From NCBI RefSeq assembly GCF_018613235.1, contig NZ_JAGGQP010000003.1, positions 186,001 to 250,000 on the forward strand: a stretch of DNA of 64,000 nt, written 5' to 3'. The position numbers and the translations under genes were made by a program. Positions within the stretch are counted from its first letter, which is position 1, and the number at the start of each line of letters is the position of its first letter. This DNA is from Bacillus sp. ISL-41. Its GTDB lineage: Bacteria > Bacillota > Bacilli > Bacillales > Cytobacillaceae. The notes under the pieces are model-generated. The model saw nothing but the letters and a program-made list of their open reading frames with translations. It did not search any database and was not told the origin of the DNA. This document shows, piece by piece, positions 1 to 64,000 of this stretch.

Positions 1-635
1 TCAGGGCTTGTTACATCATTCGCACCTTGCATTTCCTGTTCATAGCTTTCGCCGAAATCGAAGGAGCGCGCGCCATAAGGGCAGGCAACGATGCAGTAAC
101 GGCAGCCGATGCAGCGGTCATTGTCGATTGCGACAATTCCGTTTTCCATTTTATAAGTCGCTCTTGTTGGACAAACCTGGGCACAAGCCGGTTTGTCACA
201 CTGCATGCACGGCCTTGGCAGGTTGACGGCCTTGATGTTCGGGAATTCTCCTTCAAGTGATTCCATGACGACATTGTAGGAAATTCCCGGCGGCGTCCTA
301 TTCTCAGCCTTGCAGCTGACCGTACAAGTATCGCACCCGACGCATTTCTTCAGGTCGATGACCATCGCCCATTTCGGACCGTCACCCTTCCTGATATCAG
401 GTCCATCAGCTGAAGCGTAGTAGTTGCCGAATTCCTTTGTCAGTGATGAAGAATAGACTTTATGGAAGTCTTCAATTTTCAGTTTGCCGTTGATGACCTT
501 TCTGGCATCGCGCGCCATGTTCAGGCCAAGCTCTGTATCATACTGTGATTCATCCATTTCCTTCTTAGCATCTGGAAGCATCTTGTCGACGATTTTATCG
601 TAATCTACCTTTTTCTCATTTGAAAAAAGACCCAT
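1..635 (-). CDS. 4Fe-4S dicluster oxidoreductase subunit (partial)
   Basis: The frame is open from an ATG at 635 to the left edge, giving 211 or more residues; the C-terminus lies outside the window. Cysteine clusters are visible at CVGCDTCTVSC, CMQCDKPACAQVCP and CIGCRYCIVACPYGAR, the pattern of DmsB/NrfC/TtrB-type electron-transfer subunits that carry four 4Fe-4S clusters and pass electrons between a quinol-linked membrane subunit and a molybdopterin catalytic subunit. It lies 24 nt after tatA in the same direction, so it is probably in one operon with it. The catalytic and membrane subunits are presumably further left. The substrate cannot be told from this part. Family assignment is firm, substrate unknown. 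Confidence 0.9.
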   Translation of the reverse strand, partial: MGLFSNEKKVDYDKIVDKMLPDAKKEMDESQYDTELGLNMARDARKVINGKLKIEDFHKVYSSSLTKEFGNYYASADGPDIRKGDGPKWAMVIDLKKCVGCDTCTVSCKAENRTPPGISYNVVMESLEGEFPNIKAVNLPRPCMQCDKPACAQVCPTRATYKMENGIVAIDNDRCIGCRYCIVACPYGARSFDFGESYEQEMQGANDVTSP

Positions 636-659
636 TTCCAATCACCTCTTTTTATGCGT

Positions 660-860
660 TTAGATTTCTTTTTTGATTTCCTTGATGTCATCCGCGATAT
701 CATCGGTAATATCATTTGTCAGCTCTCGAGTCGATTTCTTGAATTCCTTCAGCGTCTGTCCGAACGCCCTGCCGATTTCAGGCAGCTTTTTCGGACCGAA
801 GATGATCAGCGCAAGAGTGAGGATTAAAATCAAACCAGGAATCCCGATATTGGATAGCAT
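660..860 (-). CDS. tatA: Twin-arginine translocase subunit TatA
   Basis: A 66-residue protein beginning MLSNIGIPG, with one N-terminal membrane helix, the [10 protein letters not shown] hinge and an amphipathic helix followed by an acidic/lysine tail: the TatA/TatE pattern. TatA forms the protein-conducting part of the Tat pathway, which exports folded cofactor-containing proteins. The start at 860 is chosen because AGGAAGTG lies just upstream. Its place directly before an iron-sulfur oxidoreductase subunit suggests a dedicated TatA for exporting that enzyme. A consensus sigma-54 promoter lies about 45 nt upstream. Confidence 0.92.
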
Positions 861-904
861 AATGCCACTTCCTTTTTTAAAATTTTTTCTTTGCTTATTT
901 ATAA

Positions 905-921
905 TGCAAGCTGCGTGCCAA
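905..921 (-). promoter_or_regulatory. Sigma-54 (-24/-12) promoter of tatA operon
   Basis: On the minus strand the sequence reads TTGGCACG-CAGC-TTGCA, an exact match to the YTGGCACGN4TTGCW consensus of RpoN promoters with correct spacing. Transcription would begin near 894, about 34 nt before the tatA start codon. A sigma-54-dependent activator is encoded at 2361-3701, which fits. Confidence 0.88.
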
Positions 922-928
922 CTTTTTT

Positions 929-1110
929 GGCATGGTGGATTTTTGGGATTACGGCATGGTGGAGTGCCTGCGGGAGTAAGGCGCGGGGGAATCGTGACAC
1001 TTTTGTGAACGAGAAAAAACGGAGGAGATCGAATTTTTGGCTCGATCTCCTCCACTGGTTATGTGACATTTTGGCATGGTCCTGCAATTTTGGCATGTGA
1101 CATTTTGGCA
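929..1110 (-). promoter_or_regulatory. Candidate activator-binding repeats upstream of sigma-54 promoter
   Basis: TGACATTTTGGCA occurs at 1064-1076 and 1098-1110, with a near copy at 1083-1095. Each is an imperfect inverted repeat (TGCCA-N3-TGTCA on the minus strand). GGCATGGTGGA is repeated at 929-939 and 953-963. The distal group lies about 150-200 bp upstream of the promoter, where enhancers for NtrC-type activators usually sit. The NERD gene terminator lies between the two groups. That these are binding sites is inference. Confidence 0.5.
1014..1053 (-). terminator. Terminator after NERD gene
   Basis: A perfect 12-bp stem (1021-1032 with 1042-1053) and 9-nt loop is followed on the minus strand by a run of T. 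Confidence 0.85.
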
Positions 1111-1146
1111 TGGTGTGTGGAAATGGCATGGATGGGGATTGGACGC

Positions 1147-2124
1147 TTAATCCCATAACGGAAAACTTTTGCCAGGTTTGTAGACTCTGCCTTTTTTAGT
1201 GCCGATGCTATCCAGTTCCATTGATGAAAGCAGCCTTTTGGCTTGGTGTATAGAGGGGATGTTGAGGAAATCGCTGAATTGTCTGCTCGTAATAGCAGGA
1301 CCATAAATGATAAAGAAGTCTCTAAGCGCATCAATATGAGCATCTTTTGATAAATGTCCGCATTTTTTGCAAATCCAGTTTCCATGAATCTTTTCCATGC
1401 CTATCCGTCTGCATTCCGGACATTGAACTCCTTTGTGGATTTGATCCATTGGTAAGTTCATTGAAAGAATATCCGGAATATACGGTTCATGACTTTTCAA
1501 TAAAAGCTTGGTGATTTTTTTGATTTCTTTTGTTGATAAAACCTGGTTATGATATTTGTCATCAAAGGACTGAATTTTATAGGCAACAGCTGGAGTCTTA
1601 AAAACTCTCATTCTTACCTCCTGGCTGTTCCCTGGATTTCTGATGATAGCCTGTGAATTACTGATGGAAACCAGATATTCGATTGTGGGTGGAGAAAAAT
1701 GGTTCTTTATTAGGAAGGATTTTAGTTGCGAAGCCTGGGTTCTTGTTTGCAGGATCGGGTCCGGGTAAACTCTTTCGATTCCATTCAACGTTTGAAGCAA
1801 ATAATTGAATTCAGGATTGAAATCCAAAGTGCCAACGTAATTTTTTGAGTCAATGACAAGAATGAAGGTGTTTGATATTAGGAGAGAATCAATCTGGAAG
1901 TAGGTATTATTATGTGGGATCCTTAAATCATGTAAAATATAGAACCCTGTGTGGTCAAATTGCGATAAATGGTAGTCTAGTTCCTTTTCACCTTTGTAGC
2001 CTGCTAATTTTCTGGATAATTTGCTCTCAAGTTCTGATTGCAGCTGTGGATTTAAGGAGAACCTCCTTAATATTGTCTTCAAAACAATAATTTCTCTTGG
2101 AAAATCCCGTTTTTTTTCAATCAA
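1147..2124 (-). CDS. NERD-domain (nuclease-related) protein with zinc ribbon
   Basis: The N-terminal half contains LAGYKGEKELDYHL, FQIDSLLIS and FILVIDSKNYVG, the core of the NERD fold, related to restriction-type nucleases; the D and DxK of the catalytic core are visible. The C-terminal part has a CPEC...CKKC zinc ribbon (roughly residues 235-260) and a helical tail. About 325 residues. Start codon is uncertain: GTG at 2133 and ATG at 2130 overlap or crowd the GGGAG motif, whereas TTG at 2124 (MIEKKRDF) has it at proper spacing, so TTG is preferred. Role unknown; NERD proteins of Bacillus are mostly uncharacterised. It stands alone with its own terminator. Confidence 0.82.
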   Translation of the reverse strand: MIEKKRDFPREIIVLKTILRRFSLNPQLQSELESKLSRKLAGYKGEKELDYHLSQFDHTGFYILHDLRIPHNNTYFQIDSLLISNTFILVIDSKNYVGTLDFNPEFNYLLQTLNGIERVYPDPILQTRTQASQLKSFLIKNHFSPPTIEYLVSISNSQAIIRNPGNSQEVRMRVFKTPAVAYKIQSFDDKYHNQVLSTKEIKKITKLLLKSHEPYIPDILSMNLPMDQIHKGVQCPECRRIGMEKIHGNWICKKCGHLSKDAHIDALRDFFIIYGPAITSRQFSDFLNIPSIHQAKRLLSSMELDSIGTKKGRVYKPGKSFPLWD

Positions 2125-2202
2125 GCACATCACTCCCTTTTATTTTTCCTCTATAATAATTCTCTTTTCATTCTTCAGATCCCTTTTACCAGGTCATTAA
2201 AA

Positions 2203-2345
2203 GTTTTATAGCGAAATTTTAGTTTTTATAGCGATTTTTTCCTTTTTATAGCGAAATTTTTATTTTTATAGCGATTTTTTCTTTTTTATAGCGAAAATAA
2301 AAATATTATAGCGAACTGGAAATTCCACGCGTTTTTTTCCAGTTC
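2203..2345. repeat. 20-nt phased TATAGCGA array plus hairpin
   Basis: GCGA recurs at 2211, 2231, 2251, 2271, 2291 and 2311, exactly 20 nt apart, each preceded by TATA and separated by T-rich spacers. The array ends in an inverted repeat (2313-2322 with 2336-2345, GAACTGGAAA/TTTCCAGTTC). It fills most of the gap between the NERD and response-regulator genes. Similar arrays occur at several other junctions in the window. Confidence 0.9.
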
Positions 2346-2360
2346 GCCGCCCACCTCAAG

Positions 2361-3701
2361 CTACTCTTTCAACCCATACTGATCAATCTTCCGATAAAGA
2401 TTCCGCACGCTGATCCCCAGCACGTCCGCAGCCTTTGTTTTGTTCCATTTCATCTGTTTCAACGCGTTTTCGATGTGCACTTTTTCGACTTCTTCCAATG
2501 AGCAAAGCGGAGATAGCTGAACTTCTGTCTTAGCCTTTGTTTTTACAGACTGAGGCAAAAGCAAGTCATCACCTTGGATCATGCTTCCTTTCGATAGAAG
2601 TACGCCGCGTTCGATCAGATGGCTGAGCTCGCGGACATTGCCCGGAAAATCGTACTCTTCAAGCGCGGCCAGGGCTTCCTCCGATAGCCGCTTTGACGGG
2701 TCTTTCGTTCTCCCGATGAAATGGTCAATCAGCGCAGGCAAATCACCCTTCCGTTCTCGCAGCGGCGGAATCGTCAGCTTCACAACATTCAACCGGTAAT
2801 ACAAATCTTCGCGGAAACGCCCTTCAGCGACTTCTTTTTCCATGTCGCGGTTCGTGGCTGCGACGACGCGGACAGTAACATGCCTTTCCCTGACGTCGCC
2901 GACCCGGCGGAATTCTCCCGTTTCCAGGAAGCGCAGCAATTTTACCTGAAGTGCCAGCGGCATTTCGCCAAGTTCATCCAAAAACAGCGTGCCGCCCTTT
3001 GCCGCTTCAACAAGGCCTTTCTTGTCCTGGCTCGCTCCGGTAAAAGCACCGCGGGCATGCCCGAACAATTCACTTTCCAACAGATGCTCAGGGAGCGCAC
3101 CGGAGTTCACCGGCACAAATGGTTCATCAGCACGGCTGCTCCAGTAATGAAGGGCCTTCGCGAACAACTCCTTCCCGGTGCCGCTTTCGCCCTCAATCAG
3201 GACAGGCACATCACTGTCGGCAATCCGCCGCGTCATCTCAAGCACTTCTTTAAAATTTCCACTGTCACCGATGATGTTGAACTCATTATGCTGGGCGATG
3301 ATCTTTTTCATCGAAGCATTCTTCTCTTTGAGCGCCTTATTTTCTGCAGCCTTGCCAATCGTCAATTCCAATTCTGATAGATTATAAGGCTTGGTGATAT
3401 AATCGAAGGCGCCCACCTTCATCGCTTCAATCGCGGTATCGATCGTCCCATGCCCTGTCAGGATCAGAACTTCGATATCAGGCTGGACCTTCTTGGTTTC
3501 TTTTAACAGCTCGATGCCATCCATACCTGGCAGGCGGATGTCATAAACACCGATGTCATATTCGTTCTTTTCCACAAGTTCAAGGGCATCCTCTGCCTTG
3601 CCTGCGCTGTCCACGTCAAATCCCTTACGCTTCAGCCTCCTCACCAAAAGCTCAAGCAAATCCTGTTCATCGTCAACGACTAGCAATCTTGTTGCTGGCA
3701 T
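2361..3701 (-). CDS. Sigma-54-dependent response regulator (NtrC/AtoC type)
   Basis: About 446 residues in three parts: a receiver domain (residues 1-120, DDE near the N-terminus, phospho-acceptor D in YDIRLPG, K in ITKPY); an AAA+ sigma-54 activation domain with Walker A ESGTGKE, the GAFTGA loop that contacts sigma-54, Walker B TLFLDE; and a C-terminal Fis-type helix-turn-helix (TKAADVLGISVRNLYRKI). All key motifs are intact. ATG 3701 (or GTG 3704) follows GGAGGTG. It overlaps the kinase gene by about 30 nt, so the two are co-translated partners. The likely target is the sigma-54 promoter at 905-921. Confidence 0.93.
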   Translation of the reverse strand: MPATRLLVVDDEQDLLELLVRRLKRKGFDVDSAGKAEDALELVEKNEYDIGVYDIRLPGMDGIELLKETKKVQPDIEVLILTGHGTIDTAIEAMKVGAFDYITKPYNLSELELTIGKAAENKALKEKNASMKKIIAQHNEFNIIGDSGNFKEVLEMTRRIADSDVPVLIEGESGTGKELFAKALHYWSSRADEPFVPVNSGALPEHLLESELFGHARGAFTGASQDKKGLVEAAKGGTLFLDELGEMPLALQVKLLRFLETGEFRRVGDVRERHVTVRVVAATNRDMEKEVAEGRFREDLYYRLNVVKLTIPPLRERKGDLPALIDHFIGRTKDPSKRLSEEALAALEEYDFPGNVRELSHLIERGVLLSKGSMIQGDDLLLPQSVKTKAKTEVQLSPLCSLEEVEKVHIENALKQMKWNKTKAADVLGISVRNLYRKIDQYGLKE

Positions 3702-5946
3702 CACAGCCCACCTCCATTGTTTCTTGTTCCGGCGGCTCGCCGTTCTCTTCGCGCCCCACTGCTGTTCTTACTTCTGATACACGACTGCTGTTACTGTGGT
3801 CCACTTCTGATTCTTCACGACTGCCGATATTATAAACCATCTCTATTGGCTGATTCTCCACATCCCGTACTGCCTTCATCGAACGGCCTGCAGGCAGCTG
3901 GATTTCTACCGTCGTTCCTTCTGATGGTTTACTGTCAATGGTGATGCTTCCGCCGAATTGCTGGATGATGCCGTAGCATACTGACAAACCAAGTCCGGTT
4001 CCTTTTCCGACTGGCTTTGTCGTAAAGAATGGGTCAAATAGTTTATCCATTGCTTCGGCGGGAATTCCGTGGCCGCTGTCGGTCACTTTTATTGAAACTG
4101 CTTCCTGGCTGCTGAATGACGCGGAAACAATCAGTTTTCCTTCGCTTTCCATCGCATCAACCGCGTTATTGATCAGGTTGACGATGACCTGCATCAGCTT
4201 AAGCCCGTCACCATTAACAGCCGGCAGCCCTTCATCAACATGAATTTCAAGCTGGATCCGCTGCTTTTTCAGCTGGTGCTCAACCAGGCTGACACTATTT
4301 TCAATGATTTCTTTCACACGAATCCGGTCATCTGTCCAATCATTCTTCCGGGAAAAATTAAGCAGGTTTCCGGTAATCCGTTTGCAGCGCTCGGTATTTT
4401 CCTTGATTTTACGAAGATAATGCTCCATTTCCTTTTCATCCAGGTCCTCGTCACCACCCTGGATTCTGTCAATCAAATCTTCTGCGTAGACATTGATCGT
4501 CGCCAGCGGGTTATTGACCTCATGCGCGAAGCTCGAAGCCATGATCCCGAGCGCGCTCAGTTTATCTGTCTGGATCATCGTTTCTTCCATTTGTTTTTGC
4601 TCGGTGATGTCCTCGAGCACGACGAGGAACTCTCCCTCTTCTTCGATCGCGTGGTTTAGCGGAAATACTCTGTGCCTGAAAATCCGCTCGCCATTTGTGC
4701 CGTCCTTGAACTTCATGACTTCGTCGGCGATTTTATCAAGGTCCGGACAGGTAATCGGACAATTCAGGCAAGGCGTATTCTCACCGCCAATCACAGCATA
4801 ACAAGGCAGCGTCAACCGGTCCTCCTTCAGCCATCCTTTTAAAATCGGGTTCATCCAGGTGATCCGGTATTCTTTTGTCACAAGTGCCAGCCCGGCACCA
4901 ATCCCGTTGACAACCACATCAAGCCTTTCCTTCTCCTGCTCGAGCAGCCTTGACTTTTCAAGCAACTCCTTGCTCATATCATTGAAGGAATCAGCAAGCT
5001 TTCCCAGCTCATCGGTCCGTTTCATTTTCACCGGTTCGATTTTGCGGCCTTTCTTCAAATTGTTCATTTCCCTGTCAATTGAAACTATTGGCCTTGTAAA
5101 ATAAAGCCCTGCCCAGACGCTGATTAAGCTCACAGTTAAAATCACCAAGGCGACTGCGCCTATGCCGCTTTGCAGCATCCTGTTGATTGGGGCAAAAGCT
5201 GTTGTTTTCGGCTGCTCCATCACCAGCACCCAGTTTAAGTCTGCAATTTCTGCCGTTACACCAATCTCGTCCTGGCTGCCAGATGTCTGTTTTTGCCAGA
5301 GCTTGCTGTAATCCTGATGGGCAATAACGCGGTCTTTATCATCTACTAAATAAATATATGAGGAATGATCCTGCCGCATCGAGGAGATTTTCCCGATGAT
5401 CTTCTGCAGCTGGACAACGACTCCAATTGCTTTTTTCGACTCATCTTCGTAAAAAGGAATCGCTAGTTTCATGACAGGCTGGCCATACTGGTTGAACTCC
5501 ACCTGGCCATACACCCTGTCGCGAGTTTGCAGCTGGAACCACATATCATCCGTGAACCAGCGCTCGTTATTCCCTGTAATATTGAGTTCGTAGCGGGACA
5601 CCCTTTTTTCTACAAAGCCATGACCATCCACAATGATGACCTCCTCGATTGATTCGCTTTGCTGCAGGAGCTCATATAATGCGCTTTGTTTTTCATCTAA
5701 AAGATTAAGAGATGCAAGGACATGGATCCTCTGAAAGGTCTGGCTGAATTCATACTCGATTTCACGGGACAGATTCTCGAGCACCAGATGCTGTTTTTCC
5801 ACGATTCTTGTTTCCAAATCCGCTTTTACAAAAGAATAGTAATATAAACTGATCAGCAGCAGCGGAATCGTCGACATCACTACTCCGAAAACAAGGACCT
5901 TGTTGCGAATCGTCTGCGAGTGCATGAAATCAATCAAAACTCTCAT
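3673..5946 (-). CDS. Membrane sensor histidine kinase (dCache-HAMP-PAS-HisKA)
   Basis: 757 residues. Two membrane helices (about 16-40 and 270-295) flank an extracellular dCache-like sensor; then HAMP, a coiled coil, a PAS domain, HisKA with the phospho-acceptor in FAHEVNNPLATI, and an ATPase domain (NLINNAVDA, GHGIP, GKGTGLGLSV). The PAS domain holds a cysteine-rich segment (PCYAVIGG...PCLNCPITCPD) that may bind a metal or sense redox state. The last 60 residues after the ATPase domain are hydrophilic and unusual. It overlaps the binding-protein gene by 4 nt (ATGA), a three-gene signalling operon with the sigma-54 activator. Confidence 0.9.
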   Translation of the reverse strand: MRVLIDFMHSQTIRNKVLVFGVVMSTIPLLLISLYYYSFVKADLETRIVEKQHLVLENLSREIEYEFSQTFQRIHVLASLNLLDEKQSALYELLQQSESIEEVIIVDGHGFVEKRVSRYELNITGNNERWFTDDMWFQLQTRDRVYGQVEFNQYGQPVMKLAIPFYEDESKKAIGVVVQLQKIIGKISSMRQDHSSYIYLVDDKDRVIAHQDYSKLWQKQTSGSQDEIGVTAEIADLNWVLVMEQPKTTAFAPINRMLQSGIGAVALVILTVSLISVWAGLYFTRPIVSIDREMNNLKKGRKIEPVKMKRTDELGKLADSFNDMSKELLEKSRLLEQEKERLDVVVNGIGAGLALVTKEYRITWMNPILKGWLKEDRLTLPCYAVIGGENTPCLNCPITCPDLDKIADEVMKFKDGTNGERIFRHRVFPLNHAIEEEGEFLVVLEDITEQKQMEETMIQTDKLSALGIMASSFAHEVNNPLATINVYAEDLIDRIQGGDEDLDEKEMEHYLRKIKENTERCKRITGNLLNFSRKNDWTDDRIRVKEIIENSVSLVEHQLKKQRIQLEIHVDEGLPAVNGDGLKLMQVIVNLINNAVDAMESEGKLIVSASFSSQEAVSIKVTDSGHGIPAEAMDKLFDPFFTTKPVGKGTGLGLSVCYGIIQQFGGSITIDSKPSEGTTVEIQLPAGRSMKAVRDVENQPIEMVYNIGSREESEVDHSNSSRVSEVRTAVGREENGEPPEQETMEVGCDASNKIASR

Positions 5947-6962
5947 CGCTTCCTGCCTCCTTGAACTTCAGGATGGATCAGTTCGGCGATATGCAGCAAA
6001 TCCTGATTAATGGAGACTCCAAGCGCGTCCTTCGTCTGCTGGTTGACAACAAAACGAATCCCATCTGGCAGTTCGACAGGCAACTCCCCCGGCTTGTTAC
6101 CCTGAAGTATCAGGCTGACGAACCTTGAAGCCTGGTAGCCCTGGGAATAAAAGCTGGATCCGTAGCTTGCCAGCAGCCCTTTCTCTGCTTCAAAATCATA
6201 CAATCCCATAGCCGGGATTTTTTTCTCCTCCGTCAGCTTCACAATCTCCTCTGTCAGAGATTCAATCCTGAAACTGGGAAGAACAAGGATCGCCTCTCCT
6301 TCACCCACTGTTTTCCATAGAGTATCCAGACATTGTTTTGAAGCATCGCATGGCGCGATGTCCACACCCAATTCCCTGGCTGCACTCTTCGTTTCTTCGA
6401 GGCTCAATTTGCTAACATCAATCTTGCTGTCATATATCACATGCACCCTGCCAATAGCGGGCACCAGTGAAGTAAGCATCTCGAGACGCTTGCCAGAGAT
6501 ACTGGCATGATAGTTATTAATTCCTGTAAAAAGGCCTCCTGGTGACTTGTAATCTTTGATCAAACCAAGTTCCTTCGGTGCCGCAAGTCCTGCAAAAACA
6601 ACCGAAATCTCGATATTGGCCTCATCCATTTTTTCCTTTAGCCTAAGGGTTTCAATTCCACCGAGCGTAACGATCAGGTCGGGATTTTCTTTTAGAAGCT
6701 GATCAATTTGCTTGTCAATCAGCTCTTCATCGTCATGTGCATTTTTCACCGTAAAATGGACTTCTTTGGCGCTATATCCCAGATCCTTCAATCCCGATTC
6801 CAGCCCAGTGAATTTCTCATAGCGGTTTTCGCCGATCATCAGGACGCCAACTTCTGCCGGCTTATCTCCCCTGATTCCAAGAAAAGCATATAAAAGAGCC
6901 GAAATGGCTATCGTTGTCAGAAAGAAGAAATACCACTTTGTTTTCACAGTCTGCGCCCCCAT
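5943..6962 (-). CDS. ABC-type substrate-binding protein, probable co-sensor
   Basis: 339 residues with an N-terminal membrane anchor (residues 9-27) and a periplasmic-binding fold of the TTM-type/PF04392 class (LMIGENRYEKFTGLESGLKDLG; DLIVTLGG; GLYDFEAEKGLLASYG). No ABC permease or ATPase gene is near; instead it is translationally coupled to a sensor kinase. It probably captures a small ligand outside the cell and presents it to the kinase's sensor domain. The ligand is not evident. It is not lipidated: no lipobox is seen after the first helix. Confidence 0.85.
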   Translation of the reverse strand: MGAQTVKTKWYFFFLTTIAISALLYAFLGIRGDKPAEVGVLMIGENRYEKFTGLESGLKDLGYSAKEVHFTVKNAHDDEELIDKQIDQLLKENPDLIVTLGGIETLRLKEKMDEANIEISVVFAGLAAPKELGLIKDYKSPGGLFTGINNYHASISGKRLEMLTSLVPAIGRVHVIYDSKIDVSKLSLEETKSAARELGVDIAPCDASKQCLDTLWKTVGEGEAILVLPSFRIESLTEEIVKLTEEKKIPAMGLYDFEAEKGLLASYGSSFYSQGYQASRFVSLILQGNKPGELPVELPDGIRFVVNQQTKDALGVSINQDLLHIAELIHPEVQGGRKR

Positions 6963-7035
6963 TTCCAGTATTCCCTTCCACTATAACGGAAAAAGCAACG
7001 TAGCCATCTTGATAAAAAGGATAATTTTATGAACA

Positions 7036-7067
7036 TAAAAAGGTTCCCCTCAAATAGAGGAGAACCT
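7036..7067 (-). terminator. Terminator after gnd
   Basis: AGGTTCTCCTC/GAGGGGAACCT stem with 5-nt loop, followed by T-rich sequence on the minus strand. Confidence 0.85.
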
Positions 7068-7072
7068 AGTTA

Positions 7073-7975
7073 TTAATTTTCTTTTCTTTCAACCGCATGA
7101 CCGCCAAACTCATTTCTTAGCGCGGCAACCACTTTTCCTGTAAAAGTATCTTCTTCCAGAGAGCGATATCTCATCATTAATGACAGTGCGATGACCGGCG
7201 CAGCGGTTTGAAGATCGAGTGCAGTTTCTACCGTCCACTTTCCTTCGCCTGATGAATGCATGACACCTTTGATGCTTTCAAGCTTAGGTTCTTTATCGAA
7301 TGCGTTTTCCATTAATTCCATCAGCCAGCTGCGGATGACGGAACCATGGTTCCATACACGTGAAACTTCCTTATAGTCGTAATCGAATGGGCTTTTTTCA
7401 AGAATCTCAAAGCCTTCAGCGATTGCCTGCATCATTCCGTACTCGATTCCGTTATGCACCATTTTCAGGAAGTGGCCGCTTCCGACCTTTCCAGTGTAAA
7501 GGTAGCCTTTTTCAATCGAAATGTCCTTGAAGATTGGTTCAACATGGGCAAAAACTTCTGCGTCGCCGCCGATCATTGTGCAGGCACCATTGCGCGCGCC
7601 TTCCATTCCGCCGCTTGTTCCTACGTCCATAAACTGGATTCCTGAAGCAGAAAGCTTTTCAGCACGTCTTAACGTATCCTTATAGTTTGAGTTCCCTCCA
7701 TCGATAAGGATATCGCCTTCCTCTAAGTATGGTGTGAACTTCTCGATCACCTGGTCGATCAATTCCCCTGCAGGAATCATCAGCCAGATAACACGCGGCT
7801 TTGGCAGCATGTCTGCCATTGTCTTATAATCAGCAGCAATTTCTGCACCCTCTGCTTTGATGTTCTGCATTGCTTCCTCATTTATATCATTCGCCACAAC
7901 CTCATGGCCATTTTCCATTAAATTCAATACCAAGTTATAACCCATTTTTCCAAGTCCAACCATTCCTAGTTTCAC
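7073..7975 (-). CDS. gnd: 6-phosphogluconate dehydrogenase, decarboxylating (YqeC/GntZ short type)
   Basis: 300 residues starting at GTG (VKLGMVGLGKMGYNL) with AAGGAG 9 nt upstream; upstream in-frame codons have no such site. Rossmann motif GLGKMG, the substrate segment DVGTSGGMEGARNG, and KMVHNGIEYGMMQ with the catalytic lysine are all visible. It oxidises and decarboxylates 6-phosphogluconate to ribulose-5-phosphate. The length of about 300 residues matches the short, often NAD-linked class, not the 470-residue class. It follows an RpiR regulator gene in the same direction, which probably controls it. Confidence 0.93.
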   Translation of the reverse strand: MKLGMVGLGKMGYNLVLNLMENGHEVVANDINEEAMQNIKAEGAEIAADYKTMADMLPKPRVIWLMIPAGELIDQVIEKFTPYLEEGDILIDGGNSNYKDTLRRAEKLSASGIQFMDVGTSGGMEGARNGACTMIGGDAEVFAHVEPIFKDISIEKGYLYTGKVGSGHFLKMVHNGIEYGMMQAIAEGFEILEKSPFDYDYKEVSRVWNHGSVIRSWLMELMENAFDKEPKLESIKGVMHSSGEGKWTVETALDLQTAAPVIALSLMMRYRSLEEDTFTGKVVAALRNEFGGHAVERKEN

Positions 7976-8060
7976 TGCGATGCACTCCTTTTTGTCAGGC
8001 TCTTTTTTCGAATGAATTTCCAGACAAGTCTCTGTTATTCCGAAAAGAGCTTCGTTATAA

Positions 8061-8117
8061 TTTGATAGTATCAAATATTTTTTCATATGTATATCTATTT
8101 TATGAAAATATTTTTCA
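8061..8117. promoter_or_regulatory. Palindromes upstream of gnd
   Basis: TTTGATA-G-TATCAAA at 8061-8075 is a perfect inverted repeat, and a near-palindrome TGAAAATATTTTTCA lies at 8103-8117. The second resembles TGAAAATTTTTTTCA at 9046-9060 upstream of the RpiR gene. The shared TGAAA-N5-TTTCA form suggests one regulator, probably the RpiR protein itself, acts at both. Confidence 0.5.
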
Positions 8118-8120
8118 CCA

Positions 8121-8981
8121 TTAATATCTCTTAATCGATATCGCTTCCCTAATTTTTTGCAGATTGCCTAGAGTTTGTTCCTGCCTGCGGACAGATACAG
8201 CGACATGAAGTACGTCAATCAGGCTCAACTGAACCAGTCTTGACGCCAAAGCTTCTGACCTGAAAAGCGTTTCTCGTGATGTGGTATACAGTACATAATC
8301 CGCTTCTTTCGACAAAGGCGACTTGTAATGGCCTGTGATCGCGATGGTCGCCGCCCCGTTAGCTTTTGCAATCTTCACTGCTTCTATGACATCTTTATTA
8401 CTGCCGCTATGCGAAATGCCGATCGCCGCCTGCCCGGGCCCGAGCAGCGCTGCGGAAATAATTTGCTGGTGGCCATCACTGTGGGCATTGCAATGAATGC
8501 CTGTCCGGAGAAATTTATGGTAGGCATCAAGCGCAATGGCCGATGACCCTCCTGATCCGTAAAAATCGATTCTCGAAGCTTTACCAAGAACACCGATTAT
8601 GCTTTCAAGCACGTTAGCATCCAATAGATTCAGCGTTTCTTTCATTGCTTCGATATGCCCTGCGAAAACTTTTTGCGCAAGGGTTACGACCTCATCTTCT
8701 TCCTTTATTTCTTCATGGATATTCTTGATCGGTTCCACAAGTTCACTAGCAAGGGCAATTTTGAAAGCCTGGTACCCTCTGAATCCAAGCCTTTTGCAAA
8801 AGCGGAAAATCGTTGCTTCGGCAACAGAGGCTTGCTCCGCAAATTCGGTGATCGATAGATGGATGATTTCCTGAGTATTATTTAATATATAATCTGCGAC
8901 CATTTTCTCCTTTGAAGAAAGAGATGAGTAGATCGCATTTATTTTAACGATGACATTTTGTCCATTCAGTTCACTGGCCAT
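8121..8981 (-). CDS. MurR/RpiR family transcriptional regulator
   Basis: 286 residues beginning MASELNGQ. Residues 1-80 form the RpiR helix-turn-helix (SITEFAEQASVAEATIFRFCKRLGFRGYQAFK) and the rest a SIS sugar-phosphate isomerase fold (DFYGSGGSSAIALDAYHKF; GISHSGSNKDVIEAVKIAKANGA). ATG 8981 is chosen because GGGGGCGG lies just before it. RpiR proteins sense sugar phosphates through the SIS domain. Placement before gnd suggests control of the oxidative pentose phosphate or gluconate branch; likely autoregulated through 9021-9060. Confidence 0.92.
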   Translation of the reverse strand: MASELNGQNVIVKINAIYSSLSSKEKMVADYILNNTQEIIHLSITEFAEQASVAEATIFRFCKRLGFRGYQAFKIALASELVEPIKNIHEEIKEEDEVVTLAQKVFAGHIEAMKETLNLLDANVLESIIGVLGKASRIDFYGSGGSSAIALDAYHKFLRTGIHCNAHSDGHQQIISAALLGPGQAAIGISHSGSNKDVIEAVKIAKANGAATIAITGHYKSPLSKEADYVLYTTSRETLFRSEALASRLVQLSLIDVLHVAVSVRRQEQTLGNLQKIREAISIKRY

Positions 8982-9020
8982 ATTTCCGCCCCCTTTTCTG
9001 ACCATTTTATTTTACCAAAT

Positions 9021-9060
9021 AATTTTCATCATTATTTACAAGTGATGAAAATTTTTTTCA
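9021..9060. promoter_or_regulatory. Inverted repeats upstream of RpiR gene
   Basis: AATTTTCATCA (9021-9031) and TGATGAAAATT (9043-9053) form a perfect 11-bp inverted repeat with an 11-nt loop, overlapping TGAAAATTTTTTTCA at 9046-9060. This is a likely operator for autoregulation. Confidence 0.5.
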
Positions 9061-9067
9061 TATCGAA

Positions 9068-9100
9068 TAAAATAATCGGGCCAAACTTGGTTCAGCCCGA
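9068..9100 (-). terminator. Terminator after map
   Basis: TCGGGC...GCCCGA stem followed on the minus strand by TTATTTTATT. It lies within the duplicated tail region. Confidence 0.6.
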
Positions 9101-9191
9101 TGAAATAGTTAATCCTGTTTCTGTTAAAATGACCGGGCAAAACTTCGATTCAGTCCGATGCAGTTGGTTAATCCTGTTCTGTCAAAATGAC
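9077..9191. repeat. 57-bp tandem duplication spanning map 3' end
   Basis: 9077-9133 and 9134-9191 align with scattered mismatches. The copy nearer the gene contains the map stop codon and last codons; the distal copy carries a diverged duplicate of the same codons (VILTE...) past the stop. Confidence 0.8.
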
Positions 9192-9917
9192 AGGACCGTC
9201 CTTCGTAATTGCAATGGTATGCTCATACTGGGCAGACAGCTTTCCGTCCACTGTTCTTGCTGTCCAGCCATTATCGTCCATCTTTGTTTTCCACTCACCG
9301 ATATTGACCATCGGCTCAATCGTGAACACCATGCCTTCCTTGAGCCTCGGCCCCTTGCCTGGAATGCCATAGTGCGGAATATCAGGCTTTTCATGGATCA
9401 CAGAGCCTATGCCATGGCCGATGAATTCGCGCACAACAGAAAAGCCTTCACCTTCCACATATGACTGGATCGCATGGCCGATATCGCCGACCCGATTGCC
9501 TGGTACGGATGCAGCAATGCCGCGATATAATGCCTCTTTTGTTACCTCCAGCAGCCTTTGCGATTGTTCGCTGATATTGCCGACTGCATAGCTCCAGGCT
9601 GAATCAGCGAGGGCGCCATTCAAGTTGACGACCATGTCGATCGTGACGATATCTCCATCGTTCAACGCCTCTCTTCGAGGAAAGCCATGGCAAACCTCAT
9701 CATTGATGCTGGCGCACGTTGCATATTGATAGTTACGGTAACCCTTCTGCTGAGGAGTGGCTCCATGCTTTTTCAAGTAATCCTCAACAAACTGGTCGAT
9801 TTCCCAAGTGGTTATACCCGGCTTGATGAGTTTGCGCAATTCTTTATGCACGGAAGCGAGCAGCTTGCCCGCTGCCTTCATATTTTCAATCTCACGTGCT
9901 GATTTTAAAACAATCAT
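9168..9917 (-). CDS. map: Type I methionine aminopeptidase (paralogue outside the ribosomal operon)
   Basis: 249 residues, start ATG 9917 with GGGAG 8 nt upstream. Metal ligands of the pita-bread fold are recognisable: D in IDMVVN, D in ALADSAW, H in EFIGHGIG, E in FTIEPM, E in YEHTIAI, and H in DEVCHGFP for substrate. It removes the initiator methionine from new proteins. It is not beside adk or infA, so it is likely the second copy that many Bacillus carry rather than the housekeeping one. Monocistronic. Confidence 0.93.
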   Translation of the reverse strand: MIVLKSAREIENMKAAGKLLASVHKELRKLIKPGITTWEIDQFVEDYLKKHGATPQQKGYRNYQYATCASINDEVCHGFPRREALNDGDIVTIDMVVNLNGALADSAWSYAVGNISEQSQRLLEVTKEALYRGIAASVPGNRVGDIGHAIQSYVEGEGFSVVREFIGHGIGSVIHEKPDIPHYGIPGKGPRLKEGMVFTIEPMVNIGEWKTKMDDNGWTARTVDGKLSAQYEHTIAITKDGPVILTEQD

Positions 9918-10077
9918 TCCTTCATCTCCCTGATTCATTTCATCTTCTATATTATCTTATACGTATAATTTCGCAAAATGAACCAGTTTACCGAAGTGTA
10001 AAATGAAAATGGCCTTAGTTTACTGAATTAAATCATGCTTTCTTGGTATTACATCATAAACAAATCTCTGCAAAATT

Positions 10078-10158
10078 TTTTATAGCGATAATTTAAATTT
10101 TATAGCGACTTTTTCGTTTTTATAGCGAATTAGAAATTCCACAGGTTTTTTCCAGTTT
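10078..10158. repeat. 20-nt phased TATAGCGA array plus hairpin
   Basis: TATAGCGA begins at 10081, 10101 and 10121, exactly 20 nt apart, and ends in the AGAAATTCCA...TTTTTTCCAGTT hairpin (10128-10157), as at 2203-2345. Confidence 0.9.
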
Positions 10159-10169
10159 CCACACACATT

Positions 10170-10199
10170 AAAAAACCCTCCTGCCTAAGCAAAAGGGTT
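10170..10199 (-). terminator. Terminator after PfpI gene
   Basis: AACCCT...AGGGTT stem followed by TTTTTT on the minus strand. Confidence 0.75.
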
Positions 10200-10210
10200 C
10201 CTCACCAATA

Positions 10211-10726
10211 TTATTCCAACACTTTTAGTGCTTCTCGATTGAACGCCGGGATATCCTTCGGCTCCCTGCTTGTCACGAGCTGATTGCAGCAGACGACGAC
10301 TTCTTTGTCCATGTATTTTGCTCCGGCATATTCCATGTCAACGCGGATGGACTTGTAGCCTGTCGCGCCTCTGCCTTCGAGTGTTTTAGCTGTCAACAGC
10401 AGCTGCGGTCCATGGCAGATCGCGAAGACTGGCTTCTTCTCATCCATGAAGTACTTGGCGAATTCCACGAATCGCTCATCCTCGCGCAGCTGGTCCGGAG
10501 AGAAGCCGCCAGGAATAAATAATGCATCGAAATCTTCAGGCTTGACGTTGTCGATGCTCTCGTCAATCTTTACCTCGGCTTTGCCCTGCTTGCCTGTTAC
10601 GGTCTTCCCTTTTTCTTTTTCGATTGTTACAACCTCATGCCCTGCTTCGGTAAAAGCTCGTGAAGGCTCCAGATATTCTACATCTTCAAATAAATCTGTT
10701 ATGACACAGGCAATTTTTTTACCCAT
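10211..10726 (-). CDS. DJ-1/PfpI family protein (YfkM-like)
   Basis: 171 residues; start ATG 10726 (MGKKIACV) follows AAAAGGAGATG. The nucleophile elbow AICHGPQLL contains the reactive cysteine, and the E near residue 14 and the H after the cysteine complete the usual site. The length and sequence fit the PfpI/YfkM/PH1704 class, described variously as intracellular protease, glyoxalase or deglycase with a role in stress. Single gene with its own terminator. Confidence 0.9.
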   Translation of the reverse strand: MGKKIACVITDLFEDVEYLEPSRAFTEAGHEVVTIEKEKGKTVTGKQGKAEVKIDESIDNVKPEDFDALFIPGGFSPDQLREDERFVEFAKYFMDEKKPVFAICHGPQLLLTAKTLEGRGATGYKSIRVDMEYAGAKYMDKEVVVCCNQLVTSREPKDIPAFNREALKVLE

Positions 10727-10927
10727 AGCTTCAACATCTCCTTTTAAAAAATTCTCCACTATCTAAAATTCCCTGTCCTCCAACTATGAAACATCCAGCT
10801 TAATTTCCACTTTTTTATATATTTCAGTGTAATTAGACCTATCTTATAGCAAAGATAAAAAAAAGATTTTATATTTCCGTTATTCAACTATAATTTAACT
10901 TAGGACATCAATAGGGAGAGAGGCACC

Positions 10928-11203
10928 ATGAAATTTAGTTATGTCAATGTAATGGAAGAGGTCGTTTCGACTCTTGTCAATGTGCTGATGATGAGCCCGG
11001 ATTACCAAACTTTCTGCAATTGCCAGAAGTGCCGGAACGATATCATCGCCATCAGTCTGAACACTCTTCCAAGTCACTATGTCACTACAGAAGACGGACG
11101 GAAGATGGTCTATGAACAGCTTAACACCCAGGAAAACAGAACCTGGATCAATAAAAGAATCATTAGCGCCATCCATCTTGTCGGGAAGTACCCGAAACAT
11201 TAA
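10928..11203 (+). CDS. ComFB family protein
   Basis: 91 residues, preceded by AGGGAGAG. CNCQKCRNDIIAISLNTLPSHYV matches the conserved core of ComFB (late competence locus), with the three cysteines that are probably a zinc site. Unlike in B. subtilis it is not inside a comF operon (no comFA or comFC nearby), so a role in DNA uptake is not supported by context. Some ComFB-family proteins in cyanobacteria bind c-di-GMP; whether this one does is unknown. Followed by a bidirectional terminator. Confidence 0.85.
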   Translation: MKFSYVNVMEEVVSTLVNVLMMSPDYQTFCNCQKCRNDIIAISLNTLPSHYVTTEDGRKMVYEQLNTQENRTWINKRIISAIHLVGKYPKH

Positions 11204-11243
11204 TCAGAAGAATGCATGGAGCAGGGCACGTCTCTATATTCTT

Positions 11244-11308
11244 ACTAAAAAATAAAGCTGCCATTTGATTGCCTGGTTAATCCGGCATCAATGGCAGCTT
11301 CTTTTTTT
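11244..11308. terminator. Bidirectional terminator between comFB-like and treR-like genes
   Basis: AAGCTGCCAT.. (from 11255) pairs with ATGGCAGCTT (to 11300), with T runs on both sides. Confidence 0.9.
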
Positions 11309-12033
11309 CATAGAGTCTGGGTATCCATCCGTCTGGCAAAATCAACGAACCGGAACTTGTCGGGACGGTGTCTTGATTCTGTATATTGGAACAGGGTGGC
11401 ATCATCAAAATAAATATAGTTTTTCACGATGACGATTGCCTGGAATCCTTCCATATCAAGAAGCTTCCGGTCCTCCTCGCTGGGTTCCTCCACCGTGAAT
11501 TCTTTCTTCGCAAAGCTGATTTTCTTCTCAAGCTGAACTTCAATGTACTCAAAAATCGAGTTTTCGCATTTCTCGCGCGACAGTCCTGGCACATGTCTTT
11601 CTACGAGATAATCCTTATCGAGAATCACACGTTCTTCATCAATATGCCGGACTCTTTTTACCTTCCAAACTTTTTCATCATCGGCAACATTCAATTCCCT
11701 GGCAATTTCCCGGCCAGCCAGCTCGAGAGTGAATTCTTCCACAGAAGTTTTCGCTTTTCCGCCCATGTTCTCCGCCAGTTCTTTAAAGCTGATCAATCCG
11801 GTTATCGGAAACTGATGTCTTTTCAAATCCAGCACCAGTGAACCTTTGCCGCGGATTTTTTGGATGAATCCATTTTGAGCAAGCAGATTCAGTGCTTTGC
11901 GGATGGTTTCCCTGGAGGTTTGATACATATCTGCAAATTCATTTTCAGAAGGCAAGATCGTTTTAGGAGGATAAGCTCCTTCCTGGATCTGTTTCGAAAT
12001 TTCTTCATAGATCAATAAATACTTTTTCTGCAT
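11308..12033 (-). CDS. treR: GntR/HutC family repressor, TreR-like
   Basis: 241 residues. The N-terminal winged helix (PSENEFADMYQTSRETIRKALNLLAQNGFIQKIRGKGS) is followed by a UTRA ligand domain. Segments such as FPITGLISFKELAE, ENSIFEYIE and LFQYTESRHRPDKFRFVDFARR closely follow B. subtilis TreR, the repressor of trehalose uptake and phosphotrehalase that is released by trehalose-6-phosphate. No treP or treA is nearby, so this is an orphan copy, acting at a distance or on another sugar. Its upstream region carries a MITE-like repeat. Confidence 0.85.
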   Translation of the reverse strand: MQKKYLLIYEEISKQIQEGAYPPKTILPSENEFADMYQTSRETIRKALNLLAQNGFIQKIRGKGSLVLDLKRHQFPITGLISFKELAENMGGKAKTSVEEFTLELAGREIARELNVADDEKVWKVKRVRHIDEERVILDKDYLVERHVPGLSREKCENSIFEYIEVQLEKKISFAKKEFTVEEPSEEDRKLLDMEGFQAIVIVKNYIYFDDATLFQYTESRHRPDKFRFVDFARRMDTQTL

Positions 12034-12124
12034 AACACATCACCGTACCTTGTCTGATTGTTACCATTTTACCTTTTTTAGGCCAGTTTGAATACAATGG
12101 ACAACTGTGTTTTATCGTTTTCAT

Positions 12125-12309
12125 AGGCTCTGTTAATATAGCTGTTGATTTCCGTTCCAGTCGCTTCGCTTTCCGCGGGCAGTCTGGGATCCTCCTCGGC
12201 CCTTCAAGCGCCTGTGGGGTCTCCCATGACTCGCTAATCCCGCAGCAATCCTTGCACCTTCCACTACAATCAACAGGATGTAGTAACAAATTCAGCTTTA
12301 ACAGAGCCT
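12125..12309. mobile_element. MITE-like 185-bp element
   Basis: Perfect 12-bp terminal inverted repeats AGGCTCTGTTAA (12125-12136) and TTAACAGAGCCT (12298-12309) enclose a GC-richer interior with a second inverted pair (GTTGAT/ATCAAC) and the word CGCTTCGCTTTCCGCGGGC, which I recall as a common Bacillus intergenic repeat. No coding capacity; an apparent 111-codon frame across it is spurious. Confidence 0.75.
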
Positions 12310-12436
12310 TTTCAAAAAATCTTCGAAAAATGAAGTACAACTGTTCACTGTAATGGCCGATATAAAAGCAACGAGTTTTTTCCCAATATGTTTTTTAAAA
12401 AAGCAGACCAAAAATACTTTGCGTTTGGTTATAATT

Positions 12437-12464
12437 GTTCTATAAGTTGTTCTCAATATGGAAC
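12437..12464. promoter_or_regulatory. Candidate SinR boxes before sinR
   Basis: GTTCTAT at 12437 and GTTCTCA at 12449, 12 nt apart, with GAAC at 12461 forming an inverted pair with the second. The B. subtilis SinR consensus is GTTCTYT, so autoregulation is plausible. Confidence 0.45.
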
Positions 12465-12518
12465 TATTTTATCAGATTTGTTATGATATAACTATAAATT
12501 GATAAGGTGTGGATAACA

Positions 12519-12839
12519 TTGATCGGTGAACGCGTCAAAAAACTTCGACAAGAGAAAAGAATGTCCCTATCCGAATTGGCCGAACAAGCTGGCGTGGCCA
12601 AATCATATTTGAGTTCCCTGGAGCGAAATCTCCAAACAAATCCTTCAATCCAATTCCTAGAAAAGATAGCTGGAGTACTGAATGTGCCGGTGGACCATCT
12701 CATTCATGAGCAGCCCGATAAAGAGAACATGGATTCAGACTGGGTCAATCTTGTAAAAGAGGCGATGGATTCAGGAATCACAAAGGACCAATTTCGTGAT
12801 TTCCTGGAATTCAATAAATGGAGACTCAACAATAAATAA
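12519..12839 (+). CDS. sinR: SinR-type transcriptional repressor
   Basis: 106 residues from a TTG start (MIGERVKKLRQEK) with AAGGTG 9 nt upstream; an in-frame GTG at 12507 overlaps that site and is rejected. The XRE helix-turn-helix (LSELAEQAGVAKSYLSSLERNLQTNPSIQFLEKIAGVL) is near identical in pattern to B. subtilis SinR, and the C-terminal DSDWVNLVKEAMDSGITKDQFRDFLEF is the SinR/SinI interaction helix pair. SinR represses biofilm matrix genes and is antagonised by SinI. Here sinI is not directly upstream but convergent, downstream at 12942-13070. Confidence 0.92.
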   Translation: MIGERVKKLRQEKRMSLSELAEQAGVAKSYLSSLERNLQTNPSIQFLEKIAGVLNVPVDHLIHEQPDKENMDSDWVNLVKEAMDSGITKDQFRDFLEFNKWRLNNK

Positions 12840-12843
12840 TTTT

Positions 12844-12871
12844 AAGGACAGCTTTAATGGCTGTCCTTTTT
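12844..12871 (+). terminator. Terminator after sinR
   Basis: AAGGACAGC-tttaat-GGCTGTCCTT stem followed by T run. Confidence 0.88.
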
Positions 12872-12941
12872 CATGCAAAAAATAAAAAGCACCTCCATAA
12901 GAGCTGCTCGATCTCACTCATACTGTCTATGTATAATTCAC

Positions 12942-13070
12942 TTAGCTATTTTTTGTCTTCATTAAAAATTCCCTGATTTCTTCTTTGTTAATTCCCATTT
13001 CTAATGCTTCCATTATAAGCTGCATCCATTCTGTATCCAGTTCTTCGAAAACTACCTGCTCTTTAATCAA
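12942..13070 (-). CDS. sinI: SinI-like antirepressor (42 residues)
   Basis: A short frame starting at TTG 13070 with GGGGGG 6 nt upstream. The peptide contains EELDTEWMQLIMEALEMG then INKEEIREFLMK, which matches SinI (LDQEWVELMVEAKEANISPEEIRKYL) and the C-terminal dimer helices of the neighbouring SinR proteins. SinI binds SinR through these helices and prevents DNA binding. It is preceded on its own strand by a c-di-GMP-I riboswitch (13100-13182), which no sinI that I know of carries. It runs convergently to sinR, not as the usual sinI-sinR operon. Too short for most gene callers. Confidence 0.85.
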   Translation of the reverse strand: MIKEQVVFEELDTEWMQLIMEALEMGINKEEIREFLMKTKNS

Positions 13071-13099
13071 GTTCTTCCCCCCAAAATACAGTTAGTATT

Positions 13100-13182
13100 C
13101 CAGGCAGTCCGGCCATCATAGTAGATTGCACCTTAGATCCGTGACTTTGCGTCCTAGTTTTTCAACAAGTTTGCCTTTTTCT
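13100..13182 (-). ncRNA. c-di-GMP-I (GEMM) riboswitch upstream of sinI
   Basis: Minus-strand RNA shows the GEMM signature in order: AAAAAGGCAAAC, a P2 hairpin with GAAA tetraloop flanked by CUUGUU/AACUAG, then GGACGCAAAGUC, ACGGAUCUAAGG, and after a variable stem GAUGGCCGGACUGCC. These are the conserved blocks of the class-I aptamer (GGCAAAC, GAAA loop, GGACGCAAAG, UAAGG, GCC.GG..UGCC). About 30 nt separate the aptamer from the sinI start codon, with no clear intrinsic terminator, so control of translation start seems more likely than attenuation. The sense of the switch (on or off) cannot be read. Confidence 0.88.
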
Positions 13183-13415
13183 GTATCTTTTTACTCACTT
13201 CTGAACTCCCAATGTCATTGTACCTTGTTCTATATATTTAACATGTAACTATTTGTCGCCAGCATTAAAAGGTTTTTTTCTTTTTTCTTCCAAACAATTA
13301 CAAAATCATAGCTAGAAATAGTATTTTTCTGAAAATTGCAACCATTTAAACAATGTATTTTGTCAAATAATATCTTTAATTGTTGAACTCTTTTTATTTA
13401 TTTACCCCCATAAAC

Positions 13416-13610
13416 TTATGGGCGGGTAGATTTTTTGTACCTTTGCTTTTTCCAGTTTGATAAAATGGCCACTTTATCAAGAGTGATGGCATTAAAGAAA
13501 GGATACCTTGTTAAATCATTTCCGCAAATCGGGCACAGCCACTCTCCAACCTCGCTGCTGCTAAACGAAGGACGATTGCATCGATCACAATTTTTTCTGT
13601 ACATTGCCAT
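13416..13610 (-). CDS. Small zinc-ribbon protein
   Basis: 64 residues with CDRC and CPIC, a four-cysteine zinc ribbon, followed by a basic tail (KKQRYKKSTRP). GGGGG precedes the ATG at 13610; a second ATG at 13604 (MYRKNCDRC) is equally possible. It is transcribed away from the second SinR-like gene and shares the intergenic palindromes at 13705-13790 with it, so it may be a SinR-family target. Function not recognised. The 345 bp between this gene and sinI hold the riboswitch and its promoter region and no other gene. Confidence 0.75.
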   Translation of the reverse strand: MAMYRKNCDRCNRPSFSSSEVGEWLCPICGNDLTRYPFFNAITLDKVAILSNWKKQRYKKSTRP

Positions 13611-13704
13611 CCAGCCCCCTTTTTTAAGTGACTTGCTGTATTATTCCATTGAAGTATAGTTCATTTGTACCAATTTTGAAAAAGTCTAAAATATGGCTAA
13701 TTTT

Positions 13705-13790
13705 CTTAAAAAAGAACAAAAATCGTTCTTTTTTAAGAAAATACTCCGTTTATCTCAGTTTCTTGTATTTTTAAAAGAACTGTTTTGTTC
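13705..13790. promoter_or_regulatory. SinR-type operators between zinc-ribbon and sinR-like genes
   Basis: CTTAAAAAAGAAC (13705-13717) and GTTCTTTTTTAAG (13725-13737) form a perfect 13-bp palindrome whose core is AAAGAAC-N7-GTTCTTT, two SinR boxes head to head. A second pair, AAAGAAC (13774) and GTTC (13787), overlaps the probable promoter of the 13830 gene (TATAAT at 13793-13798). Divergent control by a SinR-type protein is inferred. Confidence 0.65.
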
Positions 13791-13829
13791 GTTATAATGA
13801 ATTAATAGTTGATTAAAGGAGATTCCCAT

Positions 13830-14156
13830 ATGACCGTAGGCGAGAAAATTAAAAGCTTAAGGCTTGGAAAAAAGTATTCTATTAGCGAACTCTCAGAAAA
13901 AGCGAATGTTTCCAAATCCTATCTCAGTTACATCGAAAGGGGAATCCAGGGAAACCCCTCTCTACAGGTGCTTTCCAGACTGGCGGACAATCTTGATACC
14001 ACGGTTGAGTATTTGATGGGACAGCAAGTAATGCCTGTTGATGAGGAATGGGCTGGACTCGTTGATGAGGCAATAAAAAATGGAATCAGCAAGGAAGACT
14101 TTGCTTACTATCTGGATTTCATAAAGTTTAAAAGCATGAATAAAAAGGATAAATAG
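13830..14156 (+). CDS. SinR/SlrR-type XRE regulator
   Basis: 108 residues from ATG 13830, with AAAGGAGA upstream. The helix-turn-helix (ISELSEKANVSKSYLSYIERGIQGNPSLQVLSRLADNL) and C-terminal DEEWAGLVDEAIKNGISKEDFAYYLDFIKF copy the SinR architecture but diverge from the 12519 gene, which suggests a SlrR-like partner. Both ends of the SinR/SlrR/SinI network are therefore present within 1.7 kb. SinI could in principle bind either protein. Autoregulation through the overlapping palindromes is likely. Confidence 0.88.
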   Translation: MTVGEKIKSLRLGKKYSISELSEKANVSKSYLSYIERGIQGNPSLQVLSRLADNLDTTVEYLMGQQVMPVDEEWAGLVDEAIKNGISKEDFAYYLDFIKFKSMNKKDK

Positions 14157-14441
14157 TAAAGCTTTAATATAAATTACAATGGTAGCTCGCTCTTTAGACC
14201 ATCTATTTTCACATTGATTTGTGCTTCACGAACATAACAGGATATGAAGTCCTTTTTGAACTTATAAATTACATAATTAGTCGTTAGCTACTGCGATCTG
14301 GCAAACCATAATACGAAGTTGGAATCATTGTCACAAAATAGTCATAAAAACAGTGAGCTTCTCACGTTTTCCTCATTGATTTTTCGCATTTTAATCACAA
14401 CTCCTTGATAGGATTAAAATCGATCAAAGGAGGAGAATTAA

Positions 14442-15068
14442 ATGAAGAAATTATTTGCTGTCATGATAGCATTCTTTTTAATGATAATTGTTTCTGCCTG
14501 CGGAGATGAAGTAGCTGAAAACGAGCAGAAAGACGGTCAGGAGACTGCGGCAACAGAAGTGAAACACGAGGATGATGATCATGGTGATGGCCCTCATGAA
14601 CCCGGTGCCGATGATGTTTGTGCTTTCTGTAATATGAAGGTATACGAGGAAGCTGACCCAATGGGTGTTTTCACAGCTCAGGCCAAAACGAAAGACGGAG
14701 ATTATGTATTCTTTGACGACTCGGGATGTCTGTTGAATATCACACGGCGTGATGATGTGGAAATTGAAGAAAAGTGGGTACGTGATTACATCACATCTGA
14801 GTGGATTGATGCTGGTTCCTCGATCCCTGTAAAAGCAGATCTGAAAACACCCATGAAATATGGCTATGCTTTTTTCAAGGACAATGAAAGCGCTGAGAAA
14901 TTCATTTCAGAAAACGGCGACAAGAATCCCGCTACGGCAACATGGGAGCAAATCGACCAAATCGCTAACGAACGCTATATGAAAAAAATGAAGATGAATG
15001 GCGATAGCATGGATCAGGATCAAGACAATGATATGGATAGCGAAAGTGAAGAGGAAAGCGGCCATTAA
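14442..15068 (+). CDS. NosL-family copper-binding lipoprotein
   Basis: 208 residues with a lipoprotein signal (cleavage before C in IVSACGD) and the NosL motif CAFCNMKV, where C-x2-C-x-M ligands bind Cu(I). A histidine/aspartate-rich linker (KHEDDDHGDGPHEPG) precedes it and a Met/Asp-rich tail (MKMNGDSMDQDQDND) follows; both could bind extra metal. NosL delivers copper to nitrous oxide reductase. This is a second, longer NosL beside the one at 16688. Strong site AAAGGAGGAG before ATG. The 285 bp upstream show no gene; a GTGAG-CTT-CTCAC palindrome lies near 14352. Confidence 0.88.
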   Translation: MKKLFAVMIAFFLMIIVSACGDEVAENEQKDGQETAATEVKHEDDDHGDGPHEPGADDVCAFCNMKVYEEADPMGVFTAQAKTKDGDYVFFDDSGCLLNITRRDDVEIEEKWVRDYITSEWIDAGSSIPVKADLKTPMKYGYAFFKDNESAEKFISENGDKNPATATWEQIDQIANERYMKKMKMNGDSMDQDQDNDMDSESEEESGH

Positions 15069-15111
15069 GTTTGTGGAACCTCGAAAGGCCACAAAAAGCA
15101 TTTTAAATAAA

Positions 15112-15143
15112 ACCCCGGTGCAGAAATCAGCACCGGGATTTTT
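15112..15143 (+). terminator. Terminator after 14442 nosL-like gene
   Basis: CCCGGTG-N10-CACCGGG stem followed by T-rich sequence. Confidence 0.88.
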
Positions 15144-15169
15144 CTCATTGTATAAAAGATTTTCATAAA

Positions 15170-15880
15170 TTAATGAAAGAATACTTTTTCAAGCGGCGTA
15201 TAGACACCGTTATTTTCTACAAGTGATGTTACTGAATCACAATACTGCAGCCGCCCCTCCTGCATGAACGCAGCCCTGTCTGCCAATTCCTCAACGAGAC
15301 TAAGGATGTGAGTAGTAAAAAGAATCGTCCTGCCCTGTTTTTTCTCTTCCAGGATAATTTCCTTGAAGCGGAACACCCACAATGGATCCAGTCCATTGGT
15401 AGGTTCATCGAGGACTCTAAGAGGAACATCCGGCAACAGCGCCTGCGCCAGTGAAAGACGTTGCTGCATTCCTTTAGAATATTGTTTAATCTGCAAATTC
15501 CGTACTTCAAATAAACCAACCTGGTTAAGAGCTTCCATAACTTTTTCATCACTTATTCCTCTTAACCTCGCAAAAAAGGTCAAAACCTCCAAACCTGTCA
15601 GCTGGCGGGGAAAGAGCATTTCATCCGGCATATATGAAAATAGTTTTTTGAATTCTTGTTTTTGCGGGTCGATTACCTTACCTTCCATCAGAATTTTTCC
15701 GGCAGTTGGTTTCATCATCCCTGTAAGCATTTTGATCAACGTACTTTTACCCGCTCCATTTCCGCCGCATAACGCAAAGACTTCAGGCTTGTTGATGGTC
15801 AAGTAAATGTCGGTAATCTTTTTCGTCTCACTATAATGTTTTGCCAGTCCTTCAATCCTGATCCATTCGCTGCTATTCAT
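15170..15880 (-). CDS. nosF: ABC transporter ATPase NosF
   Basis: 236 residues from ATG 15880 with GGGGGGTTAG upstream. Walker A GGNGAGKST, signature YSKGMQQRLSLAQ, Walker B VLDEPTNGLD and switch H in TTHIL are intact. It overlaps nosY by 8 nt. NosF with NosY and NosD forms the NosDFY complex needed to load or mature the copper centre of nitrous oxide reductase. The signature reads SKGM rather than SGGQ, as is common in NosF/CcmA-type proteins. Confidence 0.87.
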   Translation of the reverse strand: MNSSEWIRIEGLAKHYSETKKITDIYLTINKPEVFALCGGNGAGKSTLIKMLTGMMKPTAGKILMEGKVIDPQKQEFKKLFSYMPDEMLFPRQLTGLEVLTFFARLRGISDEKVMEALNQVGLFEVRNLQIKQYSKGMQQRLSLAQALLPDVPLRVLDEPTNGLDPLWVFRFKEIILEEKKQGRTILFTTHILSLVEELADRAAFMQEGRLQYCDSVTSLVENNGVYTPLEKVFFH

Positions 15881-16691
15881 CACTAACCCCCCGTTTCGTC
15901 CTGTACACTGTGTATAGGACAGGCAGTACCGTCCAGAGCAAAACGGCAAGTACAAACAACGTTTTCCCAATCCATCCATCTGCCCAGATAGTTAGGTCAT
16001 ATAGGCGCGGCCCGAATACTGATGCTCCGTCCAGCGACAAAATTGACTGGACACGGATCAACTCCACCGGATTCAGAAAGATGGACACAGTCAGCATTGG
16101 CAGCAGCCACTGCTTCATCATGAACATGCTTAATCCCATAATGATAAATTCATAGAAAAGCACAAGGAAAGCCCAGACAATCAGACTTATCCCCAGTGCC
16201 TGGAATCGCGTATTGGCGATTATGCCAATCATCATTGCCAGCGACAGAAAGATAGCCGCCAACATGATTGAATACAGATAAAATAATATCAGCAAGGAAA
16301 CAGAGACTCCTCCGCCAGCGAAGAAGATGACGAGCAAGGCTGCACCATATCCAAACGTCAAAACGGACCAGACGGAAACGAATAGTCCTGCATACTTCCC
16401 AAGGATAACTGCCCACGGCGAAATCGGATATGTCAGCAGCAGCATCAGCCCACGGTCTTCCTTTTCACCTGACAGGAACAGACTGCCGATCAGTAAAGAC
16501 AGCAAGGGAATCAGCAGTAAGTTGATATTCAGCAAACTGGCCGTCATCCGGTTAAAACCATCAAACCCAGTCCCGCCGGTGTTGCCAAGAAATGCGACCA
16601 TCACAGCCAGGGATGAGAACAATAAGCCAAAGCCGGCAAGCCAATGGCTTCTCATCATCAAGGTCATTTGCTGCCTCGCGATGTACCTCAT
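15873..16691 (-). CDS. nosY: ABC permease NosY
   Basis: 272 residues with six predicted membrane segments and the NosY hallmark LSGEKEDRGLMLLLTYPISPWAVILGKY near residues 75-105. ATG 16691 overlaps the nosL stop by 4 nt (ATGA). It forms the membrane channel of NosDFY, coupling NosF ATP hydrolysis to periplasm-facing NosD. The longer frame from a GTG at 16706 has no better site and is rejected. Confidence 0.88.
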   Translation of the reverse strand: MRYIARQQMTLMMRSHWLAGFGLLFSSLAVMVAFLGNTGGTGFDGFNRMTASLLNINLLLIPLLSLLIGSLFLSGEKEDRGLMLLLTYPISPWAVILGKYAGLFVSVWSVLTFGYGAALLVIFFAGGGVSVSLLILFYLYSIMLAAIFLSLAMMIGIIANTRFQALGISLIVWAFLVLFYEFIIMGLSMFMMKQWLLPMLTVSIFLNPVELIRVQSILSLDGASVFGPRLYDLTIWADGWIGKTLFVLAVLLWTVLPVLYTVYRTKRGVSDE

Positions 16692-17152
16692 TGCTCCCAA
16701 CTCCACTCATGTTTCTTTAATGTCTCATAATCCAGCACTTCGCCCATTCCCTGTTCATTAACATAGTCTTCAGCGCCCTGTTTATCCTTGAAACTGACAA
16801 CACCATTCGCCATTGGCGTCCAGAACTCAGGGTGGTACGCATGGAAGGCTTTTTCAAGCTCGACCCATTCCCCTGTGTCTACATCACGCACATATTGTTT
16901 TGCAGCATTTTCTTCCTTGAGATGTGCCTCCATCTCCATGAATTCATCCATACATCCTATATCATCGAATTTATACACTTCACCGTCAGCAGTGACGACC
17001 TCGGTAGCATAGTGCTCATGGGCAAGACCCATATTGCACACTTCGCATACATCAATCTCCGGGTTGATTTCCTCTGGTTCCATCGTGCTGTTATTGCAGC
17101 CCGATATTACCGCTGCCGACATTATCAATAAAACTCCAAGCTTTTTGTTCAT
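16688..17152 (-). CDS. nosL: NosL copper chaperone lipoprotein
   Basis: 154 residues with lipobox ISGC, then CEVCNMGL as the Cu(I) motif and FDDIGCMDEF, matching NosL. It overlaps nosD and nosY by 4 nt each, an unbroken translationally coupled nosDLYF operon. In Gram-positive nitrous oxide reducers NosL is membrane-anchored and hands copper to the NosD/NosZ apparatus. Confidence 0.92.
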   Translation of the reverse strand: MNKKLGVLLIMSAAVISGCNNSTMEPEEINPEIDVCEVCNMGLAHEHYATEVVTADGEVYKFDDIGCMDEFMEMEAHLKEENAAKQYVRDVDTGEWVELEKAFHAYHPEFWTPMANGVVSFKDKQGAEDYVNEQGMGEVLDYETLKKHEWSWEQ

Positions 17153-18495
17153 CGCAGTTTCCTTCCTTTCACAATGACAAGTATCGAGAACAAAATAAAC
17201 AGTATCCCTATAATTCCGGGGATTCTCCGGTCTATACTGTTCTGTTCGGTTTCCTGTAGCATGGTAACTGGTTCGATCAGCGGGCGGGAATCATACACAT
17301 CTGCCGATCCAAACGAAGGAAACAAAGCTTCCGCCTTGGTCCACAGCTTGATCGATGGACTTTCAAAAAAGAATTGCCAGTAAGGCTGTTTGCCCAAAAG
17401 GCGATCGTATAGTGACCCTGCCTTGTATGCTTCTTCTCCCACACCATCACCTGAAAGGTCAAAACTGCTGTAATCATCCCAGTAATTACCCTTCACTCCA
17501 TCATCGAGCCTCATATCTTCCCCAGAAATCTTTGATTGGACGACATTTCCGATAAAATTGTTTTCGGAAAAAGTGTTATTTTCATTCTTGCCCATGAATT
17601 CAAGGCCAACTTGATTGGCGGCAATCTGATTTCTGTTGATCAAGGTATCGACCCCATATTCCAGGGACAGTCCTGTGCTGTTCCGAAGAATTTCATTGCC
17701 CTCAACGAGGACATCTTTTGTTTCATAAATCAGGATTCCATAGCCGCGGAAGTGAAAGTGGTCGGTCACCTTGTTTTCAATAAAATCAATGCGTGCTGAG
17801 TCCATCACCATGAGGCCGGTCACATTTTTTTCCACATGGTTTCTTTCCGCCAGTATGCCTTCGCTGAACATAAAATGCATGCCATAGCGGGATTCACTAA
17901 TGTGATTACCTTGCAGCTTGATGCCTTTCGTAAAATCAAAATATATTCCATCCTGAACCTTGGCAATCTCATTCTCTTTCAGCAAATGGCCGCCTCCCTT
18001 AAACATATGGATTCCGTTCCCACGCTCAGAGAAATGAGATTCATTGCTTGCAATACTATTACCAAGCAGCTTGTTTTCATTGCTGTTCGCTATATAAATT
18101 CCATTATGGACATTTTTCAATGTATTGTTATTGATGACATTGTGATGGGCTTTTTTAATGTAGATTCCGCTGTCTTCCTGACCAGTACCGCTATTCTGGA
18201 TCGTGAGTCCTTCAAGAACCACATTTGAGGCTGTGATGGTGATGACATTCCCTTTTCCGCCGCCATCAATGATGGTCCCTTCTTCACCTTTTAACGAGAC
18301 TTCCTTATTGATCAGCAGACTTTCTTTATATACTCCAGGAGAGACAAGGATGGTATCCCCACTCTCGGCATCTTGTACAGCTCTCTGGATCGATTCGCCG
18401 TCCTCCACTTTGAACTCTTCAGCAAAGGCACTAATAGGGATGAGCAAAAGAAGCAAAAAGAAATTGATTGTAAATAGCTTTTTCAGCCTCCACAT
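17149..18495 (-). CDS. nosD: Nitrous oxide reductase maturation protein NosD
   Basis: 448 residues from ATG 18495 (MWRLKKLF), GGAGG 7 nt upstream. Signal peptide to about residue 27 (SAFA-EEF), then a right-handed beta-helix built of NNTLKNVHNGIYIANS-type repeats (pectin-lyase/CASH fold, residues 45-330), and a C-terminal membrane anchor (GIIGILFILFSILVIVKGRK). That is the NosD layout of Gram-positive bacteria. nosZ normally lies just upstream but is absent; the upstream neighbour is a divergent 37-codon gene. Either nosZ lies elsewhere or the complex serves another copper protein. Confidence 0.9.
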   Translation of the reverse strand: MWRLKKLFTINFFLLLLLIPISAFAEEFKVEDGESIQRAVQDAESGDTILVSPGVYKESLLINKEVSLKGEEGTIIDGGGKGNVITITASNVVLEGLTIQNSGTGQEDSGIYIKKAHHNVINNNTLKNVHNGIYIANSNENKLLGNSIASNESHFSERGNGIHMFKGGGHLLKENEIAKVQDGIYFDFTKGIKLQGNHISESRYGMHFMFSEGILAERNHVEKNVTGLMVMDSARIDFIENKVTDHFHFRGYGILIYETKDVLVEGNEILRNSTGLSLEYGVDTLINRNQIAANQVGLEFMGKNENNTFSENNFIGNVVQSKISGEDMRLDDGVKGNYWDDYSSFDLSGDGVGEEAYKAGSLYDRLLGKQPYWQFFFESPSIKLWTKAEALFPSFGSADVYDSRPLIEPVTMLQETEQNSIDRRIPGIIGILFILFSILVIVKGRKLR

Positions 18496-18736
18496 ACAGC
18501 TGCCTCCTCCCGGCATTATTCTCTTTTTAAAACTAGCAAATAAATGTGATGAAACCTTGAAATATTTGTTGGGAATCGTTGAAGTTAAAAACGAGATTTA
18601 CAGTGAAAACAGGAGTTATCTCGTTAAATTCGTGAAGTTTTCAGAATAGTCAAAAGTAATTGTGTCTATTTTGTGACAAATACAATATAATGTTATTAAT
18701 ATGCAAACTTTATTAAGGTTAAGGGAGGACTTGGAC

Positions 18737-18850
18737 ATGACCATCGTTCATATTTTAAACTTCTCCATTCCGATTGCGATGATGCTCGTGATCGGTGTCG
18801 GTATCGATAAAATGTGCCAGCCGGATACACCAGAACAGGAAGCCGAGTAA
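18737..18850 (+). CDS. 37-residue single-span membrane protein
   Basis: ATG at 18737 follows a strong AAGGGAGG, and the stop is embedded in a terminator hairpin, so this is a real transcription unit. The peptide has one hydrophobic helix (HILNFSIPIAMMLVIGVGI) and a charged tail with one cysteine (DKMCQPDTPEQEAE). It is divergent from nosD, with TATAAT-like sequence near 18687 and a TTGTGAC half-site just upstream. Such tiny membrane proteins often are accessory subunits of respiratory complexes; no family is recognised. Confidence 0.75.
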   Translation: MTIVHILNFSIPIAMMLVIGVGIDKMCQPDTPEQEAE

Positions 18851-18866
18851 TGATATCGGCTTTTTT
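18842..18866 (+). terminator. Terminator overlapping the 37-codon gene end
   Basis: GCCGA-N9-TCGGC followed by TTTTTT. Confidence 0.85.
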
Positions 18867-18898
18867 ACAGAAAGATGGTAAATAAGACAGGTAATTAC

Positions 18899-19012
18899 CA
18901 TTTCGCTAAATAAAAGAATTTTTCGCTATATAAATAAAAAATTCGCTATATTACCGGGAAAATCGCTATATAATTGAAAAAGTCGCTATAAAAACTTTTT
19001 CCACTATAAAAA
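18899..19012. repeat. 20-nt phased TCGCTATA array (reverse orientation)
   Basis: TCGCTA begins at 18903, 18923, 18943, 18963 and 18983 with a degenerate sixth near 19003, exactly 20 nt apart. It is the reverse complement of the TATAGCGA arrays and lies between two convergent genes. No GGAAATTCC hairpin is seen here. Confidence 0.9.
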
Positions 19013-19073
19013 CTACCCTTTCAACTTAATTTTTCAAGGCAATAATTCCTGAATTCAGGCTAATCTGCACCAC

Positions 19074-19108
19074 AAAAAAGCAAGATTCCACAAGGAATCT
19101 TGCTTTTT
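19074..19108. terminator. Terminator after MFS gene
   Basis: GCAAGATTCC-acaa-GGAATCTTGC with A and T runs on either side, active in both directions. Confidence 0.9.
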
Positions 19109-19109
19109 A

Positions 19110-20324
19110 TCATCCCTTAAAGACTGTTGCTGCTTTCACAAAAATCTTGTTCCCCTGAATGAAAAAGATGATACTTCCGAGGACTGCCAGGGCGATGAAC
19201 GAGAATAAAACGGTTCCTCCTGCTTCATTCAATAAGTAACCTCCCGCAATCGGACCAAGGAAATGGCCGATTCTCCGGAACTGTGCTGCTCCGAAATAGG
19301 TTCCCCGAAGTTCATCTGTTGCGAGCTGATCGACAAGATAACTGCTTGAGGGGAAAATCAAGATTTCCCCTATTGTGATGAAGACAATTGCCAATATGCC
19401 TGTATACCAACCTGTTACAAACCCAAATGCCAGCATGCCCGCCGACAGGAAGACTGCTCCTGCCATCATCACCTGCATCGTCTTGAATTTTTCTGCAAAG
19501 TGGCTGATCGGCATCTGCAGCAACACGACCATGATCGCATTGATGGACAACATCACGGAATAAACGAATACTCCGTTCGCAATCGAAGACTCAAGATATT
19601 GAGGAACATTCGACTCCATTTGTGAATATCCAAAATTAATGATGATGGTTCCTAATATTAAATACCTTAACGCCTTATCTTTGCCAATGATCTTCAGGGA
19701 GCTGGCAATCGTGACTTTAGAGGCTCCTCCGCCTGCCGGATTTCCCAGATTGTATTTTTTCATCATCAGCGCCAGAATCAAAACATATATGAAATACATG
19801 ATTCCTGTTACCATGAAAGCCGATTTTGCTGAAACCACTGCGAGATAGGCCCCCAGCAAGGGTCCGACCGAAGCTCCAATATTGATAGCCGTATACCTCA
19901 GAGAGAATGCTCTCATCCGCTTGCTTTTCTCCGTCAGGTCGGCAATCAGCGCCTGGCCGGTTGGTTCGAAAAATGACCCGCTCAAACCATTCAATGCATT
20001 AAGGATAATGAACCAGCCTGGTGTATCAGCAACCATGAAGCCAAAATAAACTAGCGACATTGAAAACAAGGAACCTATCATGACTGGCTTGCGGCCGTAT
20101 CTGTCTGATAAGTGGCCGCCCAGAAAGCCGCCAATTACACCTGATAACGGACTGATACCAATCGTGATCCCGATCAATACAGGGTGCAAATCAAGATTCC
20201 TTGAAAGGTAGATAGCAAGGAACGGCAGTGTGGCAAACGCTGAACCCCTTGCGAGAACAGTCCCGCTCAGCAGCACCCAGACAATCGGGTGGAATTGCCG
20301 ATAATAGTTATTAAGTTTATTCAT
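19110..20324 (-). CDS. MFS transporter (drug-efflux type)
   Basis: 404 residues, 12 hydrophobic segments. Motif A is present as GGHLSDRYGRKPVM between helices 2 and 3, and a second form after helix 8. ARGSAFATLPFLAIYLS at the N-terminus and FRRIGHFLGPIAGGYLL near helix 11 are typical of the MdtH/YttB-like drug antiporters. Substrate cannot be predicted. Single gene; GAGG lies 9 nt before the ATG. Confidence 0.85.
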   Translation of the reverse strand: MNKLNNYYRQFHPIVWVLLSGTVLARGSAFATLPFLAIYLSRNLDLHPVLIGITIGISPLSGVIGGFLGGHLSDRYGRKPVMIGSLFSMSLVYFGFMVADTPGWFIILNALNGLSGSFFEPTGQALIADLTEKSKRMRAFSLRYTAINIGASVGPLLGAYLAVVSAKSAFMVTGIMYFIYVLILALMMKKYNLGNPAGGGASKVTIASSLKIIGKDKALRYLILGTIIINFGYSQMESNVPQYLESSIANGVFVYSVMLSINAIMVVLLQMPISHFAEKFKTMQVMMAGAVFLSAGMLAFGFVTGWYTGILAIVFITIGEILIFPSSSYLVDQLATDELRGTYFGAAQFRRIGHFLGPIAGGYLLNEAGGTVLFSFIALAVLGSIIFFIQGNKIFVKAATVFKG

Positions 20325-20397
20325 CTCTTTTTACCTCGTAAATTTGGATTCCTAAATCATAGCAAATATCCAAATTTATGAAAATACCTTTTGAAAA

Positions 20398-20431
20398 ATA
20401 AAAACCGCCGCCAAGTAACATGGCAGCGGTT
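20398..20431 (-). terminator. Terminator after motB
   Basis: ACCGCCGCCA/TGGCAGCGGT stem with one mismatch, T-run on minus strand. Confidence 0.85.
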
Positions 20432-20438
20432 CTTCGTC

Positions 20439-21206
20439 TTATTGTCCCGGATTATTGCTTGTCCGCGGAAGGATTAAAATTTCTACCCGTCTGTTTCTTG
20501 CTTTGCCTTCTGCTGTGTCATTCGTGGCGACTGGCTGGAACTCACCGAAACCCTTGGCGCTGAACCAGCGCGGGTCAAGCTGTTCATTTTTCAAAATGAT
20601 CTTCATGAATTCGACAGCACGCATGACGCTGAGTTCCCAGTTCGATTCATATCTGGCTGTCCTGATTGGTACATTATCCGTGTGACCACTGATAATGATA
20701 TTGCGTGGAGGCTCCATGACCAGCAAGTCCGCGATTTCGTTGGCGATATTTATGTCGGTAGTACGGACCTCTGCCCGTCCCGATTCAAACAGGACATTGT
20801 CACGGATCGTCAGCAGCAGTCCCTCATCTGTCAGCTTCGTATCCAATTTATCTGTCAGCCTTTTCTCTTTAATATAAGAGTTGACCTTCTGCTGGATGGC
20901 CAGAAGCTCCATTTGATCCTTGGCGATTTCATCCTGATCATTCTTTTCTACATCTTCCTTGCGCACGTCCGGCGATTCCATCTGACCTTCAGGCATCGGA
21001 CTCTGGAACTCGAATACCCCTGTCCCCCCGGCGAATACATCATTGAATGCCTTTGACAGCTGCTGGAATTTGACGGCATCAACCGAGCTCATCGCAAACA
21101 AAACGATGAATAGTGCCAGAAGGAGGGTGAGCAAATCCGCATACGGAATCAGCCAGGACTCGTCCATATGCTCTTCGTGATGCTTTTTCTTCCTTTTCCT
21201 ACTCAT
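20439..21206 (-). CDS. motB: Flagellar stator protein MotB
   Basis: 255 residues from ATG 21206, inside the motA 3' end (8-nt overlap). A single membrane helix carries the ion-binding aspartate (SWLIPYADLLTLLLALFIVLF), followed by a plug/linker and a C-terminal OmpA-like peptidoglycan-binding domain (ISGHTDNVPIRTARYESNWELSVMRA...ARNRRVEI). It anchors the stator to the cell wall. The helix resembles proton-type MotB, but the coupling ion cannot be proven. Confidence 0.95.
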   Translation of the reverse strand: MSRKRKKKHHEEHMDESWLIPYADLLTLLLALFIVLFAMSSVDAVKFQQLSKAFNDVFAGGTGVFEFQSPMPEGQMESPDVRKEDVEKNDQDEIAKDQMELLAIQQKVNSYIKEKRLTDKLDTKLTDEGLLLTIRDNVLFESGRAEVRTTDINIANEIADLLVMEPPRNIIISGHTDNVPIRTARYESNWELSVMRAVEFMKIILKNEQLDPRWFSAKGFGEFQPVATNDTAEGKARNRRVEILILPRTSNNPGQ

Positions 21207-21993
21207 CCTTCGCCACGCCGCTTTCCTCAAGGATCAGTTTCCGTTCGCCTGCAGGCAAATAAGAAGCAAGTTTTTGTTCAATCACTCTGGGTGCTTCCCC
21301 TTCTAGGATTGAGAGGATTCCTTCTATCATCATGTATTTTACTTGAGCCTCTTGCTTTGATTTCCTCTTCAACTTATTGGCGAATGGATGCCATAAAACA
21401 TAACCAGTGAAAATCCCCAATAATGTCGCAACGAAAGCCGCACTGATCGCTTTACCTAACTCTTCCGTATTGTCCATATGACTCAGCGCCGCAATCAAAC
21501 CAACTACCGCTCCAAGAACACCTAGTGTCGGGGCATATGTGCCAGCCTGGGTAAAAATAGCCGCTCCTGAAAGGTGGCGTTCTTCCATCGCTTCCACTTC
21601 TTCTGTTAAAACATCCCTGATATAATCAGCGCTCTGGCCGTCTACCGCAAGTGAAAGGCCATTCTTGAGAAATTCATCATCAATTTCACTTGTTTTCGCT
21701 TCAAGTGCAAGCAAACCCTCTTTCCGTGCCAGCTGCGCCCATTCTGAAAATAAACGGATCAGTGATGGTAAATCAGCACTTTCCTGTTCTTTGAATAAAA
21801 TCTTGAAAAGTTTGGGCACTTTCTTCAACTCTTTTGCAGGAAAGGCAATTGTTACCGCTGCGACAGTACCCACTATTATGATTAAGATCGCTGCTGGATT
21901 AGCAAGGGCGGTCACACTTACGCCTTTGAACACCATCCCGACTCCTACCGCAATGATCGCTAATATGACACCAATGATCGACGACTTATCCAT
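21199..21993 (-). CDS. motA: Flagellar stator protein MotA
   Basis: 264 residues with four membrane helices; the cytoplasmic loop carries the charged residues that contact the rotor (LARKEGLLALEA, and the following ExxDDEFLKNGL), and TLGVLGAVVGLIAAL / AFVATLLGIFTGYVLWHP form helices 3 and 4. GGGGAG lies 6 nt before the ATG. Together with MotB it makes the proton channel that turns the flagellum. Translationally coupled to motB. Confidence 0.95.
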   Translation of the reverse strand: MDKSSIIGVILAIIAVGVGMVFKGVSVTALANPAAILIIIVGTVAAVTIAFPAKELKKVPKLFKILFKEQESADLPSLIRLFSEWAQLARKEGLLALEAKTSEIDDEFLKNGLSLAVDGQSADYIRDVLTEEVEAMEERHLSGAAIFTQAGTYAPTLGVLGAVVGLIAALSHMDNTEELGKAISAAFVATLLGIFTGYVLWHPFANKLKRKSKQEAQVKYMMIEGILSILEGEAPRVIEQKLASYLPAGERKLILEESGVAKDE

Positions 21994-22125
21994 GTACGAC
22001 TCCCCTGTCTGCTTTACTTCTATTTCTGTCTTAAGCTCTTAAACTGTCATAATATCTCTTTTTATTTCGACATATTTCAAAAAATCTTAAGTGATGGCCT
22101 GTAAAAATAATTTTTTCATGAACAA

Positions 22126-22153
22126 TAAAGATTCATATTTCTTATGCCGATAT
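22126..22153 (+). promoter_or_regulatory. Sigma-D promoter of chemoreceptor gene
   Basis: TAAA (22126-22129), 16-nt spacer, GCCGATAT (22146-22153), an exact match to the motility sigma factor consensus. It lies about 40 nt before the start codon. Confidence 0.88.
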
Positions 22154-22193
22154 AGTATAAGAAAGAACTAAGAACATCTAAGGAGGCTTTTAC

Positions 22194-23675
22194 GTGGAGG
22201 CTATTCAAAATCTCCGCAGGCAGGATACGAAAAAGAAGAACATCTTGATGCTCAGCACTTATTCGGTATCCTTGATTGCGACCGCAGCATACACCATTAT
22301 CGAAAAAGAAATATTTTTAAAAACAGCGGTTTATGTAAGTGAATTAGTATTTTTCGTCTTGTTTTTCCTGATATTCCAGCTATGGCTTAAGAAGGAGTCC
22401 TTGTTCCCTTATGCCGCTTTTGCTGCGATCTTCATCCATCACTTCTTTTATATCGGAATGTTTGGAGGCAACGGTGCATTTTTGCTCGTCCTGCTGTTCC
22501 TGGCGGTCTTTTCAGCCATCCATTTTGATATAAAAATCTTTGTTACCGGATTCACCCTCGGCCTTGTTGCAGTTGTAATGAATACCATGCTGGCGACAGA
22601 AAACCAGGATTTTTTAAGCAGCACCTTCACGGCGATTTTACTTTGTTATATTTTGATTGGCGTCGTGCTGTTCGTCTTGATCCGCTTGAACAGGAATGCC
22701 TTTAAATCGTTGGAGACCTTCCTTGCTGATTCTGAAAACGAAAAGGTCCGTAAAGAACAGCACAGCGCTTTGCTCCATGGTGAACTTCTTGTCGTTACTG
22801 AAAGCCTTGGTAAGATTAATGAACAAATCCAGACCCATCTGTCTTCGCAAACAGAAATGAAAATCGCTGTAAATGAAATTTCTGCCGGAAGCCAGGTTCA
22901 GACGGAACAGATCAACCAAATTTCCGAAAATGCAGAACTGACAAAGCAAAGAATGGATGAAATGTCCGATATGTCCGTCCTGCTCTCTGACAATACTTTG
23001 CAGGCTGCTAAAGCATCCGAGAGCGGCTCCGTGAAACTCACCGAGCTCCAGGGCGACATGAAAGAGCTGGCTGCTTCAATCTCCGAACTCAGCCAGACAT
23101 TCTCCATGCTCACGAAGAAGATAGAGGAAACGAACGGATTCATCGTCAACATCCGCAACATAACAGAGCAAACGAATCTGCTTGCGCTCAATGCATCGAT
23201 TGAAGCTGCTCGCGCCGGTGAGGCAGGCAAAGGCTTCTCGGTTGTTGCCAACGAAATCCGCAAGCTGGCGGAAATGACGAAAGAAACAGCAATCCAGATT
23301 ACCGAAAACCTTACTTCTGTTAATGAAACAAACTCAGCCGCTCTGGAAAAAATGAACGACAGCAGCGAAAAGCTGGCAGAGAGCCGTTCCGCAGTCGGAG
23401 AGGTTTCCGGTTTCTTCACAGAAGTCAGCAGCACCCTTCGTGAACTGACGAACCAATTCAGCCAATTTGAATTGACTGTCAGTGATGTTAAAAACCAGAC
23501 AGGCGATGTCGAAGCCTCAACACGTGAACTTGCGGCCATCATCGAACAGGCAACAGCAGGCCTGGAAGAAATGAACGCAACAATTGAAACTTTGAACGAC
23601 GATAATCAGACAATCGCTGCTTATGTCAGCCAAACAGCAACCGCTGCTGAAAAAATTAAATCACTAGGCGCCTAA
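22194..23675 (+). CDS. Methyl-accepting chemotaxis protein (6TM N-terminus)
   Basis: 493 residues from GTG 22194 with AAGGAGG 7 nt upstream. Residues 15-165 contain about six membrane helices with almost no extracellular domain; the rest is a coiled-coil signalling domain whose tip ([38 protein letters not shown]) binds CheA and CheW. No HAMP domain is obvious. A sensor without a periplasmic domain suggests sensing within the membrane (energy state, lipid-soluble ligand or temperature). Driven by a sigma-D promoter. Confidence 0.93.
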
Positions 23676-23712
23676 GCGTCTTGTCCATTTCAACGGACAC
23701 AGACGCCTAATA

Positions 23713-23755
23713 ACAAAAGGGCCAGGCTGGATTTCTCCGCCTGGCCCCTTTTTTA
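23713..23755. terminator. Bidirectional terminator between chemoreceptor and DUF1992 genes
   Basis: GGGCCAGGC...GCCTGGCCC with A run before and T run after. Confidence 0.92.
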
Positions 23756-24127
23756 TAGTAATTTCTTTTCAATCTTCCGCTCGTAATTTTTAAACAGGGA
23801 GGAATTTGTTTTAGCTCCCCGGCTGGACATGATTTTATTGTACCTTAGAAGCTTCTGACTAAGTTCCTGGTTCAGTTTGTTTTTCTCATCAGGATTTTCA
23901 CAGTTGCGAATCAGGTCCTCGATGGACATCACTTCCTGCCTGAGCCTCTGTTCTTCCGGAGAGAATCCGGCATTTTTCAGCATCTTGTAGGCCATTCTCA
24001 GATCCTCTGGCACAGCTGACATATCTTCCAGATTCAAAGGCTTGCCGAAACCAGGCAAGTTTTCAAACTCTCCGTCCTTATATGCACGCTTGATTCGATC
24101 CTCCGACACCACCATGGAAAAATCCAC
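23753..24127 (-). CDS. DUF1992 (DnaJ-like C-terminal) protein, YhdN-like
   Basis: 124 residues. MDFSMVVSEDRIKRAYKDGEFENLPGFGKPLNLED is the conserved head of the DUF1992 family (the ENLPG.GKPL motif). GTG 24127 is preferred since it gives the family's MDF start with GGAG 8 nt upstream; ATG 24115 is an alternative with AGGTGG. Homologues occur as DnaJ-associated or stand-alone proteins; function is unknown. Confidence 0.85.
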   Translation of the reverse strand: MDFSMVVSEDRIKRAYKDGEFENLPGFGKPLNLEDMSAVPEDLRMAYKMLKNAGFSPEEQRLRQEVMSIEDLIRNCENPDEKNKLNQELSQKLLRYNKIMSSRGAKTNSSLFKNYERKIEKKLL

Positions 24128-24306
24128 CTGAACCACTCCAGTACTCCAATTTTAGTATTTCTACTATCATTATATTATTTTAATCCATTTTTTTCTAATT
24201 TTAAAATTTGGTAAAAGAGATTATTTTATCACGCTAAAGGTTTAAAGAGTTAGCAAGCAGGTTATTTAGTATGTAAAATAATTACACATCAAGGGGTGTC
24301 GACAAG

Positions 24307-26121
24307 ATGATTTTTGGGGGTATAGGATTTACTCTTATTACTGCCGCCTTTTTCATGGGGCTGGTCGCATGGTATTCATATGTAAAGACGAAAGGAGAAG
24401 TCAGCGATTCAGCTGGATATTTCCTTGCCGGCCGCGGTTTGACAGGCGGATTCATTGCCGGTTCCCTTCTTCTCACGAATCTTTCGGCAGAACAATTGGT
24501 CGGGCTGAATGGACAAGCCTACCGTACCAATCTTTCCAACATGGCATGGGAAGTGACAGCTGCTTTTGCCATCATCATCATGGCCATCTATTTGCTGCCA
24601 AAGTATCTTCGCGGCAATTTCACAACACTGCCGGAATTTCTGAGCAAGCGATATGATGAAGGTGTCCGACAGTACAGTGTTCTTCTGTTTATGCTTGGAT
24701 ACATTCTTGTTACCGCGCCTTCAATGCTCTATTCAGGAGCGCTTGCCGTATTGCAGCTTTTCAACTTTCCTGAGCTGTTCGGCATCTCTTATGAAGCATC
24801 TGTCTGGATTGTCATCTGGCTCATTGGGATTATCGGTGCCATCTATGCGATTTTCGGCGGACTCAAGGCTGTTGCGATTTCAGATACATTGAATGGGATT
24901 GGCCTGATTATCATTGGCCTTCTTGTCCCAATACTGGGCCTGATTGCACTTGGCGATGGCAATATCGGAGATGGGATGAAGCAAATCGCAACCACGAACC
25001 CTGAAAAAATGAACTCGATTGGAACAAAGCAGGATTCCGTTCCATTCGGCACCATTTTTACCGGGATGATTTTTGCTAACTTATTCTACTGGGCTTCAAA
25101 CCAATATGTCATCCAGCGTACACTTGGGGCAAAAAACCTGGCAGAAGGCCAAAAAGGCGTTTTGATTTCCGGATTCTATAAACTGCTAGTGCCGCTGACG
25201 ATGATGATTCCCGGGGTCATTGCCTTCCATATGTACGGAGATGGACTGAAGTCAGTAGACCTGGCTTATCCAGCGTTGATTTCTGATGTATTGCCAACCT
25301 GGATGTCCGGCTTCTTCCTGGCTGTCCTGCTTGGCGCAGTATTAAGTTCATTCAACTCATTATTAAACAGTGCAGCAACGATGTTCGCACTTGATATTTA
25401 TAAAGCACGCTTCAACCCTGAAGCAGATGATCAAAAATTGATTTCTATCAGCAAAATCGCCGGTACACTTCTCGCAGTTGTTTCCCTATGTATCGCCCCG
25501 CTGCTGATGAACGCACCGGAAGGATTATGGGATTTAATCAGAAGGTTCACAGGCTTTTTCAATATACCAATCATCGTCATCTTGCTTGTCGGGATTTTCA
25601 CAAAAAGAGTACCAGCACTTGCAGCCAAAGTCGTAATCATCTTCCATGTAATCACTTACTATATGCTCGTTTGGGGTACGCAGCATCTGTTCGATTTTGC
25701 TGTACCAATTCATTTTATCCACATTTACGCAATCTTGTTTGTCGTTGAAGTGGCAATCATGATCGCTATCGGATTGTGGAAACCAACAGCAAAGCCATAT
25801 ACTTTCCGCTCCGAGGCAGCAGTCGACATGGTACCATGGAAATATTCGTTGCCTGTATCTGTTGTCCTGCTGGCGCTTGTTGCAATCTTGTATGTCGTCT
25901 TCTCGCCAATTGGATTAGCGTACGATGGGGGTTATGTTTCTGCAGCATTTTGGCCAATCATCTCTGGTATACTTGCGATTACAGCCTTACTATCTTATCT
26001 GGCAATCAAAAAATGGAACAAAGCTTATGCCGGCTATCTCATGACAGAAAATCCGATTAAAGCAAACAAGGGAAAAGCATTGGACAGACCCAAGCTTAAA
26101 CCGACCACCACAGAGTATTAA
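24307..26121 (+). CDS. Sodium:solute symporter (SLC5/SSS family, YidK-like)
   Basis: 604 residues with about 14 membrane segments. The SSS core is recognisable: YFLAGRGLTGGFIAGSLLLTNLSAEQLVG in helix 1-2, APSMLYSGALAVL, and the helix 8 segment GAVLSSFNSLLNSAATMFALDIYK with the SS sodium-site residues. Length and order fit the YidK/SGLT-like sugar or organic solute carriers. It is a single gene; 180 bp upstream hold no gene. Substrate not determinable. Confidence 0.87.
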   Translation: MIFGGIGFTLITAAFFMGLVAWYSYVKTKGEVSDSAGYFLAGRGLTGGFIAGSLLLTNLSAEQLVGLNGQAYRTNLSNMAWEVTAAFAIIIMAIYLLPKYLRGNFTTLPEFLSKRYDEGVRQYSVLLFMLGYILVTAPSMLYSGALAVLQLFNFPELFGISYEASVWIVIWLIGIIGAIYAIFGGLKAVAISDTLNGIGLIIIGLLVPILGLIALGDGNIGDGMKQIATTNPEKMNSIGTKQDSVPFGTIFTGMIFANLFYWASNQYVIQRTLGAKNLAEGQKGVLISGFYKLLVPLTMMIPGVIAFHMYGDGLKSVDLAYPALISDVLPTWMSGFFLAVLLGAVLSSFNSLLNSAATMFALDIYKARFNPEADDQKLISISKIAGTLLAVVSLCIAPLLMNAPEGLWDLIRRFTGFFNIPIIVILLVGIFTKRVPALAAKVVIIFHVITYYMLVWGTQHLFDFAVPIHFIHIYAILFVVEVAIMIAIGLWKPTAKPYTFRSEAAVDMVPWKYSLPVSVVLLALVAILYVVFSPIGLAYDGGYVSAAFWPIISGILAITALLSYLAIKKWNKAYAGYLMTENPIKANKGKALDRPKLKPTTTEY

Positions 26122-26131
26122 TTTGTATTTT

Positions 26132-26167
26132 GAGACCTATCATTGTGCTGGTAGGTCTCTATTATTT
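26132..26167 (+). terminator. Terminator after symporter gene
   Basis: GAGACCTA...TAGGTCTC stem followed by TATTATTT. Confidence 0.75.
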
Positions 26168-26204
26168 AAGCAGGTCAATTCGTATTAAACCCGGGGAGAA
26201 TAGC

Positions 26205-26354
26205 TAATAGACATTTCGTAGCCTTTCCTTACCTGAAATGTCCATTAAACCTCTTTTATTAGACATTTCGAGGCTGCTCCTTGCCTGAAATGTCTATTTA
26301 AATCCTTTCCAATAGACATTATAAGATCTCGAGGCTCTGGAAATGTCTATTATC
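26205..26354. repeat. 52-nt phased TAGACATTTCG hairpin array
   Basis: AGACATT starts at 26209, 26261 and 26314 (52-53 nt apart). Each unit is itself an imperfect hairpin of the form ATAGACATTTC...GAAATGTCYAT. It lies between two convergent genes, each with its own terminator, so it is not needed for termination. Confidence 0.88.
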
Positions 26355-26406
26355 CACTTCTTATTTGCCATCTTGAAACTCTCCCCGCTGGCAACCCGTT
26401 CCACAT

Positions 26407-26436
26407 AATTAATAAGCGTCTGGTCACCCAGACGCC
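26407..26436 (-). terminator. Terminator after cydB
   Basis: GCGTCTGG/CCAGACGC stem followed by TTATTAATTAT on the minus strand. Confidence 0.8.
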
Positions 26437-26441
26437 TTTCC

Positions 26442-27470
26442 TTATTGATATCCCTTTGCGCTTTCCTTTAATATTTTATCCTTGAAAAGTGTGTAGCTCC
26501 AGGACTGGTAGGCAATGATAATTGGCACGAAAATGACTGCAACGACGAACATAATGGTCAGGTTGAGCTTGCTGCCTGCAGCATCAAAAAGTGTCACGCT
26601 GTAGGCATTGTCTATTCTTGATGGCAGCATGTTCGGGAACATCCCTACGAAGCCGAAGGCCATTTTTGTGAAAATCGTCAAGCAGACAGCGGTAAAGGCA
26701 TAGCCGATTTTCTTTTTAAAAATAAAGTAGACTGCCGCGAGCATCGCAGCCAGTGCGATTACCGGCACAGTCCAGAGGATCGGTTGCTGTGAGTAATTAT
26801 CCAGCAATGGCGTCCTGTTCACTGTCGCCAGAAAGAACAGCGACAGCATCGCCGGAGCCATGCCAGCCATTATCCGTGATATTTTGTATGCTCGGACTGC
26901 GGTTTGCCCTGCTGTCTTCAGCTGAATCCATAATGAACCAGACAGAAGGAACAATGAGACAAACAGCAATCCTCCCAAAATGCCATAACCATTCAACAAG
27001 CTGAACAAATTGCCTTCATAGCCATTGGCACCGATCAATAATCCACGGTACAGATTGGCGAAGGTGACACCGAATAAGAAGGCGATCAAAAAGCTGCCGG
27101 TGAAGAAGCCCCATTTACACGCTGCCTGCCATAGCGGGTTGTCGTCCTTATGCATGAATTCAAGTCCGATGGCCCGAATGAACAAAGCAATCAGCACCAG
27201 GAACAACGGCGTATACAAAAAGCTGAACATGTCCGCGTAGACAGCCGGGAAGGCCGCAAATGTCGCTCCTCCAGCTGTTATCAGCCAGACCTCATTCCCG
27301 CCCCAGAAAGGTCCGACCGCCTCCTGGAGCTGGTTACGCTCCTGGCGGTTTTTAGCGATGAACGGGAACAGCATCCCGGTCCCAAGGGTGTATCCATCGA
27401 GGATAAAATAAACCGTCCAAATCAATCCCCACAAACCAAACCAAATGATTGCAAGTGTATCATGAGACAT
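26442..27470 (-). CDS. cydB: Cytochrome bd-type quinol oxidase subunit II
   Basis: 342 residues, about eight membrane helices. FGLWGLIWTVYFILDGYTLGTGMLFPF near the N-terminus and GPFWGGNEVWLITAGGATFAAFPAVYADMFS are the conserved CydB core. It overlaps cydA by 11 nt. CydB stabilises the high-affinity terminal oxidase used at low oxygen. No cydC or cydD transporter genes follow; a terminator comes directly after. Confidence 0.95.
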   Translation of the reverse strand: MSHDTLAIIWFGLWGLIWTVYFILDGYTLGTGMLFPFIAKNRQERNQLQEAVGPFWGGNEVWLITAGGATFAAFPAVYADMFSFLYTPLFLVLIALFIRAIGLEFMHKDDNPLWQAACKWGFFTGSFLIAFLFGVTFANLYRGLLIGANGYEGNLFSLLNGYGILGGLLFVSLFLLSGSLWIQLKTAGQTAVRAYKISRIMAGMAPAMLSLFFLATVNRTPLLDNYSQQPILWTVPVIALAAMLAAVYFIFKKKIGYAFTAVCLTIFTKMAFGFVGMFPNMLPSRIDNAYSVTLFDAAGSKLNLTIMFVVAVIFVPIIIAYQSWSYTLFKDKILKESAKGYQ

Positions 27471-28812
27471 GTTTCACGCCTCCTCCAAGGCCATATTTAA
27501 CCTCTGATTCCGGACCTTTTTTCGCATACTTGATGATCAAATAGACATCTGCTATCAATAAAACTGTGTAAAAAATGACGAGAGCTGCCAAGGAGAAGAT
27601 CACCTGGGACAACGCGATTGGCGACACACCCTCAGATGTCTTCATCAATCCGTACACAACCCATGGCTGTCGTCCCGCCTCTGCTACCATCCAGCCGGCA
27701 TTAATCGCCAGATACGGCAGCAGTACAGAATATAGGACCAGTTTCAAGTATTTTGGTGAGTTCTCCAGTTTGTTTTTCCGATAAAGGTACAAGCCGTACC
27801 AGGAAACAGCCAGGAAAAAGACTCCTAGAGCGACCATTACCCTGAACGCGTAAAAGACCAGTTCCACGTTAGGCCGTTCATCCTTGGGAATGTCTTTCAA
27901 ACCAGTGACTTTCCCATCAAAGGAGTTGGTGTAGAAGAAGCTACCCAATTTCGGAATGCTGATTGCCTCAAAAGCATTGCGCTCGTTTTCCTGATCGGGA
28001 ATCTGGATAAGATGGAATGGCATGTCCTTTTGTGTCTCCCAGACTGCCTCCATAGCCGCTCCTTTTGCCGGCTGCATTTTAGCAGCGAAAACACCGGACT
28101 GGTGCCCGATGATTGGTGTGAGAGTCGCAGAAAACAAGGCCATGGCAAGACCGTACTTGAATGACTTTTTATAAAATGCCGTTTCGTTTTTCCTGAGCAG
28201 GTGGTAAGCACTGATGGCCATCATGAAAAACGCCCCCACAATATAGGCACTTACAACAGTGTGTACAAACATATACCAGGCATAAGGATTAGTGACGAGC
28301 TCCCGGAAGCTGTTCAATTCGACTCGGCCATTGTTAAGGACATAGCCGACCGGGTTTTGCATGAAGCCATTGGCAGTAATGATCCAGAGAGCGGAAATAT
28401 TCGTACCGAGAGCGACCATCCAGATCGAAAATGCCCGCAGTTTTGGTGTAAACTTATCCTTTCCGAACAGCCAGATGCCCATGAAGGTGGATTCAAGGAA
28501 AAAGGCGACCAGAGCTTCAATCGCGAGCGGCGACCCGAAAATATCGCCCATATACTTCGAGTATTCTGAACAGTTCGTGCCAAACTGAAATTCCATCGTA
28601 ATGCCGGTAATCACACCAAGCACAAAGTTGATCGCGAACAGTTTTCCCCAATAATCCGCCATTCGCTTATATGTCTGGTCCAGGGTGCGTGCATACTTTG
28701 TCTCCATGATGGCAACGAGAATGACTAAACCAATCGTTAATGGGACAAATAAAAAATGATAAAAAACAGTCACAGCAAACTGGATCCGGCTTAATATCAG
28801 GACCTCATCCAT
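27460..28812 (-). CDS. cydA: Cytochrome bd-type quinol oxidase subunit I
   Basis: 450 residues from ATG 28812 with AAGGAGG upstream. Haem ligands are visible: H in VFYHFLFVPLTIG, H in MFVHTVVSAYIVG, and a methionine in the C-terminal GWMVAEAGRQPWVVYG region; FGTNCSEYSKYMGDIFGSPLAIEALVAFFLESTFMG holds helices 2-3. The quinol loop is of the short type usual in Firmicutes. A perfect FNR-type box and a Rex-like half-palindrome in the leader suggest control by oxygen and NADH. Confidence 0.96.
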   Translation of the reverse strand: MDEVLILSRIQFAVTVFYHFLFVPLTIGLVILVAIMETKYARTLDQTYKRMADYWGKLFAINFVLGVITGITMEFQFGTNCSEYSKYMGDIFGSPLAIEALVAFFLESTFMGIWLFGKDKFTPKLRAFSIWMVALGTNISALWIITANGFMQNPVGYVLNNGRVELNSFRELVTNPYAWYMFVHTVVSAYIVGAFFMMAISAYHLLRKNETAFYKKSFKYGLAMALFSATLTPIIGHQSGVFAAKMQPAKGAAMEAVWETQKDMPFHLIQIPDQENERNAFEAISIPKLGSFFYTNSFDGKVTGLKDIPKDERPNVELVFYAFRVMVALGVFFLAVSWYGLYLYRKNKLENSPKYLKLVLYSVLLPYLAINAGWMVAEAGRQPWVVYGLMKTSEGVSPIALSQVIFSLAALVIFYTVLLIADVYLIIKYAKKGPESEVKYGLGGGVKHVS

Positions 28813-28836
28813 CTTTGATACCTCCTTATTTATTGT

Positions 28837-28854
28837 TTGTGAATTTTTTAACAT
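28837..28854. promoter_or_regulatory. Rex-like operator in cydA leader
   Basis: TTGTGAA-TTTT-TTAACAT matches the Rex box TTGTGAA-N4-TTCACAA in 12 of 14 arm positions. It lies about 25 nt before the cydA start. Rex regulates cyd in other Bacillus; here inferred only. Confidence 0.4.
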
Positions 28855-28936
28855 AATCTCAATTCTATTTTAAAAAAACTTTGTGAGTGATATCGAAGAT
28901 TTTTGTTGAGAAATTGTGACATTTTTATCCATCAAT

Positions 28937-28952
28937 TGTGATGCTGGTCACA
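28937..28952. promoter_or_regulatory. FNR-type box upstream of cydA
   Basis: TGTGA-TGCTGG-TCACA is an exact match to the FNR/CRP consensus TGTGAN6TCACA, about 125 nt before the cydA start codon. Confidence 0.65.
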
Positions 28953-29009
28953 GACAAACAAGAATAACGTATCGCCTTGGTCAGTCCCGACAAGCGCTGG
29001 AGCTTGACA

Positions 29010-29038
29010 TAAAAACAGGCCCTGATTATCAGGACCTG
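29010..29038 (-). terminator. Terminator after peroxiredoxin gene
   Basis: CAGGTCCTGAT/ATCAGGGCCTG stem with T run on the minus strand. Confidence 0.88.
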
Positions 29039-29044
29039 CACGCA

Positions 29045-29656
29045 TTAAATATTTCCTATATTTGATGGGTCTGTACTGACTCCTTGCTGGCCCGGCACCC
29101 AGTTCGCCGGCACACCTTTTCCTGTTTGTTTTGCATACTCGAAAGCCTGCAGCATCCTTACGTGCTCAGGAAGGTTGCGGCCGACATTTCCGGGATAAGT
29201 AAGCTTCGCTCTGATAATGCCACCGGGGTCGATGAAAACTGAAGTCCTGAAGCAGGCCCCTGTTGTTTCATCCAGGATTCTATATGCACGGCTGATTACC
29301 TGCGTCCTGTCGCTTACCATTGGATACGTAACATTTTTCAAAGAAGGAGAAGTCTCTTTAAAAGCCTTGTGTGAATAAACACTGTCAGTGCTGATTGCCA
29401 GCAATTCAGCACCCAGCGCTTTTATATAAGGGTATACAGCGGCGACCGCCGCCAGCTCTGTCGGTCAAACAAAGGTAAAATTACTTGGGTAGAAAAATAA
29501 GATGACCCACTTTCCCCGATAATCCTCAAGGTTAATCTTCTTTATGTCACCATTGATCAATGCATCAGCTGTAAAAAGCGGGGCCTGGTCATCCCGGTTC
29601 GCACAAAAAACAGTCGGACATTCAACCAAATCCTCAGCGTACAATTTTTCCTCCAT
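29045..29656 (-). CDS. Peroxiredoxin with in-frame UGA at the catalytic cysteine (probable selenoprotein)
   Basis: Read through one UGA (29465-29467), this frame gives 203 residues of AhpC/TSA peroxiredoxin. The UGA, codon 64, falls where the peroxidatic cysteine belongs: [17 protein letters not shown] against the family's FTFVCPTEL. No other break is present: the frame continues through [28 protein letters not shown] and [15 protein letters not shown] to a terminator. AGGAGGG precedes the ATG. A GC hairpin with GGUC loop follows the UGA by 12 nt, as in bacterial SECIS elements. The resolving cysteine of the usual VCPANW is absent (GVPANW), implying a one-selenocysteine mechanism. Alternative: pseudogene by a single point mutation. 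An annotation pipeline would probably split it in two. Confidence 0.85.
29436..29467 (-). promoter_or_regulatory. Candidate bacterial SECIS element
   Basis: Immediately after the UGA the RNA can form GCGGC-GGUC-GCCGC (29452 to 29439), with a lower ACA/UGU stem and a 6-nt internal bulge containing a U. The apical GGU lies at +18 to +20 from the UGA. The E. coli fdhF SECIS has a GGUCU loop about the same distance after its UGA. Confidence 0.7.
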
Positions 29657-29681
29657 TGCAGCCGCCCTCCTTTATTTAAAT

Positions 29682-29695
29682 TTGTATCTATACAA
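29682..29695. promoter_or_regulatory. Palindrome upstream of peroxiredoxin
   Basis: TTGTAT-CT-ATACAA, 26 nt upstream of the start codon; a possible operator of an unknown regulator. Confidence 0.4.
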
Positions 29696-29770
29696 TCATA
29701 TGCAGCTGATTTCTTATATTTCAGGTTCCAACAGGAAAAACTAGATTGAACAAGAAAGGAGGGTTCATGA

Positions 29771-29935
29771 ATGAGCAGAGGCAAAGGGTTCAACCACAAG
29801 AAAAAAGGCCATCCAGGAGACCTGCCCTCAGGCGCCTTAAAACCAAAGCGTCCTGAAACAGAGGCGCAGGAAGATGAGGAATTCCTAGTCGTCCAGGAGG
29901 CGTTCAAAAACCGTGTAGAGGAAGACGAAGCATAA
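29771..29935 (+). CDS. Small basic/acidic protein (54 residues), YfhD-like
   Basis: ATG 29771 follows AAAGGAGGG at 7 nt. The N-terminus MSRGKGFNHKKKGHPGDLP is basic and the C-terminus (EAQEDEEFLVVQEAFKNRVEEDEA) acidic and helical. The head resembles small YfhD-type proteins of Bacillus, recalled only loosely. A strong terminator follows at once, so it is monocistronic. Function unknown. Confidence 0.8.
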   Translation: MSRGKGFNHKKKGHPGDLPSGALKPKRPETEAQEDEEFLVVQEAFKNRVEEDEA

Positions 29936-29944
29936 ATAATGGCT

Positions 29945-29977
29945 GGACCTGGCAAATAATAGCCGGGTTCTTTTTTT
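29945..29977 (+). terminator. Terminator after 54-residue gene
   Basis: GGACCTGGC/GCCGGGTTC 9-bp stem (with G-U pairs) and T run. Confidence 0.88.
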
Positions 29978-30061
29978 ATTGAAACTTTTTCCAGAGGGAA
30001 TCGTATAAGTAGTTATTCACAGTTTTTTAACAGAAAAACAAGATTTGGAGGAGGAAATAAT

Positions 30062-30379
30062 ATGATCGTAACTACAACTTCGACTTTGCAGGACAGGGAA
30101 ATTGAGAAATATCTAGGGATAGTTTCTGGGGAAGCAATTATGGGAGCCAATGTCGTGCGCGACTTCCTTGCAAGTGTTACCGATGTGATTGGCGGCAGAA
30201 GTTCGGCCTATGAGAACAAGCTTGCCGAGGGCCGCGAAATTGCGATTCGAGAAATGGAAGATAAAGCCCGCCGCCTGGGTGCAAACGCCATAATTGGTGT
30301 CGACCTCGATTTTGAAACATTGCGGGAAGGCATGATGATGTGCATCGCTACAGGTACTGCGGTTTATATTAAAGAATAA
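30062..30379 (+). CDS. YbjQ/UPF0145 family protein
   Basis: 105 residues beginning MIVTTTSTLQDREIEKYLGIVSGEAIMGANVVRDF, the conserved head of the YbjQ family, and GANAIIGVDLDFETL further on. These small proteins form homopentameric rings; the function is not settled. GGAGGA precedes the start. Single gene between two terminators. Confidence 0.9.
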   Translation: MIVTTTSTLQDREIEKYLGIVSGEAIMGANVVRDFLASVTDVIGGRSSAYENKLAEGREIAIREMEDKARRLGANAIIGVDLDFETLREGMMMCIATGTAVYIKE

Positions 30380-30385
30380 AAGGTT

Positions 30386-30415
30386 AAGGGCCAGGCAGAG
30401 TGCCAGGCCCTTCTT
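30386..30415. terminator. Terminator between YbjQ and Nudix genes
   Basis: GGGCCAGGCA/TGCCAGGCCC stem. Confidence 0.85.
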
Positions 30416-30426
30416 CATGCTTTGAA

Positions 30427-31332
30427 TTAACCTTGTCGTTTTTTAAAATGGGCAAGTACAAGTCCGTTGCCTACAACTGAGTCATTCTGCCGCTTGAAGC
30501 CTAGTTTTTCATAAAGCTTTGTTGCCGGCTTGTTGTCTGCACCTGTTGAAACGAGCATCTCTGAGTATCCAATCTGTTCTAATTGAAAAATCAGCTTTTT
30601 GGCAATACCTCTGCGGAAAAAGTCAGGGTGAACCATCATCCGATGGATATCGATAACTTTCCCTTCTTTCTTAAAAGAGAGCGCCCCAGCAAGCCTGCCT
30701 TCCATATAATAGCCAATGAAGGTTTCTCCACAATCCTGAAGCTGCTCGAATGTTTCCTTTAACGGCGGGATTTCATCTGTGCCGATTAGATCTGCTTCTA
30801 TTTTGTATGATTTTCTCTGCAGCTCCAGCACCTCGGCACACTCCATAATAACATTAAGATTGATATGCCTGAATTCAGGCAAGAATCCGCTGTCTTTTAT
30901 TTTGTTTATAATCAGCTTTTGCCTTTCTGTTAACGAAGGCAGGCTGTTTAACGGGAAAAAGCGCAGGTCCTTGCTCTCCCCATCATTCATCTTCAGCTCG
31001 CCTTCCCAATACTCGCAGGCATACAAAGCGATCGCATTATATATCTCATCGCCATTAGGATATCGGAAATAGTATTCTTCCCCGGCAACCATTTCTAAAA
31101 ATTTCAGCCTTTTTAAATGCAGACCTGTTTCCTCGAGTAATTCCCTGCGTGCCGTTTCCTGAAAGCTTTCTCCAGGCTCCATCGCCCCTCCCGGAATTCC
31201 CCACCTGCCTGTATCAGTCCTTAGCTGCAGCAATACTTCATATTCCCTATTGAAAACAAGCACAGCGGAACCGACCAGAATGAGAGGCCTGCTGCCAATA
31301 AGTGCGCGGATTTCTTTAATATAGTCGCTCAT
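30427..31332 (-). CDS. Nudix hydrolase fused to GNAT acetyltransferase
   Basis: 301 residues. Residues 15-150 hold a Nudix domain with an intact box (GGAMEPGESFQETARRELLEETGL). Residues 165-300 hold a GNAT domain, with acetyl-CoA loop FFRRGIAKKLI and the terminal ATKLYEKLGFKR. Start ATG 31332 (MSDYIKEIR, the usual Nudix head) is preferred over 31344 because GGGGG lies 5 nt before it. The Nudix half is expected to cleave a nucleoside diphosphate derivative and the GNAT half to acetylate an amine; a shared substrate is possible. This fusion is unusual. Confidence 0.87.
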   Translation of the reverse strand: MSDYIKEIRALIGSRPLILVGSAVLVFNREYEVLLQLRTDTGRWGIPGGAMEPGESFQETARRELLEETGLHLKRLKFLEMVAGEEYYFRYPNGDEIYNAIALYACEYWEGELKMNDGESKDLRFFPLNSLPSLTERQKLIINKIKDSGFLPEFRHINLNVIMECAEVLELQRKSYKIEADLIGTDEIPPLKETFEQLQDCGETFIGYYMEGRLAGALSFKKEGKVIDIHRMMVHPDFFRRGIAKKLIFQLEQIGYSEMLVSTGADNKPATKLYEKLGFKRQNDSVVGNGLVLAHFKKRQG

Positions 31333-31417
31333 GGTCTCCCCCATTACAAAAAATCTCCTATTTCATTTATACTAAGTAAAGCATACGTAAAATTGTTGTG
31401 TTTTGAAAGGAGCAATC

Positions 31418-33514
31418 ATGAAATCATTAGTACTTGCAGAAAAACCAAGTGTTGCCCGTGAACTCGCGCGTGTACTTGGCTGCAATAAAAGTCATAAAAG
31501 CTATTTCGAAGGAAATCAATATATCGTCACCTGGGCGCTCGGCCATTTGATTGAATTGAAAATGCCTGAGAATTACGACCCAAAATATAAGGTTTGGAAG
31601 CTTGAGGAGCTGCCGATCATCCCGGATAAAATGGGATTGAAGGTGATCAAGCAGACGAGCCACCAATACAAAGCCATTGAACACCTTGCTGAACGCAAGG
31701 ATGTCGGTGAATTCATTATCGCAACCGACGCCGGTCGTGAGGGTGAGCTGGTCGCCAGGTGGATTCTCCAGCGCATCAACTGGAAGAAACCAATCAAGCG
31801 ATTGTGGATTTCCTCACAGACGGACCGCGCCATCAAGGACGGTTTTAAAAACCTCAAGCCTGGCAAGCAGTATGAGGATTTGTATGAATCTGCTGTCTGC
31901 CGTGCAGAGGCTGACTGGCTGATTGGTTTGAATGTTTCAAGGGCATTGACAACGAAATTCAAGGACCCTTTATCTGCTGGCCGTGTCCAGACACCAACAC
32001 TCGCCATGGTTCTGGAGCGCGAGGATGAAATCAATAAGTTCGTGCCTAAGGAATACTGGACACTCCAGGCGAAGGTCGGCTCTTTGAATGCTGAATGGGA
32101 GCATAATGGCGAAAAACGGATATTTTCAAAGGAAAAAGCAGAACAAATTCAAAAGAAGCTAACCAATAAGAAGGCTTTGCTGCAATCGCTGGACCGCAAA
32201 CAAAAATCAGAACCTCAGCCGCTTCCTTATGACCTGACGGAACTGCAGCGTGACGCCAATAAGCGTTTTGGCTTTTCGGCAAAGAAAACATCCAATGTCC
32301 TGCAGGGATTGTATGAACAGCATAAGCTCGTCACCTATCCGCGTACGGACTCGCGCTATTTGACGACCGATATGGAAGCGACAATGGCGGACCGCCTGCA
32401 GGGAATCATGTCCGGCTATCGTGACGAAGCGAAGCCTGCCCTTGCCCAAAAAGGAAAAGTTCAGGCGCGCCGGGTATTCAATAATGAAAAAGTAACCGAC
32501 CACCATGCGATCATTCCGACAGAGGAGCGGCTTCACCTTGCCGATTTATCACCGGATGAACGGAAGCTGTATGATTTGATCGTCCGCCGATTCCTGGCTT
32601 TATTTTACCCGGCTTATCAGTATGAAGTAATCCATGCTAATTTCGATGTCGAAGGGGAATCACTGTCAGCTCGGGAAACGAACATCATGGAAATCGGCTT
32701 TAAAAAGGTACTCGGGAAAGACGAGGATGATGCAGGTACACAATCTTTGGGCCATCTTGAAAAAGGCAAGAGCTACTCAGTTGGCCAGATTAGCATGAAT
32801 AAAAAAATGACCGAACCGCCGCTTCGATTGTCAGAATCGGATATCCTGGCAAAAATGGAGAAATTCGGGCTCGGCACTCCGGCAACGCGTGCGGAGATCA
32901 TTGAGCGTATCATATCGTCAGAGGTCGTGGAAAGACAGAACGGCCGCCTGTATCCAACGAAAAAAGGCAAGCAACTCATCGACCTGGTGAATGATGAACT
33001 GACTTCTCCTGAACTGACGGCAAAATGGGAAAAGGAGCTTGAAGAAATCGCCCGCGGAAAAGGCGATCCGAAGGCGTTCAAGAAACGGATCCGTGAACAG
33101 ACGGCGCGCCTTGTTTCCGAAATCAAGACGAGCGATAAAACCTACCGCGCCCATAACCTGACAGGCTCGAAATGTCCTGAGTGCGGTGAATTCATGAAGG
33201 AACGCAAGACAAAGGAAGGACGCATCCTTGTCTGCTCAAGCCCCGAGTGCGGCTTCCGCAAGCATAAGGATCCAAAGCTTTCACAAAGACGCTGTCCTCA
33301 GTGCCATAAACGAATGGAAATCCACAACGGCAAGGCAGGCGCCTACTTCCAGTGCCGCCGCTGCAATGTCGTTGAAAAGGCAGAGGATAGAAAGAATAAA
33401 GGCGTATCCAAGCGTGAGGAACGCAAGCTGAAGGAAAAATACTCGCCATCCCAGGAAAACTTCGGCACCAGCCTCGGAGACTTGCTGAAGGCAGCAATGG
33501 AAGATAAAGATTAA
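31418..33514 (+). CDS. topB: DNA topoisomerase III
   Basis: 698 residues from ATG 31418 with AAAGGAG upstream (a TTG at 31403 is inside that region). TOPRIM domain (LVLAEKPSVAREL; FIIATDAGREGELVA), the SAGRVQTPTLAMV gate, and TYPRTDSRYL with the catalytic tyrosine. The C-terminus carries zinc-ribbon modules (CPECGEFM, CSSPECG, CPQCHKR, CRRC) followed by a lysine-rich tail. A type IA enzyme that decatenates replication and recombination intermediates. Monocistronic. Confidence 0.96.
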   Translation: MKSLVLAEKPSVARELARVLGCNKSHKSYFEGNQYIVTWALGHLIELKMPENYDPKYKVWKLEELPIIPDKMGLKVIKQTSHQYKAIEHLAERKDVGEFIIATDAGREGELVARWILQRINWKKPIKRLWISSQTDRAIKDGFKNLKPGKQYEDLYESAVCRAEADWLIGLNVSRALTTKFKDPLSAGRVQTPTLAMVLEREDEINKFVPKEYWTLQAKVGSLNAEWEHNGEKRIFSKEKAEQIQKKLTNKKALLQSLDRKQKSEPQPLPYDLTELQRDANKRFGFSAKKTSNVLQGLYEQHKLVTYPRTDSRYLTTDMEATMADRLQGIMSGYRDEAKPALAQKGKVQARRVFNNEKVTDHHAIIPTEERLHLADLSPDERKLYDLIVRRFLALFYPAYQYEVIHANFDVEGESLSARETNIMEIGFKKVLGKDEDDAGTQSLGHLEKGKSYSVGQISMNKKMTEPPLRLSESDILAKMEKFGLGTPATRAEIIERIISSEVVERQNGRLYPTKKGKQLIDLVNDELTSPELTAKWEKELEEIARGKGDPKAFKKRIREQTARLVSEIKTSDKTYRAHNLTGSKCPECGEFMKERKTKEGRILVCSSPECGFRKHKDPKLSQRRCPQCHKRMEIHNGKAGAYFQCRRCNVVEKAEDRKNKGVSKREERKLKEKYSPSQENFGTSLGDLLKAAMEDKD

Positions 33515-33532
33515 AACTCTATAGTAATACCT

Positions 33533-33558
33533 AAAGCGGCCCTCGTGCCGCTTTTTTT
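33533..33558 (+). terminator. Terminator after topB
   Basis: AAAGCGGC-cctcgt-GCCGCTTT then T run. Confidence 0.9.
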
Positions 33559-33655
33559 AATCGATAGCATGTTAAACGCAAACTATTGAAGATTAAACTT
33601 GTAAAAAATTCCTTGGGAGTAGTATGATATTCGTTGGTTGTCATTCAAAGATATA

Positions 33656-33840
33656 GGCTCTTTTCGCAAACCTTGTTGCTCTCTCAACCAAAAGTAAAAA
33701 CCGGCATCTGGTTTTTACGAGTACTAAAGCAATCTTGATTCAGAGGTCTCCTCGGAAAGAGCCCCGACACCTTTTTTAGCGAGATTTTAGTATATGTACG
33801 AAAAGCAACACTCAATGCGAAAACAGCTTTTAGATAAAAG
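33656..33840. mobile_element. MITE-like element, family B copy 1
   Basis: GGCTCTTTTCGCAAAC (33656) faces GGAAAGAGCC (33754-33763), enclosing a perfect hairpin GTAAAAACC/GGTTTTTAC (33694-33718). Homology with the copy at 59636 continues to about 33840 through AATGCGAAAACA. Non-coding; it ends just before the ribosome binding site of the MFS gene. Confidence 0.75.
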
Positions 33841-33850
33841 GAGTAACATC

Positions 33851-35119
33851 ATGAGGATTAGGGATTGGGATCGAAACTTGAAGATTCGCTTGTTTGGCGA
33901 GGCTTTAATGAATATAACATTTTGGATGTTTTTCCCGTTTTTAACGATTTATTTTGCGGAAAGTTTCGGGAAGGGCAACGCGGGCTTCCTGCTCGTCTTA
34001 TCCCAGGTCTTTTCGGTATTCGCCAATTTGATGGGCGGGTATACCGCCGACCGGTTCGGGCGCAAACGGATGATGGTGATTTCAGCTTTTGGCCAGGGAA
34101 TTGCCTTTCTTGTTTTTGCCTATGCGGTTTCACCATGGTTCACCTCGCCGCTGCTCGGGTTCATCTGCTTTACGCTCGTCGGGATGTTCGGCTCTATTTA
34201 CTGGCCGGCCAGCCAGGCGATGGTTGCGGACGTGGTCCCTGAAAAAGACCGCAGCAGTGTATTCGCGATTTTTTATACGCAGATCAATATTGCTGTTGTT
34301 GTCGGCCCGATTCTCGGAGCCATTTTTTATGTCAAGTACCGGTTTGAATTGATGATAGCGGTCGCAATCATCTCCATCCTGCTTGCGCTAGTCCTCGCAA
34401 AATGGACGCGTGAAACAGTACCTGCTTCAGCAAGGCAGGCACGTGCGGAAAATGGGAAATGGTATGACTTCCTTAAAGAGCAGATCGCTGATTACAAGGT
34501 CATTATCCAGGATAAGGTTTTTCTCATGTTCATTATCGCAGGGATTTTAGCGGCGCAAACATTCATGCAGCTTGATTTGCTATTCCCTGTTTACACAAAG
34601 GATACAGTGCATAATCAAACCGTGCTTGAACTTGGCAGCAAGGTATTCACCGTCAATGGCGAGCAGGCTTTCGGATTGATTCTTTCTGAAAATGGCTTGC
34701 TGGTAGCCCTCTTTACTGTCGTTGTAACAAGATGGGTGACCCGTTTCCGCGAACGAAACGTGTTTGTATTGTCTTCGCTCATTTATGCTGTGGCGATTTT
34801 GATGTTCGGTGCGACAAATTGGATTTGGGGCTTAATTGCAGCAATGGCTGTGTTCACGTTGGCTGAGCTGATGACAGCCGGGCTGCAGCAAACCTTCATT
34901 TCCAACCTGGCACCTGAACAAATGCGCGGCCAGTATTTTGCCGCCGCTTCATTGCGATATACGATAGGCAGGACGATTGCACCGATCAGCATCCCGCTCA
35001 CTGTCTGGATCGGTTACGGCTGGACGTTCACCATCCTCAGCATTCTCGCCATTTTGAGCGCGGTACTGTTCTGGGTGATGTTCCGGATGTATGACAGTAA
35101 GAAGGCTGCCGGTGTTTGA
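33851..35119 (+). CDS. MFS transporter (MdtG/YttB-like)
   Basis: 422 residues from ATG 33851 with AAAGGAG upstream. Twelve membrane segments; motif A as GGYTADRFGRKRMM; the large helix 6-7 region DFLKEQIADYKVII is cytoplasmic. WPASQAMVADVVPEKDRSSVFAIFYTQINIAVVVGPILGA is typical of multidrug exporters. Its leader is formed by a MITE-like element, which may supply promoter sequence. Substrate unknown. Confidence 0.85.
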   Translation: MRIRDWDRNLKIRLFGEALMNITFWMFFPFLTIYFAESFGKGNAGFLLVLSQVFSVFANLMGGYTADRFGRKRMMVISAFGQGIAFLVFAYAVSPWFTSPLLGFICFTLVGMFGSIYWPASQAMVADVVPEKDRSSVFAIFYTQINIAVVVGPILGAIFYVKYRFELMIAVAIISILLALVLAKWTRETVPASARQARAENGKWYDFLKEQIADYKVIIQDKVFLMFIIAGILAAQTFMQLDLLFPVYTKDTVHNQTVLELGSKVFTVNGEQAFGLILSENGLLVALFTVVVTRWVTRFRERNVFVLSSLIYAVAILMFGATNWIWGLIAAMAVFTLAELMTAGLQQTFISNLAPEQMRGQYFAAASLRYTIGRTIAPISIPLTVWIGYGWTFTILSILAILSAVLFWVMFRMYDSKKAAGV

Positions 35120-35167
35120 GCGAAATTATTAAATTGAAATACGGATTTTAGTATGAATGAATTAGTA

Positions 35168-35270
35168 AGTTGGTCGATATATTTCAAAATGTGGTCGATA
35201 TATTTGGATTTTCGCTGATATATCGCAAAAAGTGGTCGATATATTTGGATTTTAGCCAATATATTAATTA
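35168..35270. repeat. 20/21-nt phased GTCGATATAT array
   Basis: GTCGATA-like words begin at 35173, 35194, 35214, 35235 and 35255. A different word from TATAGCGA but the same spacing. It lies between convergent genes; one unit (TTCGCTGATATATCGC) joins both words. Confidence 0.85.
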
Positions 35271-35320
35271 GAAAGTACAAACATAGTATGATGAAGTCTA
35301 TTAAAAATTCCAAACACATA

Positions 35321-35358
35321 AAAAATCCATGCAGAAGCGGATTCTGCATGGATTTTTA
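35321..35358 (-). terminator. Terminator after 35363 gene (bidirectional)
   Basis: AAAAATCCATGCAGA/TTCTGCATGGATTTTT stem. Confidence 0.92.
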
Positions 35359-35362
35359 TTTA

Positions 35363-35758
35363 TTATTTCACCTTTGCCTCGCTATATTTAAAGGTCATGA
35401 ACACAAATAGCAGGAAGCTGAGAAGCAAAGTTGATCCGCCGACGATATAAAACACCATGGTGAAAGTTTCTGGCAGCGGGAATGGTTTCACGTTATAAAG
35501 CCACATGCCCAGAGTCAAGCCGAAGCTCCCAATGATTGCTGTCCAGACATGAAATAATGCTAGTTTTGAAGTTCTGGGCACGACATAAGAACGGTAGTAA
35601 CTTGAGAAAGCAAACAGACTAAGCCAGCCAACAACCAGTATATGTGCATGGACCGGGCGGATGGCATAACTGCCGGCACCAGCCATATGCGAACCGAGGA
35701 ATGCCCCAATGAAAGCATAGATCGCTGATAACCGCAATAAAACTACATCAAATTTCAT
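35363..35758 (-). CDS. Small haem-copper-oxidase-subunit-I-like membrane protein
   Basis: 131 residues, four membrane helices. RPVHAHILVVGWLSLF resembles the H-x-H helix II of haem-copper oxidase or NO reductase subunit I, and GSHMAGAG an additional histidine. It is far too short to be a full subunit (450 or more residues), so it may be a stand-alone haem-binding or assembly protein. Some databases name such proteins cytochrome-c oxidase. Monocistronic. Confidence 0.65.
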   Translation of the reverse strand: MKFDVVLLRLSAIYAFIGAFLGSHMAGAGSYAIRPVHAHILVVGWLSLFAFSSYYRSYVVPRTSKLALFHVWTAIIGSFGLTLGMWLYNVKPFPLPETFTMVFYIVGGSTLLLSFLLFVFMTFKYSEAKVK

Positions 35759-35969
35759 CTCTTAGTAACCTCCTATACCCCTTTTTATACCGCTCTATTT
35801 TACCCTACGCTGCTGCCTTGATGCTAGTTTGATAGGCTAGCAATTTTAGACAGGTAAAGAGCGTCCATTTCCGGCGCTATAATGTCTAGTTAAGTCGAAT
35901 GACTTAAGTTTCTTTTTTCCTATAAAATAGTTACAATGTAAAAGAAGATTCAGAAAAGGAGCGAAATAA

Positions 35970-37202
35970 ATGAGTGACTTTCAAACCAATTTAGAAAAAT
36001 ATGCGGACCTTGCTGTCAAGGTTGGCGTTAACATCCAGAAGGACCAAACGCTTGTCATCAATACAACGATTGACTCTGCAGAGTTTGTCCGTCTTGTTGT
36101 GAAAAAAGCGTACGAAGCCGGCGCTAAAAATGTTGTAGTAAACTGGAATGATGATGTTGTGAACAGGACGAAGTACGACCTTGCACCAGATGAGGCGTTT
36201 GCGGAATATCCTGAATGGCGCGCACGCGAAGTAGAAGACCTTGCAGAGAACGGCGCTGCTTTCATGTCAATCGTTTCTTCTAGTCCTGACTTATTGAAAG
36301 GTGTGAAGTCTGAGCGCATCGCCAACTTCCAAAAAGCCGCTGGTACCGCACTTTCAAAATACCGTAAATACATACAGTCCGATAAAGTAAGCTGGACAGT
36401 CATTGCCGCTCCTTCTGAAGGATGGGCAAAAATGGTGTTCCCTGAGGAAACTGCGGAAACAGCTGTGCAGAAGCTTTGGGATGCAATTTTCAAAGCAGTC
36501 CGTGTGGATACACAAGATCCGGTTGCTGCATGGAAAGATCATGATGCTTCTCTTCATAAAAAGGTTGATTACCTGAACAGCAAGCGTTACAAGAAGCTTC
36601 ACTATAAAGCACCAGGTACAGACCTGACAGTCGAGCTTCCTGAGAAGCACATTTGGGTTGGCGCTGGCAGCGTGAACGAGCAAGGACACGAGTTCATGGC
36701 AAATATGCCGACTGAAGAAGTCTTCTCAGTTCCGTTGAAAACTGGCGTGAACGGGTATGTTTCAAGCACTAAGCCGCTTAGCTACGGGGGAAACATCATC
36801 GACAACTTTAAGCTCACTTTTGAAAATGGAAAAATCGTCGGCGTTGAAGCAGAAGAAGGCGAAGAAATCCTGAAGCAGCTCGTGGCGACTGATGAAGGTT
36901 CACACTATCTTGGTGAGGTTGCCCTTGTACCATTCAACTCGCCGATTTCTCAATCAAATGTATTATTCTTCAACACATTGTTTGATGAAAACGCGTCAAA
37001 CCACTTCGCAATCGGAAGTGCTTACGCATTCTGCGTAGAAGGCGGCAAGACGATGTCTTCAGAAGAACTGGCTGAAAACGGCCTGAACGAAAGCATCACG
37101 CACGTAGACTTCATGATCGGTTCCGATAAAATGGACATCGACGGCATCACAGCAGATGGATCTGCTGAGCCAGTGTTCCGCAATGGAGACTGGGCTTTGT
37201 AA
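35970..37202 (+). CDS. ampS: M29 family aminopeptidase (AmpS)
   Basis: 410 residues, AAAAGGAGCG before ATG. Metal-site segments of aminopeptidase T/S are visible: NMPTEEVFSVP, DEGSHYLGEVALVP, NASNHFAIGSAY and THVDFMIGSDKMDIDG, giving two glutamates, two histidines and an aspartate for two metal ions. A broad-specificity cytoplasmic aminopeptidase. Single gene with a good terminator. Confidence 0.94.
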   Translation: MSDFQTNLEKYADLAVKVGVNIQKDQTLVINTTIDSAEFVRLVVKKAYEAGAKNVVVNWNDDVVNRTKYDLAPDEAFAEYPEWRAREVEDLAENGAAFMSIVSSSPDLLKGVKSERIANFQKAAGTALSKYRKYIQSDKVSWTVIAAPSEGWAKMVFPEETAETAVQKLWDAIFKAVRVDTQDPVAAWKDHDASLHKKVDYLNSKRYKKLHYKAPGTDLTVELPEKHIWVGAGSVNEQGHEFMANMPTEEVFSVPLKTGVNGYVSSTKPLSYGGNIIDNFKLTFENGKIVGVEAEEGEEILKQLVATDEGSHYLGEVALVPFNSPISQSNVLFFNTLFDENASNHFAIGSAYAFCVEGGKTMSSEELAENGLNESITHVDFMIGSDKMDIDGITADGSAEPVFRNGDWAL

Positions 37203-37220
37203 GATTGGAAATGTATAAGC

Positions 37221-37258
37221 AAACAGCCGGACATTTCACTCTGTTCGGCTGTTTTTTT
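37221..37258 (+). terminator. Terminator after ampS
   Basis: AAACAGCCG...CGGCTGTTT then T run. Confidence 0.92.
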
Positions 37259-37274
37259 ACGTGTTCGGGAAATC

Positions 37275-37530
37275 TCAATTACAGAAGTGAGACCTGCTCC
37301 TGACAGTTCTTGCTCTTTTCCTCTCCAACCCGTCCGAACTTGGCTTTACTTCTGACAACTTTTACTCTAACCTCCTCAAACCTGTCTTAATTCAGGCGTT
37401 ATTTTGACAGCTTTTCTGCTTTCGTACTCAAACCTGTCTTAATTCCTTCGTTTTCTTGACAGCTTTTCTGCTTTAGCAACCAAACCTGTTTTAGTCCAGA
37501 ATTAACTCTGCCACCATGTCCACCCCTTCT
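37275..37530. repeat. 52-nt tandem array (CCTGTCTTAATTC...GACAGCTTTTCTGC)
   Basis: Units 37378-37429 and 37430-37481 are nearly identical and exactly 52 nt long; two degenerate units precede and one follows. Each holds CCTGTC and GACAG, a short inverted pair. It fills the 450-bp gap between ampS and acyP; no gene is seen there. Confidence 0.88.
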
Positions 37531-37708
37531 CCTTACTTGCCCAGTTTCTGCTGCCTGCTAGTTCGTTTCGAAACTACATTAACCAAAATATAAACTTCCT
37601 TTTCCCTTATGCACCAGATATCACTGTGCTATAATGAAGTTACCAAGCAATCATTACATATAACATTAGATATATTGTTAACCTATTTGTTTATCTGGGG
37701 GCGACGTC

Positions 37709-37981
37709 TTGATCCAATTACAAATTATTGTGACGGGTGAGGTTCAGGGTGTGGGGTATCGGTATTATACTCAAATGAAGGCGATCCAGTTTGGCATTAC
37801 TGGCTGGGTGAAGAACCTGCAAGAGGGCGGCGTTGAAATCCTTGCTTCTGGTTCAAGACCTGACCTTGAAAAGTTCATCGATGAAGTACGGAGGGGCAAT
37901 CCTTTCTCCACTGTTGACCATATTGAAGTGAACGAAACAGAAAAAACCGAAACCTATAAGTCATTCGCAATAAAATATTAA
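37709..37981 (+). CDS. acyP: Acylphosphatase
   Basis: 90 residues from TTG 37709 with GGGGGCG upstream. The phosphate loop VQGVGYRYYTQ contains the catalytic arginine and GWVKNLQEGGVEI the catalytic asparagine. It hydrolyses acyl phosphates such as 1,3-bisphosphoglycerate or acetyl phosphate. Full family length. Confidence 0.95.
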   Translation: MIQLQIIVTGEVQGVGYRYYTQMKAIQFGITGWVKNLQEGGVEILASGSRPDLEKFIDEVRRGNPFSTVDHIEVNETEKTETYKSFAIKY

Positions 37982-37982
37982 A

Positions 37983-38010
37983 AAGGCAGAGGAGCCATCC
38001 TCTGCCTTTG
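37983..38010. terminator. Terminator after acyP
   Basis: AAAGGCAGAGGA-gcca-TCCTCTGCCTTT. Confidence 0.9.
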
Positions 38011-38023
38011 CTGTGTGTAAAAG

Positions 38024-39295
38024 TTAGAAATCAATTATAGAACCATCAGGCTCTTTTAAAATAGCCTCCCTCATCTTCTTCAGCTGTTCTTCCTCGCTTG
38101 GCTTCAATCCGAGAAGTGACAGAAGTCCGAGAGAATCGAGAAGCCCTTCTGTCCATTTTTCAAGCTGATCTGTCAACGTTGCGTCTGTCGGGCATAATTC
38201 ATCTAGCATTTTGTTTTCGGCCAGCGCCTTATCGATCAATTCCAGGGCCAGCTCTTTTGTGATCTCGCCATTTGCCTCCTCCAGCTTTTCGCACGCTGTT
38301 TTGGCTGTTTCATCCACGGTCTCCTTCACCGGCTCAGCCACAGGCTCTGTCACTTTTTTTGCCGTGTCCGTCGTATCCTTGGCGATCTCATTTACAGGTT
38401 CGGTCACTTTGCCGACTGTCTCTTCAACAGGAGTTACTACCTTATCAACTGTGTCTTTCAGTGGATCGCTCACCCCTTTTATCGGGTCTGTCACCTTTCC
38501 GATTGTATCCTTGAGGGGATCGGTCACTTTGCCAATTGTGTCATCAAGTGGATCCGTCACTTTGCCGATTAATCCATCAATCGGGTCCGTCACTTTCCCG
38601 ATTGTTTCATCAAGCGGATCCGTTACTTCATCAAGCAAGTCATCGACTGGCTCGGTAACCCCCCCTATCATTTCCTCCACTTCATCCTCAGTAGCACCTT
38701 CGCAAGTTAGCGGAAGCTGGCCGCTGGTGATTTTCTCGATTTCCTTCTTCATCTGTCCAAAAGGCATTGCCCCAAGCTCCTGTAAAATTTCCAATTTGCC
38801 TGGCTTCTGTACTTCGCCATCACCATTTACTGTTTGGAGTTTTAACTGGTCGAGGCTGCTGTTTGCTGCATTCATGGAATGGGCGACCATCGTCACGCCT
38901 TCAAGAGCCGCATTCGGAATGATTTTTGCCGCGTGCACGCATGCTCCCTGGAATGAAATGGCGCTGGCATCGACCTGCATCCCTTTAATATGAACAGGGC
39001 CGCTTGCTTTCATTGTGAGGCTAACCGTCCCTCCCGAAGTCTTGAACTGTTTTGTCAGCCTCATGCCGTAAATCTTTGCTGAGTCGTAGGTGATCCGCAG
39101 CATTGGCCTGGCACTTGAGCCGGAGGTCTCGCCGACGATAATCATCGCTTTCATATTTTCGCCAACAACTCGGTCAGCCTGGATTATAAATCCCTCTGCA
39201 TCAGTGCCTGCTGCATTCGTTTTTTCAATAAAAGGGAAGAAGGACAATGTAGCTAGCTGAAGGCACATCACTACTAAAAATATACGATTCTTCAT
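38024..39295 (-). CDS. Secreted repeat protein with VTDP repeats
   Basis: 423 residues. Signal peptide (to about residue 29, TNAAG), a globular part (30-200, containing VHIKGMQVDASAISFQ, similar in style to the DUF6230 protein upstream), then about ten imperfect 11-residue repeats of the type VTDPLDDTIGK (about 215-330), and a helical tail with EANGEITKELALELIDKAL. AAAGGGGAG precedes the start. Third gene of an operon with DUF6230 and DUF6114 proteins. The repeats probably form an extended or amphipathic rod. No sorting signal. Function unknown. Confidence 0.8.
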   Translation of the reverse strand: MKNRIFLVVMCLQLATLSFFPFIEKTNAAGTDAEGFIIQADRVVGENMKAMIIVGETSGSSARPMLRITYDSAKIYGMRLTKQFKTSGGTVSLTMKASGPVHIKGMQVDASAISFQGACVHAAKIIPNAALEGVTMVAHSMNAANSSLDQLKLQTVNGDGEVQKPGKLEILQELGAMPFGQMKKEIEKITSGQLPLTCEGATEDEVEEMIGGVTEPVDDLLDEVTDPLDETIGKVTDPIDGLIGKVTDPLDDTIGKVTDPLKDTIGKVTDPIKGVSDPLKDTVDKVVTPVEETVGKVTEPVNEIAKDTTDTAKKVTEPVAEPVKETVDETAKTACEKLEEANGEITKELALELIDKALAENKMLDELCPTDATLTDQLEKWTEGLLDSLGLLSLLGLKPSEEEQLKKMREAILKEPDGSIIDF

Positions 39296-39307
39296 TTCTT
39301 CTCCCCT

Positions 39308-39700
39308 TTATCCCGTTTTGGCTGGCTGCGCAGCGGCATTCGCGACAGGTGCTCCTGCCGACTCTTCCGCAGGCACCATCCGCCATGCTGTCAGCAAGGC
39401 CCCGCCGATGATACCGAATATCGTTCCAAAAAGGAAGCCGCCCAGAGCGCCGATGACCGATAGTATGGATAAAAAGATGACGATGATGCCCAGCGCTTTA
39501 GAGGCACTCGGCAAAAAGAAGGACATCAGTCCCATCAGTGTGATCAGGCCGCCAAACAACAAGCCGATGACGGCTACCGATCCTGGAAGAAAGGTGCTTA
39601 GATAAAGATTCAATGGTACCCATAAAATCATCAGTCCGCTTAACACGGTCAAAATTGCTCCAAAAAAAGGCCTCGTGTGCCTCCATTTTTTAAAAACCAT
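39308..39700 (-). CDS. DUF6114 family membrane protein
   Basis: 130 residues with four membrane helices, starting at ATG 39700 (MVFKKWRHTRPFFGAIL) with GAGGTG 6 nt upstream. RPFFGAILTVLSGLMIL and GGFLFGTIFGIIGGALLTAW match my recollection of DUF6114, a family best known next to DUF6230 in actinomycetes. It lies 12 nt before the VTDP-repeat gene and 14 nt after the DUF6230 gene. Function unknown, possibly a membrane anchor for the two exported partners. Confidence 0.8.
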   Translation of the reverse strand: MVFKKWRHTRPFFGAILTVLSGLMILWVPLNLYLSTFLPGSVAVIGLLFGGLITLMGLMSFFLPSASKALGIIVIFLSILSVIGALGGFLFGTIFGIIGGALLTAWRMVPAEESAGAPVANAAAQPAKTG

Positions 39701-39714
39701 GCCTGTCACCTCGA

Positions 39715-40287
39715 TTATTTCTTATCGATTTTTTCCACCGTCAATTTCATGCCAGCCATATTGATCGTTTCCTGGAATAAGTAATGAGTCTTCAATTTGG
39801 CATTTTCCAGGATAATGGTGCTCGATGTTTGCTGGAATTGCTTTGTCCAGTCCGTGCTGTTATTTTCTTCTAGCACAAGGTTTTGGAACTTGGCATTTGC
39901 TTCAATCAAGCCAGCATCATGCTGAAGTCCTGAAATCTGTACAGGTTTCGATGCCTGGATTTTAACGCGGATCCAGTCTCCGCCAACCTGAAAATCCTTG
40001 TATAATTGCAGATTGTCGATAGTCAGGGTTTTAATGATATTTGTACCTTGTGGCGCGGCGTCTGAACTGCTCGTTTCACCAAGTTTTGGGTAGAACTTGT
40101 AGCCTTCACCTTCAAGCTTATCGAACTCAACATAAAAATCTCCTACACCCGCAATCGGGACTGCATATGCTACACCTGATACACCGAACGACACCAGTAA
40201 GATTCCAAGCGCAAGAAGTCCAGCTGCCAGCGCACCCCAAAAAACCTTCTTATTCGTCTTGCTTTCCATTACGACAGCTCCGTTCAA
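39715..40287 (-). CDS. DUF6230 family exported protein
   Basis: 190 residues from TTG 40287 (GGAGG 8 nt upstream). One N-terminal membrane helix (VFWGALAAGLLALGILLVSFGVSGVAYA) then an outside domain: VEFDKLEGEGYKFYPKLG, LTIDNLQLYKD, VQISGLQHDAGLIEA. The DKLEG pattern and layout match DUF6230, usually an actinobacterial family. First gene of a three-gene operon, divergent from a LuxR regulator, which probably controls it. Confidence 0.8.
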   Translation of the reverse strand: MNGAVVMESKTNKKVFWGALAAGLLALGILLVSFGVSGVAYAVPIAGVGDFYVEFDKLEGEGYKFYPKLGETSSSDAAPQGTNIIKTLTIDNLQLYKDFQVGGDWIRVKIQASKPVQISGLQHDAGLIEANAKFQNLVLEENNSTDWTKQFQQTSSTIILENAKLKTHYLFQETINMAGMKLTVEKIDKK

Positions 40288-40494
40288 GGAAGCCACCTCC
40301 ATTAAAATATTTTTAAAATTCAAAATTAATTCTTGTTAATAACATATCCCCGAAAAATCAAGCCTACAACTCCGAAAAAAATCGTTAACAACGTGGTAAC
40401 CCCGTTAAGTGTCGGGGTATAAAGAAGCGACGGACATAATTCTGAATTTTTAAACGAATGTTATTTTACCAGAATTTGAGAGTGAGGTTGCCTG

Positions 40495-41994
40495 ATGGAA
40501 CATAAGATTGAGGATTTGGCCATTAGAGGTTTATTTCTTTTAAAAGAATGCGAGAAACCGTTTCTTAAAGAATGGCTACATTTAAAGAAGGACATGAAAG
40601 CCTGGCAAAATAATCTTGTATCTGAATTTGAGAGCATGATTGTCTATGGCTTCAACAACCTTTCACGGACCACTTTTGAATCTTCAAATGATTTCATCCA
40701 GTTATTAGTCCTAAGGTGGCAAAAACGCCACCCTGAATTCGTCGATGATTTTGACGCCATCTTTCTGATCAGCGCAGTTGAGAACTTATTTCATAAAGTC
40801 TTAAAGAAAAGGAATGCTGGATTCCTCGAGCACCAGGCGGTACAGGTCTTTTTTACGAGAATTCTCGACAAGGTCCTGCGGACGCAGCAGCTGGAATACC
40901 AGGATGATAAATGGCTGAAGATGATGTTGAGCCTGCGTGCAGTTCCTAGTAACTGGCTTGCGGTCATCCGCAATGAAAAATCCCAATGCAAAGTAAACAA
41001 AATCGTTTGCGCCGATGACCTTTTGGTAAATGAACAGCTGGTCACCATATGCGAGGGGCTTCAAGCTGAGCATGCATCAGACCTGTCAGTGGCGCTTTCC
41101 AGATTGTTGTCACCAGGAGAGGAACATCCTCAAATTATCACGGTACCATGCCTGACGGAAACACTGTTAATCTGCGTGAAAGATAAAGCGGAGACTGTGA
41201 CAGAGGCGCAAAAGGAAACTTTTCGAAAAATGTATCTGAAACAAATGAAGCTGAATCACCTGGAAAGTGAACTTGAGTGGAAGGATGCTACCCTTCTGTT
41301 CCAGCAGCGGCTGATCCGTTCCCAAAGCGCTTCGGAAGCTGTTAAAATGATTACCCAGGGCTTGGTTGATTACCTGCCATTTTCACGCTGCGCCCTGTTC
41401 ATCTATTCCCCCGGGGAGCACAGCGGAGTCGGCGTTCATGCCTATAACGTCAATACAGGCTCTGTGCAGCACATCAAGGAGAGTATTGCCGAATTTCCGC
41501 TGCTTACGAAATACTTGAAGCAGTTCAGCCATTCCAAACCAATTTTTATCGAAGATGCAGCTGAAATTTTGCCTGTAAAATACGTCCATGATTATTGCCT
41601 GAAATCATTGGTTGTCCTGCCAATCTATGTGCCTGCTGAAAATAAACTGATTGGTCTTGCACTGCTTGACCGCGGAGAACACAAATCATTTACCGTCAAC
41701 AACCAGACCCTGACCGCTCTTATCAAATTCGGACAATATGGCGGTGAATTGTTGAACCAGTACTATGAGGATGCCGTCCAGCTTTTCGGCGTCCAGCGTG
41801 CCGTACTGACTATCCGTGAACGAGAGGTGCTCAAGCTGATTGCCGAAGGTGCTTCCATCAATGAAGCTGCTGACGCACTCCACCTCAGTTCCTACACTGT
41901 GCGTGACTATATTTCAGCCATCATCCAAAAACTCGATGCGAAAAACCGGACCGATGCAGCCGTCAAAGCGTTGAAAATGAGGTTGATTCAGTAA
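40495..41994 (+). CDS. GAF-LuxR type transcriptional regulator
   Basis: 499 residues. Residues 1-130 are helical and unassigned; about 270-420 resemble a GAF sensor ([27 protein letters not shown]...[23 protein letters not shown]); 430-495 form a LuxR helix-turn-helix ([51 protein letters not shown]). Transcribed away from the DUF6230 operon with a 207-bp shared intergenic region. Likely the local regulator. GTGAGG lies upstream of the start. Confidence 0.85.
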
Positions 41995-41998
41995 AACT

Positions 41999-42039
41999 CG
42001 GGCCTGCTCCCCTGATGGGAGCAGGCCCTATTGCTTTTT
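41999..42039 (+). terminator. Terminator after LuxR gene
   Basis: GGGCCTGCTCCC-N5-GGGAGCAGGCCC then TATTGCTTTTT. Confidence 0.85.
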
Positions 42040-42092
42040 GCCTCACAATCTCGCAGAATATAAGAGATATAAACCTTAGGGGGAACATTAGG

Positions 42093-42461
42093 ATGTGGAA
42101 TGAATTCAAGAAATTCGCCTTTAAAGGCAATGTGCTGGATCTCGCTGTCGGAGTCATTATCGGGGCCGCATTTGGAAAAATCGTTTCATCGCTTGTCGAT
42201 GACATTATCATGCCGATTGTAGGACTGGCTACTTTTGGCGCTGACTTTTCTGATCTTAAATACAAAGTAATAGCATATGGTTCGTTTCTTCAGGCCGTCG
42301 TCAACTTTTTCATCACCGCCTTTGCCATTTTCATCTTTGTGAGAATCATCAACCACTATCGAAAAAAAGAAGCGGCCAAGCCTGCAGCTCCTGTTCCTGA
42401 TGTAAAAGAAGAGCTTTTAAAAGAAATCCGCGATCTTCTGAAGGAACAAAAACAAATCTAA
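42093..42461 (+). CDS. mscL: Large-conductance mechanosensitive channel MscL
   Basis: 122 residues from ATG 42093 with AGGGGGA upstream. [41 protein letters not shown] is the MscL amphipathic helix and first transmembrane helix; the second helix and a charged C-terminal bundle ([18 protein letters not shown]) follow. It opens under membrane tension to release solutes on hypo-osmotic shock. Earlier in-frame codons lie in the preceding terminator. Confidence 0.96.
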
Positions 42462-42579
42462 TCTTCCTATTATTGGATTTAATGCCAACTTTTAATTGAG
42501 TTTATTAAGTTTTCTGTGATTTCACGCGGGTATATGTATAGTGCAAGGCCAATACAAAACCTAGAAGGGACTGGTTAAA

Positions 42580-42684
42580 GTGCAAAACTTTACGGCGACT
42601 TCGGAATACGTCATTGGCTTAGCACCCGGAGGAAGATTTGCGTTGCTATCTCAAGGAACGCTGGTCTTGAATCGATGGACTTAA
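42580..42684 (+). CDS. 34-residue micro-protein, copy 1
   Basis: GTG start 9 nt after AAGGGA. The peptide begins MQNFTATSEYVIGLAPGG and continues RFALLSQGTLVLNRWT. Compared with copy 2, third-position changes (TTT/TTC, CTA/CTG, GGA/GGC, TTG/TTA) outnumber residue changes, a mark of selection on the protein. The length is identical. No family is recognised, and no membrane helix or cysteine is present. Confidence 0.72.
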   Translation: MQNFTATSEYVIGLAPGGRFALLSQGTLVLNRWT

Positions 42685-42789
42685 CATCGATGGACCGCAA
42701 TTTTTTGAATAGCTTGAGCAGGACACTCCTCTAAGTAAGTCCGCAGGATATGAGCAACGCCAATACTGGTTATGAAGGGACTGGTTAAG

Positions 42790-42894
42790 TTGAAAGACTT
42801 TACGGCGACTTCGGAATACGTCATTGGCTATGCAAGCGGAGGAAGATTCGCGCTGCTGTCTCAAGGCACGCTGGTCTTAAATCGATACATTTAA
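42790..42894 (+). CDS. 34-residue micro-protein, copy 2
   Basis: TTG start after the same AAGGGACTGG site, exactly 210 nt downstream of copy 1. The peptide begins MKDFTATSEYVIGYASGG and continues RFALLSQGTLVLNRYI, differing from copy 1 at seven residues. A strong terminator follows at 42970. The pair is probably one transcript. Possible roles are a signalling or antimicrobial peptide or a small regulator; nothing in the sequence decides between them. Confidence 0.72.
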   Translation: MKDFTATSEYVIGYASGGRFALLSQGTLVLNRYI

Positions 42895-42969
42895 AATCGA
42901 TTTACCCCAGAGCGCAAATTGAATAGCAACAACAGAATTACTCCTCCCATCGTCCGTATGTCGGACTCA

Positions 42970-43004
42970 AAAAAGGTGCAGGCCCAGCGGCCCGCACCTT
43001 TTTT
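42970..43004 (+). terminator. Terminator after micro-ORF pair
   Basis: AAAAAGGTGC..GC/GC..GCACCTTTTTT hairpin with T run. Confidence 0.92.
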
Positions 43005-43011
43005 GATTAAA

Positions 43012-43126
43012 GCTCTTTTCAACAAAAAATGAATTACAAAACAAAAAAAATTCGGCACCTGGAATTTTTTCTTTTTGATGTCTATTAAGATTAGTGAAAA
43101 TTACTTTATCATAAGCGAAAAGAGCC
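43012..43126. mobile_element. MITE-like element, family B copy 2
   Basis: GCTCTTTTC (43012-43020) faces GCGAAAAGAGCC (43115-43126), enclosing an AT-armed hairpin AAATTC..GAATTT near 43050-43072. Same layout as the copies at 33656, 51157 and 59636. Confidence 0.6.
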
Positions 43127-43279
43127 CCAAAGTATCACCCCTCATCAGATATTCGCGCCAGGAAAAATTTATCTCTAGTATTTTCCCTTTTTTATCTAGT
43201 TCTGAATGTGCTCCTCCAGGTTTACTAGATTCGGCCATCAGGGTATTTAATATATATCTTTCACAAGGAGGTTTTTTAC

Positions 43280-43612
43280 ATGGAAAAAGACCATATGATT
43301 CATAAAGATGGCGAAGTCGATACTAGCAAGGTGGATGAGACCCTGGAACGGATGGATACGCAGCAGGCGGATGAGATCCTTGGGGATTTCAATGAGTTCA
43401 GGACTTATTTAAGCAAACGGATCAAGCTTGGCAAAACAGCGGGGCTTGATGAAGAGCAGCTTGCGAAAACGGCGGAAAAGGTTGCCGATTACCTTTCTGA
43501 TAATGTCACACCGCGAAACAAAGAGGAGCAGCTGCTGCAGGAGCTTTGGAAGGTTGGCACAAAAGAACAACAGCATGCTCTTGCACATATGCTTGTAAAA
43601 TTGGCTGAATAA
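43280..43612 (+). CDS. DUF3243 family protein (YmfJ-like)
   Basis: 110 residues; AAGGAGG upstream. DFNEFRTYLSKRIKLGKTAGLDEEQLAKTAEKVADYLSDNVTPRNKEEQLLQELWKVG is the DUF3243 core. All-helical and acidic. Conserved in Bacillus with unknown function. Here it carries an N-terminal extension (about residues 1-30) rich in aspartate and glutamate. Confidence 0.88.
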   Translation: MEKDHMIHKDGEVDTSKVDETLERMDTQQADEILGDFNEFRTYLSKRIKLGKTAGLDEEQLAKTAEKVADYLSDNVTPRNKEEQLLQELWKVGTKEQQHALAHMLVKLAE

Positions 43613-43615
43613 AAG

Positions 43616-43642
43616 AATCGCCCGCTCTCCGGGCGATTTTTC
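43616..43642. terminator. Terminator between DUF3243 and CorA genes
   Basis: AATCGCCCG-N4-CGGGCGATT then T run. Confidence 0.85.
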
Positions 43643-43690
43643 TGTCCATGCTTTTATTTTTCTAAACACTAGGAAGCAGTTTATCGAACG

Positions 43691-44659
43691 TCATCCAAAG
43701 AATCTGTTCTTCTTTTTCACTTTCAGGATATCTCCAATCCAGCCTTTTTTCTTCAAATAATAGTATAGGCCTGCTGTTGTAGCGAATATTAACACACCGG
43801 CAAATACATAGCCGAATTTCCATTCAAGCTCCGGCATGAACTTGAAGTTCATTCCCCACACCGCTCCCCAAGCTGTTACTGGCGTAAACAGGATTGTTAT
43901 GACAGTCAGGGTCTTAAAGATTTCATTTCCGCGATGGGTCGAGACGACTTCTTCTAATCTGATCATTGTATCGATTGCCTCCTGGTATTCTGTCAATAAC
44001 ATCCTGATGCGCTCTACACGGGTTTCAACGCGGTTGAATTCTGCCTGTTCGTGGACGCCTTTTCCATATGCCTCTTCTGCGATGAATTTTAACTCAACAA
44101 TCGGAATAACTAGATTTTTCCATATCAGAAGCTCATGGCGATTTTCATAGATTCTCTCGAGGATTTCAAGGTTGTTCTGTTCCTTCATTTCCCATAATAA
44201 TTCATGAAGTCGTTCTTCATAGGCATCGATCTTTTGCAAATAGCTCGCTAAAATTTTACCCAGGAGAATGAAAAAGCCTTCAACCGCATTTTCGGCCTGT
44301 TCCATCTGTTTGTGAACACCAATATCACTAACATCAAGTATGGAAAAGTCAAAATCCACCGTTATAAAGAAGTCTTCGCAGATGTAAAAATGAAAAATGT
44401 TTTTCTCTCCTTTCTCCTCGATATCCTGCTGATAAATAAGAGAGCCCCAAATGTACTCATCTCCCTTAGTCTCGGTATTCAGGTCAAGGAGATTTGCTTT
44501 GCGGTCTTTTATATTTTCTAACCATTCTCGTCTAGCGGGACTTTGTGAGATAAGCTCCTTTATCTTCTCCTCATCTTTCTGTTGGAAATCATACCATTTC
44601 CATCTTTTTTCATTAAATATATGTTTCAATGGTCTCAGACCTTTCATTATGTTTATCAA
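43691..44659 (-). CDS. CorA-family magnesium/divalent cation transporter
   Basis: 322 residues. The signature WGMNF sits after the first of two C-terminal membrane helices (TLTVITILFTPVTAWGAVWGMNF; FGYVFAGVLIFATTAGLYYYL), and the N-terminal two thirds form the cytoplasmic funnel with the long stalk helix. TTG 44659 or ATG 44647 may be the start; neither has a strong site. CorA pentamers admit magnesium. Single gene. Confidence 0.9.
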   Translation of the reverse strand: MINIMKGLRPLKHIFNEKRWKWYDFQQKDEEKIKELISQSPARREWLENIKDRKANLLDLNTETKGDEYIWGSLIYQQDIEEKGEKNIFHFYICEDFFITVDFDFSILDVSDIGVHKQMEQAENAVEGFFILLGKILASYLQKIDAYEERLHELLWEMKEQNNLEILERIYENRHELLIWKNLVIPIVELKFIAEEAYGKGVHEQAEFNRVETRVERIRMLLTEYQEAIDTMIRLEEVVSTHRGNEIFKTLTVITILFTPVTAWGAVWGMNFKFMPELEWKFGYVFAGVLIFATTAGLYYYLKKKGWIGDILKVKKKNRFFG

Positions 44660-44812
44660 CTAATTACTACTCTTCCCTTTATCAGCCAGCTTGAAACGAT
44701 TCGTCTAATACTTGGCAAACCTACCATTTTAAAAATGTTTCTGAATTTTATAGAGAGGGTAAAAAAGAGTATAGACAAAAGCATAAACTAATCATTAATA
44801 GGAGGGGTAAAT

Positions 44813-45076
44813 ATGCAAGCAAAAGCAAAAAATGCAGTCATGTTAGGTGTAGGAGCCGCAGCATTATGGATGGCAATGAAGCCTGAAAATAAAGCAAAAC
44901 TTACCGAGATGGCCACCCAGGTAAAAGAAAAAGTCATGCCATCCAAGACAGATGTGCTGCCAGTACAAAAAGCCGGCAACCCAGACCCAAATGATGTCGA
45001 AGACAACAAAATGGTCAGTGAAGGTTCTATGTACGGAGTGAACTATTACAACGAGAACTTACAAGAACAGCGATAA
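44813..45076 (+). CDS. Small hypothetical protein (87 residues)
   Basis: Strong AGGAGGGG before ATG. The N-terminal third has a weakly hydrophobic helix (NAVMLGVGAAALWMAMKP), the middle is a charged helix with VKEKVMPSK, and the tail is tyrosine/asparagine rich (SMYGVNYYNENLQEQR). Terminator follows. No family recognised; the layout recalls small membrane-associated stress proteins of the YtxH type. Confidence 0.8.
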   Translation: MQAKAKNAVMLGVGAAALWMAMKPENKAKLTEMATQVKEKVMPSKTDVLPVQKAGNPDPNDVEDNKMVSEGSMYGVNYYNENLQEQR

Positions 45077-45081
45077 AAATG

Positions 45082-45113
45082 TCCGGGGAAAGCCTTCCCC
45101 GGTCTATTTTTGT
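45082..45113 (+). terminator. Terminator after 87-residue gene
   Basis: CCGGGGAAagcCTTCCCCGG then T run. Confidence 0.9.
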
Positions 45114-45165
45114 TTAATTCACACCTCGTCGATCAATACTATATAGGGCGAGGGGGATGGAGGTT

Positions 45166-45825
45166 ATGGGTATCCTATTCATTTTCATCTATCTGTTCAT
45201 TGTTTTTACAGTGATTGAGATTAACACATCCATATTTGTGGCAACCGGCCTTGACCGGAAAATCGCCCGGTTCCAGGTCATTTCGATGCTAACGGGCACT
45301 GGATTCACGACCGGTGAATCCGAATTGATCATTGATCATCCTGTCAGAAGAAAACTGGGGGCTTTCCTGATTTTGTTTGGGGCATTCTCGCTGGCAGTCA
45401 TCATCTCTGCTATAAGTAAGCTTTTATCTGATAGCTTTTATACCATGGAAATAGCCTATGTTGCTGTCGGACTTTTAGCATTGTTATTTATTTTAAAGGC
45501 GCCGACAGTACAAAAGAAGATCGGCCAAAAGATGAAAAGTGAATTAAAAGAGAATTACGAGTTAGCAGATTTGCCAATCAGTGATGTCCTTTTGATGGAC
45601 GATGATGATGAGGTCAGGGAAATTGCTCTAAAAGAAGACTCCCGATATGCGGATAGGACGTTCGATGAAATTGTGGACAAAGAGGATGATGTCATGCTCC
45701 TATTCATCAAGAGAGGCGCAATCAATATCCGCAACAAAGCATATGATACCAAACTGGAGCCTGGCGATAAACTTATTTTATATGGCAACAACCCCCGGAT
45801 AGAAGAAATATTTGAAGATGCCTGA
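45166..45825 (+). CDS. Membrane protein with C-terminal TrkA-C (RCK_C) domain
   Basis: 219 residues from ATG 45166, chosen because GGGGG then lies 9 nt upstream (ATG 45157 abuts it). Three membrane helices (MGILFIFIYLFIVFTVIEI; LGAFLILFGAFSLAVII; IAYVAVGLLALLFIL) precede a cytoplasmic TrkA-C domain (RYADRTFDEIVDKEDDVMLLFIKRGAI...LEPGDKLILYGN). TrkA-C domains bind regulatory ligands such as c-di-AMP in potassium transporters. The membrane part is too small for a Trk channel, so partner or role is unknown. Confidence 0.85.
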   Translation: MGILFIFIYLFIVFTVIEINTSIFVATGLDRKIARFQVISMLTGTGFTTGESELIIDHPVRRKLGAFLILFGAFSLAVIISAISKLLSDSFYTMEIAYVAVGLLALLFILKAPTVQKKIGQKMKSELKENYELADLPISDVLLMDDDDEVREIALKEDSRYADRTFDEIVDKEDDVMLLFIKRGAINIRNKAYDTKLEPGDKLILYGNNPRIEEIFEDA

Positions 45826-45867
45826 CCCGATGGTTTGGTTCATCCACCGCGAGTCAGGCATTTTTTG
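45818..45867. terminator. Terminator overlapping both flanking stop regions
   Basis: ATGCCTGAC (45818) pairs with GTCAGGCAT (45853-45861), T run follows on plus; the stem includes the plus gene's stop and overlaps the end of the minus gene. Confidence 0.8.
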
Positions 45868-46280
45868 TTTTCTCTGAGCTTGGCAATTCCTTCTTTGCAC
45901 ACTCCGTATTGCAGCCATGAACAGTTTTTGCAAAGCATATCAAGGTCATCTGGTTCAACCTTTTCCGCCGTCCACTGGACAAGCTCAGATTTTAGATAAT
46001 GTTCTCCCGGTACCAGCCCCAGATGACGAATGACATTCCCGTCCATCGTCAGCACATGTTCATTCGAACCCTCACTCGCCTCACAAATCTCAAGCCCCCT
46101 ATGCGGACAAGACATGCATGCGTCATCAAACGCAGCGACCACCTTTATGTAAAAATCATGCTCAGGGTCGCGTATATCTTTTACGATACTCTCCATCTTT
46201 TTCACAAATTCAGGGCTGTAGCCCATCCCCCGGAAACCATGCACACAGAGGAGATGGTGCCCGCGCAATACTTTTTCCAC
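45840..46280 (-). CDS. DUF1284 domain protein
   Basis: 146 residues from GTG 46280 with AGGAGTG upstream. LRGHHLLCVHGFRGMGYSPEFV at the head and cysteines in CMSCPHRGLEIC and CKNCSWLQYGVC are the DUF1284 pattern, suggesting an iron-sulfur or zinc site. Follows the flippase gene by 61 nt in the same direction. Function unknown. Confidence 0.87.
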   Translation of the reverse strand: MEKVLRGHHLLCVHGFRGMGYSPEFVKKMESIVKDIRDPEHDFYIKVVAAFDDACMSCPHRGLEICEASEGSNEHVLTMDGNVIRHLGLVPGEHYLKSELVQWTAEKVEPDDLDMLCKNCSWLQYGVCKEGIAKLRENKKCLTRGG

Positions 46281-46341
46281 TTCATCACTCCTGAAAAATT
46301 AAGCTGTATAATTAATTCTGCGAAAGTTCTTTGTTTTCCTG

Positions 46342-47673
46342 TTAAAATCTCGAATCTTTAATCGGGCTCTTAGCCAGCCAGGTAATGCCGATTTTTTTGC
46401 AAATCGTCAGGTAGTGCAGCAGTAAGATGACCATACTCCCCGTATTCATTCCGACGATGACCCCTTCCATCCTCCATTCGGGTCTCGAGCCCAAGAGGTA
46501 AATAAGGGAAAAGGTAACAATCGTAGCATAAACAGAGTGAATAAAGGCGTCCTTCACCAATCCAAGTCCGATCAGATAAGCCTGCATCGGTATAGTAAAG
46601 TAGTGGAACAGGAAGTATGGCGCAAGCAGCTGCAAAAATACTGCTGCCTGCTTAGAATGAAAAAAAGTATTGGTCAGAGGCTCTGCCAGAAAGTAAAAAG
46701 CCGTTACAGCTGGCAATCCATAAAGCAATGTCAGCAGCATTACTTGCTGAAGCAGTTTTTGCAGCTTGAAGAACTCTTTTTCCGCATAAGCCTTCGATAC
46801 AGTCGGAATCAGGATGATCAGGAACGAATGGGCTATAAACGCCGGGAAAAATCCAATCGTCATTGCGATTCCCGCCATCATCCCGAATTGTTCCGTTGCC
46901 ATTTCGGATGATAACCCTGCACTGACAATCGCAAATTTTATCAAAAACGGCTGAACAGCATGTGTCAGCGAATGAAAAATTCTCAAGCCGGTCGTCGGCA
47001 CGGAAACCTCCACCAGACTCTTTCTCACCTCTCGCCCGCTTACATGCTTACCCGGAACACTTTTAATCCTTTGGTAAGACATAACAAAGTAATGTAATAG
47101 ATAAAGGAAGACAACGAGTTCGCTTCCCGCCAGTGTGCAAAAGGCAACAAGGAGAGCTGTTTCGCTCCCAAACTCAAAAAACTGAAAAACCGCTGAGAGC
47201 AGCAGGAGCTGCACAGCTCTTCTGATAAAATGGGAAATTGCGATTTTTCCCATATCCTGTTTTCCCATGAAAAATCCCCTGGCGATAGCGGATATTGTCA
47301 TAACCGGTATCAGTGACAGGACGACCCATTTAAGCAGTGGGTGATAATCCTTGAACACAGGAATGATTGGAAGCACAAAAGCAGCCGCAATCAGCAAAAC
47401 CGCAGTGAATACTACCGCCAGCCTGATGGCATGCTTGATCATGCTCCGGTGGTAAGACTCATCCCTCTCCGCGATCATTTTTGAAATCGACACCGGCAGC
47501 TCAAAGCTCGCGAGCATCATGATCAGGAAAATCGTCGGCAATATCGTCATGTAATGCCCCATCCCGCTTTCCCCAAGCTCCCTTGCGAGAATCATATTGA
47601 CGAGGAACTCCACCACTTCTCCAAGAAAAGTAGCAACCACAAGGATAGACATCCCTTTTAAAAAAGTATTCAT
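46342..47673 (-). CDS. SpoVB/YkvU-type oligosaccharide flippase
   Basis: 443 residues with about 13-14 membrane helices of the MOP/MATE-like polysaccharide flippase superfamily (KGMSILVVATFLGEVVEFLVNMILARELGESGMGHYM at the head). Length and head resemble YkvU, a shorter relative of SpoVB that acts in the sporulation peptidoglycan program, so a lipid-linked saccharide or spore-cortex role is likely. No gene for sugar transfer is beside it. Confidence 0.8.
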   Translation of the reverse strand: MNTFLKGMSILVVATFLGEVVEFLVNMILARELGESGMGHYMTILPTIFLIMMLASFELPVSISKMIAERDESYHRSMIKHAIRLAVVFTAVLLIAAAFVLPIIPVFKDYHPLLKWVVLSLIPVMTISAIARGFFMGKQDMGKIAISHFIRRAVQLLLLSAVFQFFEFGSETALLVAFCTLAGSELVVFLYLLHYFVMSYQRIKSVPGKHVSGREVRKSLVEVSVPTTGLRIFHSLTHAVQPFLIKFAIVSAGLSSEMATEQFGMMAGIAMTIGFFPAFIAHSFLIILIPTVSKAYAEKEFFKLQKLLQQVMLLTLLYGLPAVTAFYFLAEPLTNTFFHSKQAAVFLQLLAPYFLFHYFTIPMQAYLIGLGLVKDAFIHSVYATIVTFSLIYLLGSRPEWRMEGVIVGMNTGSMVILLLHYLTICKKIGITWLAKSPIKDSRF

Positions 47674-47813
47674 AGCTTCTCTCCCAATCCTGTCTCATTT
47701 ACTCCTATAAACATATGAGACAAGTCCGGACAATATGAAAGGGTAAATTTTGAGGTGTATGCGTGAGTCATCTTCCACTGTTTGGCGAGTTTTCATAACA
47801 AGGATTACATTTC

Positions 47814-48073
47814 AATAGCGGAAAGTTTTATTTTTATAGCGATATTCTTATTATTTATACAGAGTTTCATTTTTTTATAGCGGTATTCTTATTCTTTATA
47901 GCTAATTTCTTATTTTAATAACGAGTTCCTTTTAAATATAGTGGAATTCTTATTTTTATAGCGAGTTTTCATTTTTTATAGCGGCTTTTTGTTTTTTATA
48001 GCGACTTTTCACTTTTTATAGCGACTTTCTCCTTTTTATAGCGAATTGGAAATTCCAGCATGTTTTTTCCAGT
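47814..48073. repeat. 20-nt phased TATAGCGA array plus hairpin, longest copy
   Basis: TATAGCG-type words begin near 47818, 47839, 47860, 47880, 47901, then 47921 to 48041 in steps of 20, about 12 units. The middle units are degenerate (GCTAA, ACGAG, GTGGA), the outer ones intact. The array ends in GAATTGGAAATTCCAGC with TTTTTTCCAGT, as at 2313 and 10128. Confidence 0.92.
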
Positions 48074-48110
48074 AAAATAAAGGAAGAACTGCTAATATAA
48101 GCAGTTCTTC
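48074..48110 (-). terminator. Terminator after ABC-F gene
   Basis: GAAGAACTGCT/AGCAGTTCTTC stem, T-rich tail on the minus strand. Confidence 0.9.
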
Positions 48111-48115
48111 AACTA

Positions 48116-50008
48116 TCATGATATTTCCTCAAGCTTTGAATACAGCTGGTTTCGTTTTGACTCTAAAACTTCTTTTTCAGCATGAAGCTCCTGGAGCTTT
48201 GCGAGATCGGTCATTATGGCCATTTGCTGTTCAAGCTCGCCAATTGATTTTTCATGACTCTCGATTTCCTCAAACAGAGCTTCTTCATCTATAACAGCTT
48301 CCTTGACTGTTTCTTGCCTGATTGAATGCTTTACAGATTCCGCATGTGCAGGTGCTGCAGCCTCCCACAGCTTCCTCTTCTCCGCCATTTTCACTCTCGC
48401 CCGGTCATAATTGCCTTCTATTTCCGTCAGCTCTCCGCCCTCCAGCCAGTAAACCTTATCAAATAGCTTATTCAAGAAATAGCGATCATGGGAGACGGCC
48501 AGGAGCGTACCCTCGAACCCTGCCAGCGCTTCTTCCAGTACTTCTCGTGAATCGATATCCAGATGATTGGTTGGCTCATCTAGAATCAGGAAATTGAGAT
48601 CCTGGTGCATCAACTGCGCGAGACGAAGCCTCATTCGTTCGCCGCCGCTCAGCTGGGAAACTTTCTTAAAGACATCCTGACCATAGAACAGGAAACCGGC
48701 GAGCACATTCCGGGCCTCTCCCTCATTCATGACTACCTCATTCCGGAACGCATCTAGCACGGTGCCGTCCTGGCTGGAAAGCTCCATATGCTGTGATAGG
48801 TAACCGATTTTGACATTGCTTCCGTTTCGGACTTCTCCTTGGTCAGGTGCAAGTTCACCCTGGACGAACTTCAGCAGCGTTGTTTTACCCGAACCATTTT
48901 CGCCGACAATCGCCGCACGGTCCTGATAGTGAAGCTGAAGATTAACCTTCGAGAAAAGTTGTCGATCTCCAAATGATTTATGCACATCTTTAAAAACGAG
49001 TACGTCCTTCCCGCTTCGCGCACCTGTATCCAGTTCGAAATTCATTTTCTTCCTGTTTAAAATCGGCCGGTCCAGCTTCTCCATCCTGGCGAGCGCTCTC
49101 TCCATGTTCGTCGCCCTTTTATGGAGAGCCGCACTTGGCGGGTTCGATCTATTCGCCCAGTCACGCAATCGCTTGATTGCCTCTTTCATTTTCTTGATTT
49201 TTCGCTGTTGCTCTTCAAATGCCTGGAATTCCCGCAGTAATTTCGCTTCTTTTTCCTTGATGAACCCGGAGTAATTGGCATGATAGAGGTCAATTTCTCC
49301 ATCTTCAAGGTCGAGGATTTTTGTCGCTGTTTCATCAAGGAAATAACGGTCATGCGAGATAATCACAACGGTACCATCATATTCTTTCAGAAACTCAGCC
49401 AGCCACTCAGCCGCCATGATATCAAGGTGGTTTGTCGGCTCATCGAGAAGCAATAAATCTGGATTCTTCAGCAAACTCAGCCCCAGACCGACCTTCGTTT
49501 TCTCACCGCCGCTAAGGCTGTTAAAATTCGAATCAAGCATGCCCTCAATCTTCAAGCCGTTGGCAATGCGGTCAATATTTGCTTCCATTTCATAACCGCC
49601 TCCGAGAGTAAACTTCTCCTGGAGAACTCCGTATTTCGCCAGCAGCCTTTCAAGCTTATGCGAATCCTCGCCGGCTTCTGCCATCTTGGTTTCAAGCTGC
49701 TTCATCTCCGCCTGAACTTCAAGTAACTCGTCAAAGGCTGTTTCCAGAACTCCCCTGGCGGTTATCCTCTCCTCATAAACAGGAATCTGGGCCAGGTAGC
49801 CGATGTTCAAATCTTTTTTCCAATGTATCTTTCCTTGATCCGCTTCTTCCATGCCCGCGATCAGCTTCATCAACGTTGTCTTGCCGCAACCGTTGGGTCC
49901 GACCAGCCCAACCCTGTCCTTCTCGTTTATTTCAAAAGACAAATCTTCAAAAATCAGATTGCCTCCGTACATTTTGCTTATATGGTTAATACTGCAAGCT
50001 ATCATCAT
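48116..50008 (-). CDS. ABC-F ribosome-associated ATPase
   Basis: 630 residues, no membrane segments. Two ABC domains: Walker A GPNGCGKTT and GENGSGKTT, signatures LSGGEKTK and LSGGERMR, Walker B LLLLDEPTNHLD and LILDEPTNHLD; the linker between them (about 240-325) is the ABC-F interdomain arm, and the C-terminus is coiled coil. AGGAGGG precedes ATG 50008. ABC-F proteins act in the ribosomal E site, either resolving stalls or giving resistance to ribosome-targeting drugs. The leader peptide and attenuator just upstream favour drug- or stall-induced expression. Confidence 0.92.
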   Translation of the reverse strand: MMIACSINHISKMYGGNLIFEDLSFEINEKDRVGLVGPNGCGKTTLMKLIAGMEEADQGKIHWKKDLNIGYLAQIPVYEERITARGVLETAFDELLEVQAEMKQLETKMAEAGEDSHKLERLLAKYGVLQEKFTLGGGYEMEANIDRIANGLKIEGMLDSNFNSLSGGEKTKVGLGLSLLKNPDLLLLDEPTNHLDIMAAEWLAEFLKEYDGTVVIISHDRYFLDETATKILDLEDGEIDLYHANYSGFIKEKEAKLLREFQAFEEQQRKIKKMKEAIKRLRDWANRSNPPSAALHKRATNMERALARMEKLDRPILNRKKMNFELDTGARSGKDVLVFKDVHKSFGDRQLFSKVNLQLHYQDRAAIVGENGSGKTTLLKFVQGELAPDQGEVRNGSNVKIGYLSQHMELSSQDGTVLDAFRNEVVMNEGEARNVLAGFLFYGQDVFKKVSQLSGGERMRLRLAQLMHQDLNFLILDEPTNHLDIDSREVLEEALAGFEGTLLAVSHDRYFLNKLFDKVYWLEGGELTEIEGNYDRARVKMAEKRKLWEAAAPAHAESVKHSIRQETVKEAVIDEEALFEEIESHEKSIGELEQQMAIMTDLAKLQELHAEKEVLESKRNQLYSKLEEIS

Positions 50009-50069
50009 TTTTCCCTCCTATTAACGATCCCCCTTTTCAGCTGACGCCGCCCGGTTTGTTTTAAAAGCA

Positions 50070-50106
50070 CAAAAAAGCCAGGGGCAGATGGCTCTGCTCC
50101 TGGCTT
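50070..50106 (-). terminator. Attenuator terminator in ABC-F leader
   Basis: AGCCAGGAGCAG (50105-50094) pairs with CTGCCCCTGGCT (50088-50077), followed by TTTTTT on the minus strand. It lies between the leader ORF and the ABC-F start, so readthrough is needed for expression. Confidence 0.82.
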
Positions 50107-50166
50107 CTGGATTCCTTGAATGCAAAGAGAGACTTAGCCTGCCTCCACATTCACCGAAACATATTC

Positions 50167-50322
50167 CTAAGCGGGAAAAGAGATGATCCTACCGTTTGTA
50201 TTTGATATTGAGCTGTTAAAAAAGGACATACGTATCCCGTTAGCAGCTGCAACAGCAAATTTTGCACGACAAAAATAAAGGAATTCATTCCAAAATCCGC
50301 GTACAAAAACAGTCTTGATCAT
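50167..50322 (-). CDS. Leader peptide of the ABC-F gene (51 residues)
   Basis: ATG 50322 with GGAGGTGAGGAGAG upstream, an excellent site. The peptide (MIKTVFVRGFWNEFLYFCRA at the head, NGRIISFPA at the end) is aromatic-rich and unlike known proteins. It sits about 60 nt before an intrinsic terminator and 160 nt before an ABC-F gene, the arrangement of ribosome-mediated attenuators in vga, vmlR and msr genes. Drug- or stall-arrested ribosomes on this frame would block terminator formation. A TTGCTA / TAAAAT promoter pair is visible about 80-50 nt upstream. Confidence 0.75.
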   Translation of the reverse strand: MIKTVFVRGFWNEFLYFCRAKFAVAAANGIRMSFFNSSISNTNGRIISFPA

Positions 50323-50402
50323 CTCTCCTCACCTCCGTTCAATAATAGTTAGTTTTATTTTACAATTCCATTATTATTTTAGCAAGTTTTTCCTAATTTG
50401 TT

Positions 50403-50560
50403 CCCGGTCTTATGATGAAATCGTAAAACCGGTAACATAAACAACGGATATGTACCCGGTCTCATGATGGACCAGTAAAACCGGGCATATAAACAAAGGA
50501 TATGTTCCCGGTTTTGGCGAGGAAAGGAACAACGGGCCACATATGTAAATGGCAGACTTC
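50403..50560. repeat. 52-nt tandem array (CCCGGTCTCATGATG)
   Basis: CCCGGT begins at 50403, 50455 and 50507, exactly 52 nt apart. Each unit has CCCGGT facing ACCGGG-like sequence 25 nt later and a shared AACAAAGGATATGT tail; the third is degenerate. Open frames across it are spurious. No gene lies between 50323 and 50842. Confidence 0.88.
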
Positions 50561-50842
50561 TTTCGCAAATCCCCTTGTTTCTGCTGATCACAACCCAATT
50601 GCCATATCCTATTTCAGCCACAATTTCTCCCCGTTAAAACCAACCAGCGCCAGCCACTGTTCCTGAGCGTTACTGCCTCATTTAATAACTTATCTCTGTT
50701 AATCACAGGTTTGATTAATTCCATGTCTGGTCTCTCACACTGACTTTTTTCAATTTTTCCCAGAACAATAATGTTGTATATAAAGCGTTTAAGCTAGCTT
50801 GGCTCACGGGTAAGGGATAACTAATGAAGGAGTGGGTGACAA

Positions 50843-51037
50843 ATGCTGAGACAACTGGAACTTTCTGATTACCAGCTCTGGATGTGTAAAAAGATAAAGG
50901 AAAAGTTAGCTGAAAAGCATGACTATATAAATAGCGCTTCCCGTTATCCAAATGAGTTTGAGGAACGGGAAGTCATATCCATAGCGCTAAGCGAAATGCT
51001 TATGAAATTAGATGTAATCGACAAAAAAGCGAATTAG
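50843..51037 (+). CDS. Small hypothetical protein (64 residues)
   Basis: ATG 50843 after GAAGGAGTGGG. Helical and charged (LSDYQLWMCKKIKEKLAEKHDYINSASRYPNEFEEREVISIALSEMLMKLDVIDKKAN), no membrane helix. Terminator follows at 51044. No family recognised. Confidence 0.78.
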   Translation: MLRQLELSDYQLWMCKKIKEKLAEKHDYINSASRYPNEFEEREVISIALSEMLMKLDVIDKKAN

Positions 51038-51043
51038 ATTAGC

Positions 51044-51066
51044 GGGGGCCATTGGCCTCTTTTTTG
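51044..51066 (+). terminator. Terminator after 64-residue gene
   Basis: GGGGCC-att-GGCCTC then TTTTTT. Confidence 0.8.
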
Positions 51067-51156
51067 TTGGCTGTTTTCGGAAAGATTTTTGTTGAAATCC
51101 TAAAGCCGATTTCAACGTAATATATGGCCATTTTGCAGGTCGGTATTAAGTTTGCA

Positions 51157-51251
51157 CGCTCTTTTCTCACAAAAGAGTCAACTTTGCGAAGAAAAATAGG
51201 TCATTCCATCCTATTTTGTAGACAATAGCAACAAAGTTTGAGAAAAGAGCC
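51157..51251. mobile_element. MITE-like element, family B copy 3
   Basis: GCTCTTTTCTC (51157) and GAGAAAAGAGC (51240-51250) form a perfect 11-bp terminal inverted repeat; inside lies AAAATAGG/CCTATTTT and AGCAACAAAGTTTG, the complement of the family's CAAACTTTGTTGCT word. 95 bp, the most compact copy. Confidence 0.75.
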
Positions 51252-51259
51252 TTTTTGTT

Positions 51260-51442
51260 TTATTGATCAAAATGATCCTGAGTTGAATTCTTCCTTCTCA
51301 ACTCCGTGAGGATCTCCGTCAACAATGCTTCCTGTCTTTTTGTGCTGGTGACCAGCATGACAAAAAGGACTATTAAAACGATAGGCAGACCGATTGAAAG
51401 CAATATCCCAAACAGGCCAAACAAACCAAAAAACGGCTCCAT
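51260..51442 (-). CDS. Small membrane protein (60 residues)
   Basis: Start ATG 51442 (MEPFFGLFGLFG) with GGAGGTG upstream. One long hydrophobic helix (LLSIGLPIVLIVLFVMLVTS) followed by a basic/polar tail (TKRQEALLTEILTELRRKNSTQDHFDQ). It follows liaR by 18 nt in the same direction, so it may be the last gene of the lia operon. Function unknown. Confidence 0.82.
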   Translation of the reverse strand: MEPFFGLFGLFGILLSIGLPIVLIVLFVMLVTSTKRQEALLTEILTELRRKNSTQDHFDQ

Positions 51443-51460
51443 ACAGTGCACCTCCCTTTT

Positions 51461-52093
51461 TTATTTTACGATAGAATGCCTGAATGCATAAATGACTGCC
51501 TGGGTTCTGTCCTGGACCTGGAGCTTGCTTAAGATATTGCTGACATGTGTCTTCACCGTTTTCAAAGCGATAAACAGTTCATCGGCAATTTCCTGGTTGG
51601 TCTTTCCCTCGGCAATCAGCTTCAAGACTTCCATTTCCCGCTCTGTCAGCTCTTCATGCAGCTCGACGTTGTTCTTCTGGCGCATTTTCATCATCATCTT
51701 TCCCGTCACTTCTGGCTCGAGCACTGGCTGGCCTGAGTATGTAACTCTTACCGCATTAGCAATTTCACTGGCTTTCGAGGTTTTCAGCATATAACTCGTT
51801 GCCCCGGCTTCGAGCGCGGGGTATACTTTTTCATCATCAAGGAAGCTGGTCACGATGATGATTTTCGCTTCGGGCCATTGCTCGATAATCTGCTTTGTCG
51901 CCTCGATACCATCCATTTCCTTCATGACCAGATCCATGAGGATGATATCAGGCCGCAGCTCGAGCGCCATCTCGACACCCTTCTTCCCGTTATCCGCCTC
52001 GCCGATTACCTCAATATCCGGCTGGGCCGATAAATACGACGAAACGCCAATCCGCACCATTTCATGGTCATCTACAAACACAACTTTAATCAT
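51461..52093 (-). CDS. liaR: Response regulator LiaR
   Basis: 210 residues from ATG 52093 inside the liaS end (8-nt overlap). Receiver domain with DDHE, phospho-acceptor D in IILMDLVM and K in MLKTSKASE; LuxR/NarL helix-turn-helix ([40 protein letters not shown]). Length and sequence match LiaR/VraR, which activates liaIH on cell-wall antibiotic stress. Confidence 0.94.
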
Positions 52094-53132
52094 TCTTCTC
52101 ACCCGCCACCACTAAAATTGGAACCTTGACTTCAAGCCTGGTCCCTTTGTTCTCGACACTCACTATCTTCAATGTCCCGCCGATTTCCCCCGCACGTTCG
52201 TGCATATTCTGGAGGCCATATGATCCTGCTTTTGCTTCTTCTACGTTAAAACCAATACCATCATCGACAATACGCATGATCACTTTATCATCGCGCTTGA
52301 TCAACAATACTTCGAGCTCTTCCGCCTTTGCATGGCGAAGCGTATTCGAAACAGACTCCTGGAGAATGCGGAATAAATGGTCTTCGACTCCCTTATCCAA
52401 CGGGAATGGCTCGACCTTCCACTTGATATCCATAGTGACTTTCTGCCTTAATTCGATCAATAATTCTTCGATTCCTTCTTGCAGGCATTTGCCCTTCAAG
52501 GCAACGGGACGCAAGTGCAGAAGCAGCGCCCTCATTTCGAGCTGCGATTGATGGATCATTTCCTCGACCATCTTCAGCTGTTTTGTTTCCCGGTCTTCGG
52601 AAGGGCCCTTTGTCTCATTGATCGCAGACATCAACATCGATGCCGCAAAAAGCTGCTGGCTGACAGAGTCATGCAGTTCACGCGCCAGCCTGTTACGTTC
52701 CTGTGAAATGATCTCCTGGATCCGCGACTCTTGTTCCTCTGCTTTTTCAGTCGCCAGCCGCTGTGACAGCATCGCTTTTTCAGAGATTTGCTTATGAAGC
52801 TTCCCTACTCTTTTTGAAATCGAGGAAATTTCTGCGTATGTCTGATTCGATTCAATTTCGGGCTCCTGTCCTTCTTCCAGCTGAAAAAGCCAGTTATCAA
52901 CCGTCCCAAATTGTTTTCGCCAGTATGTCCCAGACGCCATACCAAACGCGACACCCAACACAACACTAATGCTGAAGGTAAAAATGATGAAAGGAATATC
53001 CATCAGCTCACGGTTCCATAAATCAGAAAGCTTTGCTATAGGGAAAACAAGCACAAAAGACAAAGTCACGGCGATGAATAAAATAATTCCTAGAGTCAAT
53101 CCCCATAAGATTTGGCGCATCGCTGTCGTCAT
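52086..53132 (-). CDS. liaS: Sensor histidine kinase LiaS
   Basis: 348 residues. Two N-terminal helices with a very short outside loop (intramembrane-sensing kinase), HAMP, HisKA_3 with [19 protein letters not shown] (phospho-histidine in RELHDSV), and an ATPase domain ([26 protein letters not shown]). GAGGTG precedes the start; overlaps liaF by 4 nt. LiaF keeps it inactive until the envelope is perturbed. Confidence 0.95.
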
Positions 53133-53863
53133 ATGCGTTTCACCTCGATATTACCGACAAGCATCGAGGTGAAAATTTTCACTTTCTGCTCAGCGTCGTC
53201 ATAGCCAGGAGTTTGCACATACAGGCTCTGGTTCAGCACCTTTCCTTCCTCATGCTCAAACACTTCAGCAGAGCCAATGACTGACGAATGCCTGAGGGTG
53301 ACTTCCAAATCATATGGCACATACACTTTTACATTGCCAATGACATTACGGATGAAAACCACTGTTTCTCCCTTCGGCAGCACCGTCAGGCTCAGGTCGA
53401 TGACACTGTCGCCAATCCCTGTCTGGATATTGACATCGTTCCACTCATACACATGGGAAGGCGTTTCCTGATGTCCAAACAAACGATTTTTAAAAAGAGG
53501 AGGCTTTTCGACCAGCATTTCCTTCCTGTTTTCTTTTTCAGGCTTCTGTAAAACTGGCGTGATCACTTCCGGCTTCTTTTTCGACTGTGCAAATTGATAG
53601 GCAAGATAGATCAGTACCGCTAATAGAAAAAACCTGAACGTCATCATGCTGAAAACACTGCTCAGCAAAAAGAACAAACCTGCCCAGAATAGCAGTTTCC
53701 CAGGTTTCTTCGGCATCAAGGAGCGTCCGAAGTAGACCATCGCTCCGCTTGCCAGAAGGGAGAAAATCAGTCCTTCGTTAAAAAATGACACTTCTAGCAA
53801 AAGCAATATAAGTCCAGTAATCACAATCCAGCTGACATAATCATTTTTCATGTTGTTCAACAT
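53129..53863 (-). CDS. liaF: Cell-wall-active antibiotic response protein LiaF
   Basis: 244 residues. N-terminal four membrane helices and a C-terminal DUF2154 domain (IQTGIGDSVIDLSLTVLPKGETVVFIRNVIGNVKVYVPYDLEVTLRHSSVIGSAEVF). LiaF inhibits LiaS in the absence of stress. GGAGG before ATG. Part of the liaFSR run, separated from liaH by a terminator. Confidence 0.94.
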   Translation of the reverse strand: MLNNMKNDYVSWIVITGLILLLLEVSFFNEGLIFSLLASGAMVYFGRSLMPKKPGKLLFWAGLFFLLSSVFSMMTFRFFLLAVLIYLAYQFAQSKKKPEVITPVLQKPEKENRKEMLVEKPPLFKNRLFGHQETPSHVYEWNDVNIQTGIGDSVIDLSLTVLPKGETVVFIRNVIGNVKVYVPYDLEVTLRHSSVIGSAEVFEHEEGKVLNQSLYVQTPGYDDAEQKVKIFTSMLVGNIEVKRI

Positions 53864-53953
53864 GCTGTTTTCCTCCCTTCCCCTAGATTTATTTTAAAAA
53901 TGGAATATATGATAGAGGATTTTTATTATGAAGTCTTTTCGAGGTAATATCCG

Positions 53954-53978
53954 AAAAGGCGCAGCTGCCTGCGCCTCT
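53954..53978 (-). terminator. Internal terminator between liaH and liaF
   Basis: AGGCGCAG-gcag-CTGCGCCTTTT on the minus strand, in the 137-bp gap. It likely dampens readthrough from the inducible liaIH promoter into liaFSR. Confidence 0.82.
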
Positions 53979-54000
53979 ATAGAATACCATGTTTTGCCTA

Positions 54001-54645
54001 TCAAATAGTATGTGTTTCTTTATTTTTGAACTCTTTTTCGAGCTGGGCAATCCTGCTGTCAATTGTATTGCGATTATAGTTGTTGTTCACTTTCTCCTCG
54101 AGTTGGTCAAGGTAGTTTTCCATGTCTGCGAACCTTGAATAAGCTTGGTCAGAATATGGATTGTTATCGAGCACCTGGTCCATTCTATGGTGGGCGCGTG
54201 TTACATTTTCCCGGCCCATCAGTTCAAGCCTGCGGATGTGCATGTCTTTTAACTTATGCTTCATTTCTTCATACTTCCGCTCAAGCTCGAGCTGCTGCTT
54301 GACCGCATTTTCCTTTGCTTCCTTCAGCCTGGCTCCGCGCTCTTCATACTGCACCTGTTCCTGCTGTGCAAACTCCTGGAGGTCCGTTTCACCGGCTCTC
54401 ATCGCCACCTCTGATTGATACTTCCGTTTTTCGGCCATTTCAAGTGCTTGCTGATGTTCACGGGCAAACTGTTCCTTCAACTGTCCTTGGCGCTCGAGCA
54501 GCTTTCTGACCTTTTCTGTTTCCGCTTCACATTCGCGAAGATACTGATTCAACAACGCTATCGGATTTTTCTTTTCCTTCTGGTCAAGTGCCTCGTGAAG
54601 ATCTGCCATTACCGTGTTTTTGATTCTTGTTAATAGATTTGCCAT
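54001..54645 (-). CDS. liaH: Phage-shock protein A homologue LiaH
   Basis: 214 residues, almost wholly coiled coil (PspA/IM30 family): NLLTRIKNTVMADLHEALDQKEKKNPIALLNQYLRECE head, long charged helices and a C-terminal QLEEKVNNNYNRNTIDSRIAQLEKEF. LiaH forms ring-like oligomers recruited to the membrane by LiaI. AAAAGGAGAG before ATG. Confidence 0.94.
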   Translation of the reverse strand: MANLLTRIKNTVMADLHEALDQKEKKNPIALLNQYLRECEAETEKVRKLLERQGQLKEQFAREHQQALEMAEKRKYQSEVAMRAGETDLQEFAQQEQVQYEERGARLKEAKENAVKQQLELERKYEEMKHKLKDMHIRRLELMGRENVTRAHHRMDQVLDNNPYSDQAYSRFADMENYLDQLEEKVNNNYNRNTIDSRIAQLEKEFKNKETHTI

Positions 54646-54675
54646 TTACTATCTCTCCTTTTGATATTGATGATT

Positions 54676-55020
54676 TTATTTGTTATTCAATTGTGCCCAC
54701 TGCTTTTCAAAGTTGACGAAAGGATCGTTATCTTCGCGAATCACATCTTCTTTTTTATCCCAGTTCTTGTATACAAGGTACAGGACATAAGCAGCTGCGA
54801 TTCCCAGGATAGCCGGGACGTTAGAAGCTGTCGCCATCAAGATGACGAAGCCGGCGACTCCCCAGCCGATCTTTGCGGCAGTTGAATCTGTCTTTAAAAA
54901 TTGTTTGACGACGAAGTAGAGCACCAGCAGGCTGACCCCAAGTCCGACGAGCGGGCCAAGGTTTGAAATCAGCACCATGGCTGCAATGGAACCGGCAACC
55001 AGTAAACCAAATTTTTTCAT
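54676..55020 (-). CDS. liaI: LiaI-like membrane anchor
   Basis: 114 residues from ATG 55020 (MKKFGLLV, GGAGG upstream). Three short membrane segments and a charged tail (NWDKKEDVIREDNDPFVNFEKQWAQLNNK). Position 30 nt before liaH fits LiaI, the membrane anchor for LiaH. A LiaR box could not be identified with confidence in the 180 bp upstream. Confidence 0.85.
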   Translation of the reverse strand: MKKFGLLVAGSIAAMVLISNLGPLVGLGVSLLVLYFVVKQFLKTDSTAAKIGWGVAGFVILMATASNVPAILGIAAAYVLYLVYKNWDKKEDVIREDNDPFVNFEKQWAQLNNK

Positions 55021-55152
55021 GTTCAATTCCTCCTTATCTCTTATGATTACATCTTACCTTTCTGGCAAAACTTCAATAACGTGCCTGAGCTTGATTTTGC
55101 ACTAGGACCTGAGGCTTAGCTTGATACCGGACCATTCAATTCTGGGGCAACC

Positions 55153-55188
55153 AAAAAAATAACCCGGTCTCCATTAACCGGGTTATTT
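55153..55188. terminator. Terminator after CAP-domain gene
   Basis: AATAACCCGGT/ACCGGGTTATT stem; A run gives T tail on the minus strand. Confidence 0.88.
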
Positions 55189-55201
55189 CCATTCGTACTA
55201 T

Positions 55202-55810
55202 TTATTTTGCAATAAACATTTGCGTCCAATAGTGACCATAGTTGCCGCCGGTTACATGCCCGACACCAATATGGGTGTACGCAGGGCTAAGGATGTTCTT
55301 CCGGTGCCCAGGACTGTTCATCCATGATTGGACCACTTCATTTGGTGTTCTTTGGCCGGCTGCAATGTTTTCGGCAGCACTTCGGTAATTGATTCCGAAG
55401 CTCTTCATCATCGTGAAGGGACTGCCGTATGTGGGACTGGTATGGGAGAAATAATTTTTGTCTCTCATATCTGCTGATTTATATCTGGCGACCCTGGAGA
55501 GCTGCCAGTCAGCAGCAAGTGGCTTCAGGCCATTCTTGGCGCGCTCCTGGTTTGTAAGCTGGATTACCTGGCTTTCGATACTCTTTGTTGCTCTTATTGT
55601 AGGGATATTCACCCTCTGGCCAGGATAAATCAAATTTGGATTTTTAAACTGCGGGTTGGCGGCGATGATTTCGGAAAGTCCAACCTGGTACCTGACTGAA
55701 ATTTTCCATAGAGTGTCCCCGGGCCGTACTGTGTGGACTTGCTGGGCAAACGAAACAGTCGGGATGGCTATTACCATTAAAAGCAGAGCTAATATTATTT
55801 TCTTGAACAT
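55202..55810 (-). CDS. LysM-CAP (SCP-like) secreted protein, YkwD-like
   Basis: 202 residues. Signal peptide to about residue 22 (SFA-QQ), one LysM peptidoglycan-binding motif (HTVRPGDTLWKISVRYQVGLSEIIAANPQ), and a C-terminal CAP domain (LTNQERAKNGLKPLAADWQLSRVARYKSADM; FSHTSP; AENIAAG; HRKNILSPAYTHIGVG) with its histidines and glutamate. AGGAGG before ATG. Expected to sit on the cell wall or spore coat; CAP enzymatic function unknown. Confidence 0.93.
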   Translation of the reverse strand: MFKKIILALLLMVIAIPTVSFAQQVHTVRPGDTLWKISVRYQVGLSEIIAANPQFKNPNLIYPGQRVNIPTIRATKSIESQVIQLTNQERAKNGLKPLAADWQLSRVARYKSADMRDKNYFSHTSPTYGSPFTMMKSFGINYRSAAENIAAGQRTPNEVVQSWMNSPGHRKNILSPAYTHIGVGHVTGGNYGHYWTQMFIAK

Positions 55811-55930
55811 TTTCCATCCTCCTCACCTGATAGGATGAGAATAATCCAAGAAATTATACTTTATTATTTTTTTATAAGAAAACATCACAAGCACGTTGCA
55901 TATAGATTAATCAAGGGAGGAATGCGAATT

Positions 55931-56080
55931 ATGGGCTATCTTTGGGTGATGACCATTGGTTTTGTCATTTGTCTCGGTATAATCGGCGGCATGTTGATGT
56001 TCTTCATCACATCCGCTTTCAATTACGATGACGCCAGTCGGATCGATTTATTGGATACGGAGAGAAAGAGTAAGTCGTAG
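55931..56080 (+). CDS. Small membrane protein (49 residues)
   Basis: ATG 55931 (MGYLWVMTIGFVICLG) with GGAGG 10 nt upstream; longer frames begin without a site. One membrane helix (MTIGFVICLGIIGGMLMFFI) and a short polar tail (NYDDASRIDLLDTERKSKS). Terminator follows directly. No family recognised. Confidence 0.8.
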   Translation: MGYLWVMTIGFVICLGIIGGMLMFFITSAFNYDDASRIDLLDTERKSKS

Positions 56081-56086
56081 GATGCC

Positions 56087-56120
56087 AAAAGGCTGCCAGA
56101 ATGATCTGGCAGCCTTTTTA
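56087..56120. terminator. Terminator between 49-residue gene and stress-protein gene
   Basis: AAAAGGCTGCCAGA/TCTGGCAGCCTTTT. Confidence 0.92.
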
Positions 56121-56133
56121 TATGGCATGGTTA

Positions 56134-56700
56134 TTAAAAGTCGCGTGTGTTATCAAAACGAGTGTTGGCAGGGTTGTCCGAAGTCAGCGGTGCATCAACT
56201 GGGTTTCCAGTCCTAGTGCCATCAATCGCTGTAGTACGATCATTCAGGCCAACTCTGTTTTCGTCGCGCTCGACAACAACGAGAATCTTACCTTCTTTTA
56301 CATAGCCTTCGTAGCGTTCTGCTTCATCTTCCGGAATACCCATTCCGATCAGTGCTCCAGCCAAACCGCCTGCACCTGCGCCTACTGCAGCGCCAGTAAG
56401 TGTCGCAGCGATTGGGCCCGCAGCTACGATTGGACCGATTCCAGGGATCGCAAGTGCGCCGATGCCTGCCAATAATCCAGTAAGGCCGCCTAATACGCCG
56501 CCTGTTGCCGCTCCTGCAGCAAGACCTTCCTCAGTCTTTGTACCGGTAGCTTCGTTTACATCGTGAACCTCATCTTCGTTTTTACTGATTACAGAAATGT
56601 CATCGGTTGAGTATCCCTGTCTTTTCAGGTCCTCAACAGCCTGGATTGCGTCTTGCTCGTTATCATATACTCCAACAAGATGTTTTTCATGTTCAAACAT
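56134..56700 (-). CDS. General stress protein 17M-like (YflT domain)
   Basis: 188 residues from ATG 56700 with GGAGG upstream. The N-terminal 60 residues (HEKHLVGVYDNEQDAIQAVEDLKRQGYSTDDISVISKN) are the general stress 17M/YflT domain. A glycine/alanine-rich hairpin (GLAAGAATGGVLGGLTGLLAGIGALAIPGIGPIVAAGP) that resembles glycine-zipper membrane inserts follows, then YEGYVKEGKILVVVE. A consensus sigma-B promoter lies at 56738-56762, so it is a general stress gene. Confidence 0.87.
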   Translation of the reverse strand: MFEHEKHLVGVYDNEQDAIQAVEDLKRQGYSTDDISVISKNEDEVHDVNEATGTKTEEGLAAGAATGGVLGGLTGLLAGIGALAIPGIGPIVAAGPIAATLTGAAVGAGAGGLAGALIGMGIPEDEAERYEGYVKEGKILVVVERDENRVGLNDRTTAIDGTRTGNPVDAPLTSDNPANTRFDNTRDF

Positions 56701-56737
56701 ATTAAAAGCCTCCTTTAGACGAGTAGTCCCTATAAAA

Positions 56738-56762
56738 ATACCCACACACAGGAGGCGTAAAC
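56738..56762 (-). promoter_or_regulatory. Sigma-B promoter
   Basis: Minus strand: GTTTAC, 13-nt spacer, GGGTAT, against consensus GTTTAA-N12-15-GGGTAT. It lies about 40 nt before the stress-protein start. Confidence 0.85.
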
Positions 56763-56840
56763 CTTATGTCGAACGATTAACTGCTGATATGATAAACCAA
56801 AGAGACTTTTTTAGTTAAATTCGAAGCAACCCGAAATTTT

Positions 56841-57983
56841 TTAATTTCCAGCCTCAGTCAGTGCAGCTTCAAATTGCTCGATTATATCCTGGCTATTCTC
56901 GATTCCCACTGAAATCCTGACTAGTCGATACGTAATGCCAAGCTCTGCCTGAGCCTTTGGAGGCAGCGCGCGATGGGAGGTTTTCAGCGGATGGGAGACA
57001 GTCGTTTCAACTCCCGCAAGTGTAGGCACAATCTTTATCCAACCAAGCGATTTCAAAAACCTGTCTGTATCCACGTGTTCTGCCAGTTCAATTGTTACGA
57101 TGGCACCAAAACCTTTTTCACCTTCTGAAAATGGATAATATACCTTTGAAACATTCTGATGTTCCTTCAGACTGTCAGCCAGCAACCTGGCATTTTCCGA
57201 TTGAGCTTTCATTCTTAAAGCAAGGGTCTTCAACCCTCTGCAAGTCAGCCACGCTTCAAACGGGCTGAGGTTCGCACCAAGATTCACGATTCTTGCGCGC
57301 GCTTCTGCTATCAATACCTTCTTGCCAACGATAACACCAGAGGTAACATCACTGTGGCCTCCGATGTATTTCGTGGCACTGTGGACGACAAGATCGGCTC
57401 CTAGCAATAACGGGCGGACATAAAGCGGTGTAGCGAACGTATTATCAACTAATACAGTAAGATTTCTTTTCTTAGCCAGCGCAATGACGTCCTCCAATTT
57501 TTCAACACGGAGGAGCGGATTTGTGATGGACTCTGTGTAAAGAAGTTTCGTATTGGATTTGATGGCCTGCTCTACATTTTCTAGGTCTGCAAACGAGACA
57601 AACGTTGTTTCGATTCCAAAGCGCTCCAATTCAGCTTTCAGCATATGAAAACTGCCGCCGTAAACATCATCAGCCGCAACAATATGATCGCCATTCTTCA
57701 CCACTGCCAGGACACCAGCTAAAATCGCAGCCAAACCAGAGGAAGCTGCTGCCCCGTCTTCCGCAAGTTCAAGTGCCGCTAAGGATTGACCAAGTTCATC
57801 CGTATTTGGATTTCCAACTCTTGAATATAAATAATTTCCCTCTCCCTGATAAAAGCCCTCAAGCTCATCAAGGTCATTAAAGGTAAATGCTGATGTCTGA
57901 TAAATCGGTGTCGCCTTGCTCTTAATTCCTGTTTGCTTCTTATGTATGGAATGAAGTACTTCCGTTTCAAATTTTTTCGCCAT
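56841..57983 (-). CDS. PLP-dependent trans-sulfuration enzyme (cystathionine synthase/lyase family)
   Basis: 380 residues from ATG 57983 with GCAGGTG upstream. The Cys/Met metabolism PLP fold is clear: YSRVGNPNTDEL, ASSGLAAILAG, DDVYGGS, DNTFATPL, and the PLP lysine in HSATKYIGGHSDVTSG. The S-box leader ties it to methionine supply, so cystathionine gamma-synthase or lyase, or a methionine-salvage enzyme, is likely; the sequence alone does not separate them. Annotators often call it methionine biosynthesis PLP-dependent protein. Confidence 0.9.
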   Translation of the reverse strand: MAKKFETEVLHSIHKKQTGIKSKATPIYQTSAFTFNDLDELEGFYQGEGNYLYSRVGNPNTDELGQSLAALELAEDGAAASSGLAAILAGVLAVVKNGDHIVAADDVYGGSFHMLKAELERFGIETTFVSFADLENVEQAIKSNTKLLYTESITNPLLRVEKLEDVIALAKKRNLTVLVDNTFATPLYVRPLLLGADLVVHSATKYIGGHSDVTSGVIVGKKVLIAEARARIVNLGANLSPFEAWLTCRGLKTLALRMKAQSENARLLADSLKEHQNVSKVYYPFSEGEKGFGAIVTIELAEHVDTDRFLKSLGWIKIVPTLAGVETTVSHPLKTSHRALPPKAQAELGITYRLVRISVGIENSQDIIEQFEAALTEAGN

Positions 57984-58028
57984 TTGGTCACCTGCTTTTA
58001 GAATTTGTAGTATGGAAAAAATAATCAT

Positions 58029-58168
58029 AAAAAACCTCTCCAAATAAGGAGAGGTTACAGTCAGCCTCACTTATCTTCAGACTGCAATCTTCAGGAATTA
58101 GCACCTTTCATTTTAAACGATGGTTGCCGGGCTTCACAGGGCCTGTCCCTCCGCCGCTCTTGATAAGA
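58029..58168 (-). ncRNA. SAM-I riboswitch (S-box) with terminator
   Basis: Minus strand shows the S-box core: CUUAUCAAGAG (P1), GGCGGAGGGACAGGCCC, UGAAGCCCGGCAACC, then GAAAGGUGCUAAUUCC and GAAGAUAAG closing P1. The terminator AACCUCUCC-N4-GGAGAGGUU with T run (58030-58056) follows, so high SAM stops transcription of the PLP enzyme gene. Confidence 0.95.
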
Positions 58169-58293
58169 GTTATTTCGGTTTTAAAAATAGTTTAGATAGC
58201 TGAAGTATATCAGCATCCCTGGTTTATCGTCAATGACAGTTCACACACTGAAAACACTGGATTCACGCTGGAGACAGCTGGAAGATTGGCTGC

Positions 58294-59475
58294 TCAATCT
58301 TCCGGATCGCTGTCAAGCAAGTCCCACGGCGTTATCACTCCAATTGGCTTACCGTGGCGGTCTCCCGTTTCCGTAATGATGACTGCCTGCAGTTTCTTGC
58401 CTCTTGTATGGTATCGCTCGAATAATTCTTCAATATGATAAAGTGATGCAGCCTCATCCACAAAGGTCACAAAGTAATTTTTCCCCTTCGTCAAAAGCTC
58501 TTTTACACGGACGTCCTCGAAATGGACCACACTGTCGGAAAAATGCTTCGCCAGCCACTGGATGATTTCCGTTGAAGTCAGCAAGGCAACATACTTATCA
58601 TCCTTGTCGTAGACAGGGAATCGTGTAAAATCAAACTTATTGATCACCTTTAGAACATCTTTAAGATAGGCATCCTCGTAATAGTAAAACACCGGGCTGG
58701 TCGCGATTGATAGTGCCGTCTGCGGCTTCTCAAACTCCCTTGCGATCTCCTCAATCCGTTCGACCACCTCGATATGCGGCTCGGCAATATAATAATCTGC
58801 GTTCACCCGCTCATGGACAATCGCATTGCGAAGCTTCGCAAACTGATGCAGCTCACTTTTATATTTACGAACCAATGAATGATTTTTATACCCAGAGTAC
58901 AGCAGTTCCACGAACGCATCGCTGTCCGTTCCCTTTACCATTTCTTTCAGCGCTTTGTGAATCCTGTTAAAGGCCGTCTCGAACTTGCCGGATTGCTCTT
59001 TATGCTTTACTTCTTGATCTTCTGAAGTTTTCGCTCCTGAATCAGGATTTTTGTTTGATGAATTCTTGCCGCCTTCATTCCCACCCTTATTCCCATTGCC
59101 GTTTATCGATTGATTTGAGGCTAGTTTACCATTTTCTTTACCATTCTTGGATTGATTGGAAGATGCCTTTCCATTGCCATTGCCGGCCTGTTGGGTGGAA
59201 GACCTGCTTTTATCGTTTTTTGAATGATTTGAAGAAGAGTTGCCCTTTTCTTTTTTTGATTGATGTGATGGCTTCCCATTTTCGCTTCCTTTATTGCCAT
59301 CATGCTTTTGATTCCTTTCATCAGCCCGCTTCAGTCTGTTTTCCTCATTCTCCTGCGGCTTAGGGTTAGTTCTCATATATGACTTTCTCTTATTTTTACC
59401 AGTCTGATGATTCTTCTTATTTTTTGAATCTGACTGATTATTTGATTTATGTTTAGCTTGAGTATTGTTAGCCAA
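58294..59475 (-). CDS. CBS-domain protein with disordered N-terminus and HEPN-like middle
   Basis: 393 residues from TTG 59475 (GGAGGGG 6 nt upstream). Residues 1-160 are a low-complexity Asn/Lys/Ser/Gly-rich tract (GNGNGKASSNQSKNGKENGK), probably disordered. Residues 165-240 are helical and contain LRNAIVHERV; R-x4-H is the HEPN nuclease motif. Residues 245-390 carry two CBS domains (YLKDVLKVINKFDFTRFPVYDKDDKYVALLTS...VITETGDRHGKPIGVITPWDLL), which bind adenosyl ligands. A HEPN-CBS combination suggests nucleotide-controlled RNA cleavage; this is inference. Confidence 0.78.
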   Translation of the reverse strand: MANNTQAKHKSNNQSDSKNKKNHQTGKNKRKSYMRTNPKPQENEENRLKRADERNQKHDGNKGSENGKPSHQSKKEKGNSSSNHSKNDKSRSSTQQAGNGNGKASSNQSKNGKENGKLASNQSINGNGNKGGNEGGKNSSNKNPDSGAKTSEDQEVKHKEQSGKFETAFNRIHKALKEMVKGTDSDAFVELLYSGYKNHSLVRKYKSELHQFAKLRNAIVHERVNADYYIAEPHIEVVERIEEIAREFEKPQTALSIATSPVFYYYEDAYLKDVLKVINKFDFTRFPVYDKDDKYVALLTSTEIIQWLAKHFSDSVVHFEDVRVKELLTKGKNYFVTFVDEAASLYHIEELFERYHTRGKKLQAVIITETGDRHGKPIGVITPWDLLDSDPED

Positions 59476-59635
59476 AAAAAGCCCCTCCGTAATTTCAAAT
59501 AACTTCCCCCTTCTCATTACCCCATTTACCGGTTTTACTAATCATGGATATATAATGAAAAAATACCAGCTAGCTTTAATGTTTGATACAATAAGTATAG
59601 TACATACATTACTTATTAATAGTAGAGTTTTTATA

Positions 59636-59824
59636 GAGTCTCTTTTCGTAAACTTTGTTGCTTTCATAGTCAAACGTAAAAATCAGGTTATGAATTTTTA
59701 CGTTTTCTTATGCATTTCAGTTAAGGATCTGCTAGAAAAGGGCCCCTTGAAGCTAGCCAAAATGCGGTTGATAGATTAATAACGAAAATTAACAATCAAT
59801 GCGAAAACATTCTTAATAGAAAAG
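59636..59824. mobile_element. MITE-like element, family B copy 4
   Basis: GTCTCTTTTCGTAAACTTTGTTGCT at 59638 (20-nt core shared with 33656), an internal ACGTAAAAAT/ATTTTTACGT hairpin (59674-59703), GAAAAGGGCCCC near 59735, and AATGCGAAAACA before the yitT-like start, colinear with copy 1. The 320 bp between 59475 and 59838 hold nothing else. Confidence 0.7.
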
Positions 59825-59837
59825 GGTTTGATCTTTA

Positions 59838-60704
59838 GTGGCAACAACGAAGAAAAAAAGAATAATCAAAGAGGTCACACAGCTTGTGACGATCACAATC
59901 GGCGCGGTTATCGCGGCATTCGGGCTCGATCTGTTCCTGGTTCCTAACGCGATCCTTGACGGAGGGGTCATCGGGCTGTCAATCATCGCAGCGGAACTGA
60001 CGAACATCTCAATGAGTATATTCCTGTTAGTGTTTAACCTTCCTTTCCTATATATCGGATATCGGAGAATGGGATTGAAATTTACGCTCCGCACCTTATA
60101 TGGAGTCATTATTTTATCCGGCGCGACTGCTTATTTACACCATTTTGAACCTGTGACGGATGATTTATTTTTAGCAACGATCATCGGAGCGGTAATCCTT
60201 GGCACAGGGGTTGGTCTGGTCATCCGGGCAGGCGGCGCACTGGATGGAACCGAAATCATCGCCATCCTTGTCAGCAAAAAGCGCACCGTCTCTGTCGGTC
60301 AGATTGTCATGGTCATGAACTTATTCATCTTCATTTTAGCCGCCCTGCTCGTGTTCAGCTGGGAAACGGCCATGTACTCCATCATCACCTATTTCATTGC
60401 CTTCAAGATGATCGACGTCGTCGTCGAAGGGATGGAGGAGCTAAAATCCGTCACAATCATTTCCGATGTTCCTGAAGAAATCGCCGAAGCATTGCTAAAA
60501 CAATTAGGCCGGGGCATGACCTACATCCAGGGTCAGGGTGTTTTTTCAAGTGAACCAAAGAAAATCATCTACACCATCGTCAGCCGGATCGAATTGTCCA
60601 CACTGCGCTCAGTTGTCAACGAAATCGATCCAAATGCGCTTGTCGCCATTGAAAATGTCGCCGACGTTTCAGGAAGCAACTTTGATAGGAGCAGCGGACA
60701 TTAA
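59838..60704 (+). CDS. YitT family membrane protein (DUF2179)
   Basis: 288 residues from GTG 59838. Five to six membrane helices (LVTITIGAVIAAFGLDLFLVPNAILDGGVIGLSIIAAELT is the YitT head) and a C-terminal cytoplasmic DUF2179 domain (LKSVTIISDVPEEIAEALLKQLGRGMTYIQGQGVFSSEPKKIIYTIVSRIELSTLRSVVNEIDPNALVAIENVADVSG). The ribosome site (AAGGG, distant) is weak. Substrate and role unknown. Its leader is a MITE-like element. Confidence 0.93.
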   Translation: MATTKKKRIIKEVTQLVTITIGAVIAAFGLDLFLVPNAILDGGVIGLSIIAAELTNISMSIFLLVFNLPFLYIGYRRMGLKFTLRTLYGVIILSGATAYLHHFEPVTDDLFLATIIGAVILGTGVGLVIRAGGALDGTEIIAILVSKKRTVSVGQIVMVMNLFIFILAALLVFSWETAMYSIITYFIAFKMIDVVVEGMEELKSVTIISDVPEEIAEALLKQLGRGMTYIQGQGVFSSEPKKIIYTIVSRIELSTLRSVVNEIDPNALVAIENVADVSGSNFDRSSGH

Positions 60705-60743
60705 TAAGGCGGCATCAGCCTTGTGAATGAGGACAATTTTTAA

Positions 60744-60776
60744 AAAGTGCCCTGGCGAAGAATCGCCGGGGCACTT
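60744..60776. terminator. Terminator after yitT-like gene
   Basis: AAAGTGCCC-TGGCGA-agaa-TCGCC-GGGGCACTTT. Confidence 0.88.
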
Positions 60777-60781
60777 TGCTG

Positions 60782-60916
60782 TCAATCAATCGGATTGTTG
60801 AATTTCTTTTCTTTCTGGCCTGTTGTGAATTCGACTAGTTCTTCGGGTGTGTTGTTGCCCTTCTTCTTGTTGTTGTTGCGCTGGGCGTTTCCGTTGCCAA
60901 GCTTTTGTCTACCCAT
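60782..60916 (-). CDS. Small basic Asn/Lys-rich protein (44 residues)
   Basis: ATG 60916 preceded by AAAAGGAGCGAGG. The peptide starts MGRQKLGNGNAQRNNNKKKG and ends EKKFNNPID, like small spore or DNA-associated basic proteins, though no family is claimed. It lies 24 nt downstream of the amidase gene's end region, possibly its own transcript. Too short for most gene callers. Confidence 0.72.
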   Translation of the reverse strand: MGRQKLGNGNAQRNNNKKKGNNTPEELVEFTTGQKEKKFNNPID

Positions 60917-60940
60917 TCTACCTCGCTCCTTTTGATGGAT

Positions 60941-62437
60941 TCATGAAGTAGTATGGATTTTTTCTCCGGCGTTTATTCTAAGTTCAGGCGCCTGGCGCAC
61001 CTTAGTTGCCTGCTCGTATGCATAGGCAAGCCTGATCAGCAATGGTTCGCTGAAGGCAGTACCCGAGAAGGTGATGCCGACTGGCTCTCCATCTTCAGTA
61101 AAAGCAGTCGGGACCGTAACGGATGGGTACCCTGCTTTTGAGCCGATTGTTGAGCCATCCATCGGGAACAGCACCGCATCCGCTCCATATTCTTTCAATG
61201 CATAGTCAATTCCCTGCTCCCTTGCCATATAAAGATTGTATTCGAGCTCTTCGAGGTACTCAGCCTCGGTCAGTGTCCCGCTTGTCGCATCCGATTCGAG
61301 CAGCACTTCCTGCCCGTATTTCAGCATTTTCTCGCCATGCTCATAATTGAAAGCAATCACGTCAGCAAGCGTCCTGACTGGAACATTCGGTGCCAGACCG
61401 TTCAGATAAGCATTCAAATCCGCTTTGAATTCATAGCTCAAAACTTTGTACCCCCAGGTTGCTTTCGCCGCCGGGATTTCTGCTTCAACGATCTCTGCGC
61501 CAAGCTCTTCCAGTTTTTCAACCGCTTTTTGAAAAATATGCTCCTGCTCCTGGGTCCACTTGCCAATATACTCTTCCCTGACAACAGCGATTTTGGCTCC
61601 TTTTAATGCATGTTCATCGAAAAGAGAGCCGTGACTGAATTCCGGAAAGCTGACCATCGTTGCCGGGTCTTGCGGATCCTGGCCGACAATCGCTTCCAAA
61701 AGGTAAACCGCGTCTTTTACAGTTCTCGCCATCGGGCCAGCTGTATCCTGAGTGTGGGCAATCGGGATGATGCCGCTGCGGCTGACAAGTCCGACTGTCG
61801 GCTTGATGCCCACCAATGAATTTTTGGAAGAAGGATTTAAAATCGAGCCATCTGTTTCTGTTCCAACCGCAACCGCAGCCAAATTAGCGGCAATTGCGGC
61901 GCCGGAACCAGCACTCGAGCCGCCGACATCAAACTTCCCTGGACCGTACGGATTCAGCACCTGGCCACCGCGGGAGCTGTATCCGCTCTTCATGCCATTC
62001 GCCATGAAGTTTGCCCACTCTGTCATATTTGTCTTGCCAAGAATGACGGCGCCTGCTTCCCTTAGCTTTGCAGCGACAAGGGAATCTTTCTGCGCAAAGG
62101 AGTCCTTTAATGCCAGCGATCCAGCACTAGTATGCATTTTATCGTTTGTATCAATATTATCTTTTACAAGGATCGGAATACCGTGCAAAGGGCCTCTGGG
62201 ACCTTTCTGTTTTCGTTCAGCATCCAGTGAAGCCGCAATCTGTAATGCATCCGGATTCACCTCAAGCACTGATTTGGTTGTTTCATCAAAAGCCGCGATT
62301 CGGGCCTGATACATCAGAACAAGATCATGGGAAGACAGCTCGCCCTTCTCCATTTTCTCCTGCATCTCATCAATCGTCGCTTCCGGCAGCCACTCTGCCA
62401 TCAATGTATTCAAATGTGGACTTTTCACGTTCAACAT
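60941..62437 (-). CDS. Amidase (amidase signature family)
   Basis: 498 residues. Catalytic Ser-cisSer-Lys triad segments: lysine in ILVKDNIDT, serines in GGSSAGSGAAIAANLAAVAVGTETDGSI, and the flanking GLVGIKPT-like NSLVGIKPTVG. No signal peptide, so a cytoplasmic amidase acting on an unknown amide. The start is uncertain: ATG 62437 stands very near AAAGGA, and GTG 62428 is better spaced. Confidence 0.92.
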   Translation of the reverse strand: MLNVKSPHLNTLMAEWLPEATIDEMQEKMEKGELSSHDLVLMYQARIAAFDETTKSVLEVNPDALQIAASLDAERKQKGPRGPLHGIPILVKDNIDTNDKMHTSAGSLALKDSFAQKDSLVAAKLREAGAVILGKTNMTEWANFMANGMKSGYSSRGGQVLNPYGPGKFDVGGSSAGSGAAIAANLAAVAVGTETDGSILNPSSKNSLVGIKPTVGLVSRSGIIPIAHTQDTAGPMARTVKDAVYLLEAIVGQDPQDPATMVSFPEFSHGSLFDEHALKGAKIAVVREEYIGKWTQEQEHIFQKAVEKLEELGAEIVEAEIPAAKATWGYKVLSYEFKADLNAYLNGLAPNVPVRTLADVIAFNYEHGEKMLKYGQEVLLESDATSGTLTEAEYLEELEYNLYMAREQGIDYALKEYGADAVLFPMDGSTIGSKAGYPSVTVPTAFTEDGEPVGITFSGTAFSEPLLIRLAYAYEQATKVRQAPELRINAGEKIHTTS

Positions 62438-62556
62438 TTCCTTTCAAAAAGGCTATGTGAATTCGGCTGGTGATTACAGCCGCTTTTTCATAGCCTTCAA
62501 AAATAATCTACGGAATATATATTCTGACTCTTTTTCAAAAAAACCTTTGTTTGCAG

Positions 62557-62590
62557 TAAAAAAGCTATAGAAGTAGATCCTATAGCTTCG
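62557..62590 (-). terminator. Terminator after helicase gene
   Basis: AAGCTATAG/CTATAGCTT stem with T run on minus strand. Confidence 0.85.
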
Positions 62591-62597
62591 TAACTCA

Positions 62598-63740
62598 TTA
62601 TTCTGGGTCGACAATTTTACCGCCGTAAAATTCTTTTTGCACCGGCGTAATATTAAGTGCCTTGCAGAACCTTTTCAAATCGCGTTCTTCACGTTCATTA
62701 ACGATCGAGATTACGGTTCCCTCCGCGCCAAATCGGCCTGTGCGTCCGGAGCGGTGGATGTATTGGTCCTGCTCTCTCGGGAAATCATAGTGGACAACGT
62801 GAGTGACACCTTTAATATCCAAACCACGCGCTGCAACTTCGGTGACTAGCAGCATTTCTCTGTTGCCGTCCCGGAACTTATTCAAATAACGCTGACGGTC
62901 CTGCTTGTCCAAATCACTGTGCAGCTGGCCGACATGAATGTCCTTAAACTTCAGTTTTTCAGCAGCGATAGTCAGGTTCGCGATGTCCTTGATGAAAACA
63001 AGTGACTTCGTTCCATCCAGGCGAGCAATCTTCTCAAGGACTTTGATCTTGTCACGCTGCTCGCTGAGAAAATAAATATGCTCAACTTTGGCAGCATCGA
63101 TCGTTTCGTCCTTTTTGACATTGATGATCTCTGGATCCTTCGCCAATCTCTTGATTGATTTTTCGACAGTCTCTGGAAGAGTGGCTGAAAATAGCAGAAG
63201 CTGTCTTTGATCAGCAAGTGTCGACTTGACAATGCTTTTTACCGTTTCATTATGCTCGGGGGTCAGAAGCTGATCGCCTTCATCTAGGACGACTGTATGG
63301 ACTTTATGCATTTTCAGTTTCTTCTGTTTGATCAGTTCATTCGTCCGCCCTGGAGTTCCGACGATGATGTGCGGGCTCTTTTTCAGCTTGTCAATCTGGC
63401 GCTTCAGGTTCGCACCGCCGATCAAGCTTGCCGATTTGATTCCGCTGCCTTCGCCCCATTTCTGGATTTCGGACAGGATCTGCATAACAAGCTCCTGCGA
63501 CGAAGCAAGGATGACTGCCTGTGTATTCTGCATTTTAGGATCGATTTTATTTAAAACAGGAAGCAGGTACGCCAAAGTTTTACCAGTACCAGTCGGTGAC
63601 TCTCCGACAACATCTTTTCCTTCTATTATTAGCGGAATTGCTGTCGTCTGGACAGAAGTCATCGTCTCGAATCCGGCCTTCTCCCAGGCCTGCTGCAGGA
63701 ACGGTTGTAGTTGTGCGATAATTTGTTGAGTTTCTGACAT
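62598..63740 (-). CDS. DEAD-box-type RNA helicase (DEGD variant, YfmL-like)
   Basis: 380 residues. Q-motif (FETMTSVQTTAIP), motif I (SPTGTGKT), Ia, motif II as VLDEGDQLL instead of DEAD, motif III SAT, IV-VI (VTEVAARGLDIKGVTHVVHYD, HRSGRTGR) intact. Length and the DEGD variant agree with B. subtilis YfmL, which helps 50S ribosome assembly in the cold. GAAGGAGA before ATG. Single gene. Confidence 0.92.
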   Translation of the reverse strand: MSETQQIIAQLQPFLQQAWEKAGFETMTSVQTTAIPLIIEGKDVVGESPTGTGKTLAYLLPVLNKIDPKMQNTQAVILASSQELVMQILSEIQKWGEGSGIKSASLIGGANLKRQIDKLKKSPHIIVGTPGRTNELIKQKKLKMHKVHTVVLDEGDQLLTPEHNETVKSIVKSTLADQRQLLLFSATLPETVEKSIKRLAKDPEIINVKKDETIDAAKVEHIYFLSEQRDKIKVLEKIARLDGTKSLVFIKDIANLTIAAEKLKFKDIHVGQLHSDLDKQDRQRYLNKFRDGNREMLLVTEVAARGLDIKGVTHVVHYDFPREQDQYIHRSGRTGRFGAEGTVISIVNEREERDLKRFCKALNITPVQKEFYGGKIVDPE

Positions 63741-63845
63741 GATTTTCTCCTTCAGTTAAACATTCTAGTATTGATACTAGCTAAAACACGATTATAAGTC
63801 CAGTATTCCCCTAAAAATTGGCGTTTTGCACTTTTTATTATAGAT

Positions 63846-63972
63846 TGTTTTTTGCCTGATTGCGTTTTATTCGCGATTTCACAACTTTATTGGCGAAAAT
63901 TTTTATTATATTGGCGAAATTCCTATTTTATTGGCGAGTTGGAAATTCTGAGCGATTTTTTCCAATTCATAA
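63846..63972. repeat. 20-nt phased TTGGCGA array plus hairpin
   Basis: TTATTGGCGA words recur in 20-nt steps around 63891, 63911 and 63931, with degenerate units (TTCGCGA, TTGCG) before them. The array ends in GAGTTGGAAATTC...TTTTTTCCAATTC (63936-63968), the same hairpin type as at 2313, 10128 and 48041. Confidence 0.88.
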
Positions 63973-64000
63973 AAAGACATCGAGCGTGTGCTGTCTCCGA

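Follow-up and report, generated by a model that had tools for sequence, protein, structure and literature searches.

A conserved in-frame UGA at the catalytic codon points to a selenocysteine peroxiredoxin subfamily in Bacillaceae-type bacteria

Does a UGA codon at the catalytic position of a bacterial peroxiredoxin (Prx) gene mark a broken gene, or is it read as selenocysteine (Sec)? The question is raised by a gene of Bacillus sp. ISL-41 that lies in a stretch of 64,000 nucleotides of contig NZ_JAGGQP010000003.1, this whole stretch being referred to here as the window. The gene and its parts, all on the minus strand, are as follows.

29045..29656, minus strand: reading frame of the candidate Sec-peroxiredoxin, 203 codons from ATG to TAA if UGA is taken as Sec
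29465..29467, minus strand: the UGA, in frame at residue 64, where the peroxidatic Cys is expected (PSNFTFV-U-PTEL), read directly from the letters
29438..29453, minus strand: putative bacterial SECIS hairpin GGCGGC-GGUC-GCCGCU within the AAVAA codons, from comparative pairing
29666..29672, minus strand: AAGGAGG as ribosome-binding site, 9 nt upstream of the start codon, read directly
29111..29113, minus strand: codon of the resolving Cys of 2-Cys Prx/AhpC (VCPAxW), here Val (GVPANW), placed by alignment to solved 2-Cys Prx and to AhpC of the same-genus genome G084
29015..29039, minus strand: terminator-like hairpin with a T-rich tail, 3' of the gene, pattern match only

An in-frame UGA kept across relatives

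The initial annotation, made from the letters of the window, had described one peroxiredoxin frame with a lone UGA at the catalytic Cys codon (FTFV-U-PTEL), and direct reading agrees, the only TGA of the 203-codon frame falling exactly at codon 64 (29467-29465, minus strand). The frame opens at an ATG (29656-29654) preceded nine bases upstream by AAGGAGG, which bears out the strong start site ascribed to it, and its product (hereafter the window protein) matches the Pfam family AhpC-TSA (PF00578) at 125.1 bits. The terminator proposed with it stands in part: a hairpin with a T-rich tail is present at 29039-29015, but one such hairpin was found against a shuffle mean of 0.9, a count no better than chance and weak alone. 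Translation table 11 splits the frame into pieces of 63 and 119 amino acids, and the mechanical list of open reading frames contains a TTG-started frame (29404-29045) downstream of the UGA; standard calling thus shows such a gene as two broken pieces, which can be missed or called a pseudogene. RefSeq protein WP_225003809.1 of Cytobacillus spongiae, with the product name 'peroxiredoxin', is read through the UGA at full length; its gene (NZ_CP089998.1 486630-487226, locus L223) lies on a 690-kb replicon, and the annotation table carries no selenocysteine remark.

Relatives were collected at four depths. A search of genome contigs gave 16 loci, of which 15 were read (L032, a short partial match, was left out); TGA occupies the catalytic codon in 11 and in none of four sphingomonad homologues, which are 38-39% identical and have the motif FTPVC. 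Of the 193 family genomes, 96 have an orthologue with at least 55% identity; these orthologues occupy 99 loci, all with TGA, and the next matches among those listed reach at most 39% identity. The gene is not peculiar to a single genome. In the order sample (397 genomes), 53 genomes match at E ≤ 1e-45; TGA is present in 52 of them, and one (genome G369) has no stop. The phylum sample (398 genomes) yielded 32 at E ≤ 1e-40, TGA being present in 32/32. Of 18 phylum loci taken from beyond the own genus, nine are subfamily-like and nine PrxU-like, a division with which the tree agrees for the 17 included (partial locus L198 was left out).

For codon-level comparison, 140 orthologous loci were read, comprising one named locus (L027), 99 from the family and 40 from the order; L017-L026 (mostly the same genes under public names), L090 (identical in extent to L076) and the PrxU locus L089 were set aside. 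The initial annotation had suggested comparing UGA with UGU/UGC in relatives, and the catalytic codon proved to be TGA in 139 loci (136 genomes plus one named record), TGT in one, and TAA or TAG in none. Close relatives differ mostly at third positions on both sides of the UGA, and the frame is intact on either side in the window gene and in its relatives, as the claim of no other lesion had implied. The selenium form has almost certainly been retained by related species numbering well over a hundred. A stop within a gene is most often a lesion, and absence of the resolving Cys would also suit a recent pseudogene or a sequencing or assembly error, that is, a nonsense mutation in a gene of 2-Cys-like Prx type; this explanation is already contradicted by the relatives, in which TGA persists at identities of 54-100% to the window protein without a single TAA or TAG, with purifying selection downstream of the UGA and co-occurrence with Sec genes (see below), and it retains practically no probability.

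Selenocysteine machinery and the hairpin behind the UGA

The source genome (4.62 Mb, 99.98% complete, with the window on its contig C33; nearest named relatives Bacillus sp. ISL strains and Mesobacillus) contains selA, selB, selC (tRNA-Sec) and selD, the set for which the initial annotation had proposed to look. The tRNA-Sec (C12:179688-179780) scores 67.4 bits, over cut-off, and is also called by ARAGORN with anticodon tca. SelB, on contig C57, is 627 amino acids long and scores 359.6 bits against a cut-off of 242.25; selA (563.1 bits) and selD (394.1 bits; C48:6196-7122, L066) adjoin each other divergently, and the catalytic site of selD itself contains an in-frame TGA (KAG-U-GCK). Additionally, two formate dehydrogenase alpha genes over cut-off have one in-frame TGA each (C39:75511-77520 and C5:70392-72413), and two more copies over cut-off are without TGA.

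The association extends to relatives. Of the 96 family genomes that carry the UGA gene, 94 have a tRNA-Sec match at E ≤ 1e-9; among the 97 that do not carry it, 77 have one (Fisher p 4.9e-5, kinship ignored). At E ≤ 1e-8 it was found in 38 of 40 order genomes, the exceptions being G369 and G224, and hence in 38 of the 39 order genomes that carry the UGA gene. Three UGA-gene genomes in all lack a tRNA-Sec match; two of these (G224 and G161) have SelB over cut-off, and the third (G079), without SelB over cut-off, is only 66% complete. G224 (L074) is nominally 100% complete and holds both the UGA peroxiredoxin and SelB, with no tRNA-Sec found at E ≤ 1e-8. Across the family, tRNA-Sec is over cut-off in 171/193 genomes, and since 77 of them have no UGA peroxiredoxin of this subfamily, their machinery is presumably kept by other selenoproteins.

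In Escherichia coli fdhF-type genes, the UGA precedes a hairpin whose GGU loop lies about 18-20 nt further along, and decoding involves SelA, SelB, SelC and SelD. The window gene has the same UGA-hairpin layout: the hairpin, at 29453-29438, starts at the twelfth nucleotide after the UGA and spans nucleotides 12-27, so that GGU falls at 18-20 nt, where the initial annotation had placed it. The gene belongs to another protein family than fdhF, and the loop, GGUC in 130/139 loci, may also be AGUU (9/139), or CGUG in relatives outside the order.

The codons that form the hairpin (+5 to +9 after the UGA) encode AAVAA in nearly all loci, and amino acids alone therefore fix some of the pairs; the test was confined to two pairs in which both partners are synonymous third positions. 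The 139 UGA loci give 136 distinct sequences, in which the first of these pairs is A:T in 68, G:C in 55 and G:T in 13, and the second G:C in 127 and A:T in 9. Both are complementary in 136/136, where codon usage in the rest of the genes predicts about 13%, and none of 528 control pairs drawn from other conserved degenerate columns was paired throughout (best 0.888). Moreover, synonymous entropy among 39 conserved degenerate columns is lowest at codons +6 and +7, at 0.35 bits, the median being 1.83. In a quick tree, at least 11 and 10 changes fall on the two sides of the first pair and at least 3 and 3 on those of the second; on starred branches the independent pairs number 5 (p 0.25) and 1, too few for covariation significance. 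Among nine subfamily members from the phylum, read by eye, six have C:G and three have A:T at the second pair, and the first pair forms in 8/9; in L194, a subfamily relative outside the order, one pair is an A:A mismatch. Folding energy of the 41-nt stretch in the window is no better than that of its shuffles (z = 0.12), so the evidence for the hairpin is comparative rather than thermodynamic. On this evidence the element 3' of the UGA is conserved as a structure, as a SECIS hairpin would be.

The single exception among the 140 loci lies in genome G369, which is 100% complete and has TGT at the catalytic codon, no tRNA-Sec match and no SelB over cut-off; both variable hairpin pairs are broken in its gene, and Ser replaces both the Pro and the Thr of the active-site motif. 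The Cys form falls inside the clade, and its best reading from the tree is one Sec-to-Cys change, its exact place being on no starred branch of a tree whose bootstrap had not settled. G369 and its neighbours provide a natural Cys/Sec pair for asking why Sec is retained.

That Cys is possible at this site might also suggest that Cys or Trp is inserted at the UGA, through a different tRNA or by frequent near-cognate readthrough. Such decoding would not account for a synonymously constrained SECIS-like hairpin that is broken where the UGA is replaced and SelB and tRNA-Sec were not found, and TGA also ends genes in the usual way within the window, where two of ten neighbouring frames checked (cydA and an MFS transporter) end in it; we hold it to be extremely improbable. 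Decoding of the UGA as selenocysteine is, by contrast, strongly supported by these comparisons.

A further alternative is a regulatory stop, the gene yielding mainly the 63-aa product, with the downstream half separate or selenium-dependent, as in a selenium sensor. To our knowledge, Sec decoding is never fully efficient, and the TTG-started frame noted above could supply a downstream product; set against this, the 63-aa piece would end inside the conserved active-site motif, the downstream part would be without the fold strands that the structural model places at residues 29-34, 37-42 and 50-55, and conservation spans the whole frame, which makes a primarily regulatory UGA very improbable. 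Sec insertion at the UGA remains the preferred reading: the probable selenoprotein first proposed is supported by the Sec machinery of the genome and by retention of the UGA in relatives, and there is a very high probability, judged from genomic data, that this is a working selenoprotein gene.

Active site and family placement

The window protein has the full PxxxTxx(C/U) motif, including its Pro, plus the catalytic Arg. Throughout the UGA loci, Thr at U-3 (Thr61) and Arg at U+73 (Arg137) are invariant (139/139 each), and the Pro at U-7 is present in 82/139, replaced by Ser in 25, Ala in 21, Gly in 8 and Thr in 3. An AlphaFold model with Cys in place of Sec (pLDDT 89.8, pTM 0.88) has the Prx (thioredoxin-like) fold; the top 50 Foldseek matches fall in the 2-Cys Prx/AhpC group, with TM scores on the query reaching 0.86, and the 60 PDB sequence matches listed belong likewise to the 2-Cys Prx/AhpC group.

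The claim that the resolving Cys is lost (GVPANW) holds well beyond this gene: no Cys occurs in that C-terminal region in any of 139 UGA loci, and a CPxxW-type motif was found in 0/140. The window protein has Cys at positions 13, 18 and 135, with C18 the commonest in relatives. This N-terminal C18 ('FCA') was considered as a substitute resolving Cys; a crude motif is present in 106/140 loci, but in 22/139 UGA loci, with start codons assigned by rule, the protein is free of Cys, and C18 is therefore dispensable. An external reductant would be needed at least in those 22 loci, because they encode no Cys.

The protein resembles AhpC/Prx1 but has no C-terminal resolving Cys, and is not a typical 2-Cys Prx. 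It shares with AhpC (typical 2-Cys, TIGR03137) the fold, the TxxC/U active site and the catalytic Arg, but has Sec for the peroxidatic Cys, lacks the resolving Cys of VCPAxW, is 36% identical to AhpC of a same-genus genome, and falls short of the TIGR03137 equivalog cut-off (155.9 bits against 272). Peroxiredoxins of the 1-Cys (Prx6) type have no resolving Cys and use an external reductant; the window protein resembles them in these respects, but its 60 listed PDB matches and 50 fold matches are of the 2-Cys Prx/AhpC group, not Prx6.

Its best NCBIfam model is PrxU (NF040737), but the protein is not PrxU: it scores 165.7 bits against a cut-off of 270 and is placed in a separate clade. The cut-off is likewise missed by subfamily members and by the Cys form (L187 at 191, L194 at 174.8 and L088 at 139.8 bits), and is passed by the PrxU-like relatives L089 (387.6) and L201 (316.6). 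In the tree, this clade (support 96/91), the PrxU-like proteins (99/95) and AhpC (100/100) form separate branches, the bootstrap not having settled. PrxU of Eubacterium (Peptoclostridium) acidaminophilum was not in the tree and was compared pairwise only: it is also of the AhpC/Prx family, with UGA at the same catalytic codon (FTFV-U-ATE) and no C-terminal resolving Cys (EVAPSGW there), but it is 38% identical to the window protein and has a C-terminal extension, whereas the window protein ends at IGNI. A PrxU also occurs within the family, in the genome holding L089 (G007:C16:680500-685000); it has the UGA followed by the hairpin TTTCAGC-GGTC-GCTGAAA and is about 39% identical to the window protein.

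Proposed mechanism and wider setting

Taken together, we consider it highly likely that the gene encodes a one-Sec peroxiredoxin of AhpC/Prx1 fold, with a SelB-decoded UGA, acting as a Sec peroxidase that depends on an external reductant alongside 2-Cys AhpC. SelB carrying Sec-tRNA-Sec would bind the hairpin just behind the UGA, and the resulting Sec selenolate at residue 64, aided by Thr61 and Arg137, would attack H2O2 or organic hydroperoxides. The selenenic acid so formed would be reduced by an external low-molecular-weight thiol or a thioredoxin-like protein, since no C-terminal resolving Cys is left and certain orthologues are entirely Cys-free. The enzyme probably works beside, not instead of, ordinary 2-Cys AhpC: an AhpC with VCPAKW was read in ten family genomes, seven of which also hold the UGA gene.

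A peroxidase role is likely, as judged from the active site. That seven genomes have both enzymes, that gene neighbours differ between genera, and that the PxxxTxxU Pro is kept in 82/139 loci would also fit a protein in which Sec is inserted for another main role, such as redox sensing or relay, or peroxynitrite or selenium handling; this seems unlikely given the invariant active-site Thr and Arg and the description of Sec-Prx as H2O2-reducing enzymes (PMC13188914).

Sec-peroxiredoxins as a broader kind are already known (PMC9312934, PMC1794560, PMC5029168, PMC13188914), and PrxU is reported to be upregulated in Sulfobacillus (PMC7409299). A 2006 paper gives three selenoproteins from three families in Bacillales. 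PMC13188914 (2026) states that selenoproteins are rarely retained by aerobic bacteria, and no mention of Bacillus, Bacillales, Bacillota or Bacillaceae was found in that text, nor of Bacillus, Bacilli, Firmicutes or Bacillales in PMC5330540. Among the open-access papers listed, main texts only, none on this enzyme was found by title or abstract opening; the subfamily is widespread and apparently undescribed. In one Bacillaceae-type family, 96 of 193 genomes carry a Sec gene of antioxidant type, although selenoproteins are called rare in aerobes.

The named genera of these bacteria use oxygen. We offer tentatively, as a possible but doubtful extension, that this is an old, almost obligatorily Sec-using subfamily in oxygen-respiring spore-formers, without a resolving Cys, recycled by bacillithiol/bacilliredoxin, and with selenium supply setting peroxide tolerance; the almost obligatory use of Sec is suggested by the finding of a single replacement by Cys among the 140 loci, in a genome where no Sec decoding was detected. 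If true, selenium supply would set peroxide tolerance in spore-forming Bacillaceae-type bacteria.

The genomic surroundings of the gene vary. CydAB was considered as a conserved partner and is unsupported: of the 152 loci examined, a set with some duplicates and short flanks, 29 have cydA, all in the own genus or one further genus, and a DJC28-domain gene (Pfam) takes its place in 42. Elsewhere in the window, a single minus-strand frame at 30427-31344 fuses a Nudix domain with a GNAT acetyltransferase domain.
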